Positions 1-64,000 of a stretch of 64,000 nucleotides of DNA are shown in pieces. This DNA comes from Chthoniobacterales bacterium (GTDB taxonomy: Bacteria > Verrucomicrobiota > Verrucomicrobiia > Chthoniobacterales > JACTMZ01): the NCBI GenBank assembly GCA_014879535.1, contig JACSRX010000042.1, positions 1 through 64,000 of the forward strand. The letters run 5' to 3'. Numbering within the stretch: position 1 is the first letter of the stretch; each line of letters opens with the position of its first letter. Below the pieces are notes generated by a model that was not told the origin of the DNA, made no database searches, and worked only from the letters and a program-made list of their open reading frames with translations. The position numbers and the translations under genes were made by a program.

Positions 1-766
1 TCCAACTCACCTTTTTGCCGGTGGGCGGGGTGTCGGGGATGGGCGGAACCGGGCGGTTGAAGGTCGCGGCGATGGCCGCGGCAAGGTCGGCGCGGCGGGA
101 CGGAGTGTCGTCCACGGCATTGAAGATGCCGGGGAGGCGTTCGCTTCCGACATGGAAGAGGGCGCGGGCGGCGTCGTCGCGGTGGATGAGGTTGATGAAG
201 GCATCCGGCGCACCTTGGGTCAGCGGCTCGCCTGAGAGCACGGCCTCGATGAATCGCGCGCGTCCGGGGCCGTAGATCCCGCCGAGACGGACGACGGCGC
301 CACGGGATTCGAGCGCCAGACGCTCGGCTTCCAGAAGAACATCGCCGGTGGGGGTGCCGCCGACGGGGGAATCTTCCGTGACGCAGGAGCCGTCGTTTTG
401 CGGATAGACCGACGTGCTGCCTGTGAAGACGGTGAAGCGCGGGGAGAAAATATCGAGAAGGCTCCGCAGGGTTTCGACGTAGGTCACGCGGTAGGCGGCG
501 GCATCGCGGCCTCCGTGTCCGCTCAGGCAATGGATGAGCACGTCGGGGCGTCCTGTTTTGTCGGACATCGCGCGAAGCCGGTCGGGATCGGCGGCATCGG
601 CGGCAAAGACGGGGTAAGGTTTGCCTTCGAGGCGTTTGGCGGAGGCGTCACTGGAGACGAGGGCGGTGACATCCCATCCGTCGGTGCAAAAAAATTCCGC
701 GCATCGCTCGCCGGTGTATCCGCAGCCGGCGAGCAGGATGCGCGGATGTTGAGTGTCTTTGCTCAG
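1..766 (-). CDS. NAD-dependent epimerase/dehydratase (SDR, YeeZ-like), 3' end cut by window
   Basis: This frame is missing from the ORF track because it runs off the window and has no early ATG. Translating the minus strand gives an extended SDR protein. The N-terminal Rossmann motif is RILLAGCGYTGERC, followed by HCLSGHGG, TGSTSVYPQ and RLGGIYGPGR (the Y of a degenerate YxxxK region is not clear). This matches YeeZ-like nucleoside-sugar epimerases. The only in-frame start near the N-terminus is a CTG overlapping the rpsU stop codon, so translation is probably coupled to rpsU from a non-ATG codon. The first in-frame ATG lies far inside the Rossmann fold. The substrate is unknown. The family assignment is fairly safe; the start is uncertain. 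Confidence 0.7.
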   Translation of the reverse strand, partial: MSKDTQHPRILLAGCGYTGERCAEFFCTDGWDVTALVSSDASAKRLEGKPYPVFAADAADPDRLRAMSDKTGRPDVLIHCLSGHGGRDAAAYRVTYVETLRSLLDIFSPRFTVFTGSTSVYPQNDGSCVTEDSPVGGTPTGDVLLEAERLALESRGAVVRLGGIYGPGRARFIEAVLSGEPLTQGAPDAFINLIHRDDAARALFHVGSERLPGIFNAVDDTPSRRADLAAAIAATFNRPVPPIPDTPPTGKKVSW

Positions 767-960
767 GAAACGTTGAAGCGGAACTTCATTTTGGCGCGTT
801 TGGCGTTGGCTTTCGCTTTGCGGCGCGTTTTCTGCGTCGGTGTCTCGAAAGCGCGCAGGCGGCGCACTTCGTCCATGATTCCTTCGGAGTCCAATTTCGC
901 TTTCAAGCGCTTGATGGCGCGATCGATCGACTCTCCTTTTCTGACGATGACTTCGGGCAT
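763..960 (-). CDS. rpsU: 30S ribosomal protein S21
   Basis: This 65-residue basic protein begins MPEVIVRKGESIDRAIKRLK, which is the classic S21 start, and continues with the Arg/Lys-rich tail (KTRRKAKANAKRAK). S21 is a small-subunit protein that helps base pairing between the 16S anti-SD region and the mRNA. The length is normal for the family. An AAAGGA element lies about 12 bases upstream of the ATG. Its stop codon overlaps a possible CTG start of the downstream epimerase-like gene, which suggests the two are cotranscribed. Confidence 0.95.
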   Translation of the reverse strand: MPEVIVRKGESIDRAIKRLKAKLDSEGIMDEVRRLRAFETPTQKTRRKAKANAKRAKMKFRFNVS

Positions 961-1077
961 TAGTTATTCACATCCTTTCTATGCATGTCCGTATGTGGGC
1001 TTAAAGGGTAGGGGCGGCGGCCGAGGGGCGTCAAATGATTCTTTTATCCATTGAAAATCAATGGATTACAAATAATC

Positions 1078-1108
1078 TGACCCCCAAACAGGCGTTTCAG
1101 AGGGGTCA
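1078..1108 (-). terminator. Hairpin at the secDF stop codon
   Basis: On the minus strand TGACCCC is followed 17 bases later by GGGGGTCA and then GATTATTT. This gives a 7-8 bp stem whose 5' arm contains the secDF TGA stop. The A/T-rich tail supports a Rho-independent terminator, although the T tract is imperfect. A second small inverted repeat (CCATTGA/TCAATGG, about 1048-1064) follows. Confidence 0.45.
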
Positions 1109-3424
1109 GGTCGTCCGGGTTTCGGGGTCCCCGAGCACCTCGCGGCGGATGCTGCGTCCGGTGCGCTGTGTCCACCAGAGCACGATGGGCGCGGCGACGA
1201 AGATGGAGGAGTAGGTTCCCACGGCGACGCCGATGAGGATGGCGAGCGCGAAGTCGCTGAGCACGGTGCCTCCGAGGAAAAAGAGGGCGGCCGTGGCGAG
1301 AAGCGTCGTTCCGCCGGTGAGGATCGTGCGGCCGAGGGTCTCGTTGATGCAGGCGTTCATGACTTCGGTCAGTGTTCCGCGTCTTCCCGCCATGAGCCCT
1401 TCGCGCACACGGTCGAAGACGACGATGGTGTCGTTGATCGAATAGCCCGCGATGGTGAGCACGGCGCCGACCATGACGAGCGAGATCTCGCGTCCGAGCA
1501 TGGAGAAGACGCCGACGGTGATGATCACGTCGTGGAGGAGGGCGAGGATGGCGCCGAGGGCGAAGGAGAACTCGAAGCGGACAGTGACGTAGATGAGGAT
1601 GCCGATCATCCCCAAGGCGAGGGCGAACAGCGAGCGGCCGGCGAGTTCCTTGCCGACACGCGGGCCGACAGTGTCGTTCTGCTGCACGCTCCAACCGGCA
1701 TCCGGGAGGTCCTGTTGCAGTTGTCCGATGATCTGGGAGGCGGTGTTGAATCGGCCTTGGATGGTGATGAGTTCGTGGCCCTGGTCTTCCGAGCGTTGGA
1801 TTTCACTGTCGCCCATGCCGATCTTGTCCAGCGACGAGCGCACGTCGGCGAGGGGCACCTCCTGCTTTGTGCCCAGGACGATGAGGTCGCCGCCCGTGAA
1901 GTCGATGCCGAAGTTCTTTTCCCCGCGGAAGGCGAAGAACCCGACCGAGGCGAGGAGCACGAGGGAGGAAAGGGTCAGCACGACGCGGCGGTGGCGGAGG
2001 AAATCGATGCTTCGCGAGGGGATCCAGTTGAGCATCCGGAGCTTCTTGAGCCCGAAGTTCTCCAGCATCCAACCGAATGCCACATGGGTGAACAGGAGCG
2101 CGGAGAACATCGAGGCCACGATGCCCAAAGTGAGCGTGATGGCGAATCCCTTCACCGGGCCGGTGGCCTGCCAGAAGAGGATGGCCGAGGTGATGAGGGT
2201 CGTGACGTTGGCGTCGAAAATGGCCGAGAAGGCCTTGTCGTAGGCGGAGTGGATGGCGGTGCCCAGCGACTTGCCGGCCGCCAGTTCCTCGCGCAACCGC
2301 TCGAAAATGAGCACGTTGGCATCCACGGCCATGCCGATCGTGAGGATGATGCCCGCGATGCCGGGCAGCGTGAGGACGAATCCGAACATGCACATCGCCC
2401 CGAAGAGGAGCACGATGTTCACGCCGAGGGCCAGGCACGCCACGAGTCCCGCGAGGCGGTAATAGAGAAGCACGAAGGCCACCGTGAGGCACAGCCCGAG
2501 GATGCCGGCACCGACGCCGCTCTTGATGGAGTCCGCGCCGAGCGACGCGGAAACGCTGCGCACTTCCTCGACTTGGACGGGGGTGCGCAGCGGGTTCTCG
2601 AGCACGCTGGCGAGGTTGCGGGCTTCCTGGTCACTGAAGCGCCCGGTGATGACCGCCTGACCGCCATAGATCGGCTGGCGGATGCTCGGGGCGCTCTGCA
2701 CTTCGCCATCGAGCAGGATGGCGAGGCGCTGGCCGACATTGCCGGCGGTGAGGTCGCCGAACATTTTCGCGCCGTCACCGTCGAGTTTCATGGCCACGCC
2801 GTAGCCCTGCACATCGTAGAAGGCGTTGGCGGAGGTGACATGCTCGCCGGTGAGGTCCGGTCTCTGCTTCACGAGGAGGCGGAAGGTCTTTTCGCGGCCT
2901 TCGATCTTGTCCGTGTATTCCTTCACCGCGTATCCGGGGGGCAGCACGCCGGTGCCGCCGTCCACCTGGGCAAGGATCGACTCGCTTTGCGGGTGGACCA
3001 TGGAGAACTCGAGTTTCGCCACGCGCTGGAGCTGCTCCTTGGTCTGGGCGAGTTGCGCGGTGTCGAGCCCGGGAATCTGCACGAGGATGCTGTCGGCCCC
3101 CTGGGAGGTGATGATGGGTTCGCTCACGCCGAACTGGTCCACGCGCTTGCGGATGACCTCGATGGCCTGATCGAGCGTGGCGGGGGTGATGCCCTCGCCG
3201 GTTTCGTCCACGAGGCGCAGGAGGAAGGACGTGCCGCCGCGCAGGTCGAGGCCGAGGCGGATCTTCTGGGCGGGCGGAATGATGGCCTCGAGGCAGAAGC
3301 TGACGAGGAACACGGTGAGGACGAGGCCGATGGTGCGCTTGCGCAGCGAGTAGTCGGTGAAGAAATACCAGATCAGCAGGCTGAGAAGGAGCAGGCCGGC
3401 GAAGAATGTCAGTGTGGGGCTCAT
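1106..3424 (-). CDS. secDF: Protein translocase subunit SecDF (fused SecD-SecF)
   Basis: This 772-residue protein joins SecD and SecF in one chain, an arrangement known from several phyla. The RND-type membrane protein uses the proton-motive force to pull exported proteins through SecYEG. The SecD half shows the N-terminal helix, the P1 head (KIRLGLDLRGGTSFLLR) and the membrane block with GMAVDANVLIFERLREEL. The SecF half begins near residue 470 with FGIDFTGGDLIVLG and ends in the second membrane block (GYSINDTIVVFDRVREG). The D/R-containing motifs of both blocks are intact. It lies downstream of yajC in the same direction, the usual Sec accessory order. A hairpin overlaps the stop codon. Confidence 0.96.
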   Translation of the reverse strand: MSPTLTFFAGLLLLSLLIWYFFTDYSLRKRTIGLVLTVFLVSFCLEAIIPPAQKIRLGLDLRGGTSFLLRLVDETGEGITPATLDQAIEVIRKRVDQFGVSEPIITSQGADSILVQIPGLDTAQLAQTKEQLQRVAKLEFSMVHPQSESILAQVDGGTGVLPPGYAVKEYTDKIEGREKTFRLLVKQRPDLTGEHVTSANAFYDVQGYGVAMKLDGDGAKMFGDLTAGNVGQRLAILLDGEVQSAPSIRQPIYGGQAVITGRFSDQEARNLASVLENPLRTPVQVEEVRSVSASLGADSIKSGVGAGILGLCLTVAFVLLYYRLAGLVACLALGVNIVLLFGAMCMFGFVLTLPGIAGIILTIGMAVDANVLIFERLREELAAGKSLGTAIHSAYDKAFSAIFDANVTTLITSAILFWQATGPVKGFAITLTLGIVASMFSALLFTHVAFGWMLENFGLKKLRMLNWIPSRSIDFLRHRRVVLTLSSLVLLASVGFFAFRGEKNFGIDFTGGDLIVLGTKQEVPLADVRSSLDKIGMGDSEIQRSEDQGHELITIQGRFNTASQIIGQLQQDLPDAGWSVQQNDTVGPRVGKELAGRSLFALALGMIGILIYVTVRFEFSFALGAILALLHDVIITVGVFSMLGREISLVMVGAVLTIAGYSINDTIVVFDRVREGLMAGRRGTLTEVMNACINETLGRTILTGGTTLLATAALFFLGGTVLSDFALAILIGVAVGTYSSIFVAAPIVLWWTQRTGRSIRREVLGDPETRTT

Positions 3425-3461
3425 GCGATGAAGGGGGCCGCGTGTCGGCGGCGGACGGGGT

Positions 3462-3785
3462 TCAGGAGTTTTCGGCGGCTTTCGACACCGTGACGACGGC
3501 GGCTTTGTCCATCTCGATCTTCACGTTGTCGGCGACCTTCAGGAGGATGGTCGCCTCCTTGACGTTGGCGACGATGCCGTGGATCCCGCCGCTGGTGATG
3601 ACTTTGTCGCCGGTCTTGACGCCGGCCACGAGCTGCTGGTGCTCCTTCTGCTTTTTCTGCTGCGGCCGGATGAGAAGGAAGTAGAAGAGAACCGCGATGA
3701 TGATGAGCGGCAGGAACTGGAAAAGGACCGGTGGCTGCGCGGGGGCGCCGGGTGCCGCATCGGCAAGGCAAATCAGAAATTCCAT
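3462..3785 (-). CDS. yajC: Preprotein translocase subunit YajC
   Basis: The listed ORF is longer, but the YajC protein starts at the internal ATG giving MEFLICLADAAPG (107 residues, normal for YajC). It has one transmembrane helix (FLPLIIIAVLFYFLLIRPQQKKQKEHQ) with the family-typical RPQQKKQKEH after the helix, then the small cytoplasmic domain (GDKVITSGGIHGIVANV). YajC associates with SecDF in the inner membrane. It is encoded 37 bases upstream of secDF and is likely cotranscribed. It is divergent from purC. Confidence 0.93.
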   Translation of the reverse strand: MEFLICLADAAPGAPAQPPVLFQFLPLIIIAVLFYFLLIRPQQKKQKEHQQLVAGVKTGDKVITSGGIHGIVANVKEATILLKVADNVKIEMDKAAVVTVSKAAENS

Positions 3786-3850
3786 AGAACCGGGCAGGCT
3801 AGGCCAGCCCCGGCGCGGTTCCAAGGAATTTGCGGCCGCGGTGTTTGGGC

Positions 3851-3879
3851 TTTGCCCGGAGGGGGGCACGCGTTAGTAA
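3851..3879 (+). promoter_or_regulatory. Predicted purC promoter, near-leaderless
   Basis: The -35-like TTTGCC is separated by 17 bases from the -10-like TAGTAA. The -10 ends 10 bases before the purC ATG and no Shine-Dalgarno sequence intervenes. If it is used, the mRNA leader would be only about 3-4 bases. This is pattern recognition only. Confidence 0.4.
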
Positions 3880-3889
3880 GCTGCCCCGG

Positions 3890-4768
3890 ATGACGTCGCT
3901 TCAGCTTCCCGGTTGGGAATTGGTCCATCGCGGCAAGGTCCGCGAGGTCTATGCGTCGGCCGACCGGGTCCTCTTGGTGGCCTCCGACCGGCTGTCCGCA
4001 TTCGACTGCGTGCTGCCGGACCCGATTCCGGGGAAGGGGGCGATCCTGACGGCGCTGTCGGCCTTCTGGTTCCAGCGGCTGGATTTCGTGCCGAATCATT
4101 TCCTGTCGGCGGATTTCGCCCAATTTCCGGCCGAGTTGAAGCCGTTCGAGGAGGAGTTGGCCGGTCGGACCACGCTTGCGAGGCGCACGCGGCCGTTGCC
4201 TGTCGAGTGCGTGGTGCGCGGGTATCTGGCCGGGGCGGCGTGGGAGGAATACCAGGAAAGCGGGACGGCGGGGGGGCATCAGTTGCCGCGCGGCCTGCGC
4301 GAGGCGTCGAAGCTGCCCGAGCCGATCTTCACCCCCGCGACCAAGGCGGCGGCCGGCCACGACGAGCCGATCCCATGGGAGAAGTGCCGCCGGCTGCTGG
4401 GCGACGAGACGGCGCATGCGGTGCGCGAGGCAAGTTTCGAGGTTTACGATTACGGGCGTGCGCAGGCCGAGCGTGCCGGGGTGATCGTGGCGGACACCAA
4501 GCTGGAGTTCGGGCTGTTGGACGAGGAACTGGTGCTCATCGACGAATGCCTCACGCCGGATTCCTCGCGGTTCTGGCCGGCCGACCGCTGGGAGCCGGGG
4601 CGCACGCCGCCGAGTTTCGACAAGCAGTTCGTGCGCGACTACCTCACGCAGGCGGGGTGGAACAGGCAACCGCCGGCCCCGCACCTGCCGCCGGAAATCA
4701 TCGCGCAGACCGCGGAAAAATATCGCGAGGCCTACGAGCGTCTGGCCCTGCCGAGGCGTCCTGTGTGA
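3890..4768 (+). CDS. purC: Phosphoribosylaminoimidazole-succinocarboxamide synthase (SAICAR synthetase)
   Basis: The enzyme joins CAIR and aspartate with ATP in purine synthesis. The start is the ATG giving MTSLQLPGWELVHRGKVREVY; the longer ORF upstream would read through the promoter region. GKVREVY and ASDRLSAFD are the diagnostic nucleotide/CAIR-binding motifs, and IIVADTKLEFG-like sequence (VIVADTKLEFG) and the SRFW segment follow. At 292 residues it is the longer (yeast/ADE1-like) form of the family. The stop codon overlaps the GTG start of the recombinase gene, so the two genes are translationally coupled. Confidence 0.95.
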   Translation: MTSLQLPGWELVHRGKVREVYASADRVLLVASDRLSAFDCVLPDPIPGKGAILTALSAFWFQRLDFVPNHFLSADFAQFPAELKPFEEELAGRTTLARRTRPLPVECVVRGYLAGAAWEEYQESGTAGGHQLPRGLREASKLPEPIFTPATKAAAGHDEPIPWEKCRRLLGDETAHAVREASFEVYDYGRAQAERAGVIVADTKLEFGLLDEELVLIDECLTPDSSRFWPADRWEPGRTPPSFDKQFVRDYLTQAGWNRQPPAPHLPPEIIAQTAEKYREAYERLALPRRPV

Positions 4769-5661
4769 GCGAGCGGATCGACCAGTTCATCCTTTACCTC
4801 GCGACGGAGCGGGGGCTCTCGACCAATTACCAGCTGAGCACGCGCGCGTCGTTGGAGCTTTTTGCGCGGTGGTTCACGGAACACGCTCCGGGCGCCGGGT
4901 GGACCGACGTGACGCCCGATCAGATCGGCGCATTCCTCGGGGCGAGGAAGCAGGCGGGTGCCGCTGCGGCGACGATCAAGCTGCACGCCGTGGCCCTGCG
5001 CATCTTCTTCCGGCACCAAGTCGGGAACGGGCGCCTCGAAAAGGATCCGACCGAGTTCCTCACGCTGCCCAAGATCGAGAGGTATCTTCCCGAGACGCTT
5101 GCGGTGCCGGAGGTGGAAAGGCTCCTTGCTGCGGCGGCGGGGGGAACCCCGCTGGAATTGCGGGACCGTGCGATTGTCGAATTGCTCTACGCCAGCGGAC
5201 TGCGTGTCTCGGAGTTGTGCGGGGCGCGCCTGGAGAATCTCGATCTCGAACAGGGCTTCATCCGCGTCGTCGGCAAGGGCAACAAGCAGAGGTTGGTGCC
5301 CGTGGGGTCCGGTGCCCGCGAGGCCCTCGAACGCTATCTGCAGACCGGGCGTCCGGCCTTGGTCGGAAAGCGCACCGGGGCCGAAGTCTTCCTCTCGGTG
5401 CGGGGGCGCAAGCTGACCAACCAGCGCATCTGGCAGCTGCTCAACGAGCTCGCGGGCCGTGCGGGGTTGGACAAGAAAATCCATCCGCACATGCTGCGCC
5501 ACTCGTTTGCAACCCATCTGCTCGAGGGGGGCGCCGATCTCCGCGTCATCCAGGAACTGCTCGGCCATTCGGACATTTCGACCACGCAGATCTACACGCA
5601 CGTGAACTCGCGGCAGCTGCACAAGGCGCACCGTCAGTTCCATCCCCGGGCGAAGGGGTGA
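4765..5661 (+). CDS. xerD: Tyrosine recombinase XerC/XerD family
   Basis: The true start is the GTG overlapping the purC stop (VSERIDQFILYLATERG, 298 residues); the 582-residue ORF in the track is an upstream extension. The N-terminal SAM-like core-binding domain covers about residues 1-90. The catalytic domain carries all tyrosine-recombinase residues: R in ASGLRVSELCG, K in GKGNKQRLVPV, HxxR in HMLRHSFATHLLEGG, then the second H and nucleophile Y in GHSDISTTQIYTHV. Length and motifs fit the chromosome-dimer resolvases acting at dif. XerC and XerD cannot be separated with certainty from this sequence. No dif-like site was identified. Confidence 0.9.
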   Translation: MSERIDQFILYLATERGLSTNYQLSTRASLELFARWFTEHAPGAGWTDVTPDQIGAFLGARKQAGAAAATIKLHAVALRIFFRHQVGNGRLEKDPTEFLTLPKIERYLPETLAVPEVERLLAAAAGGTPLELRDRAIVELLYASGLRVSELCGARLENLDLEQGFIRVVGKGNKQRLVPVGSGAREALERYLQTGRPALVGKRTGAEVFLSVRGRKLTNQRIWQLLNELAGRAGLDKKIHPHMLRHSFATHLLEGGADLRVIQELLGHSDISTTQIYTHVNSRQLHKAHRQFHPRAKG

Positions 5662-5675
5662 CGGGAAGTTGAGGG

Positions 5676-6593
5676 TCAGCGGAAGCTGACTTTCTGGGTG
5701 AACCGTCGCGACGGAGCGTCCTCGTGGCGCTGCAGCAGCTCGAAATCGATCATGCTGTAAACGATGCGTCCGTGGCGGTGCAGGAGAGTGCCGCCGGGCA
5801 TCGGGCGCACGATGAGGTGGCGCGGTTTGTTGTCGAGCACGCGGTAGCCGAGCCGGGAGAGGGTCAGGTTGGCCGAGCGGGTGAGGGGGGCGAGGTCGTC
5901 CTTTTTGATCAATCCGCGGTTGAAGGCCTCCTCGGCGTCGATGCCGTCAACCCAGGCGAAGATTTCGAGGTAGTCCCGCTCGATGTCGAGCGAGACGCGG
6001 GCCAGTCCGTTCTCGAACTGCTCGTGCGCCATGGCGCGGAGGTGCGAGCGGAAGATGTCCGGGTGCCGCCCCGTCTGCCAGAGCGGGTATCTCTCGGGCG
6101 GCGAATAGATGGCGAGCGGCACCTTGGTGCGCAGGCGGCGGTCGCCGTGGTTGAAGATGCTGTCGCGCAGCTCGTGGATGAGGCCGAACTCGGCGAAGGG
6201 TCCGAGGAAGCGCGCCGTGGCGATGGCGTCCCGCGGGAGGCTGTCGAGGAAGGCGTCGGGGATGAAGAGCGGGACATCCTGCGCCACGCGGGAGAATTTC
6301 ACGACGAGGTCGCGCGGCGGCTGTCCCGGCGGCGTGCTGCGCACGCGGTAAACCGTCCCGGTGCTCCCGCCGAGCCGCTCGCCGGTGACGGTCAGGTCGC
6401 CGGCATTCCACCACCGCGGCGGCCGCAGGTAATCGAGCCAGTGCCATGCCTGCCAGGTGATGTAAAGTTCGCCGCCGTCGGGCTGGGGGCACAGCGCGTA
6501 GTCCACGCCGAAGAGGCGCGCACGCCGGACCGGCGGAAGGATTTGGAAGGGCGGCCGGTCGCTGTTGCCGGCGGGGGCGCGGTTATTGTCCAC
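5676..6593 (-). CDS. Conserved hypothetical protein, degenerate protein kinase-like fold suspected
   Basis: This 305-residue soluble protein is not one I can name. Several segments look like a eukaryotic-type kinase fold: a glycine-rich stretch (ERLGGSTGTVYRV), a strand with lysine (DLVVKFSR), a catalytic-loop-like RVLDNKPRHLIVRP, and a metal-binding-like YSMIDFELL in place of DFG. The HRD motif is absent, so the resemblance may be structural only. The start is a GTG that overlaps the end of the upstream lipoprotein gene by 11 bases, which suggests coupling. Confidence 0.65.
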   Translation of the reverse strand: MDNNRAPAGNSDRPPFQILPPVRRARLFGVDYALCPQPDGGELYITWQAWHWLDYLRPPRWWNAGDLTVTGERLGGSTGTVYRVRSTPPGQPPRDLVVKFSRVAQDVPLFIPDAFLDSLPRDAIATARFLGPFAEFGLIHELRDSIFNHGDRRLRTKVPLAIYSPPERYPLWQTGRHPDIFRSHLRAMAHEQFENGLARVSLDIERDYLEIFAWVDGIDAEEAFNRGLIKKDDLAPLTRSANLTLSRLGYRVLDNKPRHLIVRPMPGGTLLHRHGRIVYSMIDFELLQRHEDAPSRRFTQKVSFR

Positions 6594-7074
6594 GCAGCAT
6601 GCCGGGGGGCGCCTCGACGAAACCGTAGGGCCCGGGCGCGGCGTTGACGTAGTAGAGGCGGTTGCTGGCCACCTTGCCGCTGGCGGTGTCGAAGATCATG
6701 ACCGGCCTGCCGGTGGTCGGCTTCTCCGCGATGGTGTCCACGAGGATGTAGCGGGGGATGTTCTTGGCACCGCGCTCGTAGGCTTGGGCGACGAGGGTCT
6801 GTCCGCGCTGCTCGGCGAACATCCGCTGGTCCCTGTTCACCTGCATTTTCGAGACGCCGTAACCGAGGGCGCCCGCGCCGGCCGCCGCGCCGAGGGCGAT
6901 GGGAATCGTCGAGCTGGCGGGCACACCGGTGGTGCCGAGGGCGATGCCGGTGGCGGCTCCCGCGAGCCCGGCGGCGAGGAGGGCGTTTTCGCCGGCGGTC
7001 ATGTTCTCGCAGCCGGCCGTTCCCAGGGCGGCCATGACGGCGGCTGATGAGAGAAGGCGCATCGTCTTGTTCAT
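6583..7074 (-). CDS. Putative lipoprotein of unknown function
   Basis: The preferred start is MNKTMRLLSSAAVMAALGTAGCENM, which gives a lipoprotein signal peptide with cleavage before Cys (lipobox LGTAGC). The longer ORF adds seven residues without benefit. The mature part has an Ala/Gly-rich stretch of about 50 residues resembling a glycine-zipper membrane segment (LLAAGLAGAATGIALG...GALGYGV). A soluble domain with RYILVDTIAEKPTTGRPVMIFDT follows. No known family is recognised. It overlaps the start of the kinase-like gene and probably forms a two-gene operon with it. Confidence 0.7.
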   Translation of the reverse strand: MNKTMRLLSSAAVMAALGTAGCENMTAGENALLAAGLAGAATGIALGTTGVPASSTIPIALGAAAGAGALGYGVSKMQVNRDQRMFAEQRGQTLVAQAYERGAKNIPRYILVDTIAEKPTTGRPVMIFDTASGKVASNRLYYVNAAPGPYGFVEAPPGMLRGQ

Positions 7075-7137
7075 GGGGGAATTTACATAGGCCAAGTGGA
7101 GGGCTTGGCAAGTCCGGACCGGCGGCGAGACATCGGC

Positions 7138-7166
7138 TTTTCACGTTTGCGCAAAGCGCGTAGGTT
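7138..7166 (+). promoter_or_regulatory. Predicted promoter, leaderless spacing
   Basis: TTTTCA and TAGGTT are 17 bases apart. The -10 ends six bases before the ATG at 7173, the geometry expected of a leaderless transcript. No Shine-Dalgarno sequence can fit in between. Confidence 0.35.
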
Positions 7167-7172
7167 GCCGGG

Positions 7173-7631
7173 ATGCAATTGTCGGAAGAACACAAGGGGG
7201 CCGTGAAGGCGTGGGTGGCGGAGGGGGCGTCGCTGTCGGATGTGCAGCGGCGCCTGAAGGAGGAATGCGGGGTTGCACTGACGTATCTGGACGTCCGTTT
7301 CCTCGTCGATGACCTCAAGCTTTCCCTGAAGGAGCAACCGAGGCAGAGCGAGGCGGTCGAGCGGTTGGCGGCGGCGAAGGAAATCGGCGAGAGCGAACGC
7401 AGCGACCCTCCGGCGCCCGGCGGAGTGAAGGTCACCATGGACACCATCACCAAGCCCCAAGCACTGGTGAGCGGCAAGGTCACCTTTTCCGACGGCGAGA
7501 CGGCGGACTGGATGCTCGACCAGACCGGGCGTCTCGGTTTGAACCCGTCCAAGCCCGGTTACCGTCCCAGCCAGGCGGACGTGCTTTCCTTCCAGAACGA
7601 ACTGCAGCGCGTCGTGCAGGGGCTGGGCTGA
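7173..7631 (+). CDS. Conserved hypothetical protein
   Basis: This 152-residue protein has an N-terminal helix-turn-helix-like segment (AVKAWVAEGASLSDVQRRLKEECG ... TYLDVRFLVDDLKL) and a C-terminal beta-rich part (ALVSGKVTFSDGETADWMLDQTGRLGL). No signal peptide or membrane segment is seen. The N-terminal part could bind nucleic acid, but no specific family can be named. It is convergent with the pdh operon, ending five bases before the pdhC stop. Confidence 0.7.
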   Translation: MQLSEEHKGAVKAWVAEGASLSDVQRRLKEECGVALTYLDVRFLVDDLKLSLKEQPRQSEAVERLAAAKEIGESERSDPPAPGGVKVTMDTITKPQALVSGKVTFSDGETADWMLDQTGRLGLNPSKPGYRPSQADVLSFQNELQRVVQGLG

Positions 7632-7635
7632 GGAG

Positions 7636-8865
7636 CTAAAGCTCCGAGGGATTGTTGAGCAGCTCGGAAACGCGCGCGAGGAGGCGCCCGGCGGCGCCGC
7701 CGTCGAGGACGCGGTGGTCGAAGCTGAGGGTGAATCTCGCCTCGGTCACGGGGACGAACTGGTTCTTTTCCTTGTCCCAAAACGGTTCGATGCGTCCGGC
7801 CCCCAGACCGAGGAGAAGCGTCTGCTCGGGCAGGGGGATGGGGGTGGCGAGGGTCAGCCCGAATGTGCCGTAGTTCGTCACGGTCGAAATGCAGTGCCCC
7901 ATGTCGGCCGGGGTGAGCCGGCGCTGGCGCGCAAGTTCGACGAGACGCGCGTAGATCGGGACGAGTTCGGAAAGCGTGTGCTTGTCGGCCTCGCGGATGA
8001 CCGGCACGAGGACGCCGTCCTCGGCCTCCACGGCGAAACCGATGTCGATCGAGCCCGGATGGATGATCTGGCTGCCGATGAGGCGACCGGCGGGCATGCT
8101 GTTCTCGGCCAGGGCCATTGCCAAGGCGCGGAGTGCGTAGAGCGAGACGCCGGCCTTTTCCTTCGATGCCTTGCGGTGGGCCAGCATGGTGTCGAGTTGC
8201 ACCGGCAGCACGACCGTGGCGAGCGGACGCGTCCAACTGCGGCGCATGGCATCAGCCACGGCCACGCGCATCGAGGAGGCCTCGGTGATTTTCTGCTGGT
8301 CCAGGGTTTCCATGAACCGCTCGAAATCCTCGATCGTGACGCGGCCGCCCGCGCCGCTTCCGGCGACGCCGGCCAAGTCGGCCGAACTGAGGCCGAGTTC
8401 GGTCATGCGGGCCTTCATGCGTGGTGACAGGTAGGCGGCGCCCCCGGCATGCGCGGGCACCGGCAGGCCCTTGATGGTGGGCTCGACCTTGTCGGATGTC
8501 GGCGATGAGGGCTTGATGGTCCGTTTCTTCTTCGGCTTGTCCGGCGCGCCTGCCGGCATGGAGCCGACGGGCTGGGAGCTGGGTTCCTCCGGCTCGAGGT
8601 AACCCATGCGCTCGGCATCGGCCTCGGAGACCTCGAGGTAGCCGAGCGTGGCGCCGACGGCGTAGCTCTGGCCCTCGACGGCGCGGAGCTCGGCGAGTTT
8701 GCCGTCGCAGGGGGCGACGACACCCATCACGGCCTTGTTGGTCTCGACTTCCATCACGTCGCTGTCACCGATGACATCGTCGCCGGGCTTGGCGATGAGG
8801 CGGACGATGGTGGCCTCGGCGATGGATTCACCGAGTTGCGGCATGAGCAGGGGAATGCGGGCCAT
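7636..8865 (-). CDS. pdhC: Dihydrolipoamide acetyltransferase (E2) of the pyruvate dehydrogenase complex
   Basis: The 409-residue protein has the E2 domain order. A lipoyl domain comes first, with the modified lysine in EVETNKAVMGV; then a linker rich in Pro/Lys (KPKKKRTIKP), a peripheral subunit-binding domain (YLSPRMKARMTELGL ... GSGAGGRVTIEDF), and a C-terminal catalytic domain ending in SFDHRVLDGGAAGRLL, where H and D are the acyltransferase residues. E2 transfers the acetyl group to CoA. It follows pdhB and pdhA in one operon. No lipoamide dehydrogenase (E3) gene is present in the window, so E3 must be encoded elsewhere. Confidence 0.92.
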   Translation of the reverse strand: MARIPLLMPQLGESIAEATIVRLIAKPGDDVIGDSDVMEVETNKAVMGVVAPCDGKLAELRAVEGQSYAVGATLGYLEVSEADAERMGYLEPEEPSSQPVGSMPAGAPDKPKKKRTIKPSSPTSDKVEPTIKGLPVPAHAGGAAYLSPRMKARMTELGLSSADLAGVAGSGAGGRVTIEDFERFMETLDQQKITEASSMRVAVADAMRRSWTRPLATVVLPVQLDTMLAHRKASKEKAGVSLYALRALAMALAENSMPAGRLIGSQIIHPGSIDIGFAVEAEDGVLVPVIREADKHTLSELVPIYARLVELARQRRLTPADMGHCISTVTNYGTFGLTLATPIPLPEQTLLLGLGAGRIEPFWDKEKNQFVPVTEARFTLSFDHRVLDGGAAGRLLARVSELLNNPSEL

Positions 8866-8871
8866 GGAATT

Positions 8872-9837
8872 TTATTGGGTCAGAAGTTGTCGCAGGCGGG
8901 CGGCCACGGCGGTGGCGGTGGGCCGGTGGGCGGCCCAGAGATCGGGATGGTAGGGGACCGGTGTGTCCTTGGCATTGAGCCGGACGGGGGCGGCATCGAG
9001 AAGCCCGAAGCCCTCCGTGGCGACGCGTGCGATGACTTCCGCGGAGACGCCGCCCCAGGGCCATGCTTCGCCGACGACGAGCAGGCGCCCGGTGCGGGCG
9101 ACGGAGGCCAGGACGGTGTCGGTGTCGAGGGGCTTGACGGTGCGGAGGTCGATGACCTCGATCTGCCAGCCTTCCTCGACGAGGTCCTCGGCGGCCTGCA
9201 ACGACTCGTGGAGCATCGCGCTGTAGGTGACCAGCGTGGCGTCGCGGCCGGCCCGTGCGATGCGCGCCTTGCCGGCGGGCATCGCGCTGTCGGGGAGTTT
9301 GTCGGCCTTGAGATGGTAATAGAGCAGCTTGTGCTCGCAGAAGATGACGGGGTCGTCGATCGCGACGGCCTCGAGCAGCATGCTGTAGGCATCTTCCACG
9401 GTGGCCGGCGTCATGACGACGAGTCCCGGATAGTGCGAGTAGATGGCCTCCATGCTCTGGCTGTGGAAGGGGCCGCCGCCGACGGTGCCGCCGCTGGGGA
9501 GTCGCACCACGATCGGGCACGGGATGTTGGTGCGGTAATAGAGCGTGGCGGCCTGGTTGACGATCTGGTTGAGGCCGCAGGTGGAGAAATCGGCGAATTG
9601 CATCTCGACGATCGGACGCGCGCCCTCGACGGCCGCGCCGATGGCCATGCCGACGATGGCGTCCTCGCTGATGGGGGAGTCCATCACGCGACCGGGGAAT
9701 TCCGCCGCAAGATTCTTCGTCGCCTTGAAGGCGCCCCCGAAGACGCCGACATCCTGCCCGTAGATGAAAACGCGGGGGTCGTCGGCCAATGCGCGTTCCT
9801 GGGCGGCGCGGATCGCCTCGAGATAAGTGACGCTCAT
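8872..9837 (-). CDS. pdhB: Pyruvate dehydrogenase E1 component, beta subunit
   Basis: The 321-residue protein has the transketolase pyrimidine-binding domain (MSVTYLEAIRAAQERAL..DVGVFGGAFKATKNL, then the conserved EDAIVGMAIGAAVEGARPIVEMQFADF) and the C-terminal transketolase domain (LVTYSAMLHESLQAAEDLVEEG). Together with the alpha subunit it forms the thiamine-diphosphate enzyme that decarboxylates pyruvate. Its ATG overlaps the pdhA stop by four bases (ATGA), so it is translationally coupled. Related acetoin or branched-chain dehydrogenases share this layout; pyruvate is the most likely substrate. Confidence 0.93.
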   Translation of the reverse strand: MSVTYLEAIRAAQERALADDPRVFIYGQDVGVFGGAFKATKNLAAEFPGRVMDSPISEDAIVGMAIGAAVEGARPIVEMQFADFSTCGLNQIVNQAATLYYRTNIPCPIVVRLPSGGTVGGGPFHSQSMEAIYSHYPGLVVMTPATVEDAYSMLLEAVAIDDPVIFCEHKLLYYHLKADKLPDSAMPAGKARIARAGRDATLVTYSAMLHESLQAAEDLVEEGWQIEVIDLRTVKPLDTDTVLASVARTGRLLVVGEAWPWGGVSAEVIARVATEGFGLLDAAPVRLNAKDTPVPYHPDLWAAHRPTATAVAARLRQLLTQ

Positions 9838-10877
9838 TCCTCCTCCGCGTCGAAATATCCATCGACCAGCCGTTCGGTCGAGAGTGCATGCCAGTCCTCG
9901 CTCTCGGGGTCGGGTCCCTTCTCGCGCTGGGCGATGTCGAGGGCCGCCTCAACTTCGGCCTGGGCTTCGGAGGCCCATGCCGCCAGTTCCCCGGTGGTTG
10001 CGAGGCCGTCCTCAAGGAGTTGGCGTGCCCCGACATCGAGACAATCGCGGCCGACATTGGCCTTGCGCAGGCCGGCATCCACGTAGCCGGCATCGTCATG
10101 CTCGCCGTGCCCCACGAGCCGGAGCAGGGTGGCCACGACCATCTGGGGGCCGTGGCCGTCGCGGGCGGCCTGCACGGCGCGGTTCAGGGTCTCCAGGCAG
10201 GCGCGCGGGTCGGTGCCGTCGGTCTTGTGGCCGGCAATGCCGTAGCCGGCGGCCCGGTCGAGAAGGTCGGCGCAGGCGAACTGGCGGTTGTTGGGGGTGG
10301 AGTAGGCGTATTGGTTGTTGGCCACGACCACCACGAGGGGGAGCTTTTCCACCGCGGCGAAATTGACGCCCTCGTGGAAGGCGCCGGTCGAGGTTCCGCC
10401 GTCGCCGATCGAGGTGACGCCGACGACCCCGGTCTCACCGCGCTGCCGGCGCGCGTAGAGGGCCCCCCCGACCATCGCGACCATCGAGCCGAGGTGGCTG
10501 ATCATGGCATAATAGCCGTCGCGCGGACGTCCGCGGTGGATGTTCCCATCGCGTCCGCGCATGGGCCCCTGGGCCGAGCCGAAGTAGGTGCGCAGGGTGT
10601 CGAGCACGGTGTCGCCGAAGGCGAGACGCCCGGCCTGGTCGCGGATGCACGGGCCGAAAATGTCCCCCTTGCGCAGGAAGATGGACGAAGCGGTGCTGAG
10701 GGCCTCCTGGCCCTTGCCGAGGAAGACCCCGCCCTTGATCATGCCTGCGCGGTAAAGGCTCGCCAGCTTGTCCTCCACGGCTCGGGAGAGCTGCATCGTC
10801 CGGAAAGCGCGACGTGCGATGTCAGGGTTGTCCATCGACTCAACCGCGATCGCGGTGTCACTGGCTGCAGTGATCAT
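9834..10877 (-). CDS. pdhA: Pyruvate dehydrogenase E1 component, alpha subunit
   Basis: The track ORF of 850 residues is an upstream extension; the protein starts at MITAASDTAIAVESMDNPDIARRAF (347 residues), with MDNPD as an alternative. The thiamine-diphosphate motif is clear (GDGGTSTGAFHEGVNFAAVEKLPLVVVVANNQYAYSTP), as is the conserved RGRDGNIHRG region. It is the first gene of pdhA-pdhB-pdhC. A promoter-like sequence ends 11 bases upstream of the ATG, with no Shine-Dalgarno sequence between them. Confidence 0.92.
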   Translation of the reverse strand: MITAASDTAIAVESMDNPDIARRAFRTMQLSRAVEDKLASLYRAGMIKGGVFLGKGQEALSTASSIFLRKGDIFGPCIRDQAGRLAFGDTVLDTLRTYFGSAQGPMRGRDGNIHRGRPRDGYYAMISHLGSMVAMVGGALYARRQRGETGVVGVTSIGDGGTSTGAFHEGVNFAAVEKLPLVVVVANNQYAYSTPNNRQFACADLLDRAAGYGIAGHKTDGTDPRACLETLNRAVQAARDGHGPQMVVATLLRLVGHGEHDDAGYVDAGLRKANVGRDCLDVGARQLLEDGLATTGELAAWASEAQAEVEAALDIAQREKGPDPESEDWHALSTERLVDGYFDAEEE

Positions 10878-10888
10878 TGGTTCGGCAA

Positions 10889-10917
10889 GTATTAGGTGAG
10901 GGGGTGCGGGGCTGCAA
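10889..10917 (-). promoter_or_regulatory. Predicted promoter of the pdh operon
   Basis: On the minus strand TTGCAG and TAATAC are exactly 17 bases apart, a good sigma-70-type match. The -10 lies 11 bases before the pdhA ATG, implying a leader of only a few bases. Confidence 0.5.
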
Positions 10918-11036
10918 AGCCAAAGTCGGGGATGGCTGCCGATGTCGGGGTGCTGTTTGGGGTTGAAGTGGAGGCATTCCCCGCCTTTGGTGTATCCCTT
11001 GGCACGACGATACCGCGCCGCACGATCACCGCCTCC

Positions 11037-12818
11037 ATGAAACGATTGATATTTCTCCTGCCCGTCATTCTGTCCGCCGCCGGCTGCAATTCTTCCAAGG
11101 CCCCGGAAGCTTCCGGCGCCTATCCCCCTGTCGTGGACACGGAGGTGTCCGTCGAGGCGGGGGAGGCGGACCCGATCGCGTCTCCCGGGGCCGAGAAGGG
11201 CGGGGTGTATTCGACCTGGGGAGGGGCGTTTCCGAAGTCCCTGAACATGTGGCTCGATTACAACTCCTTCTCGGCACAGATCGGCGGCCTGCTGTTCGAG
11301 CCGCTGGTCGGAATGCATTCCACCGAGGACGAACCCGTGGGGGTGCTGGCCGAATCCTGGGAAATCTCGCCCGACGGAAGGGCCTACACGTTCCGCCTCC
11401 ATCCGGAGGCGAAGTGGAGTGACGGGCGCCCGGTGACGGCCGAGGACGTGCAGTTCTACTACGACACGATGATGGATCCGAAGAATCTCACGTCGCTGTT
11501 CCGGGTGGATCTTTCGCGTTTCGCGCGGCCGGAAGTTGTGGACGAAAGGACGGTGCGCATCACCGCCGAGGAGCCGCATTGGAAGAATTTCTGGACGGCG
11601 GCGGGGTTTGTGGCCCTGCCGAAGCACGCATGGAACGGCACGGATTTCAACAAGATCAACTTCGATTTCCCCGTCGTGAGCGGGCCTTACGAGTTGTCCG
11701 ACGTGAAGATGAACCGCTCGGTGACGCTGAAGCGGCGCGGCGGCTGGTGGGGGCGCGTGAAACCCTACAACGCGGGCAAGCACAACTTCGACTACCTGGT
11801 GTTCCGCTCGACCGAGGATCGCAACAAGGTCCTCGAGATGCTCAAGAAGGGCGACGTCGACTCCTACCCGATCTACACCGCGAAAATCTGGGCGGAGCAG
11901 ACGGACTTTCCCCAGGCGCAGAACAACTGGGTCGTGAAGCAGAGCGTGTTCAACAAGGAGCCGAAGTCCTTCCAGGGCATCGCCCTCAACATGCGTCGTC
12001 CGGTCTTCCAGGATGTCCGCGTGCGCCGCGCGTTCGCGCATCTGCTCAACCGCGAGCTGATGAACGAGAAGCTGATGTTCAACCTGTATTTCCTGCTCAA
12101 CTCGTATTACCCCGATCTCTATCCGGACAACACCAACCCCGTCGCGCCGCTTGTGAAATTCGACCCGGAGAAGGCGCGATCCCTCCTCCAGGAAGCGGGT
12201 TGGGAGGTCGGGCCGGACGGGTTCCTCACCAAGGACGGCCAGCGGTTCACGGTGACGATCCTGCACTATGACGGCACGGAGTTGCGCCATCTCAACGTTT
12301 ACCTGCAGGATTTGAAGGCGGTCGGCATCGACGCGCGCATCGAGGTGATCTCGCGCGCATCGTTCACCAAGCGCGTGGATGAGCATGACTTCGACATGAT
12401 CTGGTCGGCGTGGGGCGCCTCGCGTCTGCGCGACCCGGAATCCATGTGGTCCTCGAAGACGGCCGACGAGATTGCCACCCAGAATTACCCCGGCGTGAAG
12501 GACAGGGAGATCGACCGCCTCATCGAACTGCAGAAGACCGAGATGGATGCGGGCAGGCGCAACGAGATCCTCCGGCAGATCGACGCGCGCCTGGTGGAGA
12601 TCATGCCGTATGTCCTGCTGTGGCAGTCCGGCAGCAACCGTCTGCTCTACTGGAACAAGTTCGGCATGCCGCCGACCGTTCTCGCCAAATACGACGGGCC
12701 GGATTCCGCACTGGCTTACTGGTGGTATGACCCGGCGAAGGATGCGGCGCTGAAGGAGGCGCAGAAGTCTGGAATCGCCCTGCCCGAAGAGCCTGCCGAG
12801 GTGCGTTATCCCGAATGA
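11037..12818 (+). CDS. Peptide ABC transporter substrate-binding protein (SBP family 5)
   Basis: The preferred start gives MKRLIFLLPVILSAAGCNSS, a lipoprotein signal peptide (lipobox SAAGC); the ORF extends 47 residues further upstream without support. The mature protein of about 575 residues is a family 5 extracellular solute-binding protein (LWEP-like LLFEPLVGMHS, GVLAESWEISPDGRAYTFRLHPEAKWSDGRPVTAEDV). This family delivers oligopeptides or similar solutes to DppBC/YejBE-type permeases. It heads a four-gene operon in which each junction is tight or overlapping; its stop overlaps the next ATG. Confidence 0.9.
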   Translation: MKRLIFLLPVILSAAGCNSSKAPEASGAYPPVVDTEVSVEAGEADPIASPGAEKGGVYSTWGGAFPKSLNMWLDYNSFSAQIGGLLFEPLVGMHSTEDEPVGVLAESWEISPDGRAYTFRLHPEAKWSDGRPVTAEDVQFYYDTMMDPKNLTSLFRVDLSRFARPEVVDERTVRITAEEPHWKNFWTAAGFVALPKHAWNGTDFNKINFDFPVVSGPYELSDVKMNRSVTLKRRGGWWGRVKPYNAGKHNFDYLVFRSTEDRNKVLEMLKKGDVDSYPIYTAKIWAEQTDFPQAQNNWVVKQSVFNKEPKSFQGIALNMRRPVFQDVRVRRAFAHLLNRELMNEKLMFNLYFLLNSYYPDLYPDNTNPVAPLVKFDPEKARSLLQEAGWEVGPDGFLTKDGQRFTVTILHYDGTELRHLNVYLQDLKAVGIDARIEVISRASFTKRVDEHDFDMIWSAWGASRLRDPESMWSSKTADEIATQNYPGVKDREIDRLIELQKTEMDAGRRNEILRQIDARLVEIMPYVLLWQSGSNRLLYWNKFGMPPTVLAKYDGPDSALAYWWYDPAKDAALKEAQKSGIALPEEPAEVRYPE

Positions 12819-13825
12819 CGGCCTACATCCTGCGGCGGCTTTTGCTGATGCTACCGACGCTGCTCGGCATCACGCTCGTCGTTTTCATCCTCATCCAGTT
12901 CGTTCCCGGCGGTCCGGTCGAGGAAATCCTCTCGAAGGTGCGCGGGCTCGACGGCCCGGGCGGGGCGAAGGTGAAGACGATCTCGGCGGCGGAGATCGAG
13001 AACATCAAGGCCTACTTCGGTTTCGACAAGCCGGCCTACGTCCGCTATTTTTCGTGGCTGGGCAATGTCCTGCGCGGGGATTTCGGCAATTCCTACGTGT
13101 ATCAGAAGCCCGTGCTCGAGGTGATTGCCGGCAAGTTCCCGATCTCGCTGTTCTTCGGTCTGGTGTCGTTCATCCTGGCGTATGCCGTCTCGATCCCGCT
13201 GGGGGTGCGCAAGGCCGTCTCGCACGGAAGCTGGGCCGACGGCCTCTCATCCGCCCTCGTGTTCGCGGGCTATGTGATCCCGGGTTACGCCCTGGGCATA
13301 CTGCTCATCATCTTCTTCGCGGGGGGCAGCTACTTCGACTGGTTCCCGATGGGGGGGATCGTCTCGGACAATTTCGAAAGCCTGTCGCCGGCCGGCAAGG
13401 CGCTCGATTTCCTGCACCACATGACCCTCCCCCTCGTCTGCTGGATGATCGGTGAGTTCGCCGTGCTCACGCTGCTGATGAAGAACAGCATGCTCGACGA
13501 GCTGAACAAGGACTATGTGCGCACCGCGCTGGCGAAGGGGATGTCGTTCCGCCGTGCGGTGTGGCACCAGGTGTTCCGCAACGCCCTCATCCCGATCGCC
13601 ACCGGGATCGGCTCGATCTTCGCCCTGATGTTCACGAGTTCCCTGCTCATCGAGCGCGTGTTCGACATCGATGGGATGGGCCTCCTGTTCTACAATTCCA
13701 TCGTCGGTCGCGACTACAACGTGGTGCTCGGGATCATCGTGATCAGCAGCTTCTTCGTGATGCTCGGCCGGCTCTTCAGCGACATCATCTACGTGGCGAT
13801 CGACCCGCGCATCCGCTTTGACTGA
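12815..13825 (+). CDS. Peptide ABC transporter permease (OppB/YejB-like)
   Basis: This 336-residue inner-membrane protein has about six predicted helices, the first at residues 9-29 (LLLMLPTLLGITLVVFILIQFVPGG). The binding-protein-dependent permease EAA loop is seen near EYVRTALAKGMSFRRAVWHQVFRNALIPIATG (DYVRTALAKG). The FVPGGPVEEI start is typical of OppB/DppB/YejB proteins, and the extra N-terminal loop fits YejB. Its ATG overlaps the upstream stop. Confidence 0.9.
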   Translation: MTAYILRRLLLMLPTLLGITLVVFILIQFVPGGPVEEILSKVRGLDGPGGAKVKTISAAEIENIKAYFGFDKPAYVRYFSWLGNVLRGDFGNSYVYQKPVLEVIAGKFPISLFFGLVSFILAYAVSIPLGVRKAVSHGSWADGLSSALVFAGYVIPGYALGILLIIFFAGGSYFDWFPMGGIVSDNFESLSPAGKALDFLHHMTLPLVCWMIGEFAVLTLLMKNSMLDELNKDYVRTALAKGMSFRRAVWHQVFRNALIPIATGIGSIFALMFTSSLLIERVFDIDGMGLLFYNSIVGRDYNVVLGIIVISSFFVMLGRLFSDIIYVAIDPRIRFD

Positions 13826-13828
13826 CTC

Positions 13829-14860
13829 ATGCTCTCGCCGCTGGCCAGAAGCCGATTCCGGAAGTTCCGCTCGATCAAGCGGGCGTGGTATTCGCTGCTC
13901 ATCCTGTCGGCGCTGTTTGTCGTGTCGCTTTTCAGCGAGCACGTGGCGAACGACCGTCCGCTCCTGCTGGGTTACGACGGGCGGCTGTATTTTCCGACGC
14001 TGAAGTTCTATTCCGGGGAAACCTTCGGCGGCCGTTACAAGACAGCGGCGGACTACCGCGGGCTGCGCGACGACCCCGGGTTCCGCGACCGCGGCGGATG
14101 GATGCTGCTTCCGCCGATCCCGCACAGCCCGTTGCATCCCTACCTTGACGCCTCCGGAACCCCGCCGCATCCGCCGTCGGCCCGGCACTGGCTCGGCACC
14201 GACAGCGCCGCGCGCGACGTGCTGGCGCGGCTTCTCTACGGCTTCCGCATCTGCATGGTGTTTTCCCTGAGCCTGACGGTGATCGGAACCGTGTTCGGCA
14301 TCGTCATCGGCGGAATCCAGGGCTATCTCGGCGGCCGCGTGGACATCGTCATCCAGCGACTGATCGAAATCTGGTCGGCGCTTCCGTTCCTCTATGTCGT
14401 GATCCTGATGGGCTCGATCTACGGACAGACATTCGGCGTCCTGCTCTTTGTGATGGCGATTTTCCAGTGGATCGGGCTGTCTTATTACATGCGCGGGGAG
14501 TTCTACAGATTGCGCGAGCAGCCGTATGTGCTGGCATCAAGGGCGATGGGTGCGGGCACGACGCGCATCCTTTTCCGGCAGATTCTTCCCAACGCGATGA
14601 CGCCGGTCATCACGCTGCTGCCCTTCATGGTCCTTGCGGGCATCACATCCCTCACCGCGCTGGACTTCCTCGGGTTCGGCCTCCAGCCACCCACGCCGTC
14701 GTGGGGGGAGATGATCCAGCAGGGGCTCAACAACCTGCAGGCGCCGTGGATCGCCATGTCGGCCATCGGCGCGCTGTTCATCACCCTGATGCTGGCCACC
14801 TTCGTCGGCGAGGGCGTGCGCGACGCCTTCGATCCGAAATCACACACCCTGCTGAAATGA
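13829..14860 (+). CDS. Peptide ABC transporter permease (OppC/YejE-like)
   Basis: The 343-residue partner permease has one N-terminal helix (WYSLLILSALFVVSLFSEHVAND), a long periplasmic loop of about 90 residues typical of YejE, then the LGTDSAARDVLARLLYGFRI motif of OppC-type permeases and the EAA loop (VLASRAMGAGTTRILFRQILPNAMTPVI). It forms the heterodimeric channel with the preceding gene. It begins three bases after the previous stop and overlaps the ATPase start. Confidence 0.9.
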   Translation: MLSPLARSRFRKFRSIKRAWYSLLILSALFVVSLFSEHVANDRPLLLGYDGRLYFPTLKFYSGETFGGRYKTAADYRGLRDDPGFRDRGGWMLLPPIPHSPLHPYLDASGTPPHPPSARHWLGTDSAARDVLARLLYGFRICMVFSLSLTVIGTVFGIVIGGIQGYLGGRVDIVIQRLIEIWSALPFLYVVILMGSIYGQTFGVLLFVMAIFQWIGLSYYMRGEFYRLREQPYVLASRAMGAGTTRILFRQILPNAMTPVITLLPFMVLAGITSLTALDFLGFGLQPPTPSWGEMIQQGLNNLQAPWIAMSAIGALFITLMLATFVGEGVRDAFDPKSHTLLK

Positions 14861-15705
14861 ACGCCCGGCCCCTGCTCGAAGTGCGCGATCTGCGCGTGGA
14901 TTTCGCCCTGGAGGACCGCACGGTCGAGGCGGTGCGCGGGGTGTCGTTCGAGGTGGCTGAGGGCGAAACGGTCGCCATTGTCGGCGAAAGCGGAAGCGGC
15001 AAGAGCGTCACGGCGCTTGCGCTCACGCGTCTTCTTCCTGTGCCCCCGGCCCGGTTCACCGGGGGGAGCATCCGCTTCCAGGGCGAGGATGTCCTCGCCA
15101 TGAATGCGGCCGCGCTGCGCCGGCTGCGCGGGGGCAAAATCGCCTACATATTCCAGGAGCCCTCGACATCGCTGAATCCTGTTTTCACCGTGCACAGCCA
15201 GATCGCCGAGGCCATCCGGCTGCACCGCCCCGATGTGACCGATGTGGGCGCCGAGGTGGCCCGATGGCTCGACGCGGTGGGCATCGTCGATGCGGCCAAG
15301 CGGATGCACGATTACCCGCACCAGTTGAGCGGAGGGATGCAGCAGCGTGTCATGATCGCCATGGCCCTGGCGTGCCAGCCCGACGTTCTCGTGGCCGACG
15401 AGCCGACGACCGCGCTCGATGTGACCATCCAGGCCCAGATCATGGACCTGCTCGCGTCGCTGAAGGAGCGCTTCGGCATGGCGGTGATCCTCATCACGCA
15501 CAACTTCGGGATCGTCTCCGGCTTCGCGGGGCGCGTGCTCGTCATGTATCGCGGCAAAATCGTCGAGCAGGGGCCGACCGGGGAGGTCTTGAGCTGTCCG
15601 CAGCACGCCTACACGCGGGCTCTGATCGAATGCATCCCGAAACTGGGATCGAAGGAGCCGCGCCTCAAGACGATCGACCACGCGGCCCTCGCGGAAGGGG
15701 CGTAG
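14857..15705 (+). CDS. Peptide ABC transporter ATP-binding protein (OppD/DppD-like)
   Basis: The start is the ATG overlapping the previous stop (MNARPLLEVRDLRVDF, 282 residues); the track ORF is an extension. Walker A is GESGSGKSVTALAL, the Q-loop lies in YIFQEPSTSLNP, the signature is LSGGMQQR, Walker B is DVLVADEPTTALD, and the switch histidine is in ITHNFG. The peptide-importer C-terminal extension (HAYTRALIECIPKLGSKEPRL) is present. Usually two ATPases (D and F) or a fused YejF serve such transporters; only one is found here. Confidence 0.92.
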   Translation: MNARPLLEVRDLRVDFALEDRTVEAVRGVSFEVAEGETVAIVGESGSGKSVTALALTRLLPVPPARFTGGSIRFQGEDVLAMNAAALRRLRGGKIAYIFQEPSTSLNPVFTVHSQIAEAIRLHRPDVTDVGAEVARWLDAVGIVDAAKRMHDYPHQLSGGMQQRVMIAMALACQPDVLVADEPTTALDVTIQAQIMDLLASLKERFGMAVILITHNFGIVSGFAGRVLVMYRGKIVEQGPTGEVLSCPQHAYTRALIECIPKLGSKEPRLKTIDHAALAEGA

Positions 15706-15716
15706 GTCGCGCGGCC

Positions 15717-16172
15717 ATGGGCAAGCATGAGGACATCGCCGCGCGGGTCGCGGCTTTGGGTGGTGCGGACGACTCCCCCCATCATCCCTGCTATCTCGAA
15801 TACTTCCGGCTCTTCAACGCGCAGTCCTATTACGCGGCGCACGACATCCTCGAGCACGTGTGGATCGGATCCCGCGGCGAGCGGCATGTTTATTACAAGG
15901 CCCTGATCCAGTTCGCCGGCGGGTTCGTGCATTTGCAGCACCACCACCGGGATGCCCTGCACCGGATCCACGGACGCCGCCTGCGTCCGGCGTCGCGCCT
16001 GTTCCTGCGCTCCGCGGAATTGCTGGCGCCGTTTCCTTCCGCCTACGAGGGAGTCTCGGTCGCGGACATCCGCACCATGGCCTTGGCGACGGCGGAGGAC
16101 TTGGTGGAGGGAGGATTCGAGAAGAATCCGTGGTCTCCGGAGCGGGCTCCCCGGCTCGTCCTACCCGCCTGA
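15717..16172 (+). CDS. DUF309 family protein
   Basis: The supported start gives MGKHEDIAARVAALGG (151 residues). The central region FNAQSYYAAHDILEHVWIG...RHVYYKALIQFAGGFVHLQHH matches DUF309, small all-helical proteins with conserved H/E (Y/F-x-A-H-x-x-L-E-x-x-W). The function is unknown. The gene follows the peptide transporter by 11 bases. It ends 12 bases inside the convergent MetS-like gene. Confidence 0.8.
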   Translation: MGKHEDIAARVAALGGADDSPHHPCYLEYFRLFNAQSYYAAHDILEHVWIGSRGERHVYYKALIQFAGGFVHLQHHHRDALHRIHGRRLRPASRLFLRSAELLAPFPSAYEGVSVADIRTMALATAEDLVEGGFEKNPWSPERAPRLVLPA

Positions 16173-16340
16173 GTTTCGGCGTTCCCGCTCCTCTTCCTCG
16201 ATCTTCACCTCGGTGTCGAGGACGCCGTGCATCTTGTGCGTCGAATCCGGCGGTCCGAGAACGCGCCAGATGCACCATGCGAAGAAGCCCGTGGTGCCGC
16301 CGACGGAAAGCACCATGATGATGAGGCCGCCTGTGGTCAT
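16161..16340 (-). CDS. Small MetS-like subunit of the NSS transporter
   Basis: This 59-residue protein is hidden in the track inside the 516-residue ORF at 16161-17711. Its ATG overlaps the stop of the NSS transporter gene (ATGA). It has one transmembrane helix (GGLIIMVLSVGGTTGFFAWCIWRVL) and a charged C-terminal tail (KIEEEERERR). Its size, position and topology match the MetS small subunits that accompany NSS-family methionine/alanine importers (MetPS). Assignment is by context and form, since the family is short. Confidence 0.7.
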   Translation of the reverse strand: MTTGGLIIMVLSVGGTTGFFAWCIWRVLGPPDSTHKMHGVLDTEVKIEEEERERRNSGG

Positions 16341-17899
16341 GTCCGTGTTTCTTCCGTCCGCCAGCGGCGCACGGCAAGGCGAATCCACCACAAGAACAGC
16401 GCGAGGACGGCGAGGAGGAAAAGGATCGACCAGCGGACGGTGCTGTCCTCGCGGAAGCTCTGCACGTAGCCGCCCACATTCTGCCAGGCCCAGAGGATGA
16501 AGATGGCCAGCAGGTAAACAGGCGAGACGTATTTGATGACGAAGCCGAAGATGCGGGGCACGCGGAAATCGGCGCCCCGGTCGAGCTCCTCGAGCCCGCG
16601 GCGCGGCGTGAAGACCCATCCGAAGATGAACGTCTGCACGCTCGCCAGCAGGAAGATGCAGAATGTGCCGACCCAGAAATCGAAGGTGTCGAGGGCCACG
16701 AGGTTCTTGCTGAACCAGACGACAAAGACGGTTCCGGCGGTGCCGACCCCGCACAGCAGGGCGACGGCGCGGGTGCGGCCGAGCCCGAGGCCTTCCTGCA
16801 GGAAGGCGATCGCAGGCTGCAGCATCGAGAGCGAGCTGGTGATGGCGGCGAGGAAGAGCAGGAAGAACCAAAGGAAACCGACCCAGCGACCCAAGGGCAT
16901 GTATTCGAAGACAAGGGGCAGCGTGTTGAAGCCGAGGGCGAAGGTGCCCCCGACCGCGCCGGCCGCTCCGAGGAAAATGAAGGCGGCCGGGATGGTGATC
17001 ATGCCGCCGAGGGAGACCTCGAAGAACTGGTTGCCCGCGACGGACGTCGTCGCGCTGAGGGCGATGTCGTCCTCGCGCCTCAGGTAGCTCGCGTAGGTGA
17101 TGATCACGCCGAATCCGACGGACAGCGAGAAGAAGATCTGCCCGGCGGCCTCCATCCACATCTTCCCGTTGGCCAGCGACTGCCAGACGGTTTTGTCGCC
17201 GACGTGCAGGTTCCACATCTGGCCGAGGCCGTTGAGGACGTTCAGTTCGGGCCTGGATGGGTCCGGTGTGCCGAGGGTGAGCACGCGGATCAGGACGAGC
17301 ACGGCGCAAAGCGCGAGCAGGGGCATCGCCCAGAGGCAGAACAGCTCGATGCCGCGGGTGAGGCCGCGGTTGATGAGGATGAAGTTCGCCGCGATGCAGA
17401 TCACGAGGAAAACGAGCGGTGCGCCGAGGGGATTGGCGAAGACCGAGGCATTTGCGCCGAGCCCGGTGTAGTCCGAGAAAAATCTCCCGTAGGCGGCCGG
17501 GTCCTTCCCGAGGTCCATCGCGCCGGTGAGGTAATGCCATGCATAGCCCAGACACCACGACTCGATGAACACATAATACATGTAGATGACCACGGGGACG
17601 ATGAGGCCGAGCACGCCGAGGTAAGGCGCGGCTCGATTGCGCCAGAGCAGGCGGAAGATGCCCGGCGCGGAGTGGTGTCCGCGCACCCCGCCGTAGCGCC
17701 CCATCGCCCACTCGGCCCAGGCGAGCGGGAGTCCGAGCAGCAGGAGGGCGATGAAATACGGGATCATGAAGGTCCCGCCGTCGTATTTCGCGGCGAGACC
17801 CGGGAAGCGCAGGAAGTTGCCCAAGCCGACCGCGCTGCCGGTCACCGCGAGGATCACGCCGATCCGCGTGGACCAGTTCTCCTGCGGCGGGCGGCTCAT
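16337..17899 (-). CDS. Sodium-dependent amino acid transporter (NSS/SNF family)
   Basis: The start is the ATG giving MSRPPQENWSTRIGVILAVTGSAVGLGNFLRFPGLAA (520 residues); the track start is a TTG further upstream. GSAVGLGNFLRFP is the NSS signature around the first helix, which forms the sodium and substrate site in LeuT-fold transporters. About 12 hydrophobic segments are visible. The substrate is likely a neutral amino acid; the small MetS-like partner suggests methionine or alanine. It is followed on the same strand by the MetS-like gene and preceded by gpmA. Confidence 0.88.
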   Translation of the reverse strand: MSRPPQENWSTRIGVILAVTGSAVGLGNFLRFPGLAAKYDGGTFMIPYFIALLLLGLPLAWAEWAMGRYGGVRGHHSAPGIFRLLWRNRAAPYLGVLGLIVPVVIYMYYVFIESWCLGYAWHYLTGAMDLGKDPAAYGRFFSDYTGLGANASVFANPLGAPLVFLVICIAANFILINRGLTRGIELFCLWAMPLLALCAVLVLIRVLTLGTPDPSRPELNVLNGLGQMWNLHVGDKTVWQSLANGKMWMEAAGQIFFSLSVGFGVIITYASYLRREDDIALSATTSVAGNQFFEVSLGGMITIPAAFIFLGAAGAVGGTFALGFNTLPLVFEYMPLGRWVGFLWFFLLFLAAITSSLSMLQPAIAFLQEGLGLGRTRAVALLCGVGTAGTVFVVWFSKNLVALDTFDFWVGTFCIFLLASVQTFIFGWVFTPRRGLEELDRGADFRVPRIFGFVIKYVSPVYLLAIFILWAWQNVGGYVQSFREDSTVRWSILFLLAVLALFLWWIRLAVRRWRTEETRT

Positions 17900-17909
17900 G
17901 CGCGACGGA

Positions 17910-18656
17910 CTACTTGGCCTTCCCCTGCGAGGCGACGGCGGCCATCGCGGCGGCAATCGCCTCCTGGTCTCCGAGGTAATGGTGGCCCGTGGGCTTGAGG
18001 TCCGCGTCCAGCTCGTAAACCAGAGGCACGCCGGTCGGGATGTTGAGCTTGAGCACCTCGTCCTCGGTGAGGTTGTCGAGGTATTTGACCAGCGCGCGCA
18101 GGGAGTTGCCGTGCGCGGCGATGACGACTTTCTTGCCCTCGCGCACGCGGGGCGCGATCACCTCGTGCCAGTAGGGAAGGAAGCGGTCCACGGTGTCCTT
18201 GAGACACTCGGTGAGGGGCAACTCGGACTCCGGGACGCCCTTGTAGCGCGGATCGTGGCCGGGCCAGCGCTCGTCGGATTTCTCGAGAGGCGGCGGCGGG
18301 ATGTCGTAGCTGCGGCGCCAGACCAGCACCTGGTCCTCGCCGTATTTGGCCGCGGTCTCGGACTTGTTGAGTCCCTGGAGGGCGCCGTAGTGGCGTTCGT
18401 TGAGACGCCATGTCTTTTCCACGGGGATCCAGAGCTCGTCGAGTTCGTCGAGGACGATCCAGAGCGTGCGCAGGGCGCGCTTGAGCACCGAGCAATAGGC
18501 GAGGTCGAAGGAAAATCCCCCGTTCTTGAGGAGTTCGCCCGCGGTCCTGGCCTCATCCCGGCCCTTGTCGGTGAGGTCCACATCGGTCCATCCGGTGAAG
18601 CGGTTCTCCTTGTTCCACGTGCTTTCGCCGTGCCTGAGCAATACGATTTTGTGCAT
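17910..18656 (-). CDS. gpmA: 2,3-bisphosphoglycerate-dependent phosphoglycerate mutase
   Basis: The start giving [32 protein letters not shown] (248 residues) fits the family exactly; the track ORF adds 21 unsupported residues. The catalytic His lies in LRHGES, the second His in [17 protein letters not shown], and the E in [11 protein letters not shown]. It interconverts 3- and 2-phosphoglycerate in glycolysis in the cytoplasm. It is transcribed away from a second histidine phosphatase gene and lies 10 bases upstream of the NSS transporter gene. Confidence 0.95.
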
Positions 18657-18684
18657 AAAATTCGGGAGGCGCGCGGTGCGCGGG

Positions 18685-18712
18685 TTGCAATCCTCCGGCC
18701 GCCGTCTATACG
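18685..18712 (+). promoter_or_regulatory. Predicted promoter of the histidine phosphatase gene
   Basis: TTGCAA and TATACG are 16 bases apart, about 38 bases before the ATG at 18751, in the divergent gap with gpmA. Confidence 0.35.
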
Positions 18713-18750
18713 GAATCACCCCGCGTCAGGCAAGGCCGCGGGGACTTTTC

Positions 18751-19392
18751 ATGAAAACATTGTATTTCGTCCGCCATGGTGAGACCGGCCACAACGCCGC
18801 CGGTCTGACCATGGGTCAGATGGATGTTCCGCTGAATGCGAAGGGGGAGGCGCAGGCTGCCCAGACAGCCGCGTGGCTGCGGCGCCACCCGATCAGCCGC
18901 ATCGTCAGCAGTGACCTTGGGCGAGCCATGGCGACCGCCGCGCCGCTGGCGTCGGCGCTGGGTCTTGCGGTCGTGCCCGAGCCGCGGTTGCGCGAGTTGT
19001 CATTCGGCATTTTCGAGGGTCGCGCCATCGCGGACTGCGAGCGGGAGAACCCGGAGATCGTGGCGCGCTGGCGTTCGGGGGATTTCGATTTCGCGCCGCC
19101 CGGCGGGGAGACGCGGCGCTCGCTCATGGTGCGGACGCGGAGTGTGCTGGCGGAGCTGCTGGCGTCGGAGGAGGAGCACATCGCGGTGTTCACCCACGGT
19201 GGCACGCTCAATGCGCTGCACACGCACCTGGTGGAGGACGGGAATCCGGCTCCGCGGGACCACATCCACCGCGTGTTCCGTTTCCACAACGCCTCGGTGA
19301 GCATGGCCGCTCACGCCGGCGACCAGTGGCGCTTCCTCGTGGTGAACTCGACGTTCCACCTCGACGAGGAGCCGCGCCAGCTGCTGCACTGA
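18751..19392 (+). CDS. Histidine phosphatase family protein (phosphoglycerate mutase-like)
   Basis: The start is MKTLYFVRHGETGHNAAGLTMGQMDVPL (213 residues). The RHG motif carries the phospho-accepting His. SSDLGRAMATAAPLA and ELSFGIFEGRAIADCE are typical of the cofactor-independent phosphatases related to CobC and fructose-2,6-bisphosphatase, and the second His is in VFTHGGTLNALHTHLV. The substrate cannot be told from sequence. It lies head to head with gpmA, a member of the same superfamily, and converges with the AGCS carrier gene. Confidence 0.88.
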   Translation: MKTLYFVRHGETGHNAAGLTMGQMDVPLNAKGEAQAAQTAAWLRRHPISRIVSSDLGRAMATAAPLASALGLAVVPEPRLRELSFGIFEGRAIADCERENPEIVARWRSGDFDFAPPGGETRRSLMVRTRSVLAELLASEEEHIAVFTHGGTLNALHTHLVEDGNPAPRDHIHRVFRFHNASVSMAAHAGDQWRFLVVNSTFHLDEEPRQLLH

Positions 19393-19397
19393 GCGGC

Positions 19398-20771
19398 TTA
19401 CCGGAACGTTTCCGGGTCGTTCAGCCAGGTCTTCGACTCGCGGGCGATCAGGCCCGAGAGGAGGAGGATGGAAAGCAGGTTCGGAACGGCCATGAGGGCG
19501 TTGGCCGAGTCGGAGAAGTTGATGATGAGCGAACTCGGGAAGGTGGCGCCAAGGAAGACGGCGAGCACCCAGAGCCAGCGGTAAACCGGCACGAGGTGCA
19601 ACCCGCCCAGGTATTCCATCGCCTTTTCGCCGTAATACGACCAGCCGATGAGCGTCGAGAACACGAAGGTGATCAGGCCGAGGGCAAGGATGGGTTCGCC
19701 GATGTGGGGAATGGTTTCGAAAGCCTTGTGCGTCATCGCGGCGCCGGTGGATCCGCTGTTCCATGCGCCCGTGACGACAAGCGCAAGGCCGGTGAGCAGG
19801 CAGACGACCACGGTGTCCCAGAAGGTCCCCGTCATGGAAACCAGCGCCTGCTGGGCGGGATTGCGGCTGCGCGCCGCGGCCGCGGCGATGGGGGCGCTGC
19901 CGAGTCCGGATTCGTTGGAGAAGAGGCCGCGTTTCACGCCGGCCTGGATGACGGCACCCAAGGCGCCGCCGGCGAGGGCGTGTCCACTGAACGCGTCGGT
20001 GAGAATGAGGGCGATGGCCCCGGGAATTTTGTCCCAGAAGACTGCGAGGATGGCCAGGCATCCCAGCACGTAGGCGAGCACCATGAAGGGCACGAGGACC
20101 TGGCAGACGCGGGCGATGGACTTGATGCCGCCGATCAGCACCAATCCCGTGGCGGCCGCCATGACCAATCCGCACACGATACGCACGGGCATCTGGGCGG
20201 TGCCTTCGGGGACCAGTTCGAGCACGCTCTGGGTGACGGCTTTTCCTTGGAACATGTTGCCGATGCCGAAGGCGGCGATGACGGTGAACACGGCGAAGAG
20301 CACCCCGAGCCACTTCATCTTGAGTCCGCGCTCCAGCACATACATCGGTCCGCCGGACATCTCGCCCCTTTCGTTCTTCACCCGGAACTGCAGCGAGAGG
20401 AGGGCCTCGGCGTATTTGGTGGCGATGCCGAGGACTCCCGTAATCCACATCCAGAACACGGCGCCGGGTCCGCCCGCGCCGATGGCCACGGCGACCCCCA
20501 CGATGTTGCCCGCGCCGACGGTGGCGGCCAGCGCGGTGGCGAGCGCGCCGAACGGGCTCACGTCGCCCTCGGAACCGCGTTCCGAACGGAATGTGAGCCG
20601 GATGCCCTGGAAGAGCCAGCGTTGGATGCCCAGACGGAACGTGAGGTAAAGGTGCGTTCCGACCAGAAGGATGAGGAGTGGCGGCCCCCACAGTTGCCCG
20701 CTCAGCCAGTCGAAGAACGTGGTGAGCTTGTCGAGCGCCGGCAGCACGAAGGCGGTTGGGAGCGTGTTCAT
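19398..20771 (-). CDS. Sodium:alanine symporter family protein (AGCS, AlsT-like)
   Basis: The likely start is MNTLPTAFVLPALDKLTTFFDWLSG (457 residues); MALPTRF and a TTG further upstream are alternatives. The family motif GAGNIVGVAVAIGAGGPGAVFWMW and the downstream ALLSLQFRVKNERGEMSGGPMYV are diagnostic of alanine/glycine:cation symporters. Around ten membrane helices are visible. It imports alanine or glycine with sodium. It is followed upstream on the same strand by a LivK-type binding protein gene, but the transport systems are unrelated. Confidence 0.92.
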   Translation of the reverse strand: MNTLPTAFVLPALDKLTTFFDWLSGQLWGPPLLILLVGTHLYLTFRLGIQRWLFQGIRLTFRSERGSEGDVSPFGALATALAATVGAGNIVGVAVAIGAGGPGAVFWMWITGVLGIATKYAEALLSLQFRVKNERGEMSGGPMYVLERGLKMKWLGVLFAVFTVIAAFGIGNMFQGKAVTQSVLELVPEGTAQMPVRIVCGLVMAAATGLVLIGGIKSIARVCQVLVPFMVLAYVLGCLAILAVFWDKIPGAIALILTDAFSGHALAGGALGAVIQAGVKRGLFSNESGLGSAPIAAAAARSRNPAQQALVSMTGTFWDTVVVCLLTGLALVVTGAWNSGSTGAAMTHKAFETIPHIGEPILALGLITFVFSTLIGWSYYGEKAMEYLGGLHLVPVYRWLWVLAVFLGATFPSSLIINFSDSANALMAVPNLLSILLLSGLIARESKTWLNDPETFR

Positions 20772-20837
20772 TGCGAAGCGTGTAGGGAGTGCCATCCCAT
20801 GGCGCAATGTTTTTCACCCTCCCGCAGGGCGGCCGGG

Positions 20838-22040
20838 TCAGGGCTCCGCGTTGGTCACCCAGACGAGGGCCCCGTCCTTGATCTGGAGTATGGACGCGCT
20901 CTTGATCGGATCGCCGGAGCCGGGCTCGAACGAGATGGAGCCGGTGACCCCCGGGAAACTGCGGATCTGTGCAAGGGCTTCACGCAGGGCTTCGCGGTTG
21001 TTGCGTCCGGCCTTGTGCAGGGCGCCGACGAGGAGACTGCAGGCGTCGTAGGTGAGGGCGGCGACGTCGTCCGGCTGTTGCCCGAACATGGATTCGTAGG
21101 CGGCCACGAACCTTTTGACTTCGTCGGTCGACGCCTCGGACGAGAAGTGCTTGCAGAAATACGACCCGTCGAGATCGGCGCCCCCGAGCCGGGCGAGATC
21201 CGGAGATGTCCATGCGTCGGTGCCGAGGAACGGCGAGGAGATGCCGAGCGCCCGCGCTTGGCGGACGATCGGGGGAACCTCGTTGTAGTAGGCCGGCAGG
21301 AAGATGACATCGGGTGCCGCCTCGCGCACCGCGGTGAGCTGGGGGAGGAGGTCGGCGTCGTTGGCCTCGTAGCTCTGGAAGGCGGTGATCTGTCCGCCCC
21401 CGGCGGTGAAGGCGTCGCGGAAGAGCGCGGCCTGCTCCCGTGCGGGGTCGGCCTGGTCGTCGTAGAGGACGGCGGCAGTTTTCGCGCCGAGGTCCCGGAG
21501 GGCGAAGCCGGCGAGAACGCGGGCCTGGAACAAATCCGTCATGCACCCCCGGAAGACGTAGCGTTTGGGCACCCCGGCGGTTGCGTCGATCGTGGTTCGC
21601 GGGTCGGTGGACCACGGGGAGATCAGCACGGTCTTGAGCCCCTCGGCGATGCGGCCCGACGGGATGGCGCAGGCGCTGGAGTTGGGGCCGACGATGGCGA
21701 CCACTTCGTTGCGGAGGATGAGTTGCTGGGTGATCTCGGCGGCCTGATTCGGTTTGGCGGCGTTGTCGCGCAGGATCGGCTCGGCGGGAACCGGTCCGTC
21801 GGGGAAGGGAACACCGCCTGCGTCGTTCAACTGCTGGAAAAACAACTGCGAGGCGTTCTTCCCCGAGGTTCCGACGGTCGGAATGTCCCCGGTCAGTTCG
21901 AGGTTCAACCCGATCCTCACCGTATTCACGGGTGCGGAACGGTTGCATCCGGCTGCGAGGAGGATGAACGCCGTCGCGGTGCAGCAAAGGCGGATCCCGG
22001 CTTTGCGGAGGAGGGTGGATCTGGCGCCCGGGATTGTCAC
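20838..22040 (-). CDS. Branched-chain amino acid/urea-type ABC substrate-binding lipoprotein (LivK-like)
   Basis: The best start is a GTG (VTIPGARSTLLRKAGIRLCC..), giving 400 residues with a lipoprotein signal (FILLAAGCNRS). The mature part begins NTVRIGLNLELTGDIPTVGTSGKNASQLFFQQLN, typical of type I periplasmic binding proteins of the Leu/Ile/Val family. GPNSSACAIPSGRIAEGL and VIFLPAYYNEVPPIVRQARALG follow. No permease or ATPase genes lie nearby, so it is an orphan binding protein or works with a distant transporter. A second lipoprotein gene lies 17 bases upstream. Confidence 0.85.
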   Translation of the reverse strand: MTIPGARSTLLRKAGIRLCCTATAFILLAAGCNRSAPVNTVRIGLNLELTGDIPTVGTSGKNASQLFFQQLNDAGGVPFPDGPVPAEPILRDNAAKPNQAAEITQQLILRNEVVAIVGPNSSACAIPSGRIAEGLKTVLISPWSTDPRTTIDATAGVPKRYVFRGCMTDLFQARVLAGFALRDLGAKTAAVLYDDQADPAREQAALFRDAFTAGGGQITAFQSYEANDADLLPQLTAVREAAPDVIFLPAYYNEVPPIVRQARALGISSPFLGTDAWTSPDLARLGGADLDGSYFCKHFSSEASTDEVKRFVAAYESMFGQQPDDVAALTYDACSLLVGALHKAGRNNREALREALAQIRSFPGVTGSISFEPGSGDPIKSASILQIKDGALVWVTNAEP

Positions 22041-22057
22041 GGCCTGGGAAAGTTGGC

Positions 22058-22528
22058 CTACAGGGGCGGTGCGAGCACGCGGACCCTCGGGTCGAGCACC
22101 CGGCGCTCGGCGAAAATCATCGGCGGGCTCGCCGAGACGAGTTCGTAACCGGTCAGCACGAACTCCGGATAAAACCTGTTGCTGGCCGGCTCGTAAACCT
22201 GGCCTCCGGTGAAGCGTCCCTGCAGCCGGTATTCGTGGTTGTTGTCGCTGCCGAGCGTCCCGGCCTGACGGTCCGGGGCGAGCTTGGTGTTCTCGTTCAT
22301 CATCACGAGCTGGGCGCTCTTCCACGGTTCGCCCGGTCGCCGCACCCAGCCCCACATTTTGTAGTCCTTTTTGAAATACCGGCGTCCGATGAAATAACTG
22401 CCCGGTGCCTCGGCGGCGATCGCGGCGGCCACGGCGGGATCGACCCGCTGCATGGTGGTGGTTTCGCAACCGGCTGCGCCCAGCAGCGCAACCGCCAGAA
22501 TGAGTCTCGTCCAGAATGCCCGTCGCAT
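22058..22528 (-). CDS. Putative lipoprotein of unknown function
   Basis: The start MRRAFWTRLILAVALLGAAGCETTTMQRVDP gives a 156-residue lipoprotein (lipobox LGAAGC). The track's 519-residue ORF is an extension antisense to rlmN. The mature part has GSYFIGRRYFKKDYKMWGWVRRPGEPW and ends in a beta-rich region (EYRLQGRFTGGQVYEPASNRFYPEFVLTGYEL). I do not recognise a family. It is divergent from rlmN and probably cotranscribed with the LivK-like gene. Confidence 0.75.
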   Translation of the reverse strand: MRRAFWTRLILAVALLGAAGCETTTMQRVDPAVAAAIAAEAPGSYFIGRRYFKKDYKMWGWVRRPGEPWKSAQLVMMNENTKLAPDRQAGTLGSDNNHEYRLQGRFTGGQVYEPASNRFYPEFVLTGYELVSASPPMIFAERRVLDPRVRVLAPPL

Positions 22529-22630
22529 GGGCCACACCGTAGATTTCCCGCGTCCGGGGTCAAGGCCGGCTGTGCGCGCCGGCTGGTGTCGGGGCTCCTG
22601 CCGTGGCATGGTGCGGGGGTGATTCCATTG

Positions 22631-23692
22631 ATGGGACAGACGCTGGCCTCCCTGACCGGCGAGTTGGGCGTGCTCGGGCACAAGCCCTACCGGGCGCGGC
22701 AGGTTCTCGACTGGGTCTATGAAAAGCGCGTCGCGGATTTCGCCTCCATGACCGACCTGCCGTCCGCCCTGCGGGGGCAGTTGGCGGAGCGGTTCCCCGC
22801 GGAGAAACTCGAACAGGTGCGGATGAGCGGGTCCGGGGACACGACCCGCAAGTTCCTCTTCCGTCTCCCCGACGGACAGTTCATCGAGAGCGTGCTCATC
22901 CCGGCGTCGCCCGCGCTCTACGGCGAGACATCCGACCGGCGCACGCTCTGCGTCTCCACGCAGGTCGGCTGCGCCTACGGGTGCAAATTCTGCGCCAGCG
23001 GGCTCCGCGGATGGAAACGCAACCTCGCGCCCGGAGAGATCACGGCCCAGGTTTTCCATGTCGAGAAAGCCGCGGGCGAGCGGGTGGACAACATCGTCTT
23101 CATGGGCATGGGCGAGCCGCTGGCGAATTACGCCAACCTGGCCACGGCCATCGAGATTCTGAACGCGCCGTGGGGGTTCGAGATCGGGGCGCGGCACATC
23201 ACCGTTTCCACCAGCGGCCTCGCGCCGCAGATCCGGAAGCTCGCGGAGCACCCGGTGCCGGTGCGTCTTGCCATCTCCCTGCACGGGGCGACCGACGAGG
23301 TGCGCGGGCAGATCATGCCTGTGAACAAAAAATATCCGCTCGCGGAGCTGTTCGATGCGTGCGCGCATTTCACCTCGCGGCGCAAGCAGAAGCTCGGCTT
23401 CGAATACATCCTCATTGCCGGGGTGAACGACGCGCCGGAGCAGGCGCGGCTCCTGGCCATGCACGCGCGCCGGCTCAACGCCAAGGTCAACCTGATCCCC
23501 TACAACACCGTCGAGGGCCTGTCGTGGGAACGCCCGTCCACCGCGCGGCAGCAGGAATTCGTGCGCGCCGTGCGTGCCGGCGGGGTGGTCGCGACGATCC
23601 GCCGCGAGAAGGGGCACGACATCGATGCCGCCTGCGGTCAGTTGCGCTTGCGCGTGGAGGACGAACTGGCCGCGGCCGGTGTGGTGGCATGA
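22631..23692 (+). CDS. rlmN: Dual-specificity 23S rRNA/tRNA methyltransferase RlmN
   Basis: This radical-SAM enzyme makes 2-methyladenosine at 23S rRNA A2503 and tRNA A37. The [4Fe-4S] motif CxxxCxxC is in GCAYGCKFCASG. The N-terminal domain (YRARQVLDWVYEKRVADFASMTDLP), GMGEPLANYANL and the acceptor region (GVVATIRREKGHDIDAACGQL, containing the conserved Cys) are intact. I use ATG 22631, with GGGGGTG about eight bases upstream; a GTG at 22619 is an alternative. The stop overlaps the next ATG. Confidence 0.95.
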   Translation: MGQTLASLTGELGVLGHKPYRARQVLDWVYEKRVADFASMTDLPSALRGQLAERFPAEKLEQVRMSGSGDTTRKFLFRLPDGQFIESVLIPASPALYGETSDRRTLCVSTQVGCAYGCKFCASGLRGWKRNLAPGEITAQVFHVEKAAGERVDNIVFMGMGEPLANYANLATAIEILNAPWGFEIGARHITVSTSGLAPQIRKLAEHPVPVRLAISLHGATDEVRGQIMPVNKKYPLAELFDACAHFTSRRKQKLGFEYILIAGVNDAPEQARLLAMHARRLNAKVNLIPYNTVEGLSWERPSTARQQEFVRAVRAGGVVATIRREKGHDIDAACGQLRLRVEDELAAAGVVA

Positions 23693-24495
23693 ACCTCGAC
23701 GAGACCCAGCGGGCCGCGCAGGCCCAATTCGACCGGCAGGCCGCGAGCTATGGCAGCACGCACATCCTCAACGACGTCTCGGACGTCGAGAGCGCGCTCC
23801 ACGGCTTTGCGGCGTCCGAACTCGACCCCGCCTTGGACATCGCCACCGGCGCCGGCCACACGGCGGTCCATCTCGCCGGCCGCGGTTTGGACGTGACGGC
23901 AGCCGACGTGTCCGCGGCCATGCTGGAGCAGACGGAACGTCTGGCATCCGAGCGCGGGGTGCGGCTGCGCACCTCCCGGCATCCGGCCGAGGAGCTGCCC
24001 TACGCGGATGGCAGCTTCGGCCTCGTGACCTGCCGTGTGGCCGCCCACCATTTCAGCAGCGCGCCCTCCTTCCTCGCCGAGGCGCATCGCGTGCTGCGTC
24101 CCGGAGGATGGTTGATGGTCATCGACGGGTCCGCTCCGGATGACGCGCCGGAGGCGGAGGAATGGATCCACCGGGTGGAAAAACTCCGCGACCCGAGCCA
24201 CGGGCGGTTCTTGACGCCCTCGCAATGGCGCGCCGCGGCGACGGCGGCCGGGTTTGACGTGACGCGCTGCGAATGCACGCCGTTCAAACAGCCCGATGTC
24301 GAATGGTATTTCCGCACCGCCGCCACCAGCGATGCCAACCGCACGCAGGTGCTCGACCTCATCGAAAACGCCCCGGAGGAGGCCCGGCGGGTGTTCCACC
24401 TCGGGCGCGAGGACGGGCGGATCGTGTGGTGGTGGCCGCGCCTCACCCTGCTGGCGCAGCGGCGGGAAGTTGCCAAACCCCCCGTCGAAACGTAA
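23689..24495 (+). CDS. Class I SAM-dependent methyltransferase (UbiE/Methyltransf_11 type)
   Basis: The start is the ATG overlapping the rlmN stop (MNLDETQRAAQAQFDRQAASYGSTHIL, 268 residues). The SAM-binding motif I is LDIATGAGHTAVHLAGRG; the post-I acidic residue is in LDVTAADVSAAMLEQTERLA. LPYADGSFGLVTCRVAAHHF and LRPGGWLMVIDGSAP are the later motifs. It resembles small-molecule methyltransferases of the UbiE/arsenite type. The substrate is unknown. Translational coupling with rlmN is likely. Confidence 0.88.
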   Translation: MNLDETQRAAQAQFDRQAASYGSTHILNDVSDVESALHGFAASELDPALDIATGAGHTAVHLAGRGLDVTAADVSAAMLEQTERLASERGVRLRTSRHPAEELPYADGSFGLVTCRVAAHHFSSAPSFLAEAHRVLRPGGWLMVIDGSAPDDAPEAEEWIHRVEKLRDPSHGRFLTPSQWRAAATAAGFDVTRCECTPFKQPDVEWYFRTAATSDANRTQVLDLIENAPEEARRVFHLGREDGRIVWWWPRLTLLAQRREVAKPPVET

Positions 24496-24506
24496 CAATC
24501 CCCCTC

Positions 24507-25754
24507 ATGTCCACCGTCATCGAGTCCCCCGATCCCGCCGCCCGGAGCCGCGCCGTCCTGGAGGATGCGCGCGAGAAAGGCGAGCTGCTCGGCGAGACGC
24601 TGACGATCAACATGGGTCCGTCCCACCCCTCGACACACGGGGTGCTGCGCATCCTGCTCGAGCTCGACGGGGAGATCATCACGAGGGCGGATGCCGACAT
24701 CGGTTACCTGCACCGTGGCGACGAGAAGATCGCGGAGAACATGCAATACAACCAGTTCGTGCCCTACACGGACCGTCTGGACTACCTTGCGCCGCTGGCC
24801 AACAACGTCGCCTATGCGCTCGCCGTCGAGAAGCTGATGGGCTGGCGTCTTCCGCCGCGCGGTGAGGCGATCCGCGTGCTTTGCTGCGAGCTGGCCCGCA
24901 TTTCGTCCCACCTGCTCGGCATCGGATGCTACGCGATGGACATCGGCGCCATGTCCGTCTTCCTCTACACGTTCCGTCACCGCGAGGTGATCTACAACCT
25001 CAGCGAGCAGTTGACCGGCGCGCGCTTCACCACGTCCTTCACGCGCATCGGCGGCATGACGCACGACATGCCGGATGGTTTCGACCGGCAGGTGCGGGCG
25101 TTCATCGACGACCTCCTGCCCAGCCTCGACGAGGTGGACAAGCTCCTCACCCGGAATCCCATCTGGCTCGACCGCACACGCGATGTCGGCATCATCACCA
25201 AGGAGGACGCCATCGCCTACGGCCTCACCGGACCGAACCTGCGCGGCTCCGGGGTGGACCACGACCTGCGCAAGGTCCATCCGTATCTCGGCTACGAGCA
25301 ATACGAGTTTGATGTCCCCGTGGGCACCGTCGGGGATTGCTTCGACCGTTATCTGGTCCGCATGGAAGAGATCCGCCAGAGCGTGCGCATCCTCACGCAG
25401 GTTCTCGACCGCATGCCCTCGGGGCCGATTCATGTGGACGACCCGAAGAACGTCCTTCCGCCGAAGACCGATGTGATGACGAAAATGGAGGAACTCATCC
25501 ACCAGTTCATCATCACGACGCAGGGCATCGACGCCCCCGTCGGCGAGGTTTACTTCGGCGCCGAGAACCCGAAGGGCGAGCTCGGGTTCTACATCAACAG
25601 CCAGGGCGGGGGGGTTCCCTACCGCCTCAAGATCCGCGCCCCGTCCTTCGCCAACCTCAGCATCCTGCAGCTCATCCTGCCCGGACACTACGTGAGCGAC
25701 GTGCCCGCCATCCTCGGCAGCATCGATTTCGTGATGGGCGAGTGCGACAGGTAG
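24507..25754 (+). CDS. nuoD: NADH-quinone oxidoreductase subunit D
   Basis: The start is MSTVIESPDPAARSRAVLEDARE (415 residues). The 49-kDa subunit signature is clear: INMGPSHPSTHGVLR, GYLHRGDEKIAE, YTDRLDYLAPLANN, and the C-terminal GSIDFVMGECDR. It forms part of the quinone-binding site of complex I. No other nuo gene is within the window: the neighbours are a methyltransferase upstream and an HPr-like gene downstream on the other strand. Either this copy belongs to a scattered complex I or it is an isolated paralogue. Confidence 0.95.
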   Translation: MSTVIESPDPAARSRAVLEDAREKGELLGETLTINMGPSHPSTHGVLRILLELDGEIITRADADIGYLHRGDEKIAENMQYNQFVPYTDRLDYLAPLANNVAYALAVEKLMGWRLPPRGEAIRVLCCELARISSHLLGIGCYAMDIGAMSVFLYTFRHREVIYNLSEQLTGARFTTSFTRIGGMTHDMPDGFDRQVRAFIDDLLPSLDEVDKLLTRNPIWLDRTRDVGIITKEDAIAYGLTGPNLRGSGVDHDLRKVHPYLGYEQYEFDVPVGTVGDCFDRYLVRMEEIRQSVRILTQVLDRMPSGPIHVDDPKNVLPPKTDVMTKMEELIHQFIITTQGIDAPVGEVYFGAENPKGELGFYINSQGGGVPYRLKIRAPSFANLSILQLILPGHYVSDVPAILGSIDFVMGECDR

Positions 25755-25849
25755 GAGCTTGGTTCGGGCGGGGAAGCCGCGGTCCGCTGATGACTGAAAA
25801 AGCATCCCGGCCGGTCGGGGACGCCCGGCCCCACCTTTGGCGGGAGTAT

Positions 25850-26146
25850 CTAAACCACCTTCTTCGTGACAACGCCGGCTTCCATGTTGCCGGACCACTC
25901 CGAGAGGATCTGCTCCACGGCTTGGGCCGCGTCGCGCTCATCCTCGCCGAAGGCGCCGATGTCGATCGGGCTTCCGAGCGTGGCGCAGAGGGCGACCACG
26001 CTGAGGATGTTCCGGGCGTCTGCAAAACGGTTGCCCGCCTTGAGCAGGACGATCGAACGCATGTGCTTCACGGCATTGGCCAACCGGGTGGCCAAGAAGA
26101 CATTCACTCCGGAGCTGGACGAAACAATGGCGGTGGCCTTTTCCAT
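25850..26146 (-). CDS. HPr-like protein lacking both phosphorylation sites
   Basis: The 98-residue protein MEKATAIVSSSSGVNVFLATRL has the length and pattern of HPr (ILSVVALCATLGSPIDIGAFGEDERDAAQAVEQIL aligns with the usual GVMSL...GADE.DA). In place of GIHARPAT it has GVNVFLAT, so the phospho-accepting His15 is Asn and the Arg/Pro are lost. In place of the regulatory Ser46 region KSIMGV it has RNILSV. It therefore cannot act as a classical PTS phosphocarrier. The reading frame is intact and a normal start is present. The function is unknown; a regulatory or structural role is possible. Confidence 0.7.
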   Translation of the reverse strand: MEKATAIVSSSSGVNVFLATRLANAVKHMRSIVLLKAGNRFADARNILSVVALCATLGSPIDIGAFGEDERDAAQAVEQILSEWSGNMEAGVVTKKVV

Positions 26147-26240
26147 AGGGGGACTGACAACCGGGCCCCCGATCCGTTCAAAAAAATTCCGCAGGAAACG
26201 GGAATCGTGTCCCTGCCTGCACGGGCGCCTTGGCGGCGGC

Positions 26241-26459
26241 CTATTTCTCGCGGTAGGTGATCCGCGCCTTGCCGAGGTCGTAGGGGGAGATTTCCACCTG
26301 CACCTTGTCGCCGGGGACGATGCGGACGAAATGCTTGCGCATCTTCCCGCCGATGTGCGCGAGGACGACGACACCGTTGGGCAATTTCACGCGGAACATC
26401 GTGCCGGGGAGCACCTCGACGACGACACCTTCCGCGGGAATGGATTCCTCTTTGGCCAT
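26241..26459 (-). CDS. infA: Translation initiation factor IF-1
   Basis: The 72-residue protein [26 protein letters not shown]...[22 protein letters not shown] is a complete S1-like OB-fold IF-1 with the expected length and motifs. It binds the ribosomal A site during initiation. It is transcribed with, or just before, the HPr-like gene on the same strand. Confidence 0.96.
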
Positions 26460-26481
26460 GCGAGCCGACAGTCAAGCCGTC

Positions 26482-27564
26482 CTACGGCTCGAAATCAACC
26501 CACTTGACGAGGGGGGCCAGCCGGGCGGTCCCCCCATTGTGCCAGGTCCACGGGGGTTCCTGCATCCTTCCCACCGGGCAAAACCGCGAGGGCCGCAGCG
26601 CCCCGAAGCGGTCCGCCAGCTCTTCCGTGCAGGGCTGGAGCCCGACTGCGCCGATGTGGTCCGCCGCCGGGCCGATCGCCGAGGCCATGTCCTCGGGCAG
26701 CGGTTTGACGAAAATCACACGGTTCAGGCACGAGGCCGGAAACCATGAGTCTTCCTCGTAGATCACCGTCCAATCCATCTGCGCGCCGCCCTCCCACAGA
26801 CCCACCCGAAGGTCGCCGGCCGCCCGGAAGCGGTAGGCGGCGCGGAGGTTCGCGATCTCGGCCTTCTCCTCCACGGTGAGAGGACCGCGCGGGTGGGTGC
26901 GGTTGAACTTGTCCATTTCGCCCGCCAGCGTTTCGGCGTATTCGCGGGCGAACCCCGGCCGTGCCTCCCTCACATAGAACACATGCGGCGAGAGACAGCC
27001 CTGCTGGTCGAACAGCGACGCATCCCGTGCGGCGTCCGGGCAGGAATCGAAGCCCGGGTCGTCCCACACGATGCCGAGGCTCACCTTGTGGCCGTAGCCG
27101 AGGAAGGTCCTGCCGGCAGGGACGCGCGCCCGCAGCGACGCGACCGTCTCGTCCGAGCCGTAAACGATCACCGCGTCCGCCCGGATCAGCCAGTCGTCGG
27201 GCATCGTTTCCGAAGTTTCCACAAGCGCGCGCAGCGCCTCCGGCAGGCGCCCGGCAAATTCATCCACCTCGATCAGTCCCCCCCGCGGCAGCTTCACGAG
27301 ATTGCGGCTGCCGAGCAGGAGTCCCCCGACCAGGCTTTGCAGCGCTGCGTGCGGCGTGTTGCCGCTCACCACATGCAGGATCGCCGCCGGGGCGGTGGCC
27401 TTCGATTTGCCCGCGCCGTGCGGGACCCATCCGTCGAGCGCCCCGCGATTCCCGAGTTCCGCCTCAACCCATGCCAGCAGGTCCGCCGGCCGCGTCGGCC
27501 CGAGCAGCGCCGTGAATGGCACCGCCGCCTCCGCGATGGCCTCCGCCCGTTCGACCGTGTTCAC
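26482..27564 (-). CDS. Acyl-CoA reductase, LuxC family
   Basis: The 360-residue protein has the LuxC/aldehyde dehydrogenase-like features: HVVSGNTPHAALQSLVGGLLLGSRNLVKLP (cofactor region) and the catalytic Cys in SLFDQQGCLSPHVFYV. The C-terminal GAVGLQPCTEELADRFGALRPSRFCPVGRMQEPPWTWHNGG is typical. LuxC-type proteins reduce acyl-CoA or acyl-protein to aldehyde with NADPH. No luxDABE genes are present. It lies just upstream of infA. The family is secure; the physiological substrate is not. Confidence 0.85.
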   Translation of the reverse strand: MNTVERAEAIAEAAVPFTALLGPTRPADLLAWVEAELGNRGALDGWVPHGAGKSKATAPAAILHVVSGNTPHAALQSLVGGLLLGSRNLVKLPRGGLIEVDEFAGRLPEALRALVETSETMPDDWLIRADAVIVYGSDETVASLRARVPAGRTFLGYGHKVSLGIVWDDPGFDSCPDAARDASLFDQQGCLSPHVFYVREARPGFAREYAETLAGEMDKFNRTHPRGPLTVEEKAEIANLRAAYRFRAAGDLRVGLWEGGAQMDWTVIYEEDSWFPASCLNRVIFVKPLPEDMASAIGPAADHIGAVGLQPCTEELADRFGALRPSRFCPVGRMQEPPWTWHNGGTARLAPLVKWVDFEP

Positions 27565-27658
27565 CGCCGCATCCTCGCATCAACGCACCGCCTGGCAATC
27601 CGCCGGCCGGTGGCAGGGACGGTTCCAGGGGAACAGCGGAAGTTTGGACGCCGGCCGT

Positions 27659-28045
27659 TCATTTCCCCCGCGCCTCCCGGATGAGTTTCATGAGCCTGCC
27701 GGCTTCGTCGGCGGAAAGCCGGACGTTGTCCCCTCCAAGCAGCGCGCAGGCCGCCTCCGCGGGTGAGTTTGCAAAGAAACGCTTCACCACCTCCTGCAGT
27801 GCGCCGCGGCGCGCCCGGGCCACCGGAACCGACGGACGGAAATGATCGCGGCCCCGGACGTTCTCCTTGGCGATCAGCTTCATCCCCACGAGGATGCGGA
27901 GAATCGACCGGACCGCCGAATACGTCGGCGCCTCGGGCAGCCCGCGCTGGACATCACGTGCCGTGCCGCGGCCCAGCCGGATGAGAATCTCCAACGCCTG
28001 CCGCTCGCGCATGCTGAGATCGTCCGGAAGGCCGGGGGAACTCAT
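27659..28045 (-). CDS. BlaI/MecI/CopY-type transcriptional repressor
   Basis: The chosen start is MSSPGLPDDLSMRERQALEIL (128 residues). The upstream 15 residues of the ORF run into the first palindrome repeat. A winged-helix N-terminal domain (GRGTARDVQRGLPEAPTYSAVRSILRILVGMKLI) and a C-terminal dimerisation helix match the penicillinase-repressor family. Such repressors are usually paired with a BlaR1 sensor peptidase; none is present here. It marks the left edge of the repeat island. Confidence 0.75.
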   Translation of the reverse strand: MSSPGLPDDLSMRERQALEILIRLGRGTARDVQRGLPEAPTYSAVRSILRILVGMKLIAKENVRGRDHFRPSVPVARARRGALQEVVKRFFANSPAEAACALLGGDNVRLSADEAGRLMKLIREARGK

Positions 28046-28084
28046 GGATGCCGAACTGTCAGCATGCATGCGGTGGACGTCAAG

Positions 28085-28110
28085 TTGCATGTTGAAAATT
28101 CAACATGCAT
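28085..28110. repeat. 26-bp palindrome, copy 1 (core AA)
   Basis: The arms read TGCATGTTGAA and TTCAACATGCA around AA. Relative to the consensus both arms have changed (GCTGAA to GTTGAA and TTCAGC to TTCAAC), so the pairing is kept. Confidence 0.85.
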
Positions 28111-28249
28111 GGATGAATGCGGGCGGGACCCGTTTTCGTCGTTTGAGGTGGTGAGGCTTCGCGGGAAGCCGCCCGGGGGACGATTGTCATCAACGCGGAT
28201 CGGACAACGAGGGTGCATCCCCCCATGCCGGGGTTCGCTCGGGCGCTCC

Positions 28250-28275
28250 ATGCGTGCTGAAAATTCAACATATTG
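28250..28275. repeat. 26-bp palindrome, degenerate copy 2 (core AA)
   Basis: The arms GCGTGCTGAA and TTCAACATAT around AA are only partly complementary. This is the most decayed copy. Confidence 0.65.
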
Positions 28276-28378
28276 TCGGGCGATCTGAAGATTTCCCGGG
28301 TGATGACGCAGGGCGCAGGCACGGGCGGTGTTGAGGGCGGGGTGGGACTGATCGCGCAAACCGGGGTTCGGTGTTCGC

Positions 28379-28404
28379 AGACATGCTGAATTTTCAGCAT
28401 GCAT
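28379..28404. repeat. 26-bp palindrome, copy 3 (core TT)
   Basis: CATGCTGAA and TTCAGCATG flank TT. A GC-rich linker and repeat block A follow to the right. Confidence 0.85.
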
Positions 28405-28440
28405 GGGCGGGGCCGCGGCCGCGGTGGTGGCCGGCCAACA

Positions 28441-28507
28441 GCGTCCGGTCGGAAATCGCGGCATCTCCGCGAGCTCACGGCTGCCTGAAGCTGCGCGGGG
28501 CGGATCG
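28441..28507 (+). repeat. Repeat block A, copy 1
   Basis: This block of about 65 bases begins GTCCGGTCGGAAATCGCGGC and continues through GCGAGCTCAC and CTGCCTGAAGCTGC. It recurs at 28760 and 31233, each time shortly to the right of a palindrome. Confidence 0.8.
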
Positions 28508-28700
28508 GCATTCATTACCGCGCCAACGGATGGCAACCCGAGTCATCAATTGTCGAGTGGGTGTGGATCGGTTTTCATGCCGAACGACAAGCTTGTCGGC
28601 TGATTGCGCTCCGGCGCGCATTTCATCTTTCACCGATCCCGACACCTGTCGCCCGCAACCCTTGGCGGACGCCGCGCGCAAAACGGGAGCGTGCGTTCGC

Positions 28701-28726
28701 ATGCATGCTGAAATTTCAGCATGCAT
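28701..28726. repeat. 26-bp palindrome, copy 4 (core AT, perfect)
   Basis: ATGCATGCTGAA, AT, TTCAGCATGCAT: all 26 bases form a perfect inverted repeat. Confidence 0.9.
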
Positions 28727-28904
28727 GGGGCGGTGGCTGCGGTGGTGGCCGGTCAACTTCGTCCGGTCGGAAATCGCGGCATCCCTGCGAGCTCACCACT
28801 GCCTGAGGCTGCGCGGGGAGATCGCCCGGTCTGCGCTTCCGGCCCTGCAAGTCCGAGTAGGGGAATTCAACCGCCACGCTGTCGCCCGCGCTGAAGTCGG
28901 TCAT
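28716..28904 (-). pseudogene. Truncated PemK/MazF-type toxin, cut by repeat block A
   Basis: The frame starts MTDFSAGDSVAVEFPYSDLQGRKRRPG, the typical N-terminal strand pair of MazF/PemK/Kid mRNA interferases (GD.V.V.FP.SDL.G.KRRP). After about 27 residues the frame enters repeat block A and the palindrome, and the rest of the toxin fold (normally about 110 residues) is missing. The start overlaps the end of the upstream antitoxin gene by 38 bases, the usual TA layout. The toxin is almost certainly inactive. The break coincides with the repeat, which suggests insertion or recombination there. Confidence 0.7.
28760..28823 (+). repeat. Repeat block A, copy 2
   Basis: The same block as at 28441, lying between palindrome 4 and the toxin remnant. 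Its right edge marks where toxin homology stops. Confidence 0.8.
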
Positions 28905-29076
28905 AGGCGGCATCTTCCGGTGTGTCGCCGGCGAAGAACTTCTCCAGTCCGGCCCGCTGCAACTCAAGATCCTCCGGTTTGCGCCCGATCGGACCGGGCG
29001 GGTCGCCGTGGAGCTTCAATCGTTCCAGCCTCGGCAACTTATCGAGGGTCTTCCCGATCTCCTGCACCGTGCTCAT
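28867..29076 (-). CDS. Antitoxin of the broken PemK/MazF pair
   Basis: This 69-residue protein starts MSTVQEIGKTLDKLPRLERLKLHGD, then has FFAGDTPEDAAYDRLQRG. Its size, its position directly upstream and its overlap with a PemK/MazF-like start make it the cognate antitoxin, although no DNA-binding family can be named from the sequence. The gene appears intact while its toxin is truncated. Confidence 0.6.
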   Translation of the reverse strand: MSTVQEIGKTLDKLPRLERLKLHGDPPGPIGRKPEDLELQRAGLEKFFAGDTPEDAAYDRLQRGRQRGG

Positions 29077-29163
29077 GGGGGTCACAATTTCCGCCACAGC
29101 CATCCCCCGCCATCCGTCGCTTCGGAACAGTCGCCTCGCGCAAACCGGGAGCCGGGTGTTCGG

Positions 29164-29189
29164 AGGCATGCTGAAATTTCAGCATGCCT
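29164..29189. repeat. 26-bp palindrome, copy 5 (core AT, compensatory ends)
   Basis: AGGCATGCTGAA, AT, TTCAGCATGCCT is perfect. The second base pair from the outside differs from other copies on both arms, preserving symmetry. Confidence 0.9.
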
Positions 29190-29210
29190 GGGGCGGGGCT
29201 GTGGTGGGAT

Positions 29211-29280
29211 GCGCGGGCTTGTCGGAAGTGGCTCGCCTCGGGCGCCTGGAGTTCTTCAATGCCGCGGCGTCTCGCCCATG
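29211..29280 (+). repeat. Repeat block B, copy 1
   Basis: The block reads CGGGCTTGTCGGAAGTGGCTCGCCTCGGG and ends at the ATG of a microgene. It recurs at 29737, 30930 and 31361. Confidence 0.75.
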
Positions 29281-29406
29281 AAGCCCGGGGAAATCATTTC
29301 GGGCACCGGACGGGTCCCCGCCATTTTGGCGGCTCGGAAAGGAGCACAGAGCTGGTGGGATCGGTGGCAGCACGCATTCCGGCTGACGGTTCGACAATGG
29401 GGGTAA
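29278..29406 (+). pseudogene. Repeated microgene, copy 1 (MKPGEIIS...)
   Basis: This 42-codon frame directly after block B starts MKPGEIISGTGRVPAILAA and contains SWWDRWQHAF. It resembles the frame at 29801 (MKPDDIIS..., RNRWQQVLLL). A third nucleotide-level relative at about 30995-31120 has lost the frame. These look like remnants of one duplicated small gene; whether any is translated is unknown. Confidence 0.4.
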
Positions 29407-29447
29407 CGCCGGTGCTTGTCGTGACTGACCGGGATTTCGGGACAGGG

Positions 29448-29473
29448 ATGCATGCTGAAAATTCAGCATGCAT
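29448..29473. repeat. 26-bp palindrome, copy 6 (core AA)
   Basis: ATGCATGCTGAA and TTCAGCATGCAT flank AA; the arms are perfect. Confidence 0.9.
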
Positions 29474-29583
29474 GGACGGGCGCGATGCTTTTTGGAGGAG
29501 GGCGGTGCACGGGCGACATCCGCGCGGCTCCTCAGCACGGCTGGCTGGACAAACGGGGGGTGCCGACGGGGAGGAGATTCCGC

Positions 29584-29781
29584 ATGAACCATGGCCACGC
29601 ATGGATCGCCACAGCCTTTGCATCCGGGGCGCTTCTGATCCTGGTTGGCCCGCTGAATTGGCGCCGCTTCGTGCAAACCGGGGTTTGGATGCATGCTGAA
29701 AATTCAGCATGCATGGGGCGGCCCTGCGGCGGGGAGCGGACTTGTCGGAAGAGGCTCGCCTCGGGTGCGTGGAGTCCGTAA
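29584..29781 (+). CDS. Small membrane protein fragment running into a palindrome
   Basis: The ATG has a good Shine-Dalgarno sequence (GGGGAGGAGATT, about 6 bases away). The peptide MNHGHAWIATAFASGALLILVGPLNW has one transmembrane helix. After FVQTGVW the frame is made of palindrome 7 and block B sequence (MHAENSACMG...), so the native C-terminus is lost. It is probably a remnant. Confidence 0.4.
   Translation: MNHGHAWIATAFASGALLILVGPLNWRRFVQTGVWMHAENSACMGRPCGGERTCRKRLASGAWSP
29689..29714. repeat. 26-bp palindrome, copy 7 (core AA)
   Basis: ATGCATGCTGAA and TTCAGCATGCAT flank AA, preceded by GTGCAAACCGGGGTTTGG, a left flank shared with copies 3, 5 and 8. Confidence 0.9.
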
Positions 29782-29803
29782 TAGCCACGTTGTCTTCCCC
29801 ATG
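29737..29803 (+). repeat. Repeat block B, copy 2
   Basis: Block B with ends CGGACT and AGTCCG forming an inverted repeat, and an inner GAGG-CTCG-CCTC hairpin. It ends at the ATG of microgene copy 2. Confidence 0.75.
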
Positions 29804-29959
29804 AAGCCTGATGACATCATTTCGGACAATGGGCTGGTCGCCGGTGTTCTGGCATTCGGGTGGCACGAAATTGACCTCTGGGTCTGTTGGAGGAATCGGT
29901 GGCAACAGGTGCTCCTGCTGACGACTCGACAAGCGGCAGGAGGTCGAGGGGAAAGGTAA
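29801..29959 (+). pseudogene. Repeated microgene, copy 2 (MKPDDIIS...)
   Basis: This 52-codon frame follows block B and is homologous to copy 1 at 29278. No known domain. It ends four bases before the NERD gene start, so it could be a short upstream ORF for that gene. Confidence 0.4.
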
Positions 29960-29962
29960 TCT

Positions 29963-30841
29963 ATGGATCATTGGAACATCGCAATTTCGATGGCGGTCGC
30001 AACCCTTACGATGTTTCTCCTTCTCGGGTTGTTGAGTTGGCGGAAGAAGCTGGCCTATCAGGACACCAAACTTCCGTTCACCAAACGTGGCCTGCGTCCG
30101 CCGGGGGAATCGCTCCGCGTCAAACTCGAGGAGTTCGATGACAAAATGACAGAAGCGATCCTGTGGCTGATGGGCATCACAGTGTTGTTCGGCATTAGTG
30201 TGTATCAGGCGCTCACCAACTCGTGGCTGGCAGGTTCCGTGTTCATCGCTCTGATGCTTGCCGCAATGATCTGGTGGGCGCTTCATTTCGAGAAGCGCGC
30301 TGAACTCCGCCGGGATCACTACCTCGGATTTCTCGGTGAGAGGGCGGTCGGCGAGGAGCTCAACCAGTTGCTGGCCAAGGGATGGTCCGTTTTTCACGAT
30401 GTCGAATTCCACGACAATCCCGGCGCCAAGCCATTCAACGTGGATCATGTGGTTGTGGGGACGGGCGGTCTGTTCGCCATCGAGACCAAGACACGCCGGA
30501 AGCGGAAAGACAAAGGCGGCCACGAAGTGACCTTCAACGGCCAGCGCCTCGTCTATCCGTGGGGTGAGGAAGATTGGGGGATCAAAAATGCCCGCGAGCG
30601 GGCGAAGCACCTCGGCGCGTGGCTGTCCAAGGAACTCGCCACGCCGATCATCGCCAAACCGGTTCTCGCCTTGCCGGGATGGATGGTGCATCGACGCGGT
30701 GCCAGCGACCTGCGCGTGGTCAGTGGCAGCGAAGTCACAAAAGCTTTCAGCGGCGAGGAATCGAACCAACGCATAGAGCCTCAAACCGTCCAAGCCATCA
30801 AAGCCCTGCTGGATCAGAAGTGCCGGGATGTTGAGGCATGA
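29963..30841 (+). CDS. Membrane-anchored NERD-domain nuclease-like protein
   Basis: The 292-residue protein has an N-terminal membrane helix (WNIAISMAVATLTMFLLLGLLSW) and a pair of helices near residues 65-110. The NERD domain follows: YLGFLGERAVGEELNQLLAKGWSVFHDVEF, then FNVDHVVVGTGGLFAIETKTRRKRKDKGG. NERD domains are related to restriction-endonuclease-fold nucleases; the D...ExK residues (VDHVVV, AIETKT) are present. The gene is intact and lies between palindromes 7 and 8, the only long gap of the array (1.2 kb). Association with defence islands is common for the family but its role here is unproven. Confidence 0.85.
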   Translation: MDHWNIAISMAVATLTMFLLLGLLSWRKKLAYQDTKLPFTKRGLRPPGESLRVKLEEFDDKMTEAILWLMGITVLFGISVYQALTNSWLAGSVFIALMLAAMIWWALHFEKRAELRRDHYLGFLGERAVGEELNQLLAKGWSVFHDVEFHDNPGAKPFNVDHVVVGTGGLFAIETKTRRKRKDKGGHEVTFNGQRLVYPWGEEDWGIKNARERAKHLGAWLSKELATPIIAKPVLALPGWMVHRRGASDLRVVSGSEVTKAFSGEESNQRIEPQTVQAIKALLDQKCRDVEA

Positions 30842-30879
30842 AGCCGTCGGATCGAGCAAACCGGGGGGCGGGTGTTCGC

Positions 30880-30905
30880 ATGCATGCTGAAATTTCAGCA
30901 TGCAT
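30880..30905. repeat. 26-bp palindrome, copy 8 (core AT, perfect)
   Basis: ATGCATGCTGAA, AT, TTCAGCATGCAT, located 38 bases after the NERD stop codon and preceded by GAGCAAACCGGGG. Confidence 0.9.
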
Positions 30906-30929
30906 GGGGCGGGGGCTGCGGCGGGGTGT

Positions 30930-30998
30930 GCGGGCTTCCCGGAAGAGGCCCGCCTCGGGTGTGCGGAATTTCTCAAAGCCCGTTGTGTCCGCCGTGGG
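30930..30998 (+). repeat. Repeat block B, copy 3 (decayed)
   Basis: CGGGCTTCCCGGAAGAGGCCCGCCTCGGG replaces the consensus, and the ATG at its right end has become GTG in a broken frame. Confidence 0.65.
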
Positions 30999-31174
30999 AT
31001 CCGGGGGACATCCGCTCGGACACCGGACAAGCTGCCGGCGCTCGGCAACCCGGCAGCACGGAAGAGAGCCCATGATCCGGTCGTCGGGGTCGCAGCAACA
31101 AGCGCTTCTGCCGATGGCTGGACAAACCAGGTGCATCCCTCCGCCTGTTGGAGACGTCCGGGGATGGGGCATGG

Positions 31175-31200
31175 ATGCATGCTGAATTTTCAGCATGCAT
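31175..31200. repeat. 26-bp palindrome, copy 9 (core TT)
   Basis: ATGCATGCTGAA and TTCAGCATGCAT flank TT. Its right flank GGGGCGGGGGCTGCGG is the same as that of copy 8, so flank orientation is unchanged while the core is the complement of AA copies. Confidence 0.9.
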
Positions 31201-31232
31201 GGGGCGGGGGCTGCGGTGCTGGACGGTCGGCG

Positions 31233-31299
31233 TTGTCCGGTCGGAAATCGCGGCATCTCTGCGAGCTCACCGCTGCCTGAAGCTGCACGGGGCGGATCG
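31233..31299 (+). repeat. Repeat block A, copy 3
   Basis: The third copy of the block at 28441 and 28760. Nearly all positions match, including GGAAATCGCGGCATCTCTGC. Confidence 0.8.
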
Positions 31300-31360
31300 C
31301 CCGAGTCATTTTGCGCAGGCGGATCTGTTTTCATCCTTCCGCCTTCAGGTTTCCGGGTTG

Positions 31361-31430
31361 GTGCGGACTTGTCGGAAGAGGCTCGCCTCGGGGGCGTGGA
31401 ATCCGTAAAAGCCACGGTGTCTTCCCCATG
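31361..31430 (+). repeat. Repeat block B, copy 4
   Basis: The best-preserved block B, ending TCTTCCCC plus ATG. Here the ATG starts an intact small membrane gene, so the block may carry the 5' region or promoter of such genes. Confidence 0.75.
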
Positions 31431-31643
31431 ACTCCTCAAGTTTGGATCCTCGCCGGCCTGTTCATCTTCGTGATTAGTTTCATCGGGCAGCTCATCCGAG
31501 GTATCCGTCGCCCGTGGTTGCTTCCCCTCGTCGCTTTGTGCGGGTTCGCGATGTGTGTGTTGGTCTTCACGCAGTTTGCACTGCCACGGATGCAGGAAGC
31601 CGGAATGCGATCTATCCAAGAGGCCGCTGAGCGGGGAAGGTAA
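31428..31643 (+). CDS. Small membrane protein of unknown function
   Basis: This 71-residue protein starts MTPQVWILAGLFIFVISFIG and has two predicted helices (about residues 5-22 and 31-50), then an amphipathic tail (MQEAGMRSIQEAAERGR). It starts exactly at the end of repeat block B. No homologue is recognised. It may be the intact form of the small-gene type whose remnants occur elsewhere in the array. Confidence 0.55.
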   Translation: MTPQVWILAGLFIFVISFIGQLIRGIRRPWLLPLVALCGFAMCVLVFTQFALPRMQEAGMRSIQEAAERGR

Positions 31644-31716
31644 GGCGCCCTAAAGGGTTCTAATTCCTGATTTGCTGGCAACCCCGAACTCAAGAGATTC
31701 ATACTTACCTTGAGCC

Positions 31717-33726
31717 GTGAACCAGTCTCCTGATAATGCCATCCAAGCCCGTGCGACTCCTGCGGCTTATTACTCTGCTGAGGTGGCCGACCTTCTCGTT
31801 GCTTCGCCCGGTTCAATTCTTGGAACAATGGCTTCCAACGGCCAGTTCCCGCTGACAATAGAGCAACGCGACGCGTGGGAGGTGCAGATCGCTATTTTGC
31901 AGAAGAGCTTGTCGGGTATAGTCGGGAGAGTCTTTCTGGAGTTTGACGTTCCGCGAATCGGAAGCCGTATCGACGCCGTTCTTGTGACACCCAGCGTGAT
32001 TTGCCCTATCGAGTTTAAGGTGGGCGAAGCGAGTCATCAGCGCGCGCATATCAATCAAGCGTGGGACTACGCCCTCGATCTGAAGAATTTCCATCGAGCC
32101 AGCCATCGCGCGCCGATCGTTCCCATTCTCGTGGCCACGGAATCCGCTCATTTCGACGAAGCTTTGACCGAACCTCACGCGGATGGCGTCCACCCTCCAG
32201 TCCGTGCCAATTCTCGGTCTCTGCGCCAAATCCTAGACCTTGCCCTGAGTAAGTATGCTCATTCAGTGGTCGAGGCAAATACATGGAGTCGTGCACCTTA
32301 TCAGCCGACGCCGACCATCATCGAAGCAGCACAAAGCCTCTACTCCCGCCATTCCGTGGATGCTATTGCGCGTCACGACGCCGGCGCGCGCAACCTCAGC
32401 ATCACCTCCGCTCGGGTCGAGCAGCTCATCAACGAGGCTGCACGCGAGAAGCGCAAGCTCATCATCTTCGTTACCGGAGTTCCGGGTGCCGGCAAGACGC
32501 TGGTTGGCCTAAATGTGGCGACTCAGAAACGCGAATCGTCCTCGACCCATGCTGTTTTTCTTTCTGGCAATGGCCCGCTCGTGGAAGTCCTGCGCGAGGC
32601 CCTCACTCGTGACGAAGTCGCTCGACTGGCCCAACAAGCCAAAAAGCCACGAAAGGGGGCCGTGAAGCAAAAGGTGAAAGCTTTTATTCAGCTCGTGCAT
32701 CACTTTCGTGACGACGGCCTCCGCGATCTTACTGCTCCTCCTGCGGATCGCGTTGTCATCTTCGACGAAGCCCAGCGTGCTTGGGATAGGACTGCGACCG
32801 CCAACTTCATGGCTCGCAAGAAAAAGCGTCCCGGCTTCTCTCAGTCTGAACCCGAATTCCTCATTTCCTGTATGGACCGCCATCGCGATTGGTCCGTGAT
32901 CATTTGCCTAGTTGGTGGTGGTCAGGAGATCAATCGCGGCGAAGCTGGAATCTCCGCATGGCTCGATGCTGTCCGCGAAAGTTTCCCTGATTGGCACGTC
33001 TACGTCTCCCCTGATTTGACCGACTCCGAGTATGCTGCTGGTCACGCCCTCGAACGCTTGCATGGTGTAGCCAACATTCAGACAGATAGCGCTCTGCATC
33101 TCTCTGTGTCCATGCGCTCCTTCCGAGCAGAGAACGTTTCTAAATTTGTCAAAGCTGTCCTCGACTGCGAACAGGGTGAAGCATCCCGTATTCTGCAGGA
33201 AGTGCAGAGCCGCTACCCAATCGTTGTGACCCGCGATCTCGCCGCCGCCAAGGAGTGGATCCGATCCCAAGCGCGCGGCTCCGAACGGTTTGGTATTGTT
33301 GCTTCTTCCTCCGCCCAGCGGTTGAAGCCTCACGCCATCGATATTCGGGTTGACGTCAATCCGATCCACTGGTTTCTCAACGACGCCTCCGACACGCGTT
33401 CGAGTTTTTACATGGAAGACGTCGCCACAGAGTTTCAGGTGCAGGGGCTCGAACTCGACTGGGCCTGCGTTACTTGGGACGCTGACTTGCGCCATGTTGG
33501 AGGCGAATGGAACTACCACAACTTTCGCGGCAGTCGCTGGCAAAGCGTAAACAAACCTAACGCACAGCAATACCTCCTAAACGCTTACCGAGTGCTACTC
33601 ACTCGGGCCCGGCAAGGCATGGCCATCTTTGTTCCTACTGGTGACGAGCGAGATCCCACGCGATCGCCGGCTTACTACGATAGCACCTACGAATATCTCC
33701 GCACTGTTGGTGTGCCGGCGCTCTAG
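31717..33726 (+). CDS. DUF2075 (Schlafen group 3-like) helicase with N-terminal nuclease-like domain
   Basis: The 669-residue protein has a superfamily 1-like ATPase: Walker A GVPGAGKTLVGLN (about residues 254-266) and Walker B VVIFDEAQRAW (about 345). The C-terminal helicase motifs include FQVQGLELDWACV and YLLNAYRVLLTRARQGMAIFVP. The N-terminal part has GSRIDAVLVTPSVICPIEFKVG, a D...ExK pattern of restriction-type nucleases. DUF2075 proteins are often found near restriction-modification and other defence genes. The start is a GTG. Base composition is more A/T-rich than the flanking chromosome, which suggests horizontal acquisition. Confidence 0.8.
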   Translation: MNQSPDNAIQARATPAAYYSAEVADLLVASPGSILGTMASNGQFPLTIEQRDAWEVQIAILQKSLSGIVGRVFLEFDVPRIGSRIDAVLVTPSVICPIEFKVGEASHQRAHINQAWDYALDLKNFHRASHRAPIVPILVATESAHFDEALTEPHADGVHPPVRANSRSLRQILDLALSKYAHSVVEANTWSRAPYQPTPTIIEAAQSLYSRHSVDAIARHDAGARNLSITSARVEQLINEAAREKRKLIIFVTGVPGAGKTLVGLNVATQKRESSSTHAVFLSGNGPLVEVLREALTRDEVARLAQQAKKPRKGAVKQKVKAFIQLVHHFRDDGLRDLTAPPADRVVIFDEAQRAWDRTATANFMARKKKRPGFSQSEPEFLISCMDRHRDWSVIICLVGGGQEINRGEAGISAWLDAVRESFPDWHVYVSPDLTDSEYAAGHALERLHGVANIQTDSALHLSVSMRSFRAENVSKFVKAVLDCEQGEASRILQEVQSRYPIVVTRDLAAAKEWIRSQARGSERFGIVASSSAQRLKPHAIDIRVDVNPIHWFLNDASDTRSSFYMEDVATEFQVQGLELDWACVTWDADLRHVGGEWNYHNFRGSRWQSVNKPNAQQYLLNAYRVLLTRARQGMAIFVPTGDERDPTRSPAYYDSTYEYLRTVGVPAL

Positions 33727-33802
33727 CAGAAAACAAGCCCGTGGTTGCAACGGAAGTGATGGCTTGCCGACATAAGCCGTCCTGGCCAGGTGTAGTGGCA
33801 TT

Positions 33803-34105
33803 ATGAGTCATCGAACTCCTCAGAAATCGCAGGATGGCTTTTGCATTCTTATCGACACCCTCTGCGAGGGACCAGTGCCGATAATTCGTATTGATGATCG
33901 CTATCTTGTTTTTGACACCGAGTTGGAGGCCCAGAAGGAAATCGCCGATGATCTGATGACTCGGCTCCAACAGTTCATGGATGGCGAGAGAGACTTCGAT
34001 GATGCGATGACCGTGGAGGAATACATTGTGCCGGTGACGGTTCACCCCGATGGCGTAATTGTCGACGAGGCAGGCAATCGTTTTGACCCGAAGGTTGATT
34101 GGTAG
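33803..34105 (+). CDS. Hypothetical protein, acidic
   Basis: This 100-residue acidic protein (FCILIDTLCEGPVPIIRIDDRYLVFDTELEAQKEIADDLMTRLQQF) has no signal peptide or membrane segment and no recognised family. It follows the DUF2075 gene by 76 bases on the same strand. It resembles small accessory or immunity-type proteins in composition only. Confidence 0.6.
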   Translation: MSHRTPQKSQDGFCILIDTLCEGPVPIIRIDDRYLVFDTELEAQKEIADDLMTRLQQFMDGERDFDDAMTVEEYIVPVTVHPDGVIVDEAGNRFDPKVDW

Positions 34106-34114
34106 GAGGTAGCT

Positions 34115-34507
34115 GTGCTCGCAGACGGCTGTTTCTGGCACGGGCGTCCGACGTGCTACACGCGGCCGAAGACGAACCGTGCGTTCTGGGACAAGAAGCG
34201 TGAGGACAACATGGCCCGCGACCGGCGCGTGAACCGCGAACTCCGCGCCCGCGGTTGGCAGGTGATCCGCATCTGGGAGCATGCGCTGAAGAAATCGCCC
34301 CATGCTTGCATCGCGCGCATCCGCCGGGCGTTGGAGGGGAAGCCAAAGAACTGGAAAACTGAAATGCTGAAAGCTGAGCCGAGTCTGCGAGACGGGCCTG
34401 AGGCAAAGCGGAAACCTGAAAAGCGGAAAGCTGAGTCGAATGTGATCCGGCTGCATGAGCCGCGGGTTTGCGTCGGGAGCGGGGGAGGGGTAGGATTGCA
34501 GGCATGA
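34115..34507 (+). pseudogene. Vsr-type mismatch endonuclease, N-terminally truncated
   Basis: The GTG frame VLADGCFWHGRPTCY...NRAFWDKKREDNMARDRRVNRELRARGWQVIRIWEHAL is the C-terminal two thirds of a very-short-patch-repair endonuclease (DGCFWHG and FW..K...N..RD are diagnostic). The first 60 or so residues, including the catalytic-domain start, are missing. The GTG nevertheless has a good Shine-Dalgarno sequence (TAGGAGGTAGCT). The C-terminal 45 residues are low-complexity (EAKRKPEKRKAES). No DNA cytosine methyltransferase, the usual partner, is nearby. Confidence 0.7.
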
Positions 34508-34680
34508 GCACCGCGGTTCTTGAACTGATGGAGAAGGTCGAGCGTCTCACTCCCGAGGAGCGGGCCGAACTCATGCAGCTTCTTGAGGACATCGAGGACA
34601 ACGCCTTGGCGGACAAAGCGGAGGCGGCTGGTGGTTGGACCTCGCTGGCTGAGCTCAAAAAGGAACTGGGCCGCGCATGA
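34504..34680 (+). CDS. RelB-like antitoxin (addiction module)
   Basis: The 58-residue protein MSTAVLELMEKVERLTPEERAELMQLLEDIEDN is a small acidic helical protein, typical of antitoxins that pair with RelE/ParE toxins. Its stop overlaps the toxin ATG by four bases, and its own start overlaps the Vsr frame. It neutralises the downstream toxin by binding and probably represses the operon. Confidence 0.75.
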   Translation: MSTAVLELMEKVERLTPEERAELMQLLEDIEDNALADKAEAAGGWTSLAELKKELGRA

Positions 34681-34937
34681 CTTGGGAGGTCGTCTTCAGC
34701 GACGCTTCCAAGAAGTTTCTCAAGAAGCTTCGCGATGCGGCGCTGCTCGACCGCCTCCTTGCGGCGACGACCAAACTAGCTTCAGATCCCCGGCCCTCGG
34801 GATGCCGAAAGCTTGCCGGAACGGACGACCGTTACCGCATTCGTGTGGGCAATTACAGGATCATCTATCGGATCGATGACGGGCGAGTGACCGTGTTGGT
34901 GCTGGTGATCGGCCATCGCCGCGAGGTTTATGGGTGA
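34677..34937 (+). CDS. RelE/ParE-type toxin
   Basis: The 86-residue protein TWEVVFSDASKKFLKKL...LAGTDDRYRIRVGNYRIIYRIDDGRVTVLVLVIGHRREVYG has the family core RIRVGNYRIIY...V..IGHR..VY. RelE-type toxins cleave mRNA at the ribosome; ParE-type proteins poison gyrase, and the two cannot be separated safely here. The gene appears complete and is coupled to its antitoxin. Confidence 0.88.
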   Translation: MTWEVVFSDASKKFLKKLRDAALLDRLLAATTKLASDPRPSGCRKLAGTDDRYRIRVGNYRIIYRIDDGRVTVLVLVIGHRREVYG

Positions 34938-34940
34938 TCC

Positions 34941-34973
34941 GCCTACGCTTCCGCCGCGGCGGACGGCTACGGC
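34941..34973. terminator. Hairpin between convergent genes
   Basis: A perfect 14-base palindrome TCCGCCGCGGCGGA sits in a longer imperfect inverted repeat (GCCTACGCT...GGCTACGGC). It lies between the toxin stop and the convergent ABC permease stop, so it may terminate both. It may also be a member of a dispersed repeat family. Confidence 0.45.
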
Positions 34974-35019
34974 GTGACGGGGCCGCCTGACGGGGATGGG
35001 GCCGGCGGGATGGGGCGGG

Positions 35020-35796
35020 TTAAGTCGTCAGCTTGGCTTGGATTTTGCGGGAGGCCCAGAGGCCGAGGACGAGGCTGAAGGCGAGGAGGATGACGATCTG
35101 GGTGAGGACTTCGCCGACGGTCCAGCGGCCCCAGGCGCACATCTGCAGGAGCTTCACGCCGTGGTAGAACGGGGAGATCTGGACGATGACGCCGAGGATG
35201 GGGCGGTCTGCGAGCGGGAAGAAGATGCCGGAGAGGAAGTAGATCGGCGCGATGATGAAGGAATAGACGGTCTGGAATTGGTTGATGTTGCGCACCTTCG
35301 CGGCGGCGAGCAGTCCGATGGCCCCGCACGGCACGGCGAGGAGGCCAGCGATGAACGGAAAGACAAACACGGCCCAGGGATTCGGAAGCAGGCCCATCAC
35401 GAGCAGCACGAGGCCCACGCCGCCGCCCATGAGTCCGGCGCGGATGAACACCCACAGGAATTCGCCGATGACGACTTCGCGCACGCCGATGGGCGTCGTG
35501 AGCATCGCCTTGAAGACGGACTCGAAGGTCATGCGCACGTAAAATCCGTAACTGCATTCGAAGAACGCGGTGAACAGGGCGGTGGTGGCGATCATGCCCG
35601 GCGCGAGGTATTGCGCGTAGCTCAGGCCCTGGATCTGTCCGATGAACGGCGACAGGCCGAAGCCGAGCGCGGTCATCATGAGGGCGGGGTCGGCGAGCGT
35701 GGGCGAAATGTTCGCGAGGAAGTCCTTGCGGTAGACGATCCAGTTGCGCGCGACGACATGCCATGCCAGGCGCAGCGAGGTGAGGAGCTCATTCAT
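35020..35796 (-). CDS. ABC-2 type transporter permease (NodJ-like)
   Basis: This 258-residue membrane protein has six predicted helices. The segment AQYLAPGMIATTALFTAFFECSYGFYVRMTFE matches NodJ/DrrB-type ABC-2 permeases, as does SFIIAPIYFLSGIFFPL. It pairs with the ATPase gene upstream, whose stop lies eight bases inside this gene's start. The exported substrate is unknown. Confidence 0.9.
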   Translation of the reverse strand: MNELLTSLRLAWHVVARNWIVYRKDFLANISPTLADPALMMTALGFGLSPFIGQIQGLSYAQYLAPGMIATTALFTAFFECSYGFYVRMTFESVFKAMLTTPIGVREVVIGEFLWVFIRAGLMGGGVGLVLLVMGLLPNPWAVFVFPFIAGLLAVPCGAIGLLAAAKVRNINQFQTVYSFIIAPIYFLSGIFFPLADRPILGVIVQISPFYHGVKLLQMCAWGRWTVGEVLTQIVILLAFSLVLGLWASRKIQAKLTT

Positions 35797-36748
35797 CGGC
35801 GTCGAGCTCCATGCCGGTGAGTTTGAGATACACGTCCTCGAGGTTCGAGGGACGCAGTTGCAGGGCCGGAAGTCCCGCGTTCTGCTGCAGGACGATAAGG
35901 TCCTCGATGCGCGGCGCGCGCACGCAGCATTGGTGGCCCTGGTGGAAGAGTTGCCAGTCCGGGTCCATCGCCGCGCGCAGATTCCCCTCGCTCCCGGCGG
36001 GGAAGATGCCGACGTAGCCCGGCGCCTCCTTATCGATCAGTCCTTTCGGCGTGCCTGCACCGACGGCGGTGCCGCGGTTGAGGATCACGATGCGGTCGCA
36101 CAGCAATTCGGCCTCGTGCATGTAGTGGGTCGTCACGAGCACGGTCTTCCCGGCCTTGCGGAACGAGAGGACCTTCTCCCAAAGAAGGTGGCGCACGGCA
36201 GGGTCGAGTCCGGTGGTCGGTTCGTCGAGGATGAGCAGGGCGGGATCGGACAGCAGGGCGCGGACGAACGCGAGCCGCCGTTTCATGCCGCCCGAGAGCG
36301 TGCGGATCGTGGCGTCGCGTTTGTGGTCGAGCGACATGTGCTCGAGGAGCTCCGTGATGCGCGGCAGCGCCTCGTCGCGACCGAGTCCGCCAAAGCGCGC
36401 GTAGAGCTGCATGTTCTCGACGACGGTCAACTCCTCATCGAGGGCGTTCTCCTGCGGAACCACGCCGAGGCGGCGTTTGATGGAACGCGAGTCCGCCGCC
36501 GGATCGAATCCGAACACCTCGAGGTCGCCGCCGCTGCGGAGGACGACGCCGTAGAGGCAGCCGATGAATGTTGATTTGCCCGCGCCGTTGGGTCCGAGCA
36601 GGCCGACGCATTCGCCGGGGTGCACTTCCAGGTCGAGTCCCTGCAGCGCCGGGGAGCCGCCGAAGATCTTCGTCACGCCGCGTGCGCGGATGACCGCGTC
36701 CGTTGCGGCGGCGTTTCCGGCGGGTGGAGCGGTGTTCGTCAACGGCAT
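35789..36748 (-). CDS. ABC transporter ATP-binding protein (NodI/DrrA-like)
   Basis: The 319-residue ATPase has Walker A GLLGPNGAGKSTFIG, signature LSGGMKRRLAFVRALL, Walker B ALLILDEPTTGLDP and the switch region VTTHYMHEAE. The long C-terminal extension is typical of the DrrA/NodI group. It overlaps the permease gene. A TAGTAT -10-like element lies about 17 bases upstream of its ATG. Confidence 0.92.
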   Translation of the reverse strand: MPLTNTAPPAGNAAATDAVIRARGVTKIFGGSPALQGLDLEVHPGECVGLLGPNGAGKSTFIGCLYGVVLRSGGDLEVFGFDPAADSRSIKRRLGVVPQENALDEELTVVENMQLYARFGGLGRDEALPRITELLEHMSLDHKRDATIRTLSGGMKRRLAFVRALLSDPALLILDEPTTGLDPAVRHLLWEKVLSFRKAGKTVLVTTHYMHEAELLCDRIVILNRGTAVGAGTPKGLIDKEAPGYVGIFPAGSEGNLRAAMDPDWQLFHQGHQCCVRAPRIEDLIVLQQNAGLPALQLRPSNLEDVYLKLTGMELDADE

Positions 36749-36876
36749 GGCGAGCGTTGTCGCATACTATGCCTGCGACCCCGCGACAACATCTTCCGCG
36801 CTTGCGGCTTTCGTTATTCATGGGCCGGCCGCCAGAGCGGTTTAAGCAACACCGTGGGCATCGACACAGTCGTTTG

Positions 36877-36930
36877 GTAGGGGCGTGTGGCCTCACGCGC
36901 CCGAGGTCGGCTGAGGCCAGCCGACCCTAC
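36877..36930. repeat. REP pair (BIME-like): GTAG-hairpin-hairpin-CTAC
   Basis: Between the ABC ATPase and the APC permease, GTAG is followed by a hairpin (GGGCGTGTG/CACGCGCCC, four-base loop, one G-T pair), then GA, then a second hairpin (GGTCGGCTG/CAGCCGACC, four-base loop) and CTAC. Both stems are nine base pairs. The GTAG head plus hairpin in inverted pairs is the layout of REP elements mobilised by RAYT (TnpA-REP) transposases. No RAYT gene is in the window. Confidence 0.75.
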
Positions 36931-36991
36931 CGCCCGCAGGAAAATGAGCTATGACATTTTCGAATCTGCTTTAGGCTGCGCCGGTCACTCC

Positions 36992-38554
36992 ATGGCCCAT
37001 CCCCTGCGCCGTCAGCTCGGACTCTTCCCGCTTCTGTGCGTTTCGGTGAGCGCCGTCATCGGCTCCGCCTGGCTTTTCGCCGCGATGTATGCCGCGCAGC
37101 TTGCCGGTCCCGCGGCGATCCTCAGCTGGCTGATCAGCATCGGGGCGGCGCTTGTGCTGTCCCTTGTATATGCGGAGCTGGGTGCGGCGTTTCCCGTTGC
37201 CGGGGGCTTGGCGCGGTTCTCCTATTTTTCGCACGGGAACCTTGCGGGGTTTCTGGCGGGCATGGCGTGTTGGCTGGGCTACGTGGCGGTCGCCCCGATC
37301 GAAGTGCAGGCGATGGTGCGGTATCTCTCCGACTTCATTCCGGGTCTTGTGTCCAACACGGACGGCATCCGCTCCCTCGCGCCGCTTGGGATGGCGGTGT
37401 CGGCGTTTCTCCTGCTTTTGATGTCGGCGATCAACCTGCTCGGTGTGAGCTGGCTCGGCGAATCGAACAAAATCCTCACGATCTGGAAGGCGATCATTCC
37501 CGTGCTGATCCCGGTCGCGTTGCTGTCCGTTTCCTTCCACAGCGGGAATTTCAACGATTTCGGCGGGTTTCTTCCCGGCGGGTGGAACGGGGTCTTCGCC
37601 GCGGTGTCCACGGGTGGGACGCTGTTTGCGATGCTCGGATTCCGCACGGCCATCGAACTGGCGGGCGAGGCGAAGAATCCCGCGCGCGACATTCCCCTGG
37701 CGCTCGTGGGGTCCGTGCTCATCACGGGCGCCATCTACATCCTCATCCAGATCGCGTTCCTCGGCGCGTTGCCGGCGCAGAGTCTTGCGCATGGATGGTC
37801 GGGCCTTTCCAGCCATGTCGATACGGGACCGTTCGTGACGCTCGCAGCCGGGGCGGGTTTGTTCTGGCTCGTGAAGCTCATCCTCATCGACACCATCGTC
37901 TCGCCCGGCGGATGCGGGCTCGTCTTCACCGGCGCCGCCGCGCGCCTGCCCTATGCGATGGCGCGCAACGGGCAGCTTCCGCCGGCCTTCACGGTGCTGA
38001 CTCGGCGCGGGGTTCCCGCGCTGGCGATCTTTGTCAACTTTGCGGTCGGGCTTGTGTTCTTTGCGCCCTCGCAGACGTGGCAGTCGATCGTCAGCTTCAT
38101 CAGCTCCATCCAGATCATCTCGCTTGCGTTCGGTCCGCCCTCGCTGATCGCGCTCCGGCGGGCGGCTCCGGATGTCGAGCGTCCGTTCCGCCTGCCCGCG
38201 CCGAGGCTGTTCGCGGCGGTCACCTTCCTCGCGGCGAACCTCATTGTCTATTGGTGCGGATGGCAGACGAACCGCGTGTGTTACGGCCTCCTTGCGATTC
38301 TCGGGATGGTGTTTGTCGTGGTGAAAATGATCCGCTCCCCGCACGAGGACCTCGATCTCGACGGGTTGTTCTGGCTCATCCCCTACGGGGCGGGCATGGC
38401 CGCCATTTCGATGCTCGGGCACTTCGGCGGCGGTTGGGGATGGCTTCCGGTCGGGTGGGATTATGCGCTCCTCGTGGTTGGCAGCCTTGTCGTGCTTGCG
38501 GTCGCGGCGCGCAAACCGCGGCCCCGGTTGCCGGGGAGTGCGAACGCGGGATAG
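36992..38554 (+). CDS. APC-family amino acid permease
   Basis: The protein from MAHPLRRQLGLFPLLCVSVSAVIGSAWLFAAMYAAQ has about 520 residues and 12 hydrophobic segments; an ATG 16 codons upstream (MSYDIFES) is an alternative. The first helix holds the VSAVIGSAWL stretch of the amino acid-polyamine-organocation superfamily, and FRTAIELAGEAKNPARDIPLAL is the conserved helix 6-7 loop. The substrate is likely an amino acid or amine. It stands alone, downstream of the REP pair. Confidence 0.87.
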   Translation: MAHPLRRQLGLFPLLCVSVSAVIGSAWLFAAMYAAQLAGPAAILSWLISIGAALVLSLVYAELGAAFPVAGGLARFSYFSHGNLAGFLAGMACWLGYVAVAPIEVQAMVRYLSDFIPGLVSNTDGIRSLAPLGMAVSAFLLLLMSAINLLGVSWLGESNKILTIWKAIIPVLIPVALLSVSFHSGNFNDFGGFLPGGWNGVFAAVSTGGTLFAMLGFRTAIELAGEAKNPARDIPLALVGSVLITGAIYILIQIAFLGALPAQSLAHGWSGLSSHVDTGPFVTLAAGAGLFWLVKLILIDTIVSPGGCGLVFTGAAARLPYAMARNGQLPPAFTVLTRRGVPALAIFVNFAVGLVFFAPSQTWQSIVSFISSIQIISLAFGPPSLIALRRAAPDVERPFRLPAPRLFAAVTFLAANLIVYWCGWQTNRVCYGLLAILGMVFVVVKMIRSPHEDLDLDGLFWLIPYGAGMAAISMLGHFGGGWGWLPVGWDYALLVVGSLVVLAVAARKPRPRLPGSANAG

Positions 38555-38600
38555 TGCAAATGTTCCCGCCCTACCTTGGGGATGGGACAAGCGGAGCGGC

Positions 38601-39821
38601 TTACAATGCCGGGGGATCCGTCCGCAACCGGGACCACGGAACGTGATGCCGGACGTTGCGGGTGCCTCCCGTGACAGCGAGGAGTTTGTCCGCTCCCCGG
38701 GTCCGGGTTGCCACGGCCATGCCCGGATGCGGTGTGTCCCCGGTGTCGCTCACCGTGAAGTCCTCATGGCTGGTGTCCGTGCCATCCGGACCCGTGATCG
38801 TGATGGGCCCGGAGGTTGCGTCCTCCGGCACGGTGACGGTGAGGTTGTTGCTGCCGACGGCGGTGACGGGAGCCGCGGCCCCGTTGAACCACACCTCGGG
38901 GGAGTCGCCGAAGTTGTAGCCCGAGATGTTCACCGTGGTGCCCGGGGCCCCGAGCACGGGCTCGAAGGTGGTCACGACGGTCGGGGTGTTCGGTCCGCGG
39001 CCCGTATCCACGACATTCTTCAGGTAGGTGGCGACCGACGGATCAATGTCGGTGAGGAAGTCCAGGCCGGTCACCTTCTCGATTTCCTCGATGGAGGTGA
39101 TGTAGTTCTGCCAGGGGCCGAGGCCGGTGTTCACATTGGGCGTGAGGATGGCGATGACCCGTGCGTCCTCGGTGATGCGCTCGTTGGCCGGCGTGGGACT
39201 GGCCGCATCGGGGATCTGGACGACGATTTTCCACAGGGAGGAGGGGATGGCCATTTTGTTGGCAAGCCGTTCCCCGGTGAATTGCGCGGGGCCGGTGATC
39301 ACGAGGACCTCGTCGCCGTTTGCGGCGAGCGAGCGGCTGTAGTTCTCGAAGTTGGACCACACTCGCCGGTTGTTCTGCGAGGCCTGCGGGATGACGTTGC
39401 TCATGCGGAAGGTGCGCCTGTTGTCGTCCCTGCTCGAGCGGCGGTCGGCGGAAGGACACATGTGCCCCCTGTCCCACCCGGGTCCGAAACTCGCGGTTCC
39501 GATTTTGGAGAATTTCGGGGGCAACATCTCCTCCACGGCCCATGCGTCGGTGCGTTTGACCGGGCCGTCGTCGCAGAGCGAATAGCTCCAACTCACCCAG
39601 TTCGCCTGACGTTTGGCGTCATTGTAGGAAATCGCGAACTGGTCGCGCTGGATGAGGTATTTCTTGCGGCTGGCGGGGTCGGCCACGGCTCCATCCGGGT
39701 TGCCCAGCGGCGTCTGGTATTCGATGCCCAGCTTCGCCTGGACCGTGGAGGACAACGCCAACACGCACCAAACGAACAGACCCGCCCAATGTCGGACGCA
39801 CTGCAGACAATTTTTCTTCAT
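38601..39821 (-). CDS. Secreted DNA/RNA non-specific endonuclease, short paralogue
   Basis: The 406-residue protein has a signal peptide (HWAGLFVWCVLALSSTVQA), an NUC-type endonuclease domain with catalytic WDRGHMCPSADR (about residue 120), and one IPT/TIG Ig-like domain (GAPGTTVNISGYNFGDSPEVWFNG). Most positions match the first 380 residues of the giant protein at 41103-47084. After EDFTVS the similarity stops and a basic tail of about 45 residues (TRTRGADKLLAV..RNVRHHVPWSRLRTDPPAL) follows, so this looks like a duplicate truncated after the IPT domain. It probably degrades extracellular nucleic acid. Confidence 0.85.
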   Translation of the reverse strand: MKKNCLQCVRHWAGLFVWCVLALSSTVQAKLGIEYQTPLGNPDGAVADPASRKKYLIQRDQFAISYNDAKRQANWVSWSYSLCDDGPVKRTDAWAVEEMLPPKFSKIGTASFGPGWDRGHMCPSADRRSSRDDNRRTFRMSNVIPQASQNNRRVWSNFENYSRSLAANGDEVLVITGPAQFTGERLANKMAIPSSLWKIVVQIPDAASPTPANERITEDARVIAILTPNVNTGLGPWQNYITSIEEIEKVTGLDFLTDIDPSVATYLKNVVDTGRGPNTPTVVTTFEPVLGAPGTTVNISGYNFGDSPEVWFNGAAAPVTAVGSNNLTVTVPEDATSGPITITGPDGTDTSHEDFTVSDTGDTPHPGMAVATRTRGADKLLAVTGGTRNVRHHVPWSRLRTDPPAL

Positions 39822-39873
39822 TCAAACCAACGGTCCGAGTGCTGAACTCCGAGAAACAACACTGACTTGATAA

Positions 39874-39902
39874 AGAATACCATGCCACCCGCGGGGACGC
39901 AA
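39874..39902 (-). promoter_or_regulatory. Predicted promoter of the short nuclease gene
   Basis: On the minus strand TTGCGT and TATTCT are 17 bases apart, with a leader of about 45 bases. Confidence 0.5.
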
Positions 39903-39988
39903 ACGATAATACGCTCCCGTATTGTGATGTGTGAGGCTTTGGGCAGACCAAGGAGGTCCGGGGCCTTAGCTGTGAACAGAGGGGCGGA

Positions 39989-41038
39989 TCAAAGCGCGGG
40001 GTAGTCGGTGTAGCCTTCGGGCCCGGAGCCGTAGAAAGTTTCGGGGTTCGGCTCGTTGAGCGGGGCGCCGGTGGCGAAGCGTTTCGGGAGGTCGGGGTTG
40101 GCGATGAACTGCTTTCCGAAGGCGACGGCGTCGGCGCGGCCTTCCCCGATCTCGCGGGTGGCGGTCTCGAAGGTGAACTGCTCGTTTGCGATGAGCGGTC
40201 CGCCGAAAAGCTTTTTCAGGTCGGGCGAGAGCCGTCCGGGTCCGAGCGCCTCGCGGGTGCAGAGGAAGGCGATTTTACGCCGTCCCAGCTCGCGGGCGAC
40301 ATAACCGAAGGTCGCCGCGGGGTCGGAGTCGCCCATGTCGTGCGCGTCGCCTCGCGGCGCGAGGTGCATGCCGACGCGGTCGGCGCCCCAGACGTCCGTG
40401 CAGGCATCGGTCACTTCGAGCATGAGCTTCGCGCGGTTCTCGACGGGACCGCCGTAGTCGTCGGTGCGCTTGTTCGTGCTGTCCTGCAAAAACTGGTCGA
40501 GGAGGTAGCCGTTGGCTCCGTGGATCTCGACGCCGTCGAAGCCGGCGGCCTTGGCGTTCTCCGCCCCCTTGCGGTAGGCGGCGATGATGCCGGGGATTTC
40601 GTCCAGTTCCAGCGCGCGGGGCGTGACGAACGGGCGTTTCGGGCGCAACAGGCTCACATGGCCGCCGGCGGCGACGGCGCTGGGCGCGACGGGGAGTTGT
40701 CCGTCGAGATACGAGGGATCGGAGATGCGTCCGACATGCCAGAGTTGGAGCAGGATGCGTCCGCCGGCTTGGTGCACCGCCTGCGTGATGCGCTTCCAGC
40801 CGGCGACCTGTTCCTCCGACCAGATACCCGGGGTGTCCGGGTAGCCGACGCCCATGGGCGAGACCGAGGTGGCCTCGGTGAGGATGAGTCCGGCGGACGC
40901 GCGCTGTGCGTAATATTCGCGCATGAGGTCGTTCGGCACGCGTCCGGCCGAAGCGCGGCAGCGGGTGAGGGGCGACATGACGATGCGGTTGGGCAGGTGC
41001 AAGGCACCGATTTGAACGGGATCGAAAAGTGTGGGCAT
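39989..41038 (-). CDS. Alkene reductase, Old Yellow Enzyme family (NemA-like)
   Basis: The start is MPTLFDPVQIGALHLPNRIVMSPLTRCRA (349 residues); the track ORF extends upstream into the giant nuclease gene. OYE features: NRIVMSPLTR, LLQLWHVGRIS, FDGVEIHGANGYLLDQFLQDSTNKRTDDYGG (FMN and substrate site with the conserved H and N) and the final GYTDYPAL. These flavoenzymes reduce activated C=C bonds, nitro compounds or nitrate esters with NAD(P)H. The gene separates the two paralogous nucleases. Confidence 0.93.
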   Translation of the reverse strand: MPTLFDPVQIGALHLPNRIVMSPLTRCRASAGRVPNDLMREYYAQRASAGLILTEATSVSPMGVGYPDTPGIWSEEQVAGWKRITQAVHQAGGRILLQLWHVGRISDPSYLDGQLPVAPSAVAAGGHVSLLRPKRPFVTPRALELDEIPGIIAAYRKGAENAKAAGFDGVEIHGANGYLLDQFLQDSTNKRTDDYGGPVENRAKLMLEVTDACTDVWGADRVGMHLAPRGDAHDMGDSDPAATFGYVARELGRRKIAFLCTREALGPGRLSPDLKKLFGGPLIANEQFTFETATREIGEGRADAVAFGKQFIANPDLPKRFATGAPLNEPNPETFYGSGPEGYTDYPAL

Positions 41039-41102
41039 GGGCGGGGACGATACGGACGCGCGGGAGAACCGCAAGGGAGAATCCCGTGGAGCGTCCGTCC
41101 GG

Positions 41103-44100
41103 CTATTTCCGGATGCGGAAGAACATGCCGCGGCGGAATTCTTCGCTGCGGTCGCCGGGCACGGTGATCGTGACATCAAGGTTGCCCCCGGGGTCTCCGG
41201 TGAACTCACCTGCGGGGATCCACGGGCCGGACAAGCTTGTGGTGTATTCGATCCCGCAGGTGGCGCCGGGCGGCACACCCAGTCGGTGGGTGACCGTGGT
41301 CGCGTCGCCCCCGGAATCACGCGTCGGGGTGCCGATGCTTTCGATGCGCAGCACGAGCGGCCGGGTGACCGACACCGAGACGGCGGCCTGCCCGTTGTAG
41401 GATCCGGCGCCGGCGGTGTAGGTGAACGAGTCATCCTCCGTCGCGCCGGGTGTGAAGTGGATCGTGCTTCCGGCGAGGGTGACGCCTTCCCCGGTCACGC
41501 CGGTGACGGTGAGGCCGTCCGTGCGGAGGGCCCCCGTGTCATCAATCCAGCGGTCATTGGCCAGAAGTTCCTCCGCGGGAATGGCGACCGTTCCTCCGCT
41601 GCTCGTCCCGACAACGTCATCGTCCGCCGGCAGGAGGCCGGCGATGAAGAAGTCGTGGCTTGCACTGCCGGTGACGTTCGGATCGGTCGAGGTGGCCGTG
41701 ACAATGTAGAATCCGGGTGCGGTGGGTGCGGTGGAGGAATCGGCGAATCCGGTGATGTCTCGTCCGCCGTAGATGAAGGAGAATCCGCCGACCCCGGAGG
41801 CACTTGCGTGGTAGCCACCGCCGGGCGACGGCGTGAAGTCCACCTGCATGTTCGCGAGTGCCGCCGGGATGATGTCCGCGGAAAGACCCTCCGGCTGGGA
41901 GAGCAGATAGTTGGCGGCGGCCGAGCCCGTGAGGGTGAATCCGGCGGCGGTGATGGGTTTGCCGGACTGGACATTCGGGTCGCTGAAGGTGAAGGACGGG
42001 ATGCCGCCCAAGCTCACCGATCCGGTGTCCGACGGAAGGATGCCGACGAGGACGGGAGTTCCGGTGACGGCGGCGACGGCCGAGCCATCGTAGGTTTTGC
42101 CGGCTCCTGCGAGTCCGGTGATGGTCGCCGCACGGAGTTCGACGAGGGATGAGGCGAGGGTCACGGTTGCGGTGGGGGCGCCCGGTGTTTCCAGCGTGAT
42201 GTCGCCCGTGTAGATGCCGGCAGGCGCGCCGGCGGCGAGGCGGATGAACACGGTTGTTTCAGGGAGGGTTCCCGTGCCGCCGACGGGAAGCGTCGCGGAG
42301 AAGGTGCCGTCCGCATTCAGGCCGACCTCGAATCCCTCCGGCGCGGTGACCGTGACGGGTGCCGTGAGGTTGGTTGCGGAGAGGGTGAACGAACCGCTTG
42401 CGGAGGCCTCGCCGTAAACGGTGTGGAGCACGGACGGCGAACCGGCTGCGCTGATTCCGGGGGCGGCCGGAACGGACACGATGACCGTGCGTGCGGCGGT
42501 GGCCGTGTTTCCGGCGGCGTCGGAGGCCGAGTAGGTGAGCGTGTAGGTGCCGGCTGCGGCTGTGTTCACGCCCCCGGAAATCGTGACGGGACGGACGCCG
42601 TCCCTGGCATCGACCGCGGTTGCACCCGGCTCGGCGTAGGTCGAGCCGATGTTGAGGTTCACCTGCGCGCTGCCGTTGAGCGTGAGGACCGGCGGTGTCT
42701 GGTCGAGGTTCCGGAGAGAGGTGATGAACGACGTGTTGGCCGCGGTGTTCCCGGAGCCGAACGTGAGGGTCCGGGCGTCGGATGCCTGGCCGCTGGTGTA
42801 AAAGTCGGCCGCCGCGGCGTTCGAGTTGAGCACGTGGCCGAAGGAGCGGTTGGCTGTGAGGGCGTTCGACGAGCGCAGCCGCTTGCCCGTGAATGCCGTG
42901 TATTGCGTCCCCGCGGTTCCCATGGCAAGCGCGTGGATCCCGCCGGCGACGCCGCTGACGCCGGTATTGGCCGCCTTCAGCATGACCATGTCGGTGGCGA
43001 GGATGTCGAAGGTGCCCCCACCGTAGGTGAACAGGGTGGTGTTGCCGAGGTTCACCCGCAGCAGGAAATCCGAGCCGTCGAGATCCTCCGACTCGGTGTT
43101 GCCCGTGGAGAGGACGATGAGCGTGCCGGCTTTGACCGAGCTCCACAGGGGGACGTCGTTGAAGACGAATTTTCCGCCGAAGTCGCCGGCCATGCTGGAG
43201 GAGAAATCCTTGAGGATCATGCCGCGCATGTTGACCGGCGGTCCGGATGCGGCATCCGCGCTGTCGCCCAGGACCAGCAACTCGACACGGTCGACGGTCG
43301 CGTTCTGGTATTTGTTCACCACGACGCCCAAGGGCAGCGCGGCCTGCTCGGAGGACGAGACGACGCGCAGCCGGTAGTCGGCTGTGGTTGTGCCGTCCGC
43401 ATTCGAGGCCGAGACCTGGAACGTGTGGCTTCCGGCGGCGGCCACGGTTCCGCTGACGATTCCGGTGGACGGGTTGACCGCGAGTCCCGCCGGAAGGTTG
43501 GCCGCACCGTAGCCGGTGATGGGGAGGTCGCCACCGGCCGTGATGGAGAGGCTGAACGAGCCTCCGGCGTAGATCGAGCCGCTGGACGGGGAGGTGATGG
43601 GCGGTCCGTTGAGTGCCAGGACCGTTCCGGTCACGGGAAGCGACTGCACCACGGCTCCTCCTCCGCCGTGTGTGATGTTGCCACCGTAGCTGCCCGCGGG
43701 CGCCGTGGCGGCGAGCCGGACGTGGATTTCGGTGCCGGCGATGCGGCCGTTGACGACGGGCAAGACCAGGCTGGAGGTGAAGTTCTGCTCATCGGTGGAA
43801 AGTTCAAACCCGGCGGGTGCCGTGACGGTGACCGGTCCGGTCAAGCTTGCGGCGTTGACCGTGTAGCTTTCGACGAAGGACGCGGTTCCGGCCTTGGTGC
43901 TGAATGCGGCCAAATTCGACACCGACAAGCTGATCGTCGGGGCCGTGGCCTGCACGGTGCCCGACACCGGGAGGTATTTCGGCGTCGCGCCCCCTCCGGT
44001 GTGGATGACCGACCCGTTGTTCTCACCCAAACCGGCAAGTTCCGAGAGGCGCACGCTGATGGCAGCCGAAACACCCGCGGAAGCATCGGGGGTCAGGATG

Positions 44101-47084
44101 ATTTCCCCCGCGAACTCGCTGCCATCACTGCTGATTTCAAATCCCGCGGGGGCGACCACGGTGACCGGTCCGGAAAGATCGGTGCCCGTGAAGTTGTAGT
44201 CCTGCGTTGCGCTGGCGAATCCCAAGTTCGCCAGAAACGGCGAAAGCGATCCGGGCGACAGGATGGTCGAGGGGTTGCGGATCGTGAGCACGAGCGTTTT
44301 GCTGTCGGCCCCGGACGCGTTCGAGGCGGTGATGGTCACGTTGAACGACCCGGTCGCCTGCGGTGTGCCGCTGATCTGGCCGGATGCCGGCGCGATCGAC
44401 AACCCCGCGGGAAGTCCGGATGCGAGGTAGGAAGACGGTGTATTGGAAGCCGTGATCTTGTAGGAAAAGGCGGCGCCGATCTGGCCGGTGGCGGCGAGCG
44501 TGCTTGTGATGACGGGGGCGGCGGGATCCGGGGCGACCGCGAGGGTGACAAGCGCCGAGCCTTCGCCGCTTGCGTTCGAGGCGCTTGCCAGGAAACTGAA
44601 CGCGCCCGGAGCCGGCGGCGTCCCCGAGATCACGCCGGTGTTTTCGTCGACGGCAAGCCATGCGGGCAACCCCGAGGCGCCGAAGGATGTGGGGGAGTGG
44701 CTTGCGGTGATCTGGTAGCTGAAGGGCTGGTTGGCCGTGGCGCCTGCCGTCGTGGGGCTCGTGATGGAAGGCGCCGGAGGAATCGTCGAGCCCGAGGTCA
44801 CGGTGAGCTTGAGGTCGTCGATGCGCCAGTTGGCCGTGCTGGCTGTTGGCGATCCGCTGCCGCTGTGGCCGTAAATCCGGAACGAAGTCGCCTCCGAACG
44901 GGCGGACGTCAGGGTGTGGGATTTGAGCGTCCATGCACTGTTGTTGGAGATGGCCCCTGCGGCCAAATCCGAGGCGTAGTTGTCGGCGGAACTCCGGATG
45001 CTGTAAGCCTGCGGACCGGTGCTTGTGCTGCGGGTGCCGAAGGAAAGGTCGGAAACCGTGAAAGTGTTTCCCGGGGACGGGGTGACGGTGAATTCGAAAT
45101 AGGCGCTGCCGCCCGCGGCGGTGTTGAGGGTGCCGATGCGCGCCGCGGCCCCCGCATTCTGGCCGCCGCTGGCCCCCGTGTAGCCGCCCGACATGGAGGT
45201 GTTGGTGAGCATGGTTGTCGTGCCGTTGTTGTTGCCTTGGGTGACGGCGCCCGCCGAGGCGGTGGCGAGGGAACCGGAGGTCGGCGTGGCTTGGGCGAAG
45301 TCCCAGACGAAGGTGGCTGTCTCGCTTGTCCCCGCGGCCAGCACGCTGCCGGCCACCGCGAGGTTCTGCATGGCGGCGCCCCCTCCGGTGTGGGTGATGT
45401 TTCCCGACACGGCCCCAACAGGAGTTCCGGAAACCACCCGGACGTAAACGGGAACCGCGGCGAGACTGCCCGAGGAGGGAACCAGCGTGCAGGCAGGCCC
45501 GAACGAGGAGTCGGTGAGACCGACCTCGAAGCCGGAAGGTGCCGAGACCGTGATGTCGCCCGTGAGGTTGCCGCCCGAGACGGTGTAGCTCTTCACGGAT
45601 CCGGAAAAACCCTGGGTTGCGGTGAAGTTGGACAGCGCCGCCGTCGAGAGCGTCACATACGGCGAACTCGTCAGGACGCTGCCGGACACATTGAGTGTCT
45701 GCGGGGTGGCCCCCGGGCTGGTGTGGGTGACCGATCCGGAGACGGAGCCCAACGCGGCGGTTGACCTGATGCGCGCGCTGATCTGCGAGGCCACGCTGCC
45801 ATCGATGGCGGGGGTGAGCACGAGAGTCTGCCCGTAGTCGGTGCCGTTCAGGCTGATCTCGATGTCGCCGGTGGCAGTGAGAGTGACTTGGGAGGTCAGT
45901 TGACTGCCTGTGACGGCGTAAAGCTTGGCGGTCCCGGCCGAACCCTGGATGGAGGCAAGGTCCGTGAGGGCCGTTGCGGAGAGGCTCAAGAGTGGCATGG
46001 CGCCGGTGGTCACGGTGAAGTCCTCGTAGCTGGTGTCCGTGCCGCCCGGCCCGGTCACGGTGATGGCGCCCGAGGTTGCGCCGGAGGGCACCATCGCGGT
46101 GATGCTGTTGCTGCCGACCGCGGTCACGGCTGCGGGTGTCCCGTTGAACGACACCGTGGGGGAGGCGCCGAAATTGTAGCCCGAGATGATCACCGGCGTG
46201 CCGGGCGCCCCGAGTGTGGGATTGAAGGTGGTCACGACCGTCGGGGTGTTCGGTCCGCTTCCCGTGTCGACGAGATTCTTCAGGTAGATGGCGACCGAGG
46301 GGTCGATGTCGGTGAGGAAGTTCAGGTCGGTCACCTCCTCGATTTCCTCGATGGATGTGATGTAGCTCTGCCATGTGCCCAGCCCGGTGTTCACGTTGGG
46401 TGTAAGGATGGCAATGACCCGGGAGGCGGCGGTGATGCGCTGGTTGGCCGGCGTCGAACTGCTCGCGTTGGGGATTTCCACGGCGATCTTCCAGACCGAG
46501 GAGGGGATGGACATCTGGTTCGCAAGCCGTGAGCCGGTGAACTGCGCCGGGCCGGAAATCACGAGCACCTCGTCGCCGTCAGCCGCCATCGACCGGCAAT
46601 AGCTCTCGAAGTTGGCCCACAGTCCCTGGTTGTTCTGGGAAGCCTGCGGGATGATGTTGCTCATCCGGAACGTGGCTTCATTGTCCTCCGTGCTCTTGAG
46701 GCGGTCGGCGGAGGGGCACATGTGCCCCCGGTCCCATCCGGTGCCGAAGGTGGCCGTGCCGATCTTGAGGAAGGTCGAAGGCAGCAACTCTTCCACCGCC
46801 CATGCGTCGGTGCGCGAGGCCGAACCATTGTCACTGAGCGAGTAGCTCCAGCTCACCCAGTTGGCCTGGTGCGTGTCGTCGTTGTAGGAGATCGCGAATT
46901 GCGAGCGTTGGATGAGATACTTCGTGCGGCTGGCGGCGTCGGTCACGGCCCCGTCGGGGTTGCCCAGCGGCGCCTGGTATTCGGGGCCCAACCGCGCGTG
47001 GCTGACGGCGGTCAGCAACAGCAGGCAGGCAACGAATGTTCCAACCCCCGGACGTCCGGAAAAGTGAAACCAACGCTCGTTCAT
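41103..47084 (-). CDS. Giant secreted DNA/RNA endonuclease with multiple Ig-like domains
   Basis: This protein of about 1,993 residues starts at ATG 47084 (a GTG two codons upstream is in the track). It has a signal peptide (GVGTFVACLLLLTAVSHA), then an NUC endonuclease domain with WDRGHMCPSADR, then an IPT/TIG domain. Five related beta-sandwich repeats of about 90 residues follow (pattern SLTGPVTVTAPAGFELS ... GNITHTGGGA), mixed with putative-Ig (He_PIG) domains (ASGLPAGLSIAPASGQISGT), a lamin-tail-like region, a DUF5011/HYR domain (DARDGVRPVTISGG), an MBG domain (ITGLAGAGKTYDGSAVAAVTG) and a cadherin-like tail. It is probably surface-bound or released and degrades environmental or phage DNA. 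No sorting signal was recognised at the C-terminus. Confidence 0.85.
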   Translation of the reverse strand: MNERWFHFSGRPGVGTFVACLLLLTAVSHARLGPEYQAPLGNPDGAVTDAASRTKYLIQRSQFAISYNDDTHQANWVSWSYSLSDNGSASRTDAWAVEELLPSTFLKIGTATFGTGWDRGHMCPSADRLKSTEDNEATFRMSNIIPQASQNNQGLWANFESYCRSMAADGDEVLVISGPAQFTGSRLANQMSIPSSVWKIAVEIPNASSSTPANQRITAASRVIAILTPNVNTGLGTWQSYITSIEEIEEVTDLNFLTDIDPSVAIYLKNLVDTGSGPNTPTVVTTFNPTLGAPGTPVIISGYNFGASPTVSFNGTPAAVTAVGSNSITAMVPSGATSGAITVTGPGGTDTSYEDFTVTTGAMPLLSLSATALTDLASIQGSAGTAKLYAVTGSQLTSQVTLTATGDIEISLNGTDYGQTLVLTPAIDGSVASQISARIRSTAALGSVSGSVTHTSPGATPQTLNVSGSVLTSSPYVTLSTAALSNFTATQGFSGSVKSYTVSGGNLTGDITVSAPSGFEVGLTDSSFGPACTLVPSSGSLAAVPVYVRVVSGTPVGAVSGNITHTGGGAAMQNLAVAGSVLAAGTSETATFVWDFAQATPTSGSLATASAGAVTQGNNNGTTTMLTNTSMSGGYTGASGGQNAGAAARIGTLNTAAGGSAYFEFTVTPSPGNTFTVSDLSFGTRSTSTGPQAYSIRSSADNYASDLAAGAISNNSAWTLKSHTLTSARSEATSFRIYGHSGSGSPTASTANWRIDDLKLTVTSGSTIPPAPSITSPTTAGATANQPFSYQITASHSPTSFGASGLPAWLAVDENTGVISGTPPAPGAFSFLASASNASGEGSALVTLAVAPDPAAPVITSTLAATGQIGAAFSYKITASNTPSSYLASGLPAGLSIAPASGQISGTPQATGSFNVTITASNASGADSKTLVLTIRNPSTILSPGSLSPFLANLGFASATQDYNFTGTDLSGPVTVVAPAGFEISSDGSEFAGEIILTPDASAGVSAAISVRLSELAGLGENNGSVIHTGGGATPKYLPVSGTVQATAPTISLSVSNLAAFSTKAGTASFVESYTVNAASLTGPVTVTAPAGFELSTDEQNFTSSLVLPVVNGRIAGTEIHVRLAATAPAGSYGGNITHGGGGAVVQSLPVTGTVLALNGPPITSPSSGSIYAGGSFSLSITAGGDLPITGYGAANLPAGLAVNPSTGIVSGTVAAAGSHTFQVSASNADGTTTADYRLRVVSSSEQAALPLGVVVNKYQNATVDRVELLVLGDSADAASGPPVNMRGMILKDFSSSMAGDFGGKFVFNDVPLWSSVKAGTLIVLSTGNTESEDLDGSDFLLRVNLGNTTLFTYGGGTFDILATDMVMLKAANTGVSGVAGGIHALAMGTAGTQYTAFTGKRLRSSNALTANRSFGHVLNSNAAAADFYTSGQASDARTLTFGSGNTAANTSFITSLRNLDQTPPVLTLNGSAQVNLNIGSTYAEPGATAVDARDGVRPVTISGGVNTAAAGTYTLTYSASDAAGNTATAARTVIVSVPAAPGISAAGSPSVLHTVYGEASASGSFTLSATNLTAPVTVTAPEGFEVGLNADGTFSATLPVGGTGTLPETTVFIRLAAGAPAGIYTGDITLETPGAPTATVTLASSLVELRAATITGLAGAGKTYDGSAVAAVTGTPVLVGILPSDTGSVSLGGIPSFTFSDPNVQSGKPITAAGFTLTGSAAANYLLSQPEGLSADIIPAALANMQVDFTPSPGGGYHASASGVGGFSFIYGGRDITGFADSSTAPTAPGFYIVTATSTDPNVTGSASHDFFIAGLLPADDDVVGTSSGGTVAIPAEELLANDRWIDDTGALRTDGLTVTGVTGEGVTLAGSTIHFTPGATEDDSFTYTAGAGSYNGQAAVSVSVTRPLVLRIESIGTPTRDSGGDATTVTHRLGVPPGATCGIEYTTSLSGPWIPAGEFTGDPGGNLDVTITVPGDRSEEFRRGMFFRIRK

Positions 47085-47146
47085 TTGCACAGGAGGGTCG
47101 CGGCCGGAGGTCGCGTCTTCCGCGGAACTGAACCAGCTTGGTAATG

Positions 47147-47174
47147 ATTATACCCCAGACATGCGGTTTTGCAA
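47147..47174 (-). promoter_or_regulatory. Strong predicted promoter of the giant nuclease gene
   Basis: TTGCAA and a consensus TATAAT are 16 bases apart on the minus strand, about 60 bases upstream of the ATG. This is the best sigma-70-type match noticed in the window. Confidence 0.6.
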
Positions 47175-47207
47175 CGGATGTCCAACCGGTGTGCGTGGGG
47201 GGTGAGC

Positions 47208-47281
47208 TGCGCCCGGCGGGGTTCGAACCCACAACCTTCGGCTTCGGAGGCCGACGCTCTATCCAGTTGAGCTACGGGCGC
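47208..47281 (-). tRNA. tRNA-Arg (anticodon CCG)
   Basis: The minus strand folds into a full cloverleaf: acceptor GCGCCCG/CGGGCGC with discriminator A, D arm GCTC...GAGC, anticodon stem TCGGC/GCCGA with loop CTCCGAA (anticodon CCG, reading CGG), and T arm with GGTTCGAACC. The 3' CCA is not encoded. Confidence 0.93.
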
Positions 47282-47386
47282 GCAGCGGTCGTCCAATAAA
47301 GCCCAGCGGGCCGCGGGGCTCAAGCGGCGATTGGCGGGAGTTTTGCAGGACGCAAGCCGGGGGACCTGTGGTAGCCTCCGCCGGTC

Positions 47387-48364
47387 ATGCAGCAGGTTCC
47401 CCAAGATCCGGTGGTCCGGGCAAGCTGGCTCGTCGCCTGCCGGTCGGAGGACGTTGCGGAAGGGAAATTGGTGCCGGTTTTGCTGGCGGGGGAGGACGTG
47501 GTGCTCTGGCGGAGTCCGACGGCGCTGCATGCATGGCGGGACCTTTGCATGCACCGCGGGGTGAAGCTGTCGCTGGGGACGCTGGAAAATTGCCGGCTGC
47601 GCTGTGCGTATCATGGTTGGGCGTATGACGAGTCCGGTCAATGCGTGCACATGCCGGCGCATCCGTCGCTCAAGCCGCCGTCGAAGGCGCGGGTGGGGAC
47701 CTTCCACGCGGTGGAGGCGGCGGGGATGGTCTGGGTGTGCCAGGCGGAGGAACCGGGGGAATTGCCGCATCTGCCGGAGTTCGACGATGCGTCGTTCCGT
47801 TGCATCCTGTGCGGTCCTTGTCCGGCCGAGGCGGGTGCCCCGCGGTTGATCGAGAATTTCCTGGATGTGGCGCACCTGCCGATCGTCCATGCGGGGACGC
47901 TCGGCGTGCCCGAGCGCGCGGAGATCGGAGACTACCGCGTCGAGGAAATCGCCGGCGGCCTGCTCGCCCGCGACATCCGTGTCTTCCAACCCGATCCCGA
48001 CGGCACGCGGCGGGCGGGCGGGGTGTCCTACGATTACGGGGTGCTCGCGCCGTTCACGGTGTTCCTGCGCAAGCGGCAGGGCGGCCGGTGCCTGACGATC
48101 CTGTTCCATGTGACGCCGGTGACGGAGACGCGGAGCACGGGGCATTTTGCGATGTTCATGAACTACGGGGATCCGGCGGAGGACGCGGCGGCGGTGGATT
48201 TCCAGAGGATGATTTTTTCGCAGGACCGTCCTGTGGTGGAGTCGCAGCGTCCGGAGCGCCTGCCGCTCGACCTCGCCGAGGAACTGCATCTGCCGTCGGA
48301 CCGGCTGGCGATCGCCTACCGGAAATACATCCGCAAGTGCGGGCTGACGTTCGGCACGGCCTGA
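47387..48364 (+). CDS. Rieske-type aromatic ring-hydroxylating oxygenase, alpha subunit-like
   Basis: The 325-residue protein has an N-terminal Rieske domain with C-x-H (DLCMHRGVKLS) and C-x2-H (RLRCAYHGWAY) ligands for [2Fe-2S]. A catalytic domain follows with the mononuclear iron motif ENFLDVAHLPIVH (N-x2-D-x2-H-x4-H). Its size fits monomeric-type oxygenases such as vanillate O-demethylase or pheophorbide a oxygenase relatives. No reductase or small subunit gene is adjacent. The substrate is unknown. It is followed 20 bases later by the purine permease. Confidence 0.88.
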   Translation: MQQVPQDPVVRASWLVACRSEDVAEGKLVPVLLAGEDVVLWRSPTALHAWRDLCMHRGVKLSLGTLENCRLRCAYHGWAYDESGQCVHMPAHPSLKPPSKARVGTFHAVEAAGMVWVCQAEEPGELPHLPEFDDASFRCILCGPCPAEAGAPRLIENFLDVAHLPIVHAGTLGVPERAEIGDYRVEEIAGGLLARDIRVFQPDPDGTRRAGGVSYDYGVLAPFTVFLRKRQGGRCLTILFHVTPVTETRSTGHFAMFMNYGDPAEDAAAVDFQRMIFSQDRPVVESQRPERLPLDLAEELHLPSDRLAIAYRKYIRKCGLTFGTA

Positions 48365-48384
48365 CGCGCGGTGTCCCGACGACG

Positions 48385-49716
48385 ATGAAGATTCTGCTCG
48401 ACCGCCTTTTCGCGCTGAAGGAGCACGGCACGACGCCGTGGCGGGAGATGATGGCGGGGCTGACGACGTTCGCCGCGATGGCCTACATCCTCGCGGTGAA
48501 CCCGGAGATCCTCGCGCAGGCGGGGATGGACCGGACGGCTTTGATTTCGGCCACCGCGCTGGCTGCGGCGCTCGGGTGTTTTCTCATGGCGGCACTGGCG
48601 AACTACCCGATTGCGCTCGCCCCGGGCATGGGGCCCAACGCGTATTTCGCATTCATCGTGGTGCTCGGGATGGGGGTGCCGTGGCAGGCGGCGCTCGGTT
48701 TGGTATTCTGGAACGGCGTGGTGTTCACCCTGCTCTCGGTGAGCGGGTTGCGCACGAAGGTTGCGGAGTGCCTGCCGCCGGCGCTCCAGACGGGCATCCA
48801 GGCCGGGATCGGCCTCTTCATCGCGCTGCTCGGGTTCAAAGCCGCGGGGATCGTGGTGGCGGATCCCGCGACGCTGGTCACGGGCGGGAACATTTTCAAG
48901 CCGACGGCGTTCCTCGCGCTGCTGGGGTTGTTCGCCATGATCGTGCTCACGATCCGGCGTGTTCCCGGGGCGATCATCCTCGTGATGGGTGCGGTCACGG
49001 TCGCGGGAGTGTTCCTCACCGAGGAGGGCAGCCGTGTGACGTCTGCGCCGTCGCAGTTGATGGCTTTGCCGACGCATCTCTCGGAGACATTCCTCGCCTT
49101 GGATCTCGGGTTTCCCTTCCGGGATCCTCAGGCGGCGCTGCCGGTGATCATCACCCTGCTGTTGCTGGATTTCTTCGACAGCTTGGGGACGATCATCGGC
49201 GTGTCGCGGCGCGCAAAGCTCGTGGATGCCGACGGACGCCTTCCGAAGATCGGGCAGGCGTTGACGGCGGATGCACTGGCGACGATGGGCGGGGCGCTTT
49301 TCGGGACGTCCACGACGACGTCGTATGTCGAATCGGCGGCAGGCATCGAGTCGGGCGGCCGCACGGGGTTGACGGCCGCGGTGGCCGGCATGTGTTTCCT
49401 GCTGGCGTTGTTTTTCGCGCCGTTGATCGTGTGCATCCCGGCGGCGGCGACGGCCCCGACGTTGATCATGGTCGGCATCATCATGACGGAGGCGCTGCAT
49501 GAGTTGAAGGGCGGAGCCCTGGAGGATTGGGCCCCGGCGGTGCTGACGACGGTGCTGATCCCGCTGACTTTCAGCATCACGCACGGGATTGCCCTGGGGC
49601 TGCTGGCCTATCTGGCGATCGGGGTGTGCTGCGGCCGGGCACGGAAGATTCCGGCGCTGACCTACGCGCTCGGGGTGGTTTTTGCGGGGTTTTATCTCTT
49701 GGAGCAGCTCGGATGA
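48385..49716 (+). CDS. NCS2-type xanthine/uracil/adenine permease (AzgA-like)
   Basis: The start is MKILLDRLFALKEHGTTPWREMMAGLTTFAAMAYIL (443 residues). AMAYILAVNPEIL, NYPIALAPGMGPNAYFAF and DFFDSLGTIIGVSRRA are diagnostic for the AzgA/GhxP group of purine permeases. About 12-14 helices are visible. It likely imports adenine, guanine or hypoxanthine by proton symport. It follows the Rieske gene closely; a joint role (for example oxidation of an imported heterocycle) is only a guess. Confidence 0.92.
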   Translation: MKILLDRLFALKEHGTTPWREMMAGLTTFAAMAYILAVNPEILAQAGMDRTALISATALAAALGCFLMAALANYPIALAPGMGPNAYFAFIVVLGMGVPWQAALGLVFWNGVVFTLLSVSGLRTKVAECLPPALQTGIQAGIGLFIALLGFKAAGIVVADPATLVTGGNIFKPTAFLALLGLFAMIVLTIRRVPGAIILVMGAVTVAGVFLTEEGSRVTSAPSQLMALPTHLSETFLALDLGFPFRDPQAALPVIITLLLLDFFDSLGTIIGVSRRAKLVDADGRLPKIGQALTADALATMGGALFGTSTTTSYVESAAGIESGGRTGLTAAVAGMCFLLALFFAPLIVCIPAAATAPTLIMVGIIMTEALHELKGGALEDWAPAVLTTVLIPLTFSITHGIALGLLAYLAIGVCCGRARKIPALTYALGVVFAGFYLLEQLG

Positions 49717-49766
49717 ACCGTGGGGTTCTTGCGCGGGGTGGCGGGGACGGATAGAACAGGCGGCCG

Positions 49767-50333
49767 ATGCGGGACATAGTGTATTTCGATCTGGAGACGC
49801 AACGGACGGCGAACGATGCCGGAGGTTGGGACAAGAAGGCGGCGATGGGGATGACCGTGGGGGTGACCTACAGCACGCGGCTCGGGCGCTACACCATCTA
49901 CGGCGAGGATCGCGTGCATGATCTGGTCGCCCAGCTGCAGCAGGCAGACCTTGTTGTGGGGTTCAACGTGATCAACTTCGATTTCGAGGTGCTGATGGGC
50001 TACACGATCATCGATCTCGCCCACAGCGTGCCGACGCTCGACCTCATGGTCTCGCTGGAGCAGAAGATCGGGCACCGGATCGGCCTGGAGGCGGTGGCGC
50101 AATCGACGCTGGGCTGCGGCAAGACGGCGGACGGGCTCGATGCCATCAAATGGTGGCGCGAGGGCCGCAAGCTCGACGTGGCGCGCTATTGTTGTTTCGA
50201 CGTGAAGGTGACGCGCTTGGTGCATGAATACGGCATGGCGCGCGGGGAGGTGTTTTACGACAACCGTCTCGGACGGCGCCAGCGGGTGGAAGTGGAGTGG
50301 GGCGCAGCGGCGGGGGAGCGGGTGGCGGCATGA
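49767..50333 (+). CDS. RNase H-like 3'-5' exonuclease-domain protein (YprB/DEDD type)
   Basis: The 188-residue protein has the DEDD exonuclease motifs: exo I VYFDLETQ (D, E), exo II GFNVINFDFEVL (D), and a late motif ARYCCFDVKVTRLVHEYG (D). Such domains occur alone or joined to helicases; here it is a free-standing domain. The predicted activity is 3'-5' degradation of DNA or RNA in the cytoplasm. Its stop overlaps the ATG of the downstream TPR protein. Confidence 0.75.
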   Translation: MRDIVYFDLETQRTANDAGGWDKKAAMGMTVGVTYSTRLGRYTIYGEDRVHDLVAQLQQADLVVGFNVINFDFEVLMGYTIIDLAHSVPTLDLMVSLEQKIGHRIGLEAVAQSTLGCGKTADGLDAIKWWREGRKLDVARYCCFDVKVTRLVHEYGMARGEVFYDNRLGRRQRVEVEWGAAAGERVAA

Positions 50334-51613
50334 TCCAGCCACTGAAGCGGGCGCCGGCTGTCTGGACGCTTTGTTGGATCGATCTCGCCGAGCCACTGCC
50401 GGTGGAGGAGGATTTTTTCCTGCCTTCCATCCTGCTGCTGGTCGGCCCGGAGTTCGGGCCCTTGGCCCCGCCGGAGATCGTCGCCGAACTCGACCAGGTG
50501 CAGGCGGAAGACTGGGTGGCGCGGCATTTCGACGAACTCGGCGCGCCCGACCAGCTGCAGATCTGGAAGGCGCCGGAGTGGGTGGCCGAGGAATGGAAAT
50601 ACTTCGGCCGGGATTGGAAGACCAAGGTGAAGCTGGTGACGCCCCCTCCGCACGAGGCGAGGCTTCGCTCGGATCTTGCGGCGTCCGGGTTGGCGCCCGG
50701 CGCCCGTGTGTCGTCCATCTCGCATGCGGCGGTGTCCGCGGGTCTGGTGCGCAACCTCAACCGTCTGCGTTCCCCGCACAAGCGCCGGGCCACGCTGGAG
50801 AAAGCGATGGAACTGGACCCGGCGAACACCGAGGCGCGGGTCGAGATGGCCGAGATGGAGTTCCAAGCCGGGCATTACGACCGCAGCCTGGATCTGTCCG
50901 CCCAGGTCGAGGAGATCGACGCCCCGATGTTCCGGCGGCGGAACATCCACTGGTGGAAGGACCGTTCGACGCGGCCGCTGCTGCGTGCGCTCAACGGGAT
51001 GATGCTCTGCCAATGGCACCTCGGCCGGACATCCGAGGCGTCCGAGTTGGGGCAGCGGTTGTTGGAGACCGACCCGAAGGACCATCTCGGGGCACGGTTT
51101 TACGTCCCGCTTTTCCTGCTGCTTGCGGGGGAGCACGAGGAGGCGTCGGCTTTTTTCCGGAGGTATGCCGAGCATTATCCGAACGACATGCCGAATGCCT
51201 GGATGAGTTTCGCCTGGGCCTTGACGTTGTGCCTCGAGGGTGACGACCAGGGGGCGAGGCAGAAATACCGCGAGGGGATCATTGCGAACATCTATCTTGC
51301 GCCCCGGTTGCTCGGGGAGCGTCCGCCGCGCGAGGACATCTTCCATCCCGGCGAACGCGACGAGCCGCAGTCCGCGGTGGAGTTCGCCGGTTCATTCGGG
51401 GGGCTCTGGGACCGGGAGGCGGCCGCGATGCGCATTCTCCGCGACACGCACGAGGAGTTGCGTCCGGTCATCGCCGAGCTGGTCACCCGCCGTGCGGCTT
51501 TGTCCGAGTTGATGGACCAGCGTTACGATCCGGAATACCGCGCGAAGTGGACGCGGATGGTCGAGGACGAGGAGCAGTTCGTGAAGCGCATCCTCGAGGG
51601 CGGCCGGTCCTGA
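50330..51613 (+). CDS. TPR-repeat protein
   Basis: The start is the ATG overlapping the exonuclease stop (MIQPLKRAPAVWTLCWIDLAEPLPVEEDFFLPS, 427 residues). The N-terminal domain of about 140 residues is unrecognised. The middle has TPR-like helices (ATLEKAMELDPANTEARVEMAEMEFQAGHYDRSL, then LCQWHLGRTSEASELGQRLLETDPKDHLG). No signal peptide is seen. Coupling to the exonuclease suggests a shared, unknown function. Confidence 0.75.
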   Translation: MIQPLKRAPAVWTLCWIDLAEPLPVEEDFFLPSILLLVGPEFGPLAPPEIVAELDQVQAEDWVARHFDELGAPDQLQIWKAPEWVAEEWKYFGRDWKTKVKLVTPPPHEARLRSDLAASGLAPGARVSSISHAAVSAGLVRNLNRLRSPHKRRATLEKAMELDPANTEARVEMAEMEFQAGHYDRSLDLSAQVEEIDAPMFRRRNIHWWKDRSTRPLLRALNGMMLCQWHLGRTSEASELGQRLLETDPKDHLGARFYVPLFLLLAGEHEEASAFFRRYAEHYPNDMPNAWMSFAWALTLCLEGDDQGARQKYREGIIANIYLAPRLLGERPPREDIFHPGERDEPQSAVEFAGSFGGLWDREAAAMRILRDTHEELRPVIAELVTRRAALSELMDQRYDPEYRAKWTRMVEDEEQFVKRILEGGRS

Positions 51614-51620
51614 GCGGCGG

Positions 51621-52184
51621 TCAAGTGGAGGTCGAGACCGGCGGTGCGGCCTCGGGGGTTTTCTCCGGGAGGCTTTCCGTCTTGGGTGTCGGTTTCGGCG
51701 TGGGGGCCGGTGTCGGGACATCCACGGGTTCCGGCATCAGGTCGGGCAGCGGTTCGAGCGGAACGTCCTCCGGCAGGATGTCGAGGTTGGGATCGGGGAT
51801 CGGGTTGTTGTCGTAGTAATACTCCTCCTCTTCGGCCTGCCGGCGTGATCCCTTTTTCCTCGGGGTCGGTCCCGGTTTCGGCTCCGGCGGTGCGGGTTGG
51901 ATGTCCTCGTTGGCCATGTAGCCGACCTGACCGTCCTCCAACTGCACGCGGCTGTAGCCGAATTCCTTGCGTTGGAGCATGACGCGGTCGCTGGTGCGAA
52001 GGCTCCGGTCGGCGCCCCCCGCCTGCTGGGGTCCCAGCCGGAAAAATTGCGCATAGTCGGTGGCGACAACCATGTCCGGGACGAAGTCGGGCGACGGTTC
52101 CATCGGGACAGTCTCGCATCCGGCCACCACCACGACGGCCAAGGCGGTGGTCCAGCGGGGCAAAAGTCGGAACAGAATCTTCAT
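51621..52184 (-). CDS. Proline-rich lipoprotein with SH3-like domain
   Basis: The start is MKILFRLLPRWTTALAVVVVAGCETVPMEP (187 residues), with lipobox VVAGC. A short SH3-like region (VVATDYAQFFRLGPQQAGGADRSLRTSDRVMLQRKEFGYSRVQLEDGQVGYMANEDI) is followed by a Pro/Glu-rich tail (PEPVDVPTPAPTPKPTPK). This layout suggests a cell-envelope protein spanning or touching peptidoglycan. It is divergent from the NlpC/P60 gene, which is also envelope-related. Confidence 0.75.
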   Translation of the reverse strand: MKILFRLLPRWTTALAVVVVAGCETVPMEPSPDFVPDMVVATDYAQFFRLGPQQAGGADRSLRTSDRVMLQRKEFGYSRVQLEDGQVGYMANEDIQPAPPEPKPGPTPRKKGSRRQAEEEEYYYDNNPIPDPNLDILPEDVPLEPLPDLMPEPVDVPTPAPTPKPTPKTESLPEKTPEAAPPVSTST

Positions 52185-52276
52185 CGCGTGCGTCACCTTT
52201 ATCACAAGCCGGGAGCGCCCGCGAAGGGCATTTGCGTCGCGTGGACAAAGTCCGTCCAGATCCGTAATTTGCGTCC

Positions 52277-52840
52277 ATGCGTTGCCTTTGTCTCCTGGTG
52301 GTGATTCTGGCCGGGGCTGTCGCGTCCCGGGCCCAAGACTCCGGCCTGATGACCGAGGCCTCGGCGTTGCGGGATCTCGGCCTGCGCTACGGGGCACACT
52401 GGGTGCCTCCCGGGGAGTCCGCTGCGTGGACCATGGATTGCTCGAACACGGCGCGTTATCTCATCCGTCGCACGCGCGGTATCGAGCTGCCGCGCACGGC
52501 GTCGGAGCAATACAATTTCGTGCGGCAGCGGGGCCGTTTGAAACGGGCGGGCGGGTTGTTCGGGGGAGTGCCCGAAGCCGGCTGGTGGGCGAAGCGGCTG
52601 CGGCCGGGCGACCTGCTGTTCTGGGAGCACACTTACAAGCCCAAGCGCAAACCTCCCGTCACGCATGTGATGGTGTATCTCGGCAGGGATGCGGGTGGGA
52701 ATCTCCTCATGGCCGGCGCGCAGAATTCCCGCGGCGTCGGCATTTACAAATTGCAGCCGCGCGTGGCCTACGGGGGGCATGGAGGCTTCCTCGGGCTTTT
52801 CAAAAAGAAAGGGCGGCTTGTCGCCTACGGGCGGCTGTAG
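52277..52840 (+). CDS. NlpC/P60-type cysteine peptidase (C40), secreted
   Basis: The 187-residue protein has a signal peptide (CLCLLVVILAGAVASRA) and the C40 pattern: catalytic Cys in TMDCSNTARYL, RPGDLLFWEH, and catalytic His in THVMVYLGRD. Such enzymes cut peptidoglycan stem peptides in the periplasm. MDCSNTA replaces the usual DCSGLV, so specificity may differ. It lies head to head with an SH3-type lipoprotein gene. Confidence 0.78.
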   Translation: MRCLCLLVVILAGAVASRAQDSGLMTEASALRDLGLRYGAHWVPPGESAAWTMDCSNTARYLIRRTRGIELPRTASEQYNFVRQRGRLKRAGGLFGGVPEAGWWAKRLRPGDLLFWEHTYKPKRKPPVTHVMVYLGRDAGGNLLMAGAQNSRGVGIYKLQPRVAYGGHGGFLGLFKKKGRLVAYGRL

Positions 52841-52847
52841 ATCCACA

Positions 52848-54065
52848 TCAGAACGTGTGCACGAAGAGGCCCGAGCGGAGCTTGGGTTCGAACCACGTGC
52901 TCTTCGGCGGCATGATCTGCCCGGCATCGGCGATGTCCATCAACTGCCGCATGGTCACCGGATGCATCGAGAAGGCGACGGCGGCGCGGCGGCCGTCCAC
53001 CTCGGCGCGGAGGAAATCGGTGCCGCGGATTCCGCCGACGAAATCGATCCGCTTGCTGGTGCGCGGGTCGTCGATGCCGAGGATGGGCGCGAGGATGTTG
53101 TCCTGCAGCAGGCTCACATCGAGGCGCGAGACGGGATCGGCCTGCGCGGGTGCTTCGAACTCCAATCCGAGCCAGTGTCCGCCGAGATACATCGACACGT
53201 GTCCGGGGCGGACGGGCTCCGGCGGGGCGGATGGCGTGAGAGTGCAGGCGTGACCGACGCGGACGAGGAACTCCTCCGGGTGCAGTCCGTTGAGGTCGGT
53301 GACGAGGCGGTTGTAGGGCAGGATTTTCAACTGATCCTGCGGGAACATCACGGCGGGGAACCAATTGTAATCCTCCTCGCCGGTGTGTGCCGGATTGGCC
53401 TCGCGCCGTGCCAAGCCGACACGGGCAGCACCGGCCGAGCGGTGATGGCCATCGGCGATGTAGCTGTGCGGCACCGTGACGAACGCACGGCGGACCGCCT
53501 CCGTGTCCGGCATGCGCCAGAGCGTGTGCCGGATGCCGTCGGGGGCCGTGAAATCGAACAGCGGTTCGGCGCTCGCGACCGCATCCATGAGCGCGTTGAT
53601 TTCCGGTGTGGACTCGAAGGCGAGGAACACCGGCTCGATGTGCGCGGAGAGCGTGGTGTTCAGCCGCACGCGGTCGTCCTCCTTGTCCGGCCGCGTCTTC
53701 TCGTGTTTCTTGATGAGTCCGGATGCGTAATCGTCCGCATGGCAGACCGCGGTGATGCCGGTCTGCGCGTGGTCGCCCATGATCTGGCGGTAGAGGTAGA
53801 TGGCCGGAGCGTCTTCGCGCACCAGCTCGCCATCCGCCTGCAGGCGTCGGAAGTTTTCGCGCGCACGGTTGTAAACCTCCTGCCCGTAGGGATCGACGCC
53901 CTCGGGCATCGTGGCCTCGGCGCGCACGACGCGCAGGAAGCTGTGCGGTTGGTCGGCGATGATCTGGCGGGCCTCCGCGGTGTTCAGGACATCGTAGGGC
54001 GGCGAGGCCAGCCCTGCGGCGAGGTCGGTGCGGGGAATCAACCCTTGGAAAGCTCGGATGCGCAT
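52848..54065 (-). CDS. DUF1015 family protein
   Basis: The start is MRIRAFQGLIPRTDLAAGLASPPYDVLNTAEAR (405 residues); the track ORF extends upstream. RPF.G..P.....V..PPYDV at the N-terminus and SYIADGHHRSAGAARV in the middle are the family signatures. Its function is unestablished, though these proteins often occur in serine or one-carbon contexts. The reading frame and length are normal. Confidence 0.85.
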   Translation of the reverse strand: MRIRAFQGLIPRTDLAAGLASPPYDVLNTAEARQIIADQPHSFLRVVRAEATMPEGVDPYGQEVYNRARENFRRLQADGELVREDAPAIYLYRQIMGDHAQTGITAVCHADDYASGLIKKHEKTRPDKEDDRVRLNTTLSAHIEPVFLAFESTPEINALMDAVASAEPLFDFTAPDGIRHTLWRMPDTEAVRRAFVTVPHSYIADGHHRSAGAARVGLARREANPAHTGEEDYNWFPAVMFPQDQLKILPYNRLVTDLNGLHPEEFLVRVGHACTLTPSAPPEPVRPGHVSMYLGGHWLGLEFEAPAQADPVSRLDVSLLQDNILAPILGIDDPRTSKRIDFVGGIRGTDFLRAEVDGRRAAVAFSMHPVTMRQLMDIADAGQIMPPKSTWFEPKLRSGLFVHTF

Positions 54066-54282
54066 AGGGCCGCAGAAGCAACAGGGAGGGGGCGCCGGAG
54101 TAAAGAGTTTTCCCCGGAAGCCATCTCCTTTATTGCATTTCCCGACGCGGGGCACCCTGCTTTCCGATGGGGTGCGCAAGGAGCCATGAGGCAACAATGC
54201 TGTCAGCGGCAGTGCAACAGATTCCGCCCGGGGACAAGCTGACGACGGATGTTGAAATCCCGCAGGGCCTCCATGGAGGGCG

Positions 54283-54705
54283 TCATGAACCAAGCATGAA
54301 AAATGCAGTCTTGAGTCGCAGGACCTCCCGCCATGAGCTCGAGTTTTGGTCCCAAGATTTCACGAGCACATCCTCGGAATCCTGTTCCACCTGATACTCT
54401 GCAGGCCGCATCGGCATGATGAGGCACGGGAGGATTCGATCCGTCTTCCTCATCCAGAAAATCAGCTCGGTGGAAGCGCGTCCCGAGGTGACTGAACGAC
54501 AGGTCCAATGGACCTCCTTGCCTGGAATGCCGAGTTTCCCGGACCGACCTCCCCCGAAGGAACTCGATCCGCTCCATTGCTTCAGTGCCGCGGCATCGCC
54601 GAACCCCCACTCGGGAATCCCGTCGATGTCGCCAACCTTTTTCGGGCCGTCGGCGAAACAAACGCTGCAGGAAATCAAAATGGCAAGGTGAACCAAGTTC
54701 TTCAT
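54283..54705 (-). CDS. Secreted hypothetical protein
   Basis: The start MKNLVHLAILISCSVCFADGPKKVGDIDG gives 140 residues with a signal peptide cleaved near CFA-DG. The mature part has EWGFGDAAALKQWSGSSSFGG and a C-terminal SWDQNSSSWREVLRLKTAFFMLGS. No family is recognised. It is the most downstream gene of the minus-strand run at 54-62 kb. Confidence 0.6.
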   Translation of the reverse strand: MKNLVHLAILISCSVCFADGPKKVGDIDGIPEWGFGDAAALKQWSGSSSFGGGRSGKLGIPGKEVHWTCRSVTSGRASTELIFWMRKTDRILPCLIMPMRPAEYQVEQDSEDVLVKSWDQNSSSWREVLRLKTAFFMLGS

Positions 54706-54935
54706 GAGCGGCGTCGGGAGTTCGTTGTTTCCGGGGGTGCGGCGGTCCCGGGACGCCGGATTTTGTCGATCATGCGCCCGAAATGAAAGATGCCACCGAC
54801 CTTCGCGCGCGGAGATCGGAAGGGCGGATCGATCATGGTGCCTTCGACAGTCGGGCGGCCCATTTGCGGGAGACGGCGATGACAATCCACCCGAGGTGAT
54901 CTGGGAGGGTTTCATCCTTCACGGCCCGGGATGGG

Positions 54936-55523
54936 TCACGGGTGCTGGTAGCAGTATTCGCGACCGGGTTGGGCATCGCGCGTGCATCGCGTGCCCTTTT
55001 TTGTGATGGCAGCGCACTGCTTGGCATCGCCCTGGGATTTTTTGCCTTTGGCGGCTGTGTCGGTGCGCTCCGCCGTGACTTCCGGGGATGCCGTGGGCTC
55101 CGGGGTCGGGCTTGGGGACGGAGTTGGTTTGGGGGACGTGGATGGCGCGGGTTCGGCGCGGGCCCGGGAGGATGCCGCGGCGCTGGCCGCCTGATACTTT
55201 GTCTCCTCGAAGCCCCATGTCTGAAGTTCGGAGGGGTCGATCTTGGCATAGTCGATGAAGACCATGCCGTCCTTGTGCTGCACGCGGATGCCCAGATCCG
55301 TTTTTCCACGAAGTTGGACGTCCCTCAGAACGGTTCCGTTGGTCAAGGTGAGGTCGATGGCATGCACCGTGCCGGAGAAAAGCAGGAGAACCACCGGCAG
55401 GATTCCCAGGCAGGTCCTCCAAGCCGAAGCCCGGGGTGCACCGGGCACGGCCCCGTCACTTCCCGTGCCGGGGCGCAGCGGCATGCATCCGTCACGACGC
55501 ATGGAGCCATCGGTGGACCGCAT
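54936..55523 (-). CDS. Secreted protein with C-terminal Cys/His zinc-binding-like motif
   Basis: This frame of up to 195 residues has a hydrophobic signal (CLGILPVVLLLFSGTVHA) starting near residue 38, so translation may begin at an internal ATG (MPLRPG). The middle has a small beta domain (IDLTLTNGTVLRDVQLRGKTDLGIRVQHKDGMVFIDYAKI). A long Pro/Thr/Ser/Glu linker (STSPKPTPSPSPTPEP) leads to QCAAITKKGTRCTRDAQPGREYCYQHP, a C-x-KKGTRC-x-C-x2-H module seen in DUF5763-type proteins. The function is unknown. Confidence 0.65.
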   Translation of the reverse strand: MRSTDGSMRRDGCMPLRPGTGSDGAVPGAPRASAWRTCLGILPVVLLLFSGTVHAIDLTLTNGTVLRDVQLRGKTDLGIRVQHKDGMVFIDYAKIDPSELQTWGFEETKYQAASAAASSRARAEPAPSTSPKPTPSPSPTPEPTASPEVTAERTDTAAKGKKSQGDAKQCAAITKKGTRCTRDAQPGREYCYQHP

Positions 55524-55570
55524 TGTTCCGCCTTTCTACATAAATCGCTCCGCCGCTGGCGAGAAATACA

Positions 55571-56008
55571 TCAGGCGGTCGGGTGCGGCCGCACAGGTGG
55601 TCCGGCGCTGTTTTTCAGGCGGGTTTTCGCTCCCCAGCAAACCGCTGCAAGTTTCGTCGCGAACGAAATCACGAAGAGGGCCGCGATGCCGGGCGAAAGT
55701 CCGGCGATCAACAGGATCGAAAGGTCGATGACGGCATAGGCAAGCCAGACGACAAATGCCCCGCGAAGGCCCAGCGAGCGCCGCCACCATCCCGCCACCC
55801 ACCAACCCGCAAGGAACATGATCGGGATGCCGGCAATGATGCTGCAATAGGGCCCGGCAACCTGGATGTGATCCTCGTAATATTCTGGCTCGTGACCGGG
55901 ATCGATGAGGTGTCCGTAGGCGACCATGTAGAGCACGCTGACCATGACATTCGTGACAAGCACCAGCAGTGCAACACCGATCAGCGCCAGAATCCGGCCG
56001 AGTCTCAT
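55571..56008 (-). CDS. Membrane protein of unknown function
   Basis: The start MRLGRILALIGVALLVLVTNVMVSVLYMVAYG gives 145 residues with four predicted helices (about residues 5-28, 55-75, 82-100, 105-125). No family is recognised. It is part of the minus-strand run of small envelope-protein genes. Confidence 0.65.
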   Translation of the reverse strand: MRLGRILALIGVALLVLVTNVMVSVLYMVAYGHLIDPGHEPEYYEDHIQVAGPYCSIIAGIPIMFLAGWWVAGWWRRSLGLRGAFVVWLAYAVIDLSILLIAGLSPGIAALFVISFATKLAAVCWGAKTRLKNSAGPPVRPHPTA

Positions 56009-56137
56009 GGTTGTTCGCTTCCTTTCATGGCCCGACGCGGAGCGCATGGCACCCCAACCAGCGCGGGCGGACAGCGATCACGGGGTTGGAGTTGAAGTGC
56101 GGAGAAACCATTGAAATGCGGTGGTTGGCGGAGCCAG

Positions 56138-56851
56138 TCAGGGAGCACCTTGTCCGTTGTTGGATGTCTCAAGCGGCTCGAACCATTGGAGCCGCGGATC
56201 AAGATCGGTCTCTCGTGCATACTCGAAGTGAACCACTCTTCGACGTGCGGGAGCGACGGATCTGAGTGAGGAGTGGAGAAGCAACGGTGACATCAGAACC
56301 ACATCCCCCGGCCTGCATTCACAAACCACGGCATTCGCCTTGTCGTATGCGGAGACAGCGTCGGCAGAAATGCGTCCATGCCTGTGACTGCCGGGAATCA
56401 CACGCAAGGCACCGTTTGACGCGGGGGTATCATCAAGGTGGAGCCTGATCGTGGCCATGTTCTGAAGAAGCGATGTTGGGGGCTGAACATGGGGAATGCC
56501 ATCCTTGTGAGACCAAGGTCCGTAGCCGGGAACGTCCTGCTCCTGAACCACGGTGATGGTCAGATCTTGATGCCACGCCACGGGCCAGTTCTCATCCGGG
56601 GTCTTGTCAAACAGGATGCTCCGAACCGGTCTCAACGGCTCGGGCAGCAGCGACAAGAGAGAATCTGAAACGCTAAGTTCACTGAAAATGCGGGACCGGC
56701 TGCGCAGGTGCCTCGCACATGCAGAGCCTTCTGAGGCGGCAACGGAATCCGCTTCTTTGCGCAGCGCATCCACTTGAGAGTCGCTGAGGACACCGCGATG
56801 GATCTCAAATCCGTCCGTTGTGAACGTGGGGACTGTTTCTTCGGCAGACAT
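56138..56851 (-). CDS. Phytanoyl-CoA dioxygenase (PhyH) family protein
   Basis: The start is MSAEETVPTFTTDGFEIHRGVLSDSQVDALR (237 residues); the track start is a TTG 25 codons upstream. The Fe(II)/2-oxoglutarate site is visible: H-x-D in VAWHQDLTITV, the distal H in LLLHSSLRSV, and the 2OG-binding Arg in RRRVVHFEYA. NGALRVIPGSHRHGRI is a family signature. It hydroxylates an unknown small molecule. It is the only clearly metabolic enzyme in the 54-62 kb run. Confidence 0.85.
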   Translation of the reverse strand: MSAEETVPTFTTDGFEIHRGVLSDSQVDALRKEADSVAASEGSACARHLRSRSRIFSELSVSDSLLSLLPEPLRPVRSILFDKTPDENWPVAWHQDLTITVVQEQDVPGYGPWSHKDGIPHVQPPTSLLQNMATIRLHLDDTPASNGALRVIPGSHRHGRISADAVSAYDKANAVVCECRPGDVVLMSPLLLHSSLRSVAPARRRVVHFEYARETDLDPRLQWFEPLETSNNGQGAP

Positions 56852-56983
56852 CTGCGGCCTTTGGGTGGATTGCACGATTGGCTCCTTAGGGTTTGTCCTG
56901 AACCGGGATCTCTGAGCCGCTTTCAAGATCCATAGGGGGCTTACTCATGACAAAATCACGGGATGCGTGGCGCAGCTCGCATG

Positions 56984-57427
56984 TTATCGGGTGTCCCGGA
57001 TGTGTCTTCCGATCCGCTGATACAGGATCACCTCAAACCCCGCGATGATGAGGACATCGAACCCGTTGGTCTCATCGGAAATCAGCCCGAGCGAGTCGCC
57101 CAGGAGAAAGAGGGCGATCCCGCAGGGGATGAAAACCAACACGCAGCGAACCGTGACAACCCAGCCGAGAACCACATATTTCTGGATCAGATCGAAGCCC
57201 TGCCGCCCGCCGTTCTGCCGGTAGGCATAAATCACCCCGCCGATCGCGAATGCCACGCTGAGAATCCCCTGGATCCAATCCCAGGTGTTGAACTCTTCCG
57301 TGTTCGGGAGGAGATAGACCACCGCCGCCAAGCCTGCAAAGAGCACCAGATACGGCAGAGCCTCCCGGTCGGACAGGGAACGGGTGCGGAGTTTTTCTTT
57401 GAGAGGTTTGTAGCGGAGGAAATACAT
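56984..57427 (-). CDS. Membrane protein of unknown function
   Basis: The start MYFLRYKPLKEKLRTRSLSDREALPYL gives 147 residues; a GTG six codons upstream is the track start. Four hydrophobic segments are seen (LVLFAGLAAVVYLL, GILSVAFAIGGVIYAY, VVTVRCVLVFIPCGIALFLLG, FDVLIIAGFEVILY). No homologue is recognised. Confidence 0.6.
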   Translation of the reverse strand: MYFLRYKPLKEKLRTRSLSDREALPYLVLFAGLAAVVYLLPNTEEFNTWDWIQGILSVAFAIGGVIYAYRQNGGRQGFDLIQKYVVLGWVVTVRCVLVFIPCGIALFLLGDSLGLISDETNGFDVLIIAGFEVILYQRIGRHIRDTR

Positions 57428-57493
57428 GGGGTTTGGTTCGGGCACGGTTTTGGCGGACGAGCACCGGCCCCGATCCGTGCCGCAACTTTGATT

Positions 57494-57667
57494 TTATGCG
57501 GTTGTGCTTTTTCTGAAAGGCGCGATCTCACTGATAAGCGATGAAGGCTTTGACGTCGGTGACAGGAACAAGGACCTCGCCAGGATCATCGTGGCGAGCA
57601 CGAGGAGTGCTGCGGCGAGAAATGCCCTGCCGCGCGCTTGGGAAAGAGTGAGATTCGCGGAGTTCAT
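57494..57667 (-). CDS. Micro membrane protein coupled to signal peptidase-like gene
   Basis: The ATG overlaps the stop of the S26 peptidase gene (ATGA). The 57-residue product MNSANLTLSQARGRAFLAAALLVLATMILARSLFLSPTS has one transmembrane helix and a short polar tail. It is hidden in the track under a 73-residue ORF. Coupling suggests it works with the peptidase-like protein. Confidence 0.5.
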   Translation of the reverse strand: MNSANLTLSQARGRAFLAAALLVLATMILARSLFLSPTSKPSSLISEIAPFRKSTTA

Positions 57668-58521
57668 TTGCCCATCACTTTCCCGAGAATGGCTTCCCGC
57701 GAAAGTGGCCCCCAAGCGCGGCTGTCGTTTGCCGCGTCGGGATTGTCTCCCAAGACAAAATACTGCCCTTCAGGAATCGTGAAAGGATACGTGGGGGAAC
57801 GGGGGCGTGAGGGGGTCCCGGAGGCTGTGCCGGGTCTGTATTGTATCGTCTGAATCAAAGCCGGGCGGTCCTTGGGGGTGATGCCATTGATCATCAGTCC
57901 GGATTCATCGAAGGAAATGGAATCCCCCGGCAGACCAACGACCCGGAACGTCCAAACGCCGGGATCGTCCGTGCTGCTTGCCGCTGGCATGGATTGCATC
58001 GGCGGGGTGAAAAGAACGACATCCCACCTCCGTGGACTTGAAGACTGGTAAGCATCCAATTGCACCTGAATGGTTTCATTTTGCCTGATCGTGGGCTCCA
58101 TGGAGGAGGGTTTCTGCAGGAACGGTTTCAGGCGCGATCCGGAGAAGGCGGAAATGCCATTCGTCCACATCAACGCCAGCGGAACGAAATAAAAAACCAT
58201 CAGGATGCTGGAAGAGATGCAGATGACCTTCGACGAGGGGTGGCGCCACGTTGAAACCAGAATCGTCAAAAGCACCAGCCAAAGGACGGAGAACAGGAAG
58301 GCGGGCAGCCAGTGATCCAAGAATGGCGACACGGGGATTTCGAAGATTGCTGAAAGTCCTCGCCGGACGGAGCCGAGCAAAAGTGCAAGCGCCATGGGAG
58401 CAAAGAGGACCAAATCAAACGTCAAATCCCCTGCGGAATGATGACGGGTTAGAACGGATGCCTTCATTGTGACCCAAGAGGCCGTCGGACTTGGCGGGAT
58501 TGTTTGCTCAGTTACCAGCAT
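57664..58521 (-). CDS. Type I signal peptidase homologue (S26) lacking the catalytic lysine
   Basis: The 285-residue protein has three N-terminal membrane helices, then the S26A boxes: box B with nucleophile Ser (KPSSMEPTI), box C (RRWDVVLFTPP), box D (VVGLPGDSISF) and box E (VLGDNPDAANDSRAWGPL). In active bacterial enzymes box D reads KR-VVGLPGD, where Lys is the general base; here it is FR (VWTFRVVGLPGD). Either another residue serves, as His does in ER-type enzymes, or the protein is inactive. An internal ATG (MKASVL) is an alternative start. Confidence 0.78.
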   Translation of the reverse strand: MLVTEQTIPPSPTASWVTMKASVLTRHHSAGDLTFDLVLFAPMALALLLGSVRRGLSAIFEIPVSPFLDHWLPAFLFSVLWLVLLTILVSTWRHPSSKVICISSSILMVFYFVPLALMWTNGISAFSGSRLKPFLQKPSSMEPTIRQNETIQVQLDAYQSSSPRRWDVVLFTPPMQSMPAASSTDDPGVWTFRVVGLPGDSISFDESGLMINGITPKDRPALIQTIQYRPGTASGTPSRPRSPTYPFTIPEGQYFVLGDNPDAANDSRAWGPLSREAILGKVMGK

Positions 58522-58587
58522 CCGGCAAGCATGGCCTTCATTTGTGGGGCGCTCTCCGCGACCATCTGGGGCTGTTTCTGGTAGTCG

Positions 58588-59634
58588 TTATGGCCGACCC
58601 TGCTGCCTTCTCTTGCGCGGCTGCTCTTCAGCTTGAAGGTTCAGAAAATCAAGCAGTCGCAGCGGGTAGTCGCTTCGTTGCGGACCGAGAGAAACGGGGC
58701 TTTCATTTGTCCTGAACAGATAAGGCAAAATAAGGTCTGTGTGAGCGAACCCCGTAGCCATGTGCTCTGAGTCTTCAATTCGTCGCAGATCATTCATCTG
58801 TTCCCGATAATTTGGAGGGGGCTTCGGCAAGAATCTTGGATGGCCGATCACCTGTAATGACATGAGGTCATTCGCCGAAAGCTCCGCAATCCTTGCCTTC
58901 AACCGGGCAATCTCCTGCTGGTTCAGGAAATCCGCCGTTGCAGCCTCCTTGGTGGCTTGGTTTAGCCGCTCCATCATCCGCTCCAACAGCCACTCCTGAT
59001 CGAGCACATAGGCTTCAAGATTTTGCTCCGCCCGCTTGGCATTGGCTTTCAAACCACCAAGCACGGCTCGTAGAGTCGTGATCTTCGGATGGCGTTCACC
59101 AAATCCCCTGGCAAGAACCTCTGCAATCTCGGCCTCCTTTGCCGCGATCAGCGGACCAAGAGGATTCCCGGTGAATTCGTTCGTCGCCTGAGGAGGCGGG
59201 GTTGGCAGACGCACCAATTCACGAGTGACGTTGAATTCGAGCGGATTTGAAGCTCCCTCTCTCGTCACGGTGACTTTGACCTGCGTGCCGGGATCGCCGC
59301 GCAGCAAAGCTGCGACCGATTCCGCGCCCAAACCGGCGGTATCCTTGTCGTCGACCATGATGATCCAGTCGTTCGTCATGAGGCCTGCCCTCTCGGCGGC
59401 TCCTCCGGGAAGCACCCGGTGAATCAAGGTTTTGCCATCCGCCGGATGGGCCGACAGGGCTATGGAAATGCCGGAAAGATTGCTGATGGTTGTCGTTGGC
59501 GTGCCGCCCGGTTCCGCCGGGGGGATGACAACCACCTCATTGTATTGCGCCACCGCGCTGGGGACGGCGCAACACAGCACGAAAGCCGCGATTCGGAATC
59601 GTTTCCTCGGGAGTGGCTGTCCAGGGGGTCTCAT
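58588..59634 (-). CDS. Secreted PDZ-domain protein with coiled coil
   Basis: The 348-residue protein has a signal peptide (RIAAFVLCCAVPSAVAQ), a PDZ domain (GISIALSAHPADGKTLIHRVLPGGAAERAGLMTNDWIIMVDDKDTAGLGAESVAALLRGDPGTQVKVTVTR) at about residues 55-130, and then a helical region likely to form a coiled coil (AEQNLEAYVLDQEWLLERMMERLNQATKEA). No protease domain is present. It may be a scaffold or adaptor in the periplasm. It neighbours a signal peptidase-like gene. Confidence 0.75.
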   Translation of the reverse strand: MRPPGQPLPRKRFRIAAFVLCCAVPSAVAQYNEVVVIPPAEPGGTPTTTISNLSGISIALSAHPADGKTLIHRVLPGGAAERAGLMTNDWIIMVDDKDTAGLGAESVAALLRGDPGTQVKVTVTREGASNPLEFNVTRELVRLPTPPPQATNEFTGNPLGPLIAAKEAEIAEVLARGFGERHPKITTLRAVLGGLKANAKRAEQNLEAYVLDQEWLLERMMERLNQATKEAATADFLNQQEIARLKARIAELSANDLMSLQVIGHPRFLPKPPPNYREQMNDLRRIEDSEHMATGFAHTDLILPYLFRTNESPVSLGPQRSDYPLRLLDFLNLQAEEQPRKRRQQGRP

Positions 59635-59640
59635 GAATTA

Positions 59641-60296
59641 TCAAGCCGTCCAGCATCGAACCGTCCCTTCATCGTCGGCGTTTTCCCACTTTTCCTGGAC
59701 TTTCCTGAAAAGATGAAAACATCCGGTCCCATCCAGTGGACCCTTGATAACGCCGGACATCACCTCAACCTTCCGATTTGAGAGGAACACAATTTCGAGG
59801 ATCGGGCTCTTGGGATCCAGTTGCCTTGCCAGACGTTGAATCTCTTGAATATCGCTTGCCAATTGCTCAACCCCTCCGAGAGCCGTGGCACCGATAACCC
59901 TAAAGTCATACGGCAAGGCGTGCCATCTGGAAGTTTTCGCTCCCTTTTGGCAATTTTTCCATCTTCGCCGTAAATCGGGAATTCAAGGAACGCGAGCTCC
60001 CCGTTGGGGTCGTAAACTTCTGTCTTAACGAGTTGGCCGTTGGCAAATTCATGCTTCTCGCGCGCATGGTTCCAGCCGCCACCCTCGTAGTATTCCATCG
60101 GCTCCATTTCCTCCCGAGCAGAAGTCTCAGTTTCCGAAGCACTGGAAAGTTGGTCGAGTGTATGATCCTGAGGAGATGCTCGAAAGCCGTGGGTGATCGC
60201 CGGACGAGACAAGCTCCACAAAATCAAGACCGCAGCAATCACAAGGAGCAGCCAGAAAATTGCCCCGCCTTTAAAATGAGAGCATTTCAAGGGCAT
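59641..60296 (-). pseudogene. Hypothetical exported protein with probable frameshift
   Basis: The upstream frame (start 60296) encodes a membrane anchor (IFWLLLVIAAVLILWSL) and an exported domain up to ERKLPDGTP. It then continues as atypical sequence (CRMTLGLSVPRLSEGL). The +1/-1 frame at 59641-59916 continues with protein-like sequence (YDFRVIGATALGGVEQLASDIQEIQRLA...FHLFRKVQEKW) and overlaps it by 157 bases. A single-base indel around 59,905-59,920 would join them into a protein of about 218 residues. Two overlapping genes cannot be excluded. Confidence 0.5.
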
Positions 60297-60304
60297 CGTA
60301 ACAT

Positions 60305-60685
60305 CTATTCGCTTGGGGGGGAAGCCACTGCTCTTCTGCGAATCACTCTGGGTGCAAACTCGCGATCTTCCACGGTGCCTTTCCCCTGCATGTCCACGAC
60401 GATGACGCGATACCGAGCGGTTGCCTCTGCCGCTTGGGAGTTCGCTCGCGATTCATCGGGAGGCTCGAACCTTGCCTCATAGATTCTCTCCGCGGGCTTG
60501 TCCTGCCGCGAAGTCAACCGAAGGGTCCGCAGATAGAATCCGGGACCGAGATTCTGCGACTTGAGTGTGTCCTGTGCAATCTGTGCGGCCTGCACAAGCG
60601 ACACTTGCGGTTCCTCGTCCTGCGCTTGGATCAGACGGGCCGTGGAAATCAGCGATGCGATGAGAAGGGCTGGGAATTTCATCAT
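60305..60685 (-). CDS. Secreted hypothetical protein
   Basis: The 126-residue protein MMKFPALLIASLISTARLIQAQDEEPQ has a signal peptide cleaved near IQA-QD. The mature part (VSLVQAAQIAQDTLKSQNLGPGFYLRTLRL ... IYEARFEPP ... ARYRVIVVDMQGKG) suggests a PepSY-like alpha/beta fold, but this is not certain. It lies nine bases upstream of the frameshifted gene in the same direction. Confidence 0.6.
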   Translation of the reverse strand: MMKFPALLIASLISTARLIQAQDEEPQVSLVQAAQIAQDTLKSQNLGPGFYLRTLRLTSRQDKPAERIYEARFEPPDESRANSQAAEATARYRVIVVDMQGKGTVEDREFAPRVIRRRAVASPPSE

Positions 60686-60792
60686 GGGGGTGGAGAGTGA
60701 TCGATTCCACTGGCATTAAGCCGGCGTTGCGCGATCAGCTTCATGATTCAAGTCATGGATAGATGGCGTTCAACGCTCAAGAACGATGTCCC

Positions 60793-60981
60793 TCAAAAAT
60801 TGCTTTGCTCGACAATTGCCGATTGCACGGTGAATCGCGTCACGGAGGCTCTGTTGTAATCACCCGGGGAATACAACTTCATTGCGCGTTGGATTTCTGC
60901 TTCGTAGTCGGGCGCCCCTGCATGGCAGATTGCGGATGCGAAAACCAAAAGGCTGACGGATGTGGGGGGCCGTGATTTCAT
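60793..60981 (-). CDS. Small secreted peptide or gene remnant
   Basis: The 62-residue frame MKSRPPTSVSLLVFASAICHAGAPDYEAEIQRAMKL has a plausible signal peptide. It starts 12 bases after the upstream gene. It is short and unrecognised, so it may be a truncated remnant. Confidence 0.4.
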   Translation of the reverse strand: MKSRPPTSVSLLVFASAICHAGAPDYEAEIQRAMKLYSPGDYNRASVTRFTVQSAIVEQSNF

Positions 60982-60993
60982 TGCTCGGCTGTG

Positions 60994-61446
60994 TCAACGT
61001 TTGGCAAGCTCGATGGTTCGCAGTTCATAGCTTTGGCAAAACGGCGCGTTCTTGACGGGGCGGAAGCCATACGTGGCGCGGATGAAATCATCGGAGTTGA
61101 AGTCCTTCAACCGGTCTTTCATGGAGTCGGGTATCTGAAGAAGGATGCCGTCTTTGCCTTCACGCGCAATCATCAGCTCGGATTGCCCCAAGTCGATTCT
61201 CCGAATCGTTCCTTGAAGTTCTCTTGCGGGCATTTGGGCCGCTGCCCGTTCAATCAGTGGGCGGTAGAATGAGGTGAATGCCCAGATGGTGGTGCTGTTG
61301 TAGGGAAGGGAAATCCCGAGGATCACAAGCGAAAAGCTCCCATTGTCTCCGGGGCGCGCTTGGTGGATATGACTCGTGTGATAGCTCAGGACGTAGATCG
61401 TCCCCACCAAAAGAAGTGACGTGAAGATGATGAGAATGCGCTTCAT
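60994..61446 (-). CDS. Membrane-anchored hypothetical protein
   Basis: The 150-residue protein MKRILIIFTSLLLVGTIYVLSYHTSHIHQARP has one N-terminal helix, and a soluble domain (ELQGTIRRIDLGQSELMIAREGKDGILLQIPDSM). Its ATG overlaps the upstream stop by four bases. No family is recognised. Confidence 0.6.
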   Translation of the reverse strand: MKRILIIFTSLLLVGTIYVLSYHTSHIHQARPGDNGSFSLVILGISLPYNSTTIWAFTSFYRPLIERAAAQMPARELQGTIRRIDLGQSELMIAREGKDGILLQIPDSMKDRLKDFNSDDFIRATYGFRPVKNAPFCQSYELRTIELAKR

Positions 61447-62009
61447 GCTCTTGAAGGGCGTGTTTTGTTGTAGCCAACGTCCTGAGGGGCTTGTTCGTGC
61501 TCAACGCCTAATGCTTGGGCATCGATAACGTTGCCTTCGGTGCCCCGATCCTCCTTGACTGGTTCCTCCTTTGACCCTGTGGGCTTCGTCGTGCTGGTCT
61601 TCGTAGTTTCTCGAGGCTCGCTTGTCTTGTCTTCAAGAAAGCGGATGGCCTCCGGGGAGAAGGAATTCGCGGAGTGGGGAACGACCTCCGACAATACGAA
61701 GTCGTAGCTCGCTGTCTGGTTCTGATGGCTCACGCTGATGTTCCCGGGGGATAGGAACCAGAATCCATAAGGGCTCAGAGAATCCAATTCCTTCATGAAC
61801 AGAACGTTTGAAGCGATATCTTGGGCCAGAATTTGCTGAGCGCGGTCATTGTCACCGCTGCGAACCAAGCCATGAATGGCACCTGAAAAATTGTTGCGCG
61901 TGGCGTATGCGTATCTGAATGTCAGCACCGTGGCAGTGTAGAATCCGAACAGGATTCCGGTTGCGAACAAGGCCAAGGCGATGGCGATTTCGGTGAGCTT
62001 TGTTTTCAT
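61443..62009 (-). CDS. Membrane-anchored hypothetical protein
   Basis: The 188-residue protein MKTKLTEIAIALALFATGILFGFYTATVLTF has one N-terminal helix, then a helical domain (AIHGLVRSGDNDRAQQILAQDIASNVLFMKELDSL). A low-complexity tail (EPRETTKTSTTKPTGSKEEPVKEDRG) follows. It is the first gene of the minus-strand run and is coupled to the next one. Confidence 0.6.
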   Translation of the reverse strand: MKTKLTEIAIALALFATGILFGFYTATVLTFRYAYATRNNFSGAIHGLVRSGDNDRAQQILAQDIASNVLFMKELDSLSPYGFWFLSPGNISVSHQNQTASYDFVLSEVVPHSANSFSPEAIRFLEDKTSEPRETTKTSTTKPTGSKEEPVKEDRGTEGNVIDAQALGVEHEQAPQDVGYNKTRPSRA

Positions 62010-62413
62010 GGGGTGCGTACGTTATGGCTGGATCAAACCGGACTCAGTGTTTGGATGGATTGAAGACCGTGACGCGCAAAAGGGGGATAGAGACGAGCCC
62101 GTTTCGGCTGTCGGAGGAACGGCGCGCAAATGGCGAGGCTTGGGTCATGCAAGCTGGGCCGGTTCTGTGGACAAACCGCTTTTATGAGGCATGGAGGGTA
62201 GTGTCGAGGGGATATTCCTCATGTTCCCGGTGAGTTCCACTTTTGTCCCGTGTGGGCGGGATCACGGCGTGACCAGAAGCGTCGCGCTGCCCATTGGCAC
62301 TGAAACCAAGCCAAGGTTCCCGGTGCCCGCATCGGCGGGGACCGCGCCCTGCCTGAGAAGTGGTCTTGGGACCGGTCGGCTGGGGCCAGCCGACCCTACC
62401 GGAGGGCATGAGC
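62010..62413. other. Intergenic region without a visible gene
   Basis: About 400 bases between the argF 3' end and the first gene of the small-protein run. Apart from the REP hairpin at 62374 no coding frame looks real. The upstream promoter of the 61443 gene should lie here, but no convincing match was found. Confidence 0.5.
62374..62399. repeat. Single REP hairpin with CTAC tail
   Basis: GGTCGGCTG, loop GGGC, CAGCCGACC, then CTAC. The stem and tetranucleotide equal the right half of the REP pair at 36877-36930. Read on the minus strand it is GTAG plus hairpin. It lies just past the argF stop. Confidence 0.75.
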
Positions 62414-63310
62414 CTATTTTTCCAGAAGCGTGAGGATGGCTTTCTGGGTGTGGAGGCGGTTTTCGGCTTGGTCGAAAATCGTTTGGGCGTTGGCCTCGAA
62501 GACGTCGTCGGTGATTTCCTTGCCTCGGTAGGCCGGGAGGCAGTGCATGACGAGGGGGGAGCCTCCGGCAGCTTCGACGGTTTCGCGGTTGATCTGGTAG
62601 CCGCCGAATTGGGCGGTGCGGAAGGCAGCTTCGTCTTCCTTGCCCATGCTGATCCACACGTCGGTGTAAAGGACGTCGGCCCCGGCGGAGGCCGCAAGCA
62701 CATCGGTGGTCACGGTGATGTTGCCGCCGGCGCGGGTGACGAGTTCATGGGGTGGCTGGAAGCGCTGAGGGGCGGCGATGCGGAGGTTGAAGCCGCAGCG
62801 GGCGGCCGCCCAGATCCACGAGCGGGCGACGTTGCAGTCGCCGTCGCCGATGAATGCGACGGTGAGTCCGTCGAGGGTGCCGCGTTTTTCGATGATGGTG
62901 AAAAGGTCGCTGAGGATCTGGCACGGGTGCTCGGCGTCGGTGAGGGCGTTGATGGTGCGCAGGCCGGAGAGGCGGGCGAATTCCACGACGTCATCCTGGG
63001 CGTAGGTGCGGATGACGGCGCCCTGCACCATGCGTCCGAGCACGCGGGCGGTGTCGCGGATGGGTTCTCCGCGTCCGAGCTGGATGTCGTTCGAGGAGAG
63101 GAAAATGGGCTGTCCGCCGAGTTCGCGGATGCCGACCTCGAAGCTCACGCGGGTGCGGGTGGAGGATTTCGAGAACATGACGGCCCAGCACTCGCCGGCG
63201 AGCGGGGCGTCGGGGTGGGGTCCGCGCAGGCGTTTCATTTCGGCCGCCTTGCCGAGGATCGTCCGGATTCCGGCGGCGTCGAGCGATTCGATGTCGAGCA
63301 GGTTCCTCAT
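62414..63310 (-). CDS. argF: Ornithine carbamoyltransferase
   Basis: The 298-residue protein MRNLLDIESLDAAGIRTILGKAAEMK has the carbamoyl phosphate motif SKSSTRTRVSFEVG, the ornithine-side DVWISMGKEDE, and the catalytic HCLPAYRG. It makes citrulline in arginine synthesis as a cytoplasmic trimer. It follows argD by 13 bases on the same strand, a typical arg operon order. Confidence 0.95.
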   Translation of the reverse strand: MRNLLDIESLDAAGIRTILGKAAEMKRLRGPHPDAPLAGECWAVMFSKSSTRTRVSFEVGIRELGGQPIFLSSNDIQLGRGEPIRDTARVLGRMVQGAVIRTYAQDDVVEFARLSGLRTINALTDAEHPCQILSDLFTIIEKRGTLDGLTVAFIGDGDCNVARSWIWAAARCGFNLRIAAPQRFQPPHELVTRAGGNITVTTDVLAASAGADVLYTDVWISMGKEDEAAFRTAQFGGYQINRETVEAAGGSPLVMHCLPAYRGKEITDDVFEANAQTIFDQAENRLHTQKAILTLLEK

Positions 63311-63323
63311 GGGGAGGATCAGT

Positions 63324-64000
63324 TTAGGACAAAGGTTCGGCGAGGGCGAGCGTATCGCGCAGGATGGTCACGGCCTCGTCGCATTCGGCGGCGCGGACGT
63401 TGAGCGGGGGCAGGAGGCGGATGACCGTTTCCCCGGCGGGGACGACGAGGAGTCCGCGTTCGAGGAGCTTGAGCGTGAGCCGCAGGGCCGGCGTCTTGCC
63501 GTCGGGCCCGGTCTGTCCGCGCCAGCGGAAGTCCGCGATCTCGATGCCGAGGAGCAGTCCGGCGCCGCGGATGCCGCGAATGACGGGCGAGGCGAGGGCG
63601 GTGACGGCCTCGCGGAGTTGGGCGCTGCGTTCGCGGGTGTTGGCGAGGAGGCTTTCCTTTTCGATGGTGTCGAGCACGGCGAGGGCGACCGCGCAGGCGA
63701 GCGGGGAGCCGCCGTAGGTGGTGGCGTGCGTGCCGGGTCCGAGCAGGTCGGCGAGCGATCCGCCGCCGGCCGTGGCGCGGTCCCGCGCCCAGAAGGCGCC
63801 GAGGGGGAAGCCGCCGCCGATGCCCTTGGCCCAACTGATCCCATCCGGCACAGCCTCGGGGGCGCCGGTGGCATGCCAGCCGCACCAATCGCCGGTGCGG
63901 CCGAGGCCGCATTGCACCTCGTCGTAGAGCAGGAGCATGCCGTGCGCGTCGCACAAGGCGCGCAATCCGCGGACGAATCCGGCGTCGAGCGGACGCACGC
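63324..64000 (-). CDS. argD: Acetylornithine aminotransferase, 5' end cut by window
   Basis: The frame is open to the window edge; the visible 225 residues are the C-terminal part of a class III aminotransferase. LLLYDEVQCGLGRTGDWCGW carries the PLP-contacting Asp, SWAKGIGGGFPLGA the PLP-binding Lys, and GTHATTYGGSPLACA the phosphate-binding Thr. The adjacent argF supports acetylornithine as substrate. The apparent start in the track is only an internal GTG. Confidence 0.92.
   Translation of the reverse strand, partial: VRPLDAGFVRGLRALCDAHGMLLLYDEVQCGLGRTGDWCGWHATGAPEAVPDGISWAKGIGGGFPLGAFWARDRATAGGGSLADLLGPGTHATTYGGSPLACAVALAVLDTIEKESLLANTRERSAQLREAVTALASPVIRGIRGAGLLLGIEIADFRWRGQTGPDGKTPALRLTLKLLERGLLVVPAGETVIRLLPPLNVRAAECDEAVTILRDTLALAEPLS

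What the first reader, a model, noticed from the sequence alone, without database searches (positions are those of the whole stretch)
57664..58521. Signal peptidase I homologue with Phe in place of catalytic Lys
Seen: boxes B, C, D and E are present but box D is TFRVVGLPGD instead of KRVVGLPGD. Known: the Ser/Lys dyad is essential in LepB-type enzymes; ER-type enzymes use His. No obvious substitute is visible. It sits in a cluster of exported orphan proteins and may act on, or only bind, those proteins.
Basis: partly seen in the sequence, partly recalled or inferred. Interest (0 to 1): 0.52.

Follow-up and report, generated by a model that had tools for sequence, protein, structure and literature searches.

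The report
Signal-peptidase lookalike without its lysine
A freshwater-type Verrucomicrobiota bacterium carries a membrane protein built like the enzyme that cuts signal peptides but lacking the lysine that makes the enzyme work, and it belongs to a spread-out family of such probably inactive lookalikes, several of which travel on integron gene cassettes.

Summary
The ORF at 57664-58521 (-) is a clear Peptidase_S26 protein. Phe192 (codon TTC, three changes from a Lys codon) fills the general-base position; Ser140 is kept. The genome has a normal LepB on another contig. The Phe is not isolated: among 99 S26 domains compared, 28 lack the Lys (F, L, M, A, S, Q, R or H instead) and 10 of those also lack the box B Ser. 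Ser278, which holds the Lys in E. coli LepB, is Ala here; Ala there occurs only in Lys-less proteins (10 of 25, against 0 of 61 with Lys), while the other S26 motif residues stay as conserved as in Lys-bearing proteins. No substitute base is conserved. Pairwise dN/dS is 0.11-0.25. Best reading: a folded, selected, non-proteolytic pseudo-signal-peptidase, in function closest to streptococcal SipA. Several relatives are predicted lipoproteins on integron cassettes; the window copy instead has three predicted TM helices, no attC, and lies in an 8-kb low-GC island. New variant of a known kind.

The parts
57664..58521 (-). S26-type (signal peptidase I-like) protein, 285 aa, Lys-less
   Evidence: PF10502 E 5e-27; TIGR02227 89.7 bits
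57676..58137 (-). Peptidase_S26 catalytic-domain match (residues 129-282)
   Evidence: fold match to SpsB 4wvg, SipA 4n31 and LepB 3iiq/1b12
58102..58104 (-). Ser140, nucleophile position of box B (QKPSSMEPT), retained
   Evidence: sequence; alignment
57946..57948 (-). Phe192 (TTC) in the position of the catalytic Lys, box D VWTFRVVGLPGD
57730..57732 (-). Ala264 in the position of E. coli LepB Ser278 (box E GDNPDAANDSR), the residue that stabilises the Lys
   Evidence: role of Ser278 from PMC4049620
58111..58113 (-). Lys137, three residues before Ser140: considered as a substitute base and rejected (also present in a relative that has the normal Lys, absent in most Lys-less relatives)
58147..58425 (-). 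Three predicted membrane-spanning helices (residues 33-60, 65-93, 99-125) before the S26 domain; close relatives have a short N-terminus instead, several with a lipobox
   Evidence: helices in the AlphaFold2 model; hydropathy count of 3 and lipobox scan
57494..57667 (-). 57-aa ORF with one hydrophobic stretch whose ATG overlaps the S26 stop codon (ATGA), a possible translationally coupled partner
   Evidence: (ORF), sequence
58588..59634 (-). PDZ-domain protein with an N-terminal hydrophobic stretch, just upstream on the same strand, possibly co-transcribed
   Evidence: PDZ_6 E 6e-11; 66-nt gap read
54200..62200 (.). Low-GC island (57.3% against 65.0% before and 68.5% after) that holds the gene, between two blocks conserved in the genus
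   Evidence: GC; flanking blocks conserved; island genes not found in the loci compared

Best explanation
The gene encodes a pseudo-signal-peptidase: an S26 domain held, probably on the outer face of the inner membrane, by three predicted TM helices, with the fold and the motif residues around the cleft kept, but without the general-base Lys (Phe192) and without the Ser that positions it (Ala264). It most likely binds an extended peptide or exported polypeptide without cutting it, as an assembly factor or adaptor, as is thought for SipA in pilus assembly. Shown: homology, predicted fold, absence of Lys and of Ser278, retention of the other motifs, recurrence of the loss in relatives, low pairwise dN/dS, presence of a LepB with both dyad residues. 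Inferred: lack of proteolysis, topology, peptide binding, any partner.
For: Lys is replaced by F, L, M, A, S, Q, R or H in 28 of 99 compared S26 domains, so the position is free rather than swapped for one defined base. Ser278 is Ala in 10 of 25 Lys-less and 0 of 61 Lys-bearing domains (counts; Fisher p 9e-7, not corrected for phylogeny). In the 17-member Lys-less group the main motif residues of boxes B-E stand at 16-17 of 17, equal to or above Lys-bearing proteins. 10 of 28 Lys-less proteins also lack the Ser of box B, e.g. L052, L086 and L131. dN/dS about 0.11 (window against L005, dS saturated) and 0.25 (Phe-type pair L066/L161). The model is S26-like and the pseudoenzyme SipA (4n31) is among the top structural matches (TM 0.72 by target length). 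A LepB with both dyad residues is present. Precedent: SipA has lost Ser90, Lys145 and Ser278, shows no detectable peptidase activity, yet is essential for pilus polymerisation (PMC4049620).
Against: Ser140 is kept here and in 18 of 28 Lys-less proteins, which is more than a fully dead protease would need. Two close relatives (L013, L006) have the canonical Lys and Ser. Ser278 changed only three times on the tree, so the phylogeny-aware test of the Lys/Ser278 link has no power. The deep branches of the tree are poorly supported. No activity or binding data exist.
Confidence: 0.7

Rival explanations
1. An active Ser protease or esterase that uses another base: Ser140 with Lys137, Lys285, a substrate- or partner-supplied group, or a water network.
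For: Ser140 is kept in most Lys-less members; Lys137 lies three residues before it; a C-terminal Lys (Lys285) is found in 8 of the 11 Lys-less clade members that extend that far.
Against: Lys137 is present in L013/L006, which have the normal Lys, and absent in most Lys-less members (P6 K5 E2 in the clade). Lys285 also occurs in L013/L006. The residue at the Lys position varies freely. Ser278 is lost.
Confidence: 0.15
2. A relic: a signal peptidase paralogue that is decaying and has no function.
For: It sits in a low-GC island of genes that are patchy in the genus, and the Ser278 partner is lost as well.
Against: Intact 285-codon frame, full motif conservation outside the dyad region, low dN/dS with its Leu-type relative, and the same loss in many genera with intact frames.
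Confidence: 0.08
3. A negative regulator or decoy of the cell's own LepB, binding signal peptides and competing with the active enzyme.
For: The motif residues around the cleft are kept, and the window copy has predicted TM helices that would place it at the inner membrane near the Sec pathway.
Against: Several relatives are predicted lipoproteins rather than TM-anchored; no evidence of contact with LepB or Sec.
Confidence: 0.07

Closest known systems
Type I signal peptidase LepB / SpsB (MEROPS S26; PF10502, TIGR02227)
   Same: Boxes B-E, S26 fold, Ser of box B, Arg after the Lys position, GDN and DSR of box E; predicted N-terminal TM anchors
   Different: No general-base Lys (Phe192), no Ser278 (Ala264); a separate LepB with both dyad residues exists in the genome
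SipA (LepA) of Streptococcus pyogenes, PDB 4n31 / 4k8w
   Same: S26 fold without the dyad; loses both the Lys and the Ser278 position; peptide-binding cleft kept (matches)
   Different: SipA has Asp for Ser90, Gly for Lys145 and Arg for Ser278; ours keeps Ser. No pilin or sortase among the nine neighbours scanned. No sequence evidence of a special kinship beyond the S26 family
ER-type / SipW-type signal peptidases (Ser-His)
   Same: S26 superfamily; weak fold match to human SEC11 (7p2q, E 0.016)
   Different: No His in the base position (Phe)
186 phage CI repressor and other LexA-fold proteins without a working dyad
   Same: Precedent in the superfamily for a non-Lys residue (Arg) in the base position (discussed in PMC12984324)
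   Different: Cytoplasmic repressor, S24/LexA branch

Membership tests
Type I signal peptidase (S26, LepB type) | S26 profile and boxes B-E | tested here: met
   PF10502 E 5e-27; TIGR02227 89.7 bits over cut-off 47
Type I signal peptidase (S26, LepB type) | Catalytic Ser (box B) | tested here: met
   Ser140 in QKPSSMEPT
Type I signal peptidase (S26, LepB type) | General-base Lys (box D) | tested here: not met
   Phe192
Type I signal peptidase (S26, LepB type) | Ser278-type residue that positions the Lys | tested here: not met
   Ala264
Type I signal peptidase (S26, LepB type) | Cleaves signal peptides | not testable with these tools
   needs an assay
ER-type signal peptidase (Ser-His) | His in the base position | tested here: not met
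   Phe192
SipA-type pseudo-signal-peptidase | S26 fold with the dyad lost | tested here: inconclusive
   Fold match and Lys and Ser278 lost, but Ser kept
SipA-type pseudo-signal-peptidase | Encoded in a pilus/sortase locus | tested here: not met
   No pilin or sortase match among the nine neighbours scanned
Integron gene cassette (window copy) | attC site just downstream of the gene | tested here: not met
   No attC-like direct repeats, none in the arm scan beyond 52000, no hairpin better than shuffles in the stretch downstream; the scans are not fully sensitive
Integron gene cassette (relatives L005, L013, L052) | attC just downstream, in a repeat array; integron integrase alongside | tested here: met
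   L016: repeats at gene ends, integrase TIGR02249 428.7 bits over 265, two of three folded sites z -2.8. L052: attC-like hairpin starting 4 nt after the S26 stop codon, z -3.3, a 96% copy 566 nt on; integrase not looked for there

The most novel reading that the evidence does not exclude
A mobile family of pseudo-signal-peptidases, many of them cell-envelope lipoproteins carried on integron cassettes across Verrucomicrobiota, that bind signal peptides or exported polypeptides and modify envelope assembly without cutting them.
Probability: 0.3. Interest if true: 0.7.

Novelty: new variant of a known kind. Interest (0 to 1): 0.5.

Why it matters
S26 pseudoenzymes in bacteria are known mainly from one case, SipA, whose exact role is still unexplained. 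A family with many members, near relatives that still have the Lys, and repeated loss of Lys, of Ser or of both gives natural pairs for asking what the S26 fold does besides cutting. There is also a practical point: the standard model TIGR02227 passes these proteins as 'signal peptidase I' (even one with neither Ser nor Lys, 92 bits), so databases probably count inactive proteins as enzymes.

Tried and rejected
Integron cassette status of the window copy: looked for direct repeats, R/L-box arms and hairpins; not found. One arm-scan hit at 60768-60894 overlaps a small ORF and folds no better than shuffles, so rejected. My attC scans miss some clear sites (e.g. that of L013), so they were not used to count cassettes across the family. 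A MAFFT alignment of mixed attC sites was too poor for a covariance model and none was built. A conserved partner: none found, neighbours differ. Phylogeny-aware test of Lys/Ser278 coupling: no power. Rfam: two weak hits below their gathering scores in 48-64 kb, not pursued. Literature: SipA was the only non-catalytic bacterial S26 protein found; no paper found on the Verrucomicrobiota family, though the library is incomplete.

Full report
What is there. The ORF at 57664-58521 on the minus strand encodes 285 residues. Residues 129-282 match Peptidase_S26 (E 5e-27), and the protein passes NCBI's 'signal peptidase I' model TIGR02227 at 89.7 bits against a cut-off of 47. Box B is QKPSSMEPT, box D VWTFRVVGLPGD, box E GDNPDAANDSR. 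In the profile alignment with solved signal peptidases the family's box D lies over YVKRVIGVPGD of SpsB, so Phe192 stands where the general-base Lys should be. The codon is TTC, three substitutions from a Lys codon, so a sequencing error is very unlikely.

Normal enzyme elsewhere. Only one other protein of the genome matches the family, a LepB on contig C39 with IPTGSMQPT and YYIKRLAGLGG. The cell therefore has a signal peptidase with both dyad residues.

Family. The closest relatives, in other Verrucomicrobiota MAGs, are short S26 proteins: Leu in place of Lys (L005, 57% identical), Met (L023), Met plus Ala for the box B Ser (L052), and two with the normal Lys (L013, L006). A profile of five of these (A2) searched over 388 genomes of the phylum and 384 of the class gave many more. 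Among 99 S26 domains, 28 lack the Lys, with F, L, M, A, S, Q, R or H instead; 10 of those 28 also lack the box B Ser (L070 and L071 have Ala there, read from the sequence). The sample was drawn by similarity to a profile rich in Lys-less proteins, so these are not frequencies. On the best tree the Lys state changes at least 10 times and the Ser state 9 times, but deep branches are weak and the starred branches alone force only one Lys change. The 19-row group that holds the window protein (17 Lys-less) has support of only 51.

What else changed. E. coli LepB Ser278 stabilises the Lys (PMC4049620). Its position is Ala264 here. By motif, it is Ala in 10 of 25 Lys-less domains and in none of 61 Lys-bearing ones (Fisher p 9e-7). 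This ignores shared ancestry: the state changes three times on the tree and the independent-pairs test has no power. In the column counts, made on a MAFFT alignment, one Lys-bearing row shows Ala at that column, so the 0 of 61 depends on the motif being found. Outside these two positions and the Ser itself, the motif residues are kept at 16-17 of 17 in the Lys-less clade for M141, P143, R165, R193, L197, P198, G258, D259, N260, D266, S267, R268 and G271. The usual sign of relic genes, decay spread over the whole domain, is absent. Pairwise dN/dS is about 0.11 between the window domain and L005 (dS about 2.6, saturated) and 0.25 for the Phe-type pair L066/L161; two very close pairs give uninformative values.

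Substitute base. Lys137 is three residues before Ser140 but is shared with the Lys-bearing L013 and absent in most Lys-less members. Lys285 at the C-terminus is common in the clade but also in L013 and L006. Nothing titratable is conserved only where the Lys is missing. AlphaFold2 gave a model with mean pLDDT 72.7, with blocks of 80-94 around the motifs, and three helices of membrane-spanning length at 33-60, 65-93 and 99-125. Foldseek's top PDB matches are SpsB, SipA and LepB (SipA 4n31: TM 0.72 by target length). The tool returns no coordinates, so distances to Ser140 could not be measured.

Anchoring. Eleven of 28 Lys-less proteins against one of 71 Lys-bearing ones have a lipobox by a simple pattern with a hydrophobicity threshold. 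The pattern misses L013, L006 and L070, whose N-termini (ATAGC, LAGC) also look like lipoproteins by eye, and some hits in multi-TM proteins may be chance. The window protein has three hydrophobic segments and no lipobox.

Genomic context. In G007 (L016) the Lys-type and Leu-type genes lie in an array with repeated sites at gene ends. Next to it is an integrase that scores 428.7 bits against the integron-integrase model TIGR02249 (cut-off 265), as does (430.4) the one beside the Lys-type gene in G009. Of three L016 sites folded as single strands, two are better than shuffles (z -2.8) and one is not (z -0.1). In L052 an attC-like hairpin begins 4 nt after the S26 stop codon, with the R'' and R' boxes partly paired, z -3.3, and a 96% copy 566 nt further on; no integrase was looked for there. 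G134 shows attC-like sequence upstream of its Met-type gene by eye only. G524 has 14 copies of a 54-nt repeat, two of them just after its Ser-type S26 copies; folding of the one site tried was no better than shuffles and no integrase was sought. The window's own genome has integron-type integrases on C38 and C70 and an attC-like site on C38 that folds with z -1.6 (the C38 one was judged from its PF00589 match and sequence only). The window copy itself shows no attC. It lies in an 8-kb stretch of 57.3% GC between flanks of 65.0% and 68.5%. The flanking genes are conserved in the genus, but in the relative where both flanks are on one contig and the distance was worked out, G007, they are over 115 kb apart. 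A tblastn comparison of the island genes with the loci held found matches only for the S26 gene; that is a comparison with fetched loci, not with whole genomes. Integrons are already known from Verrucomicrobiota, and 10-30% of cassettes are reported to encode signal-peptide proteins (PMC8618304), so the cassette setting as such is not new.

Mechanism. I commit to a non-proteolytic peptide- or protein-binding role (0.70), by analogy with SipA, which has lost Ser90, Lys145 and Ser278, shows no detectable peptidase activity and is essential for pilus polymerisation (PMC4049620). In SipA, mutating the cleft or the residues at the dyad positions had no visible effect on polymerisation, so 'binding in the cleft' is not established even there. 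Nothing ties the window protein to its neighbours beyond the same strand, a 66-nt gap to an upstream PDZ gene and a 4-nt overlap with a downstream 57-aa ORF.

Noticed in passing
L073, L074, L075 (and L065): Longer LepB-like proteins with Gly or Ala in place of the box B Ser but Lys kept (L073, L074, L075), and one with Ser kept and Lys replaced by Ser (L065): another way the dyad is broken in this phylum.
   Followed up: no
L159 (G524:C1:3253897-3273000) and L160: Two near-identical copies of a Ser-type (Lys-less) S26 gene about 10 kb apart within an array of 14 copies of a 54-nt repeat, and a third copy about 2 Mb away.
   Followed up: partly
G000:C38 (L199) and G000:C70 (L200): Integron-type integrases in the window's own genome; C38 has an attC-like site at 922-1048, and the C70 integrase runs to the contig end, so its array may be missing from the assembly.
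   Followed up: partly
window 54200-62200: Low-GC island between conserved genus blocks, holding a PhyH-type dioxygenase (56138-56926), a PDZ protein and several small proteins without Pfam matches over cut-off.
   Followed up: partly
L050:7914-8465 and L052:7959-8456, NCBIfam TIGR02227: This model passes S26 proteins without Lys, and L052 without Lys or box B Ser (92.0 bits over cut-off 47), so such proteins are likely annotated as signal peptidase I.
   Followed up: no
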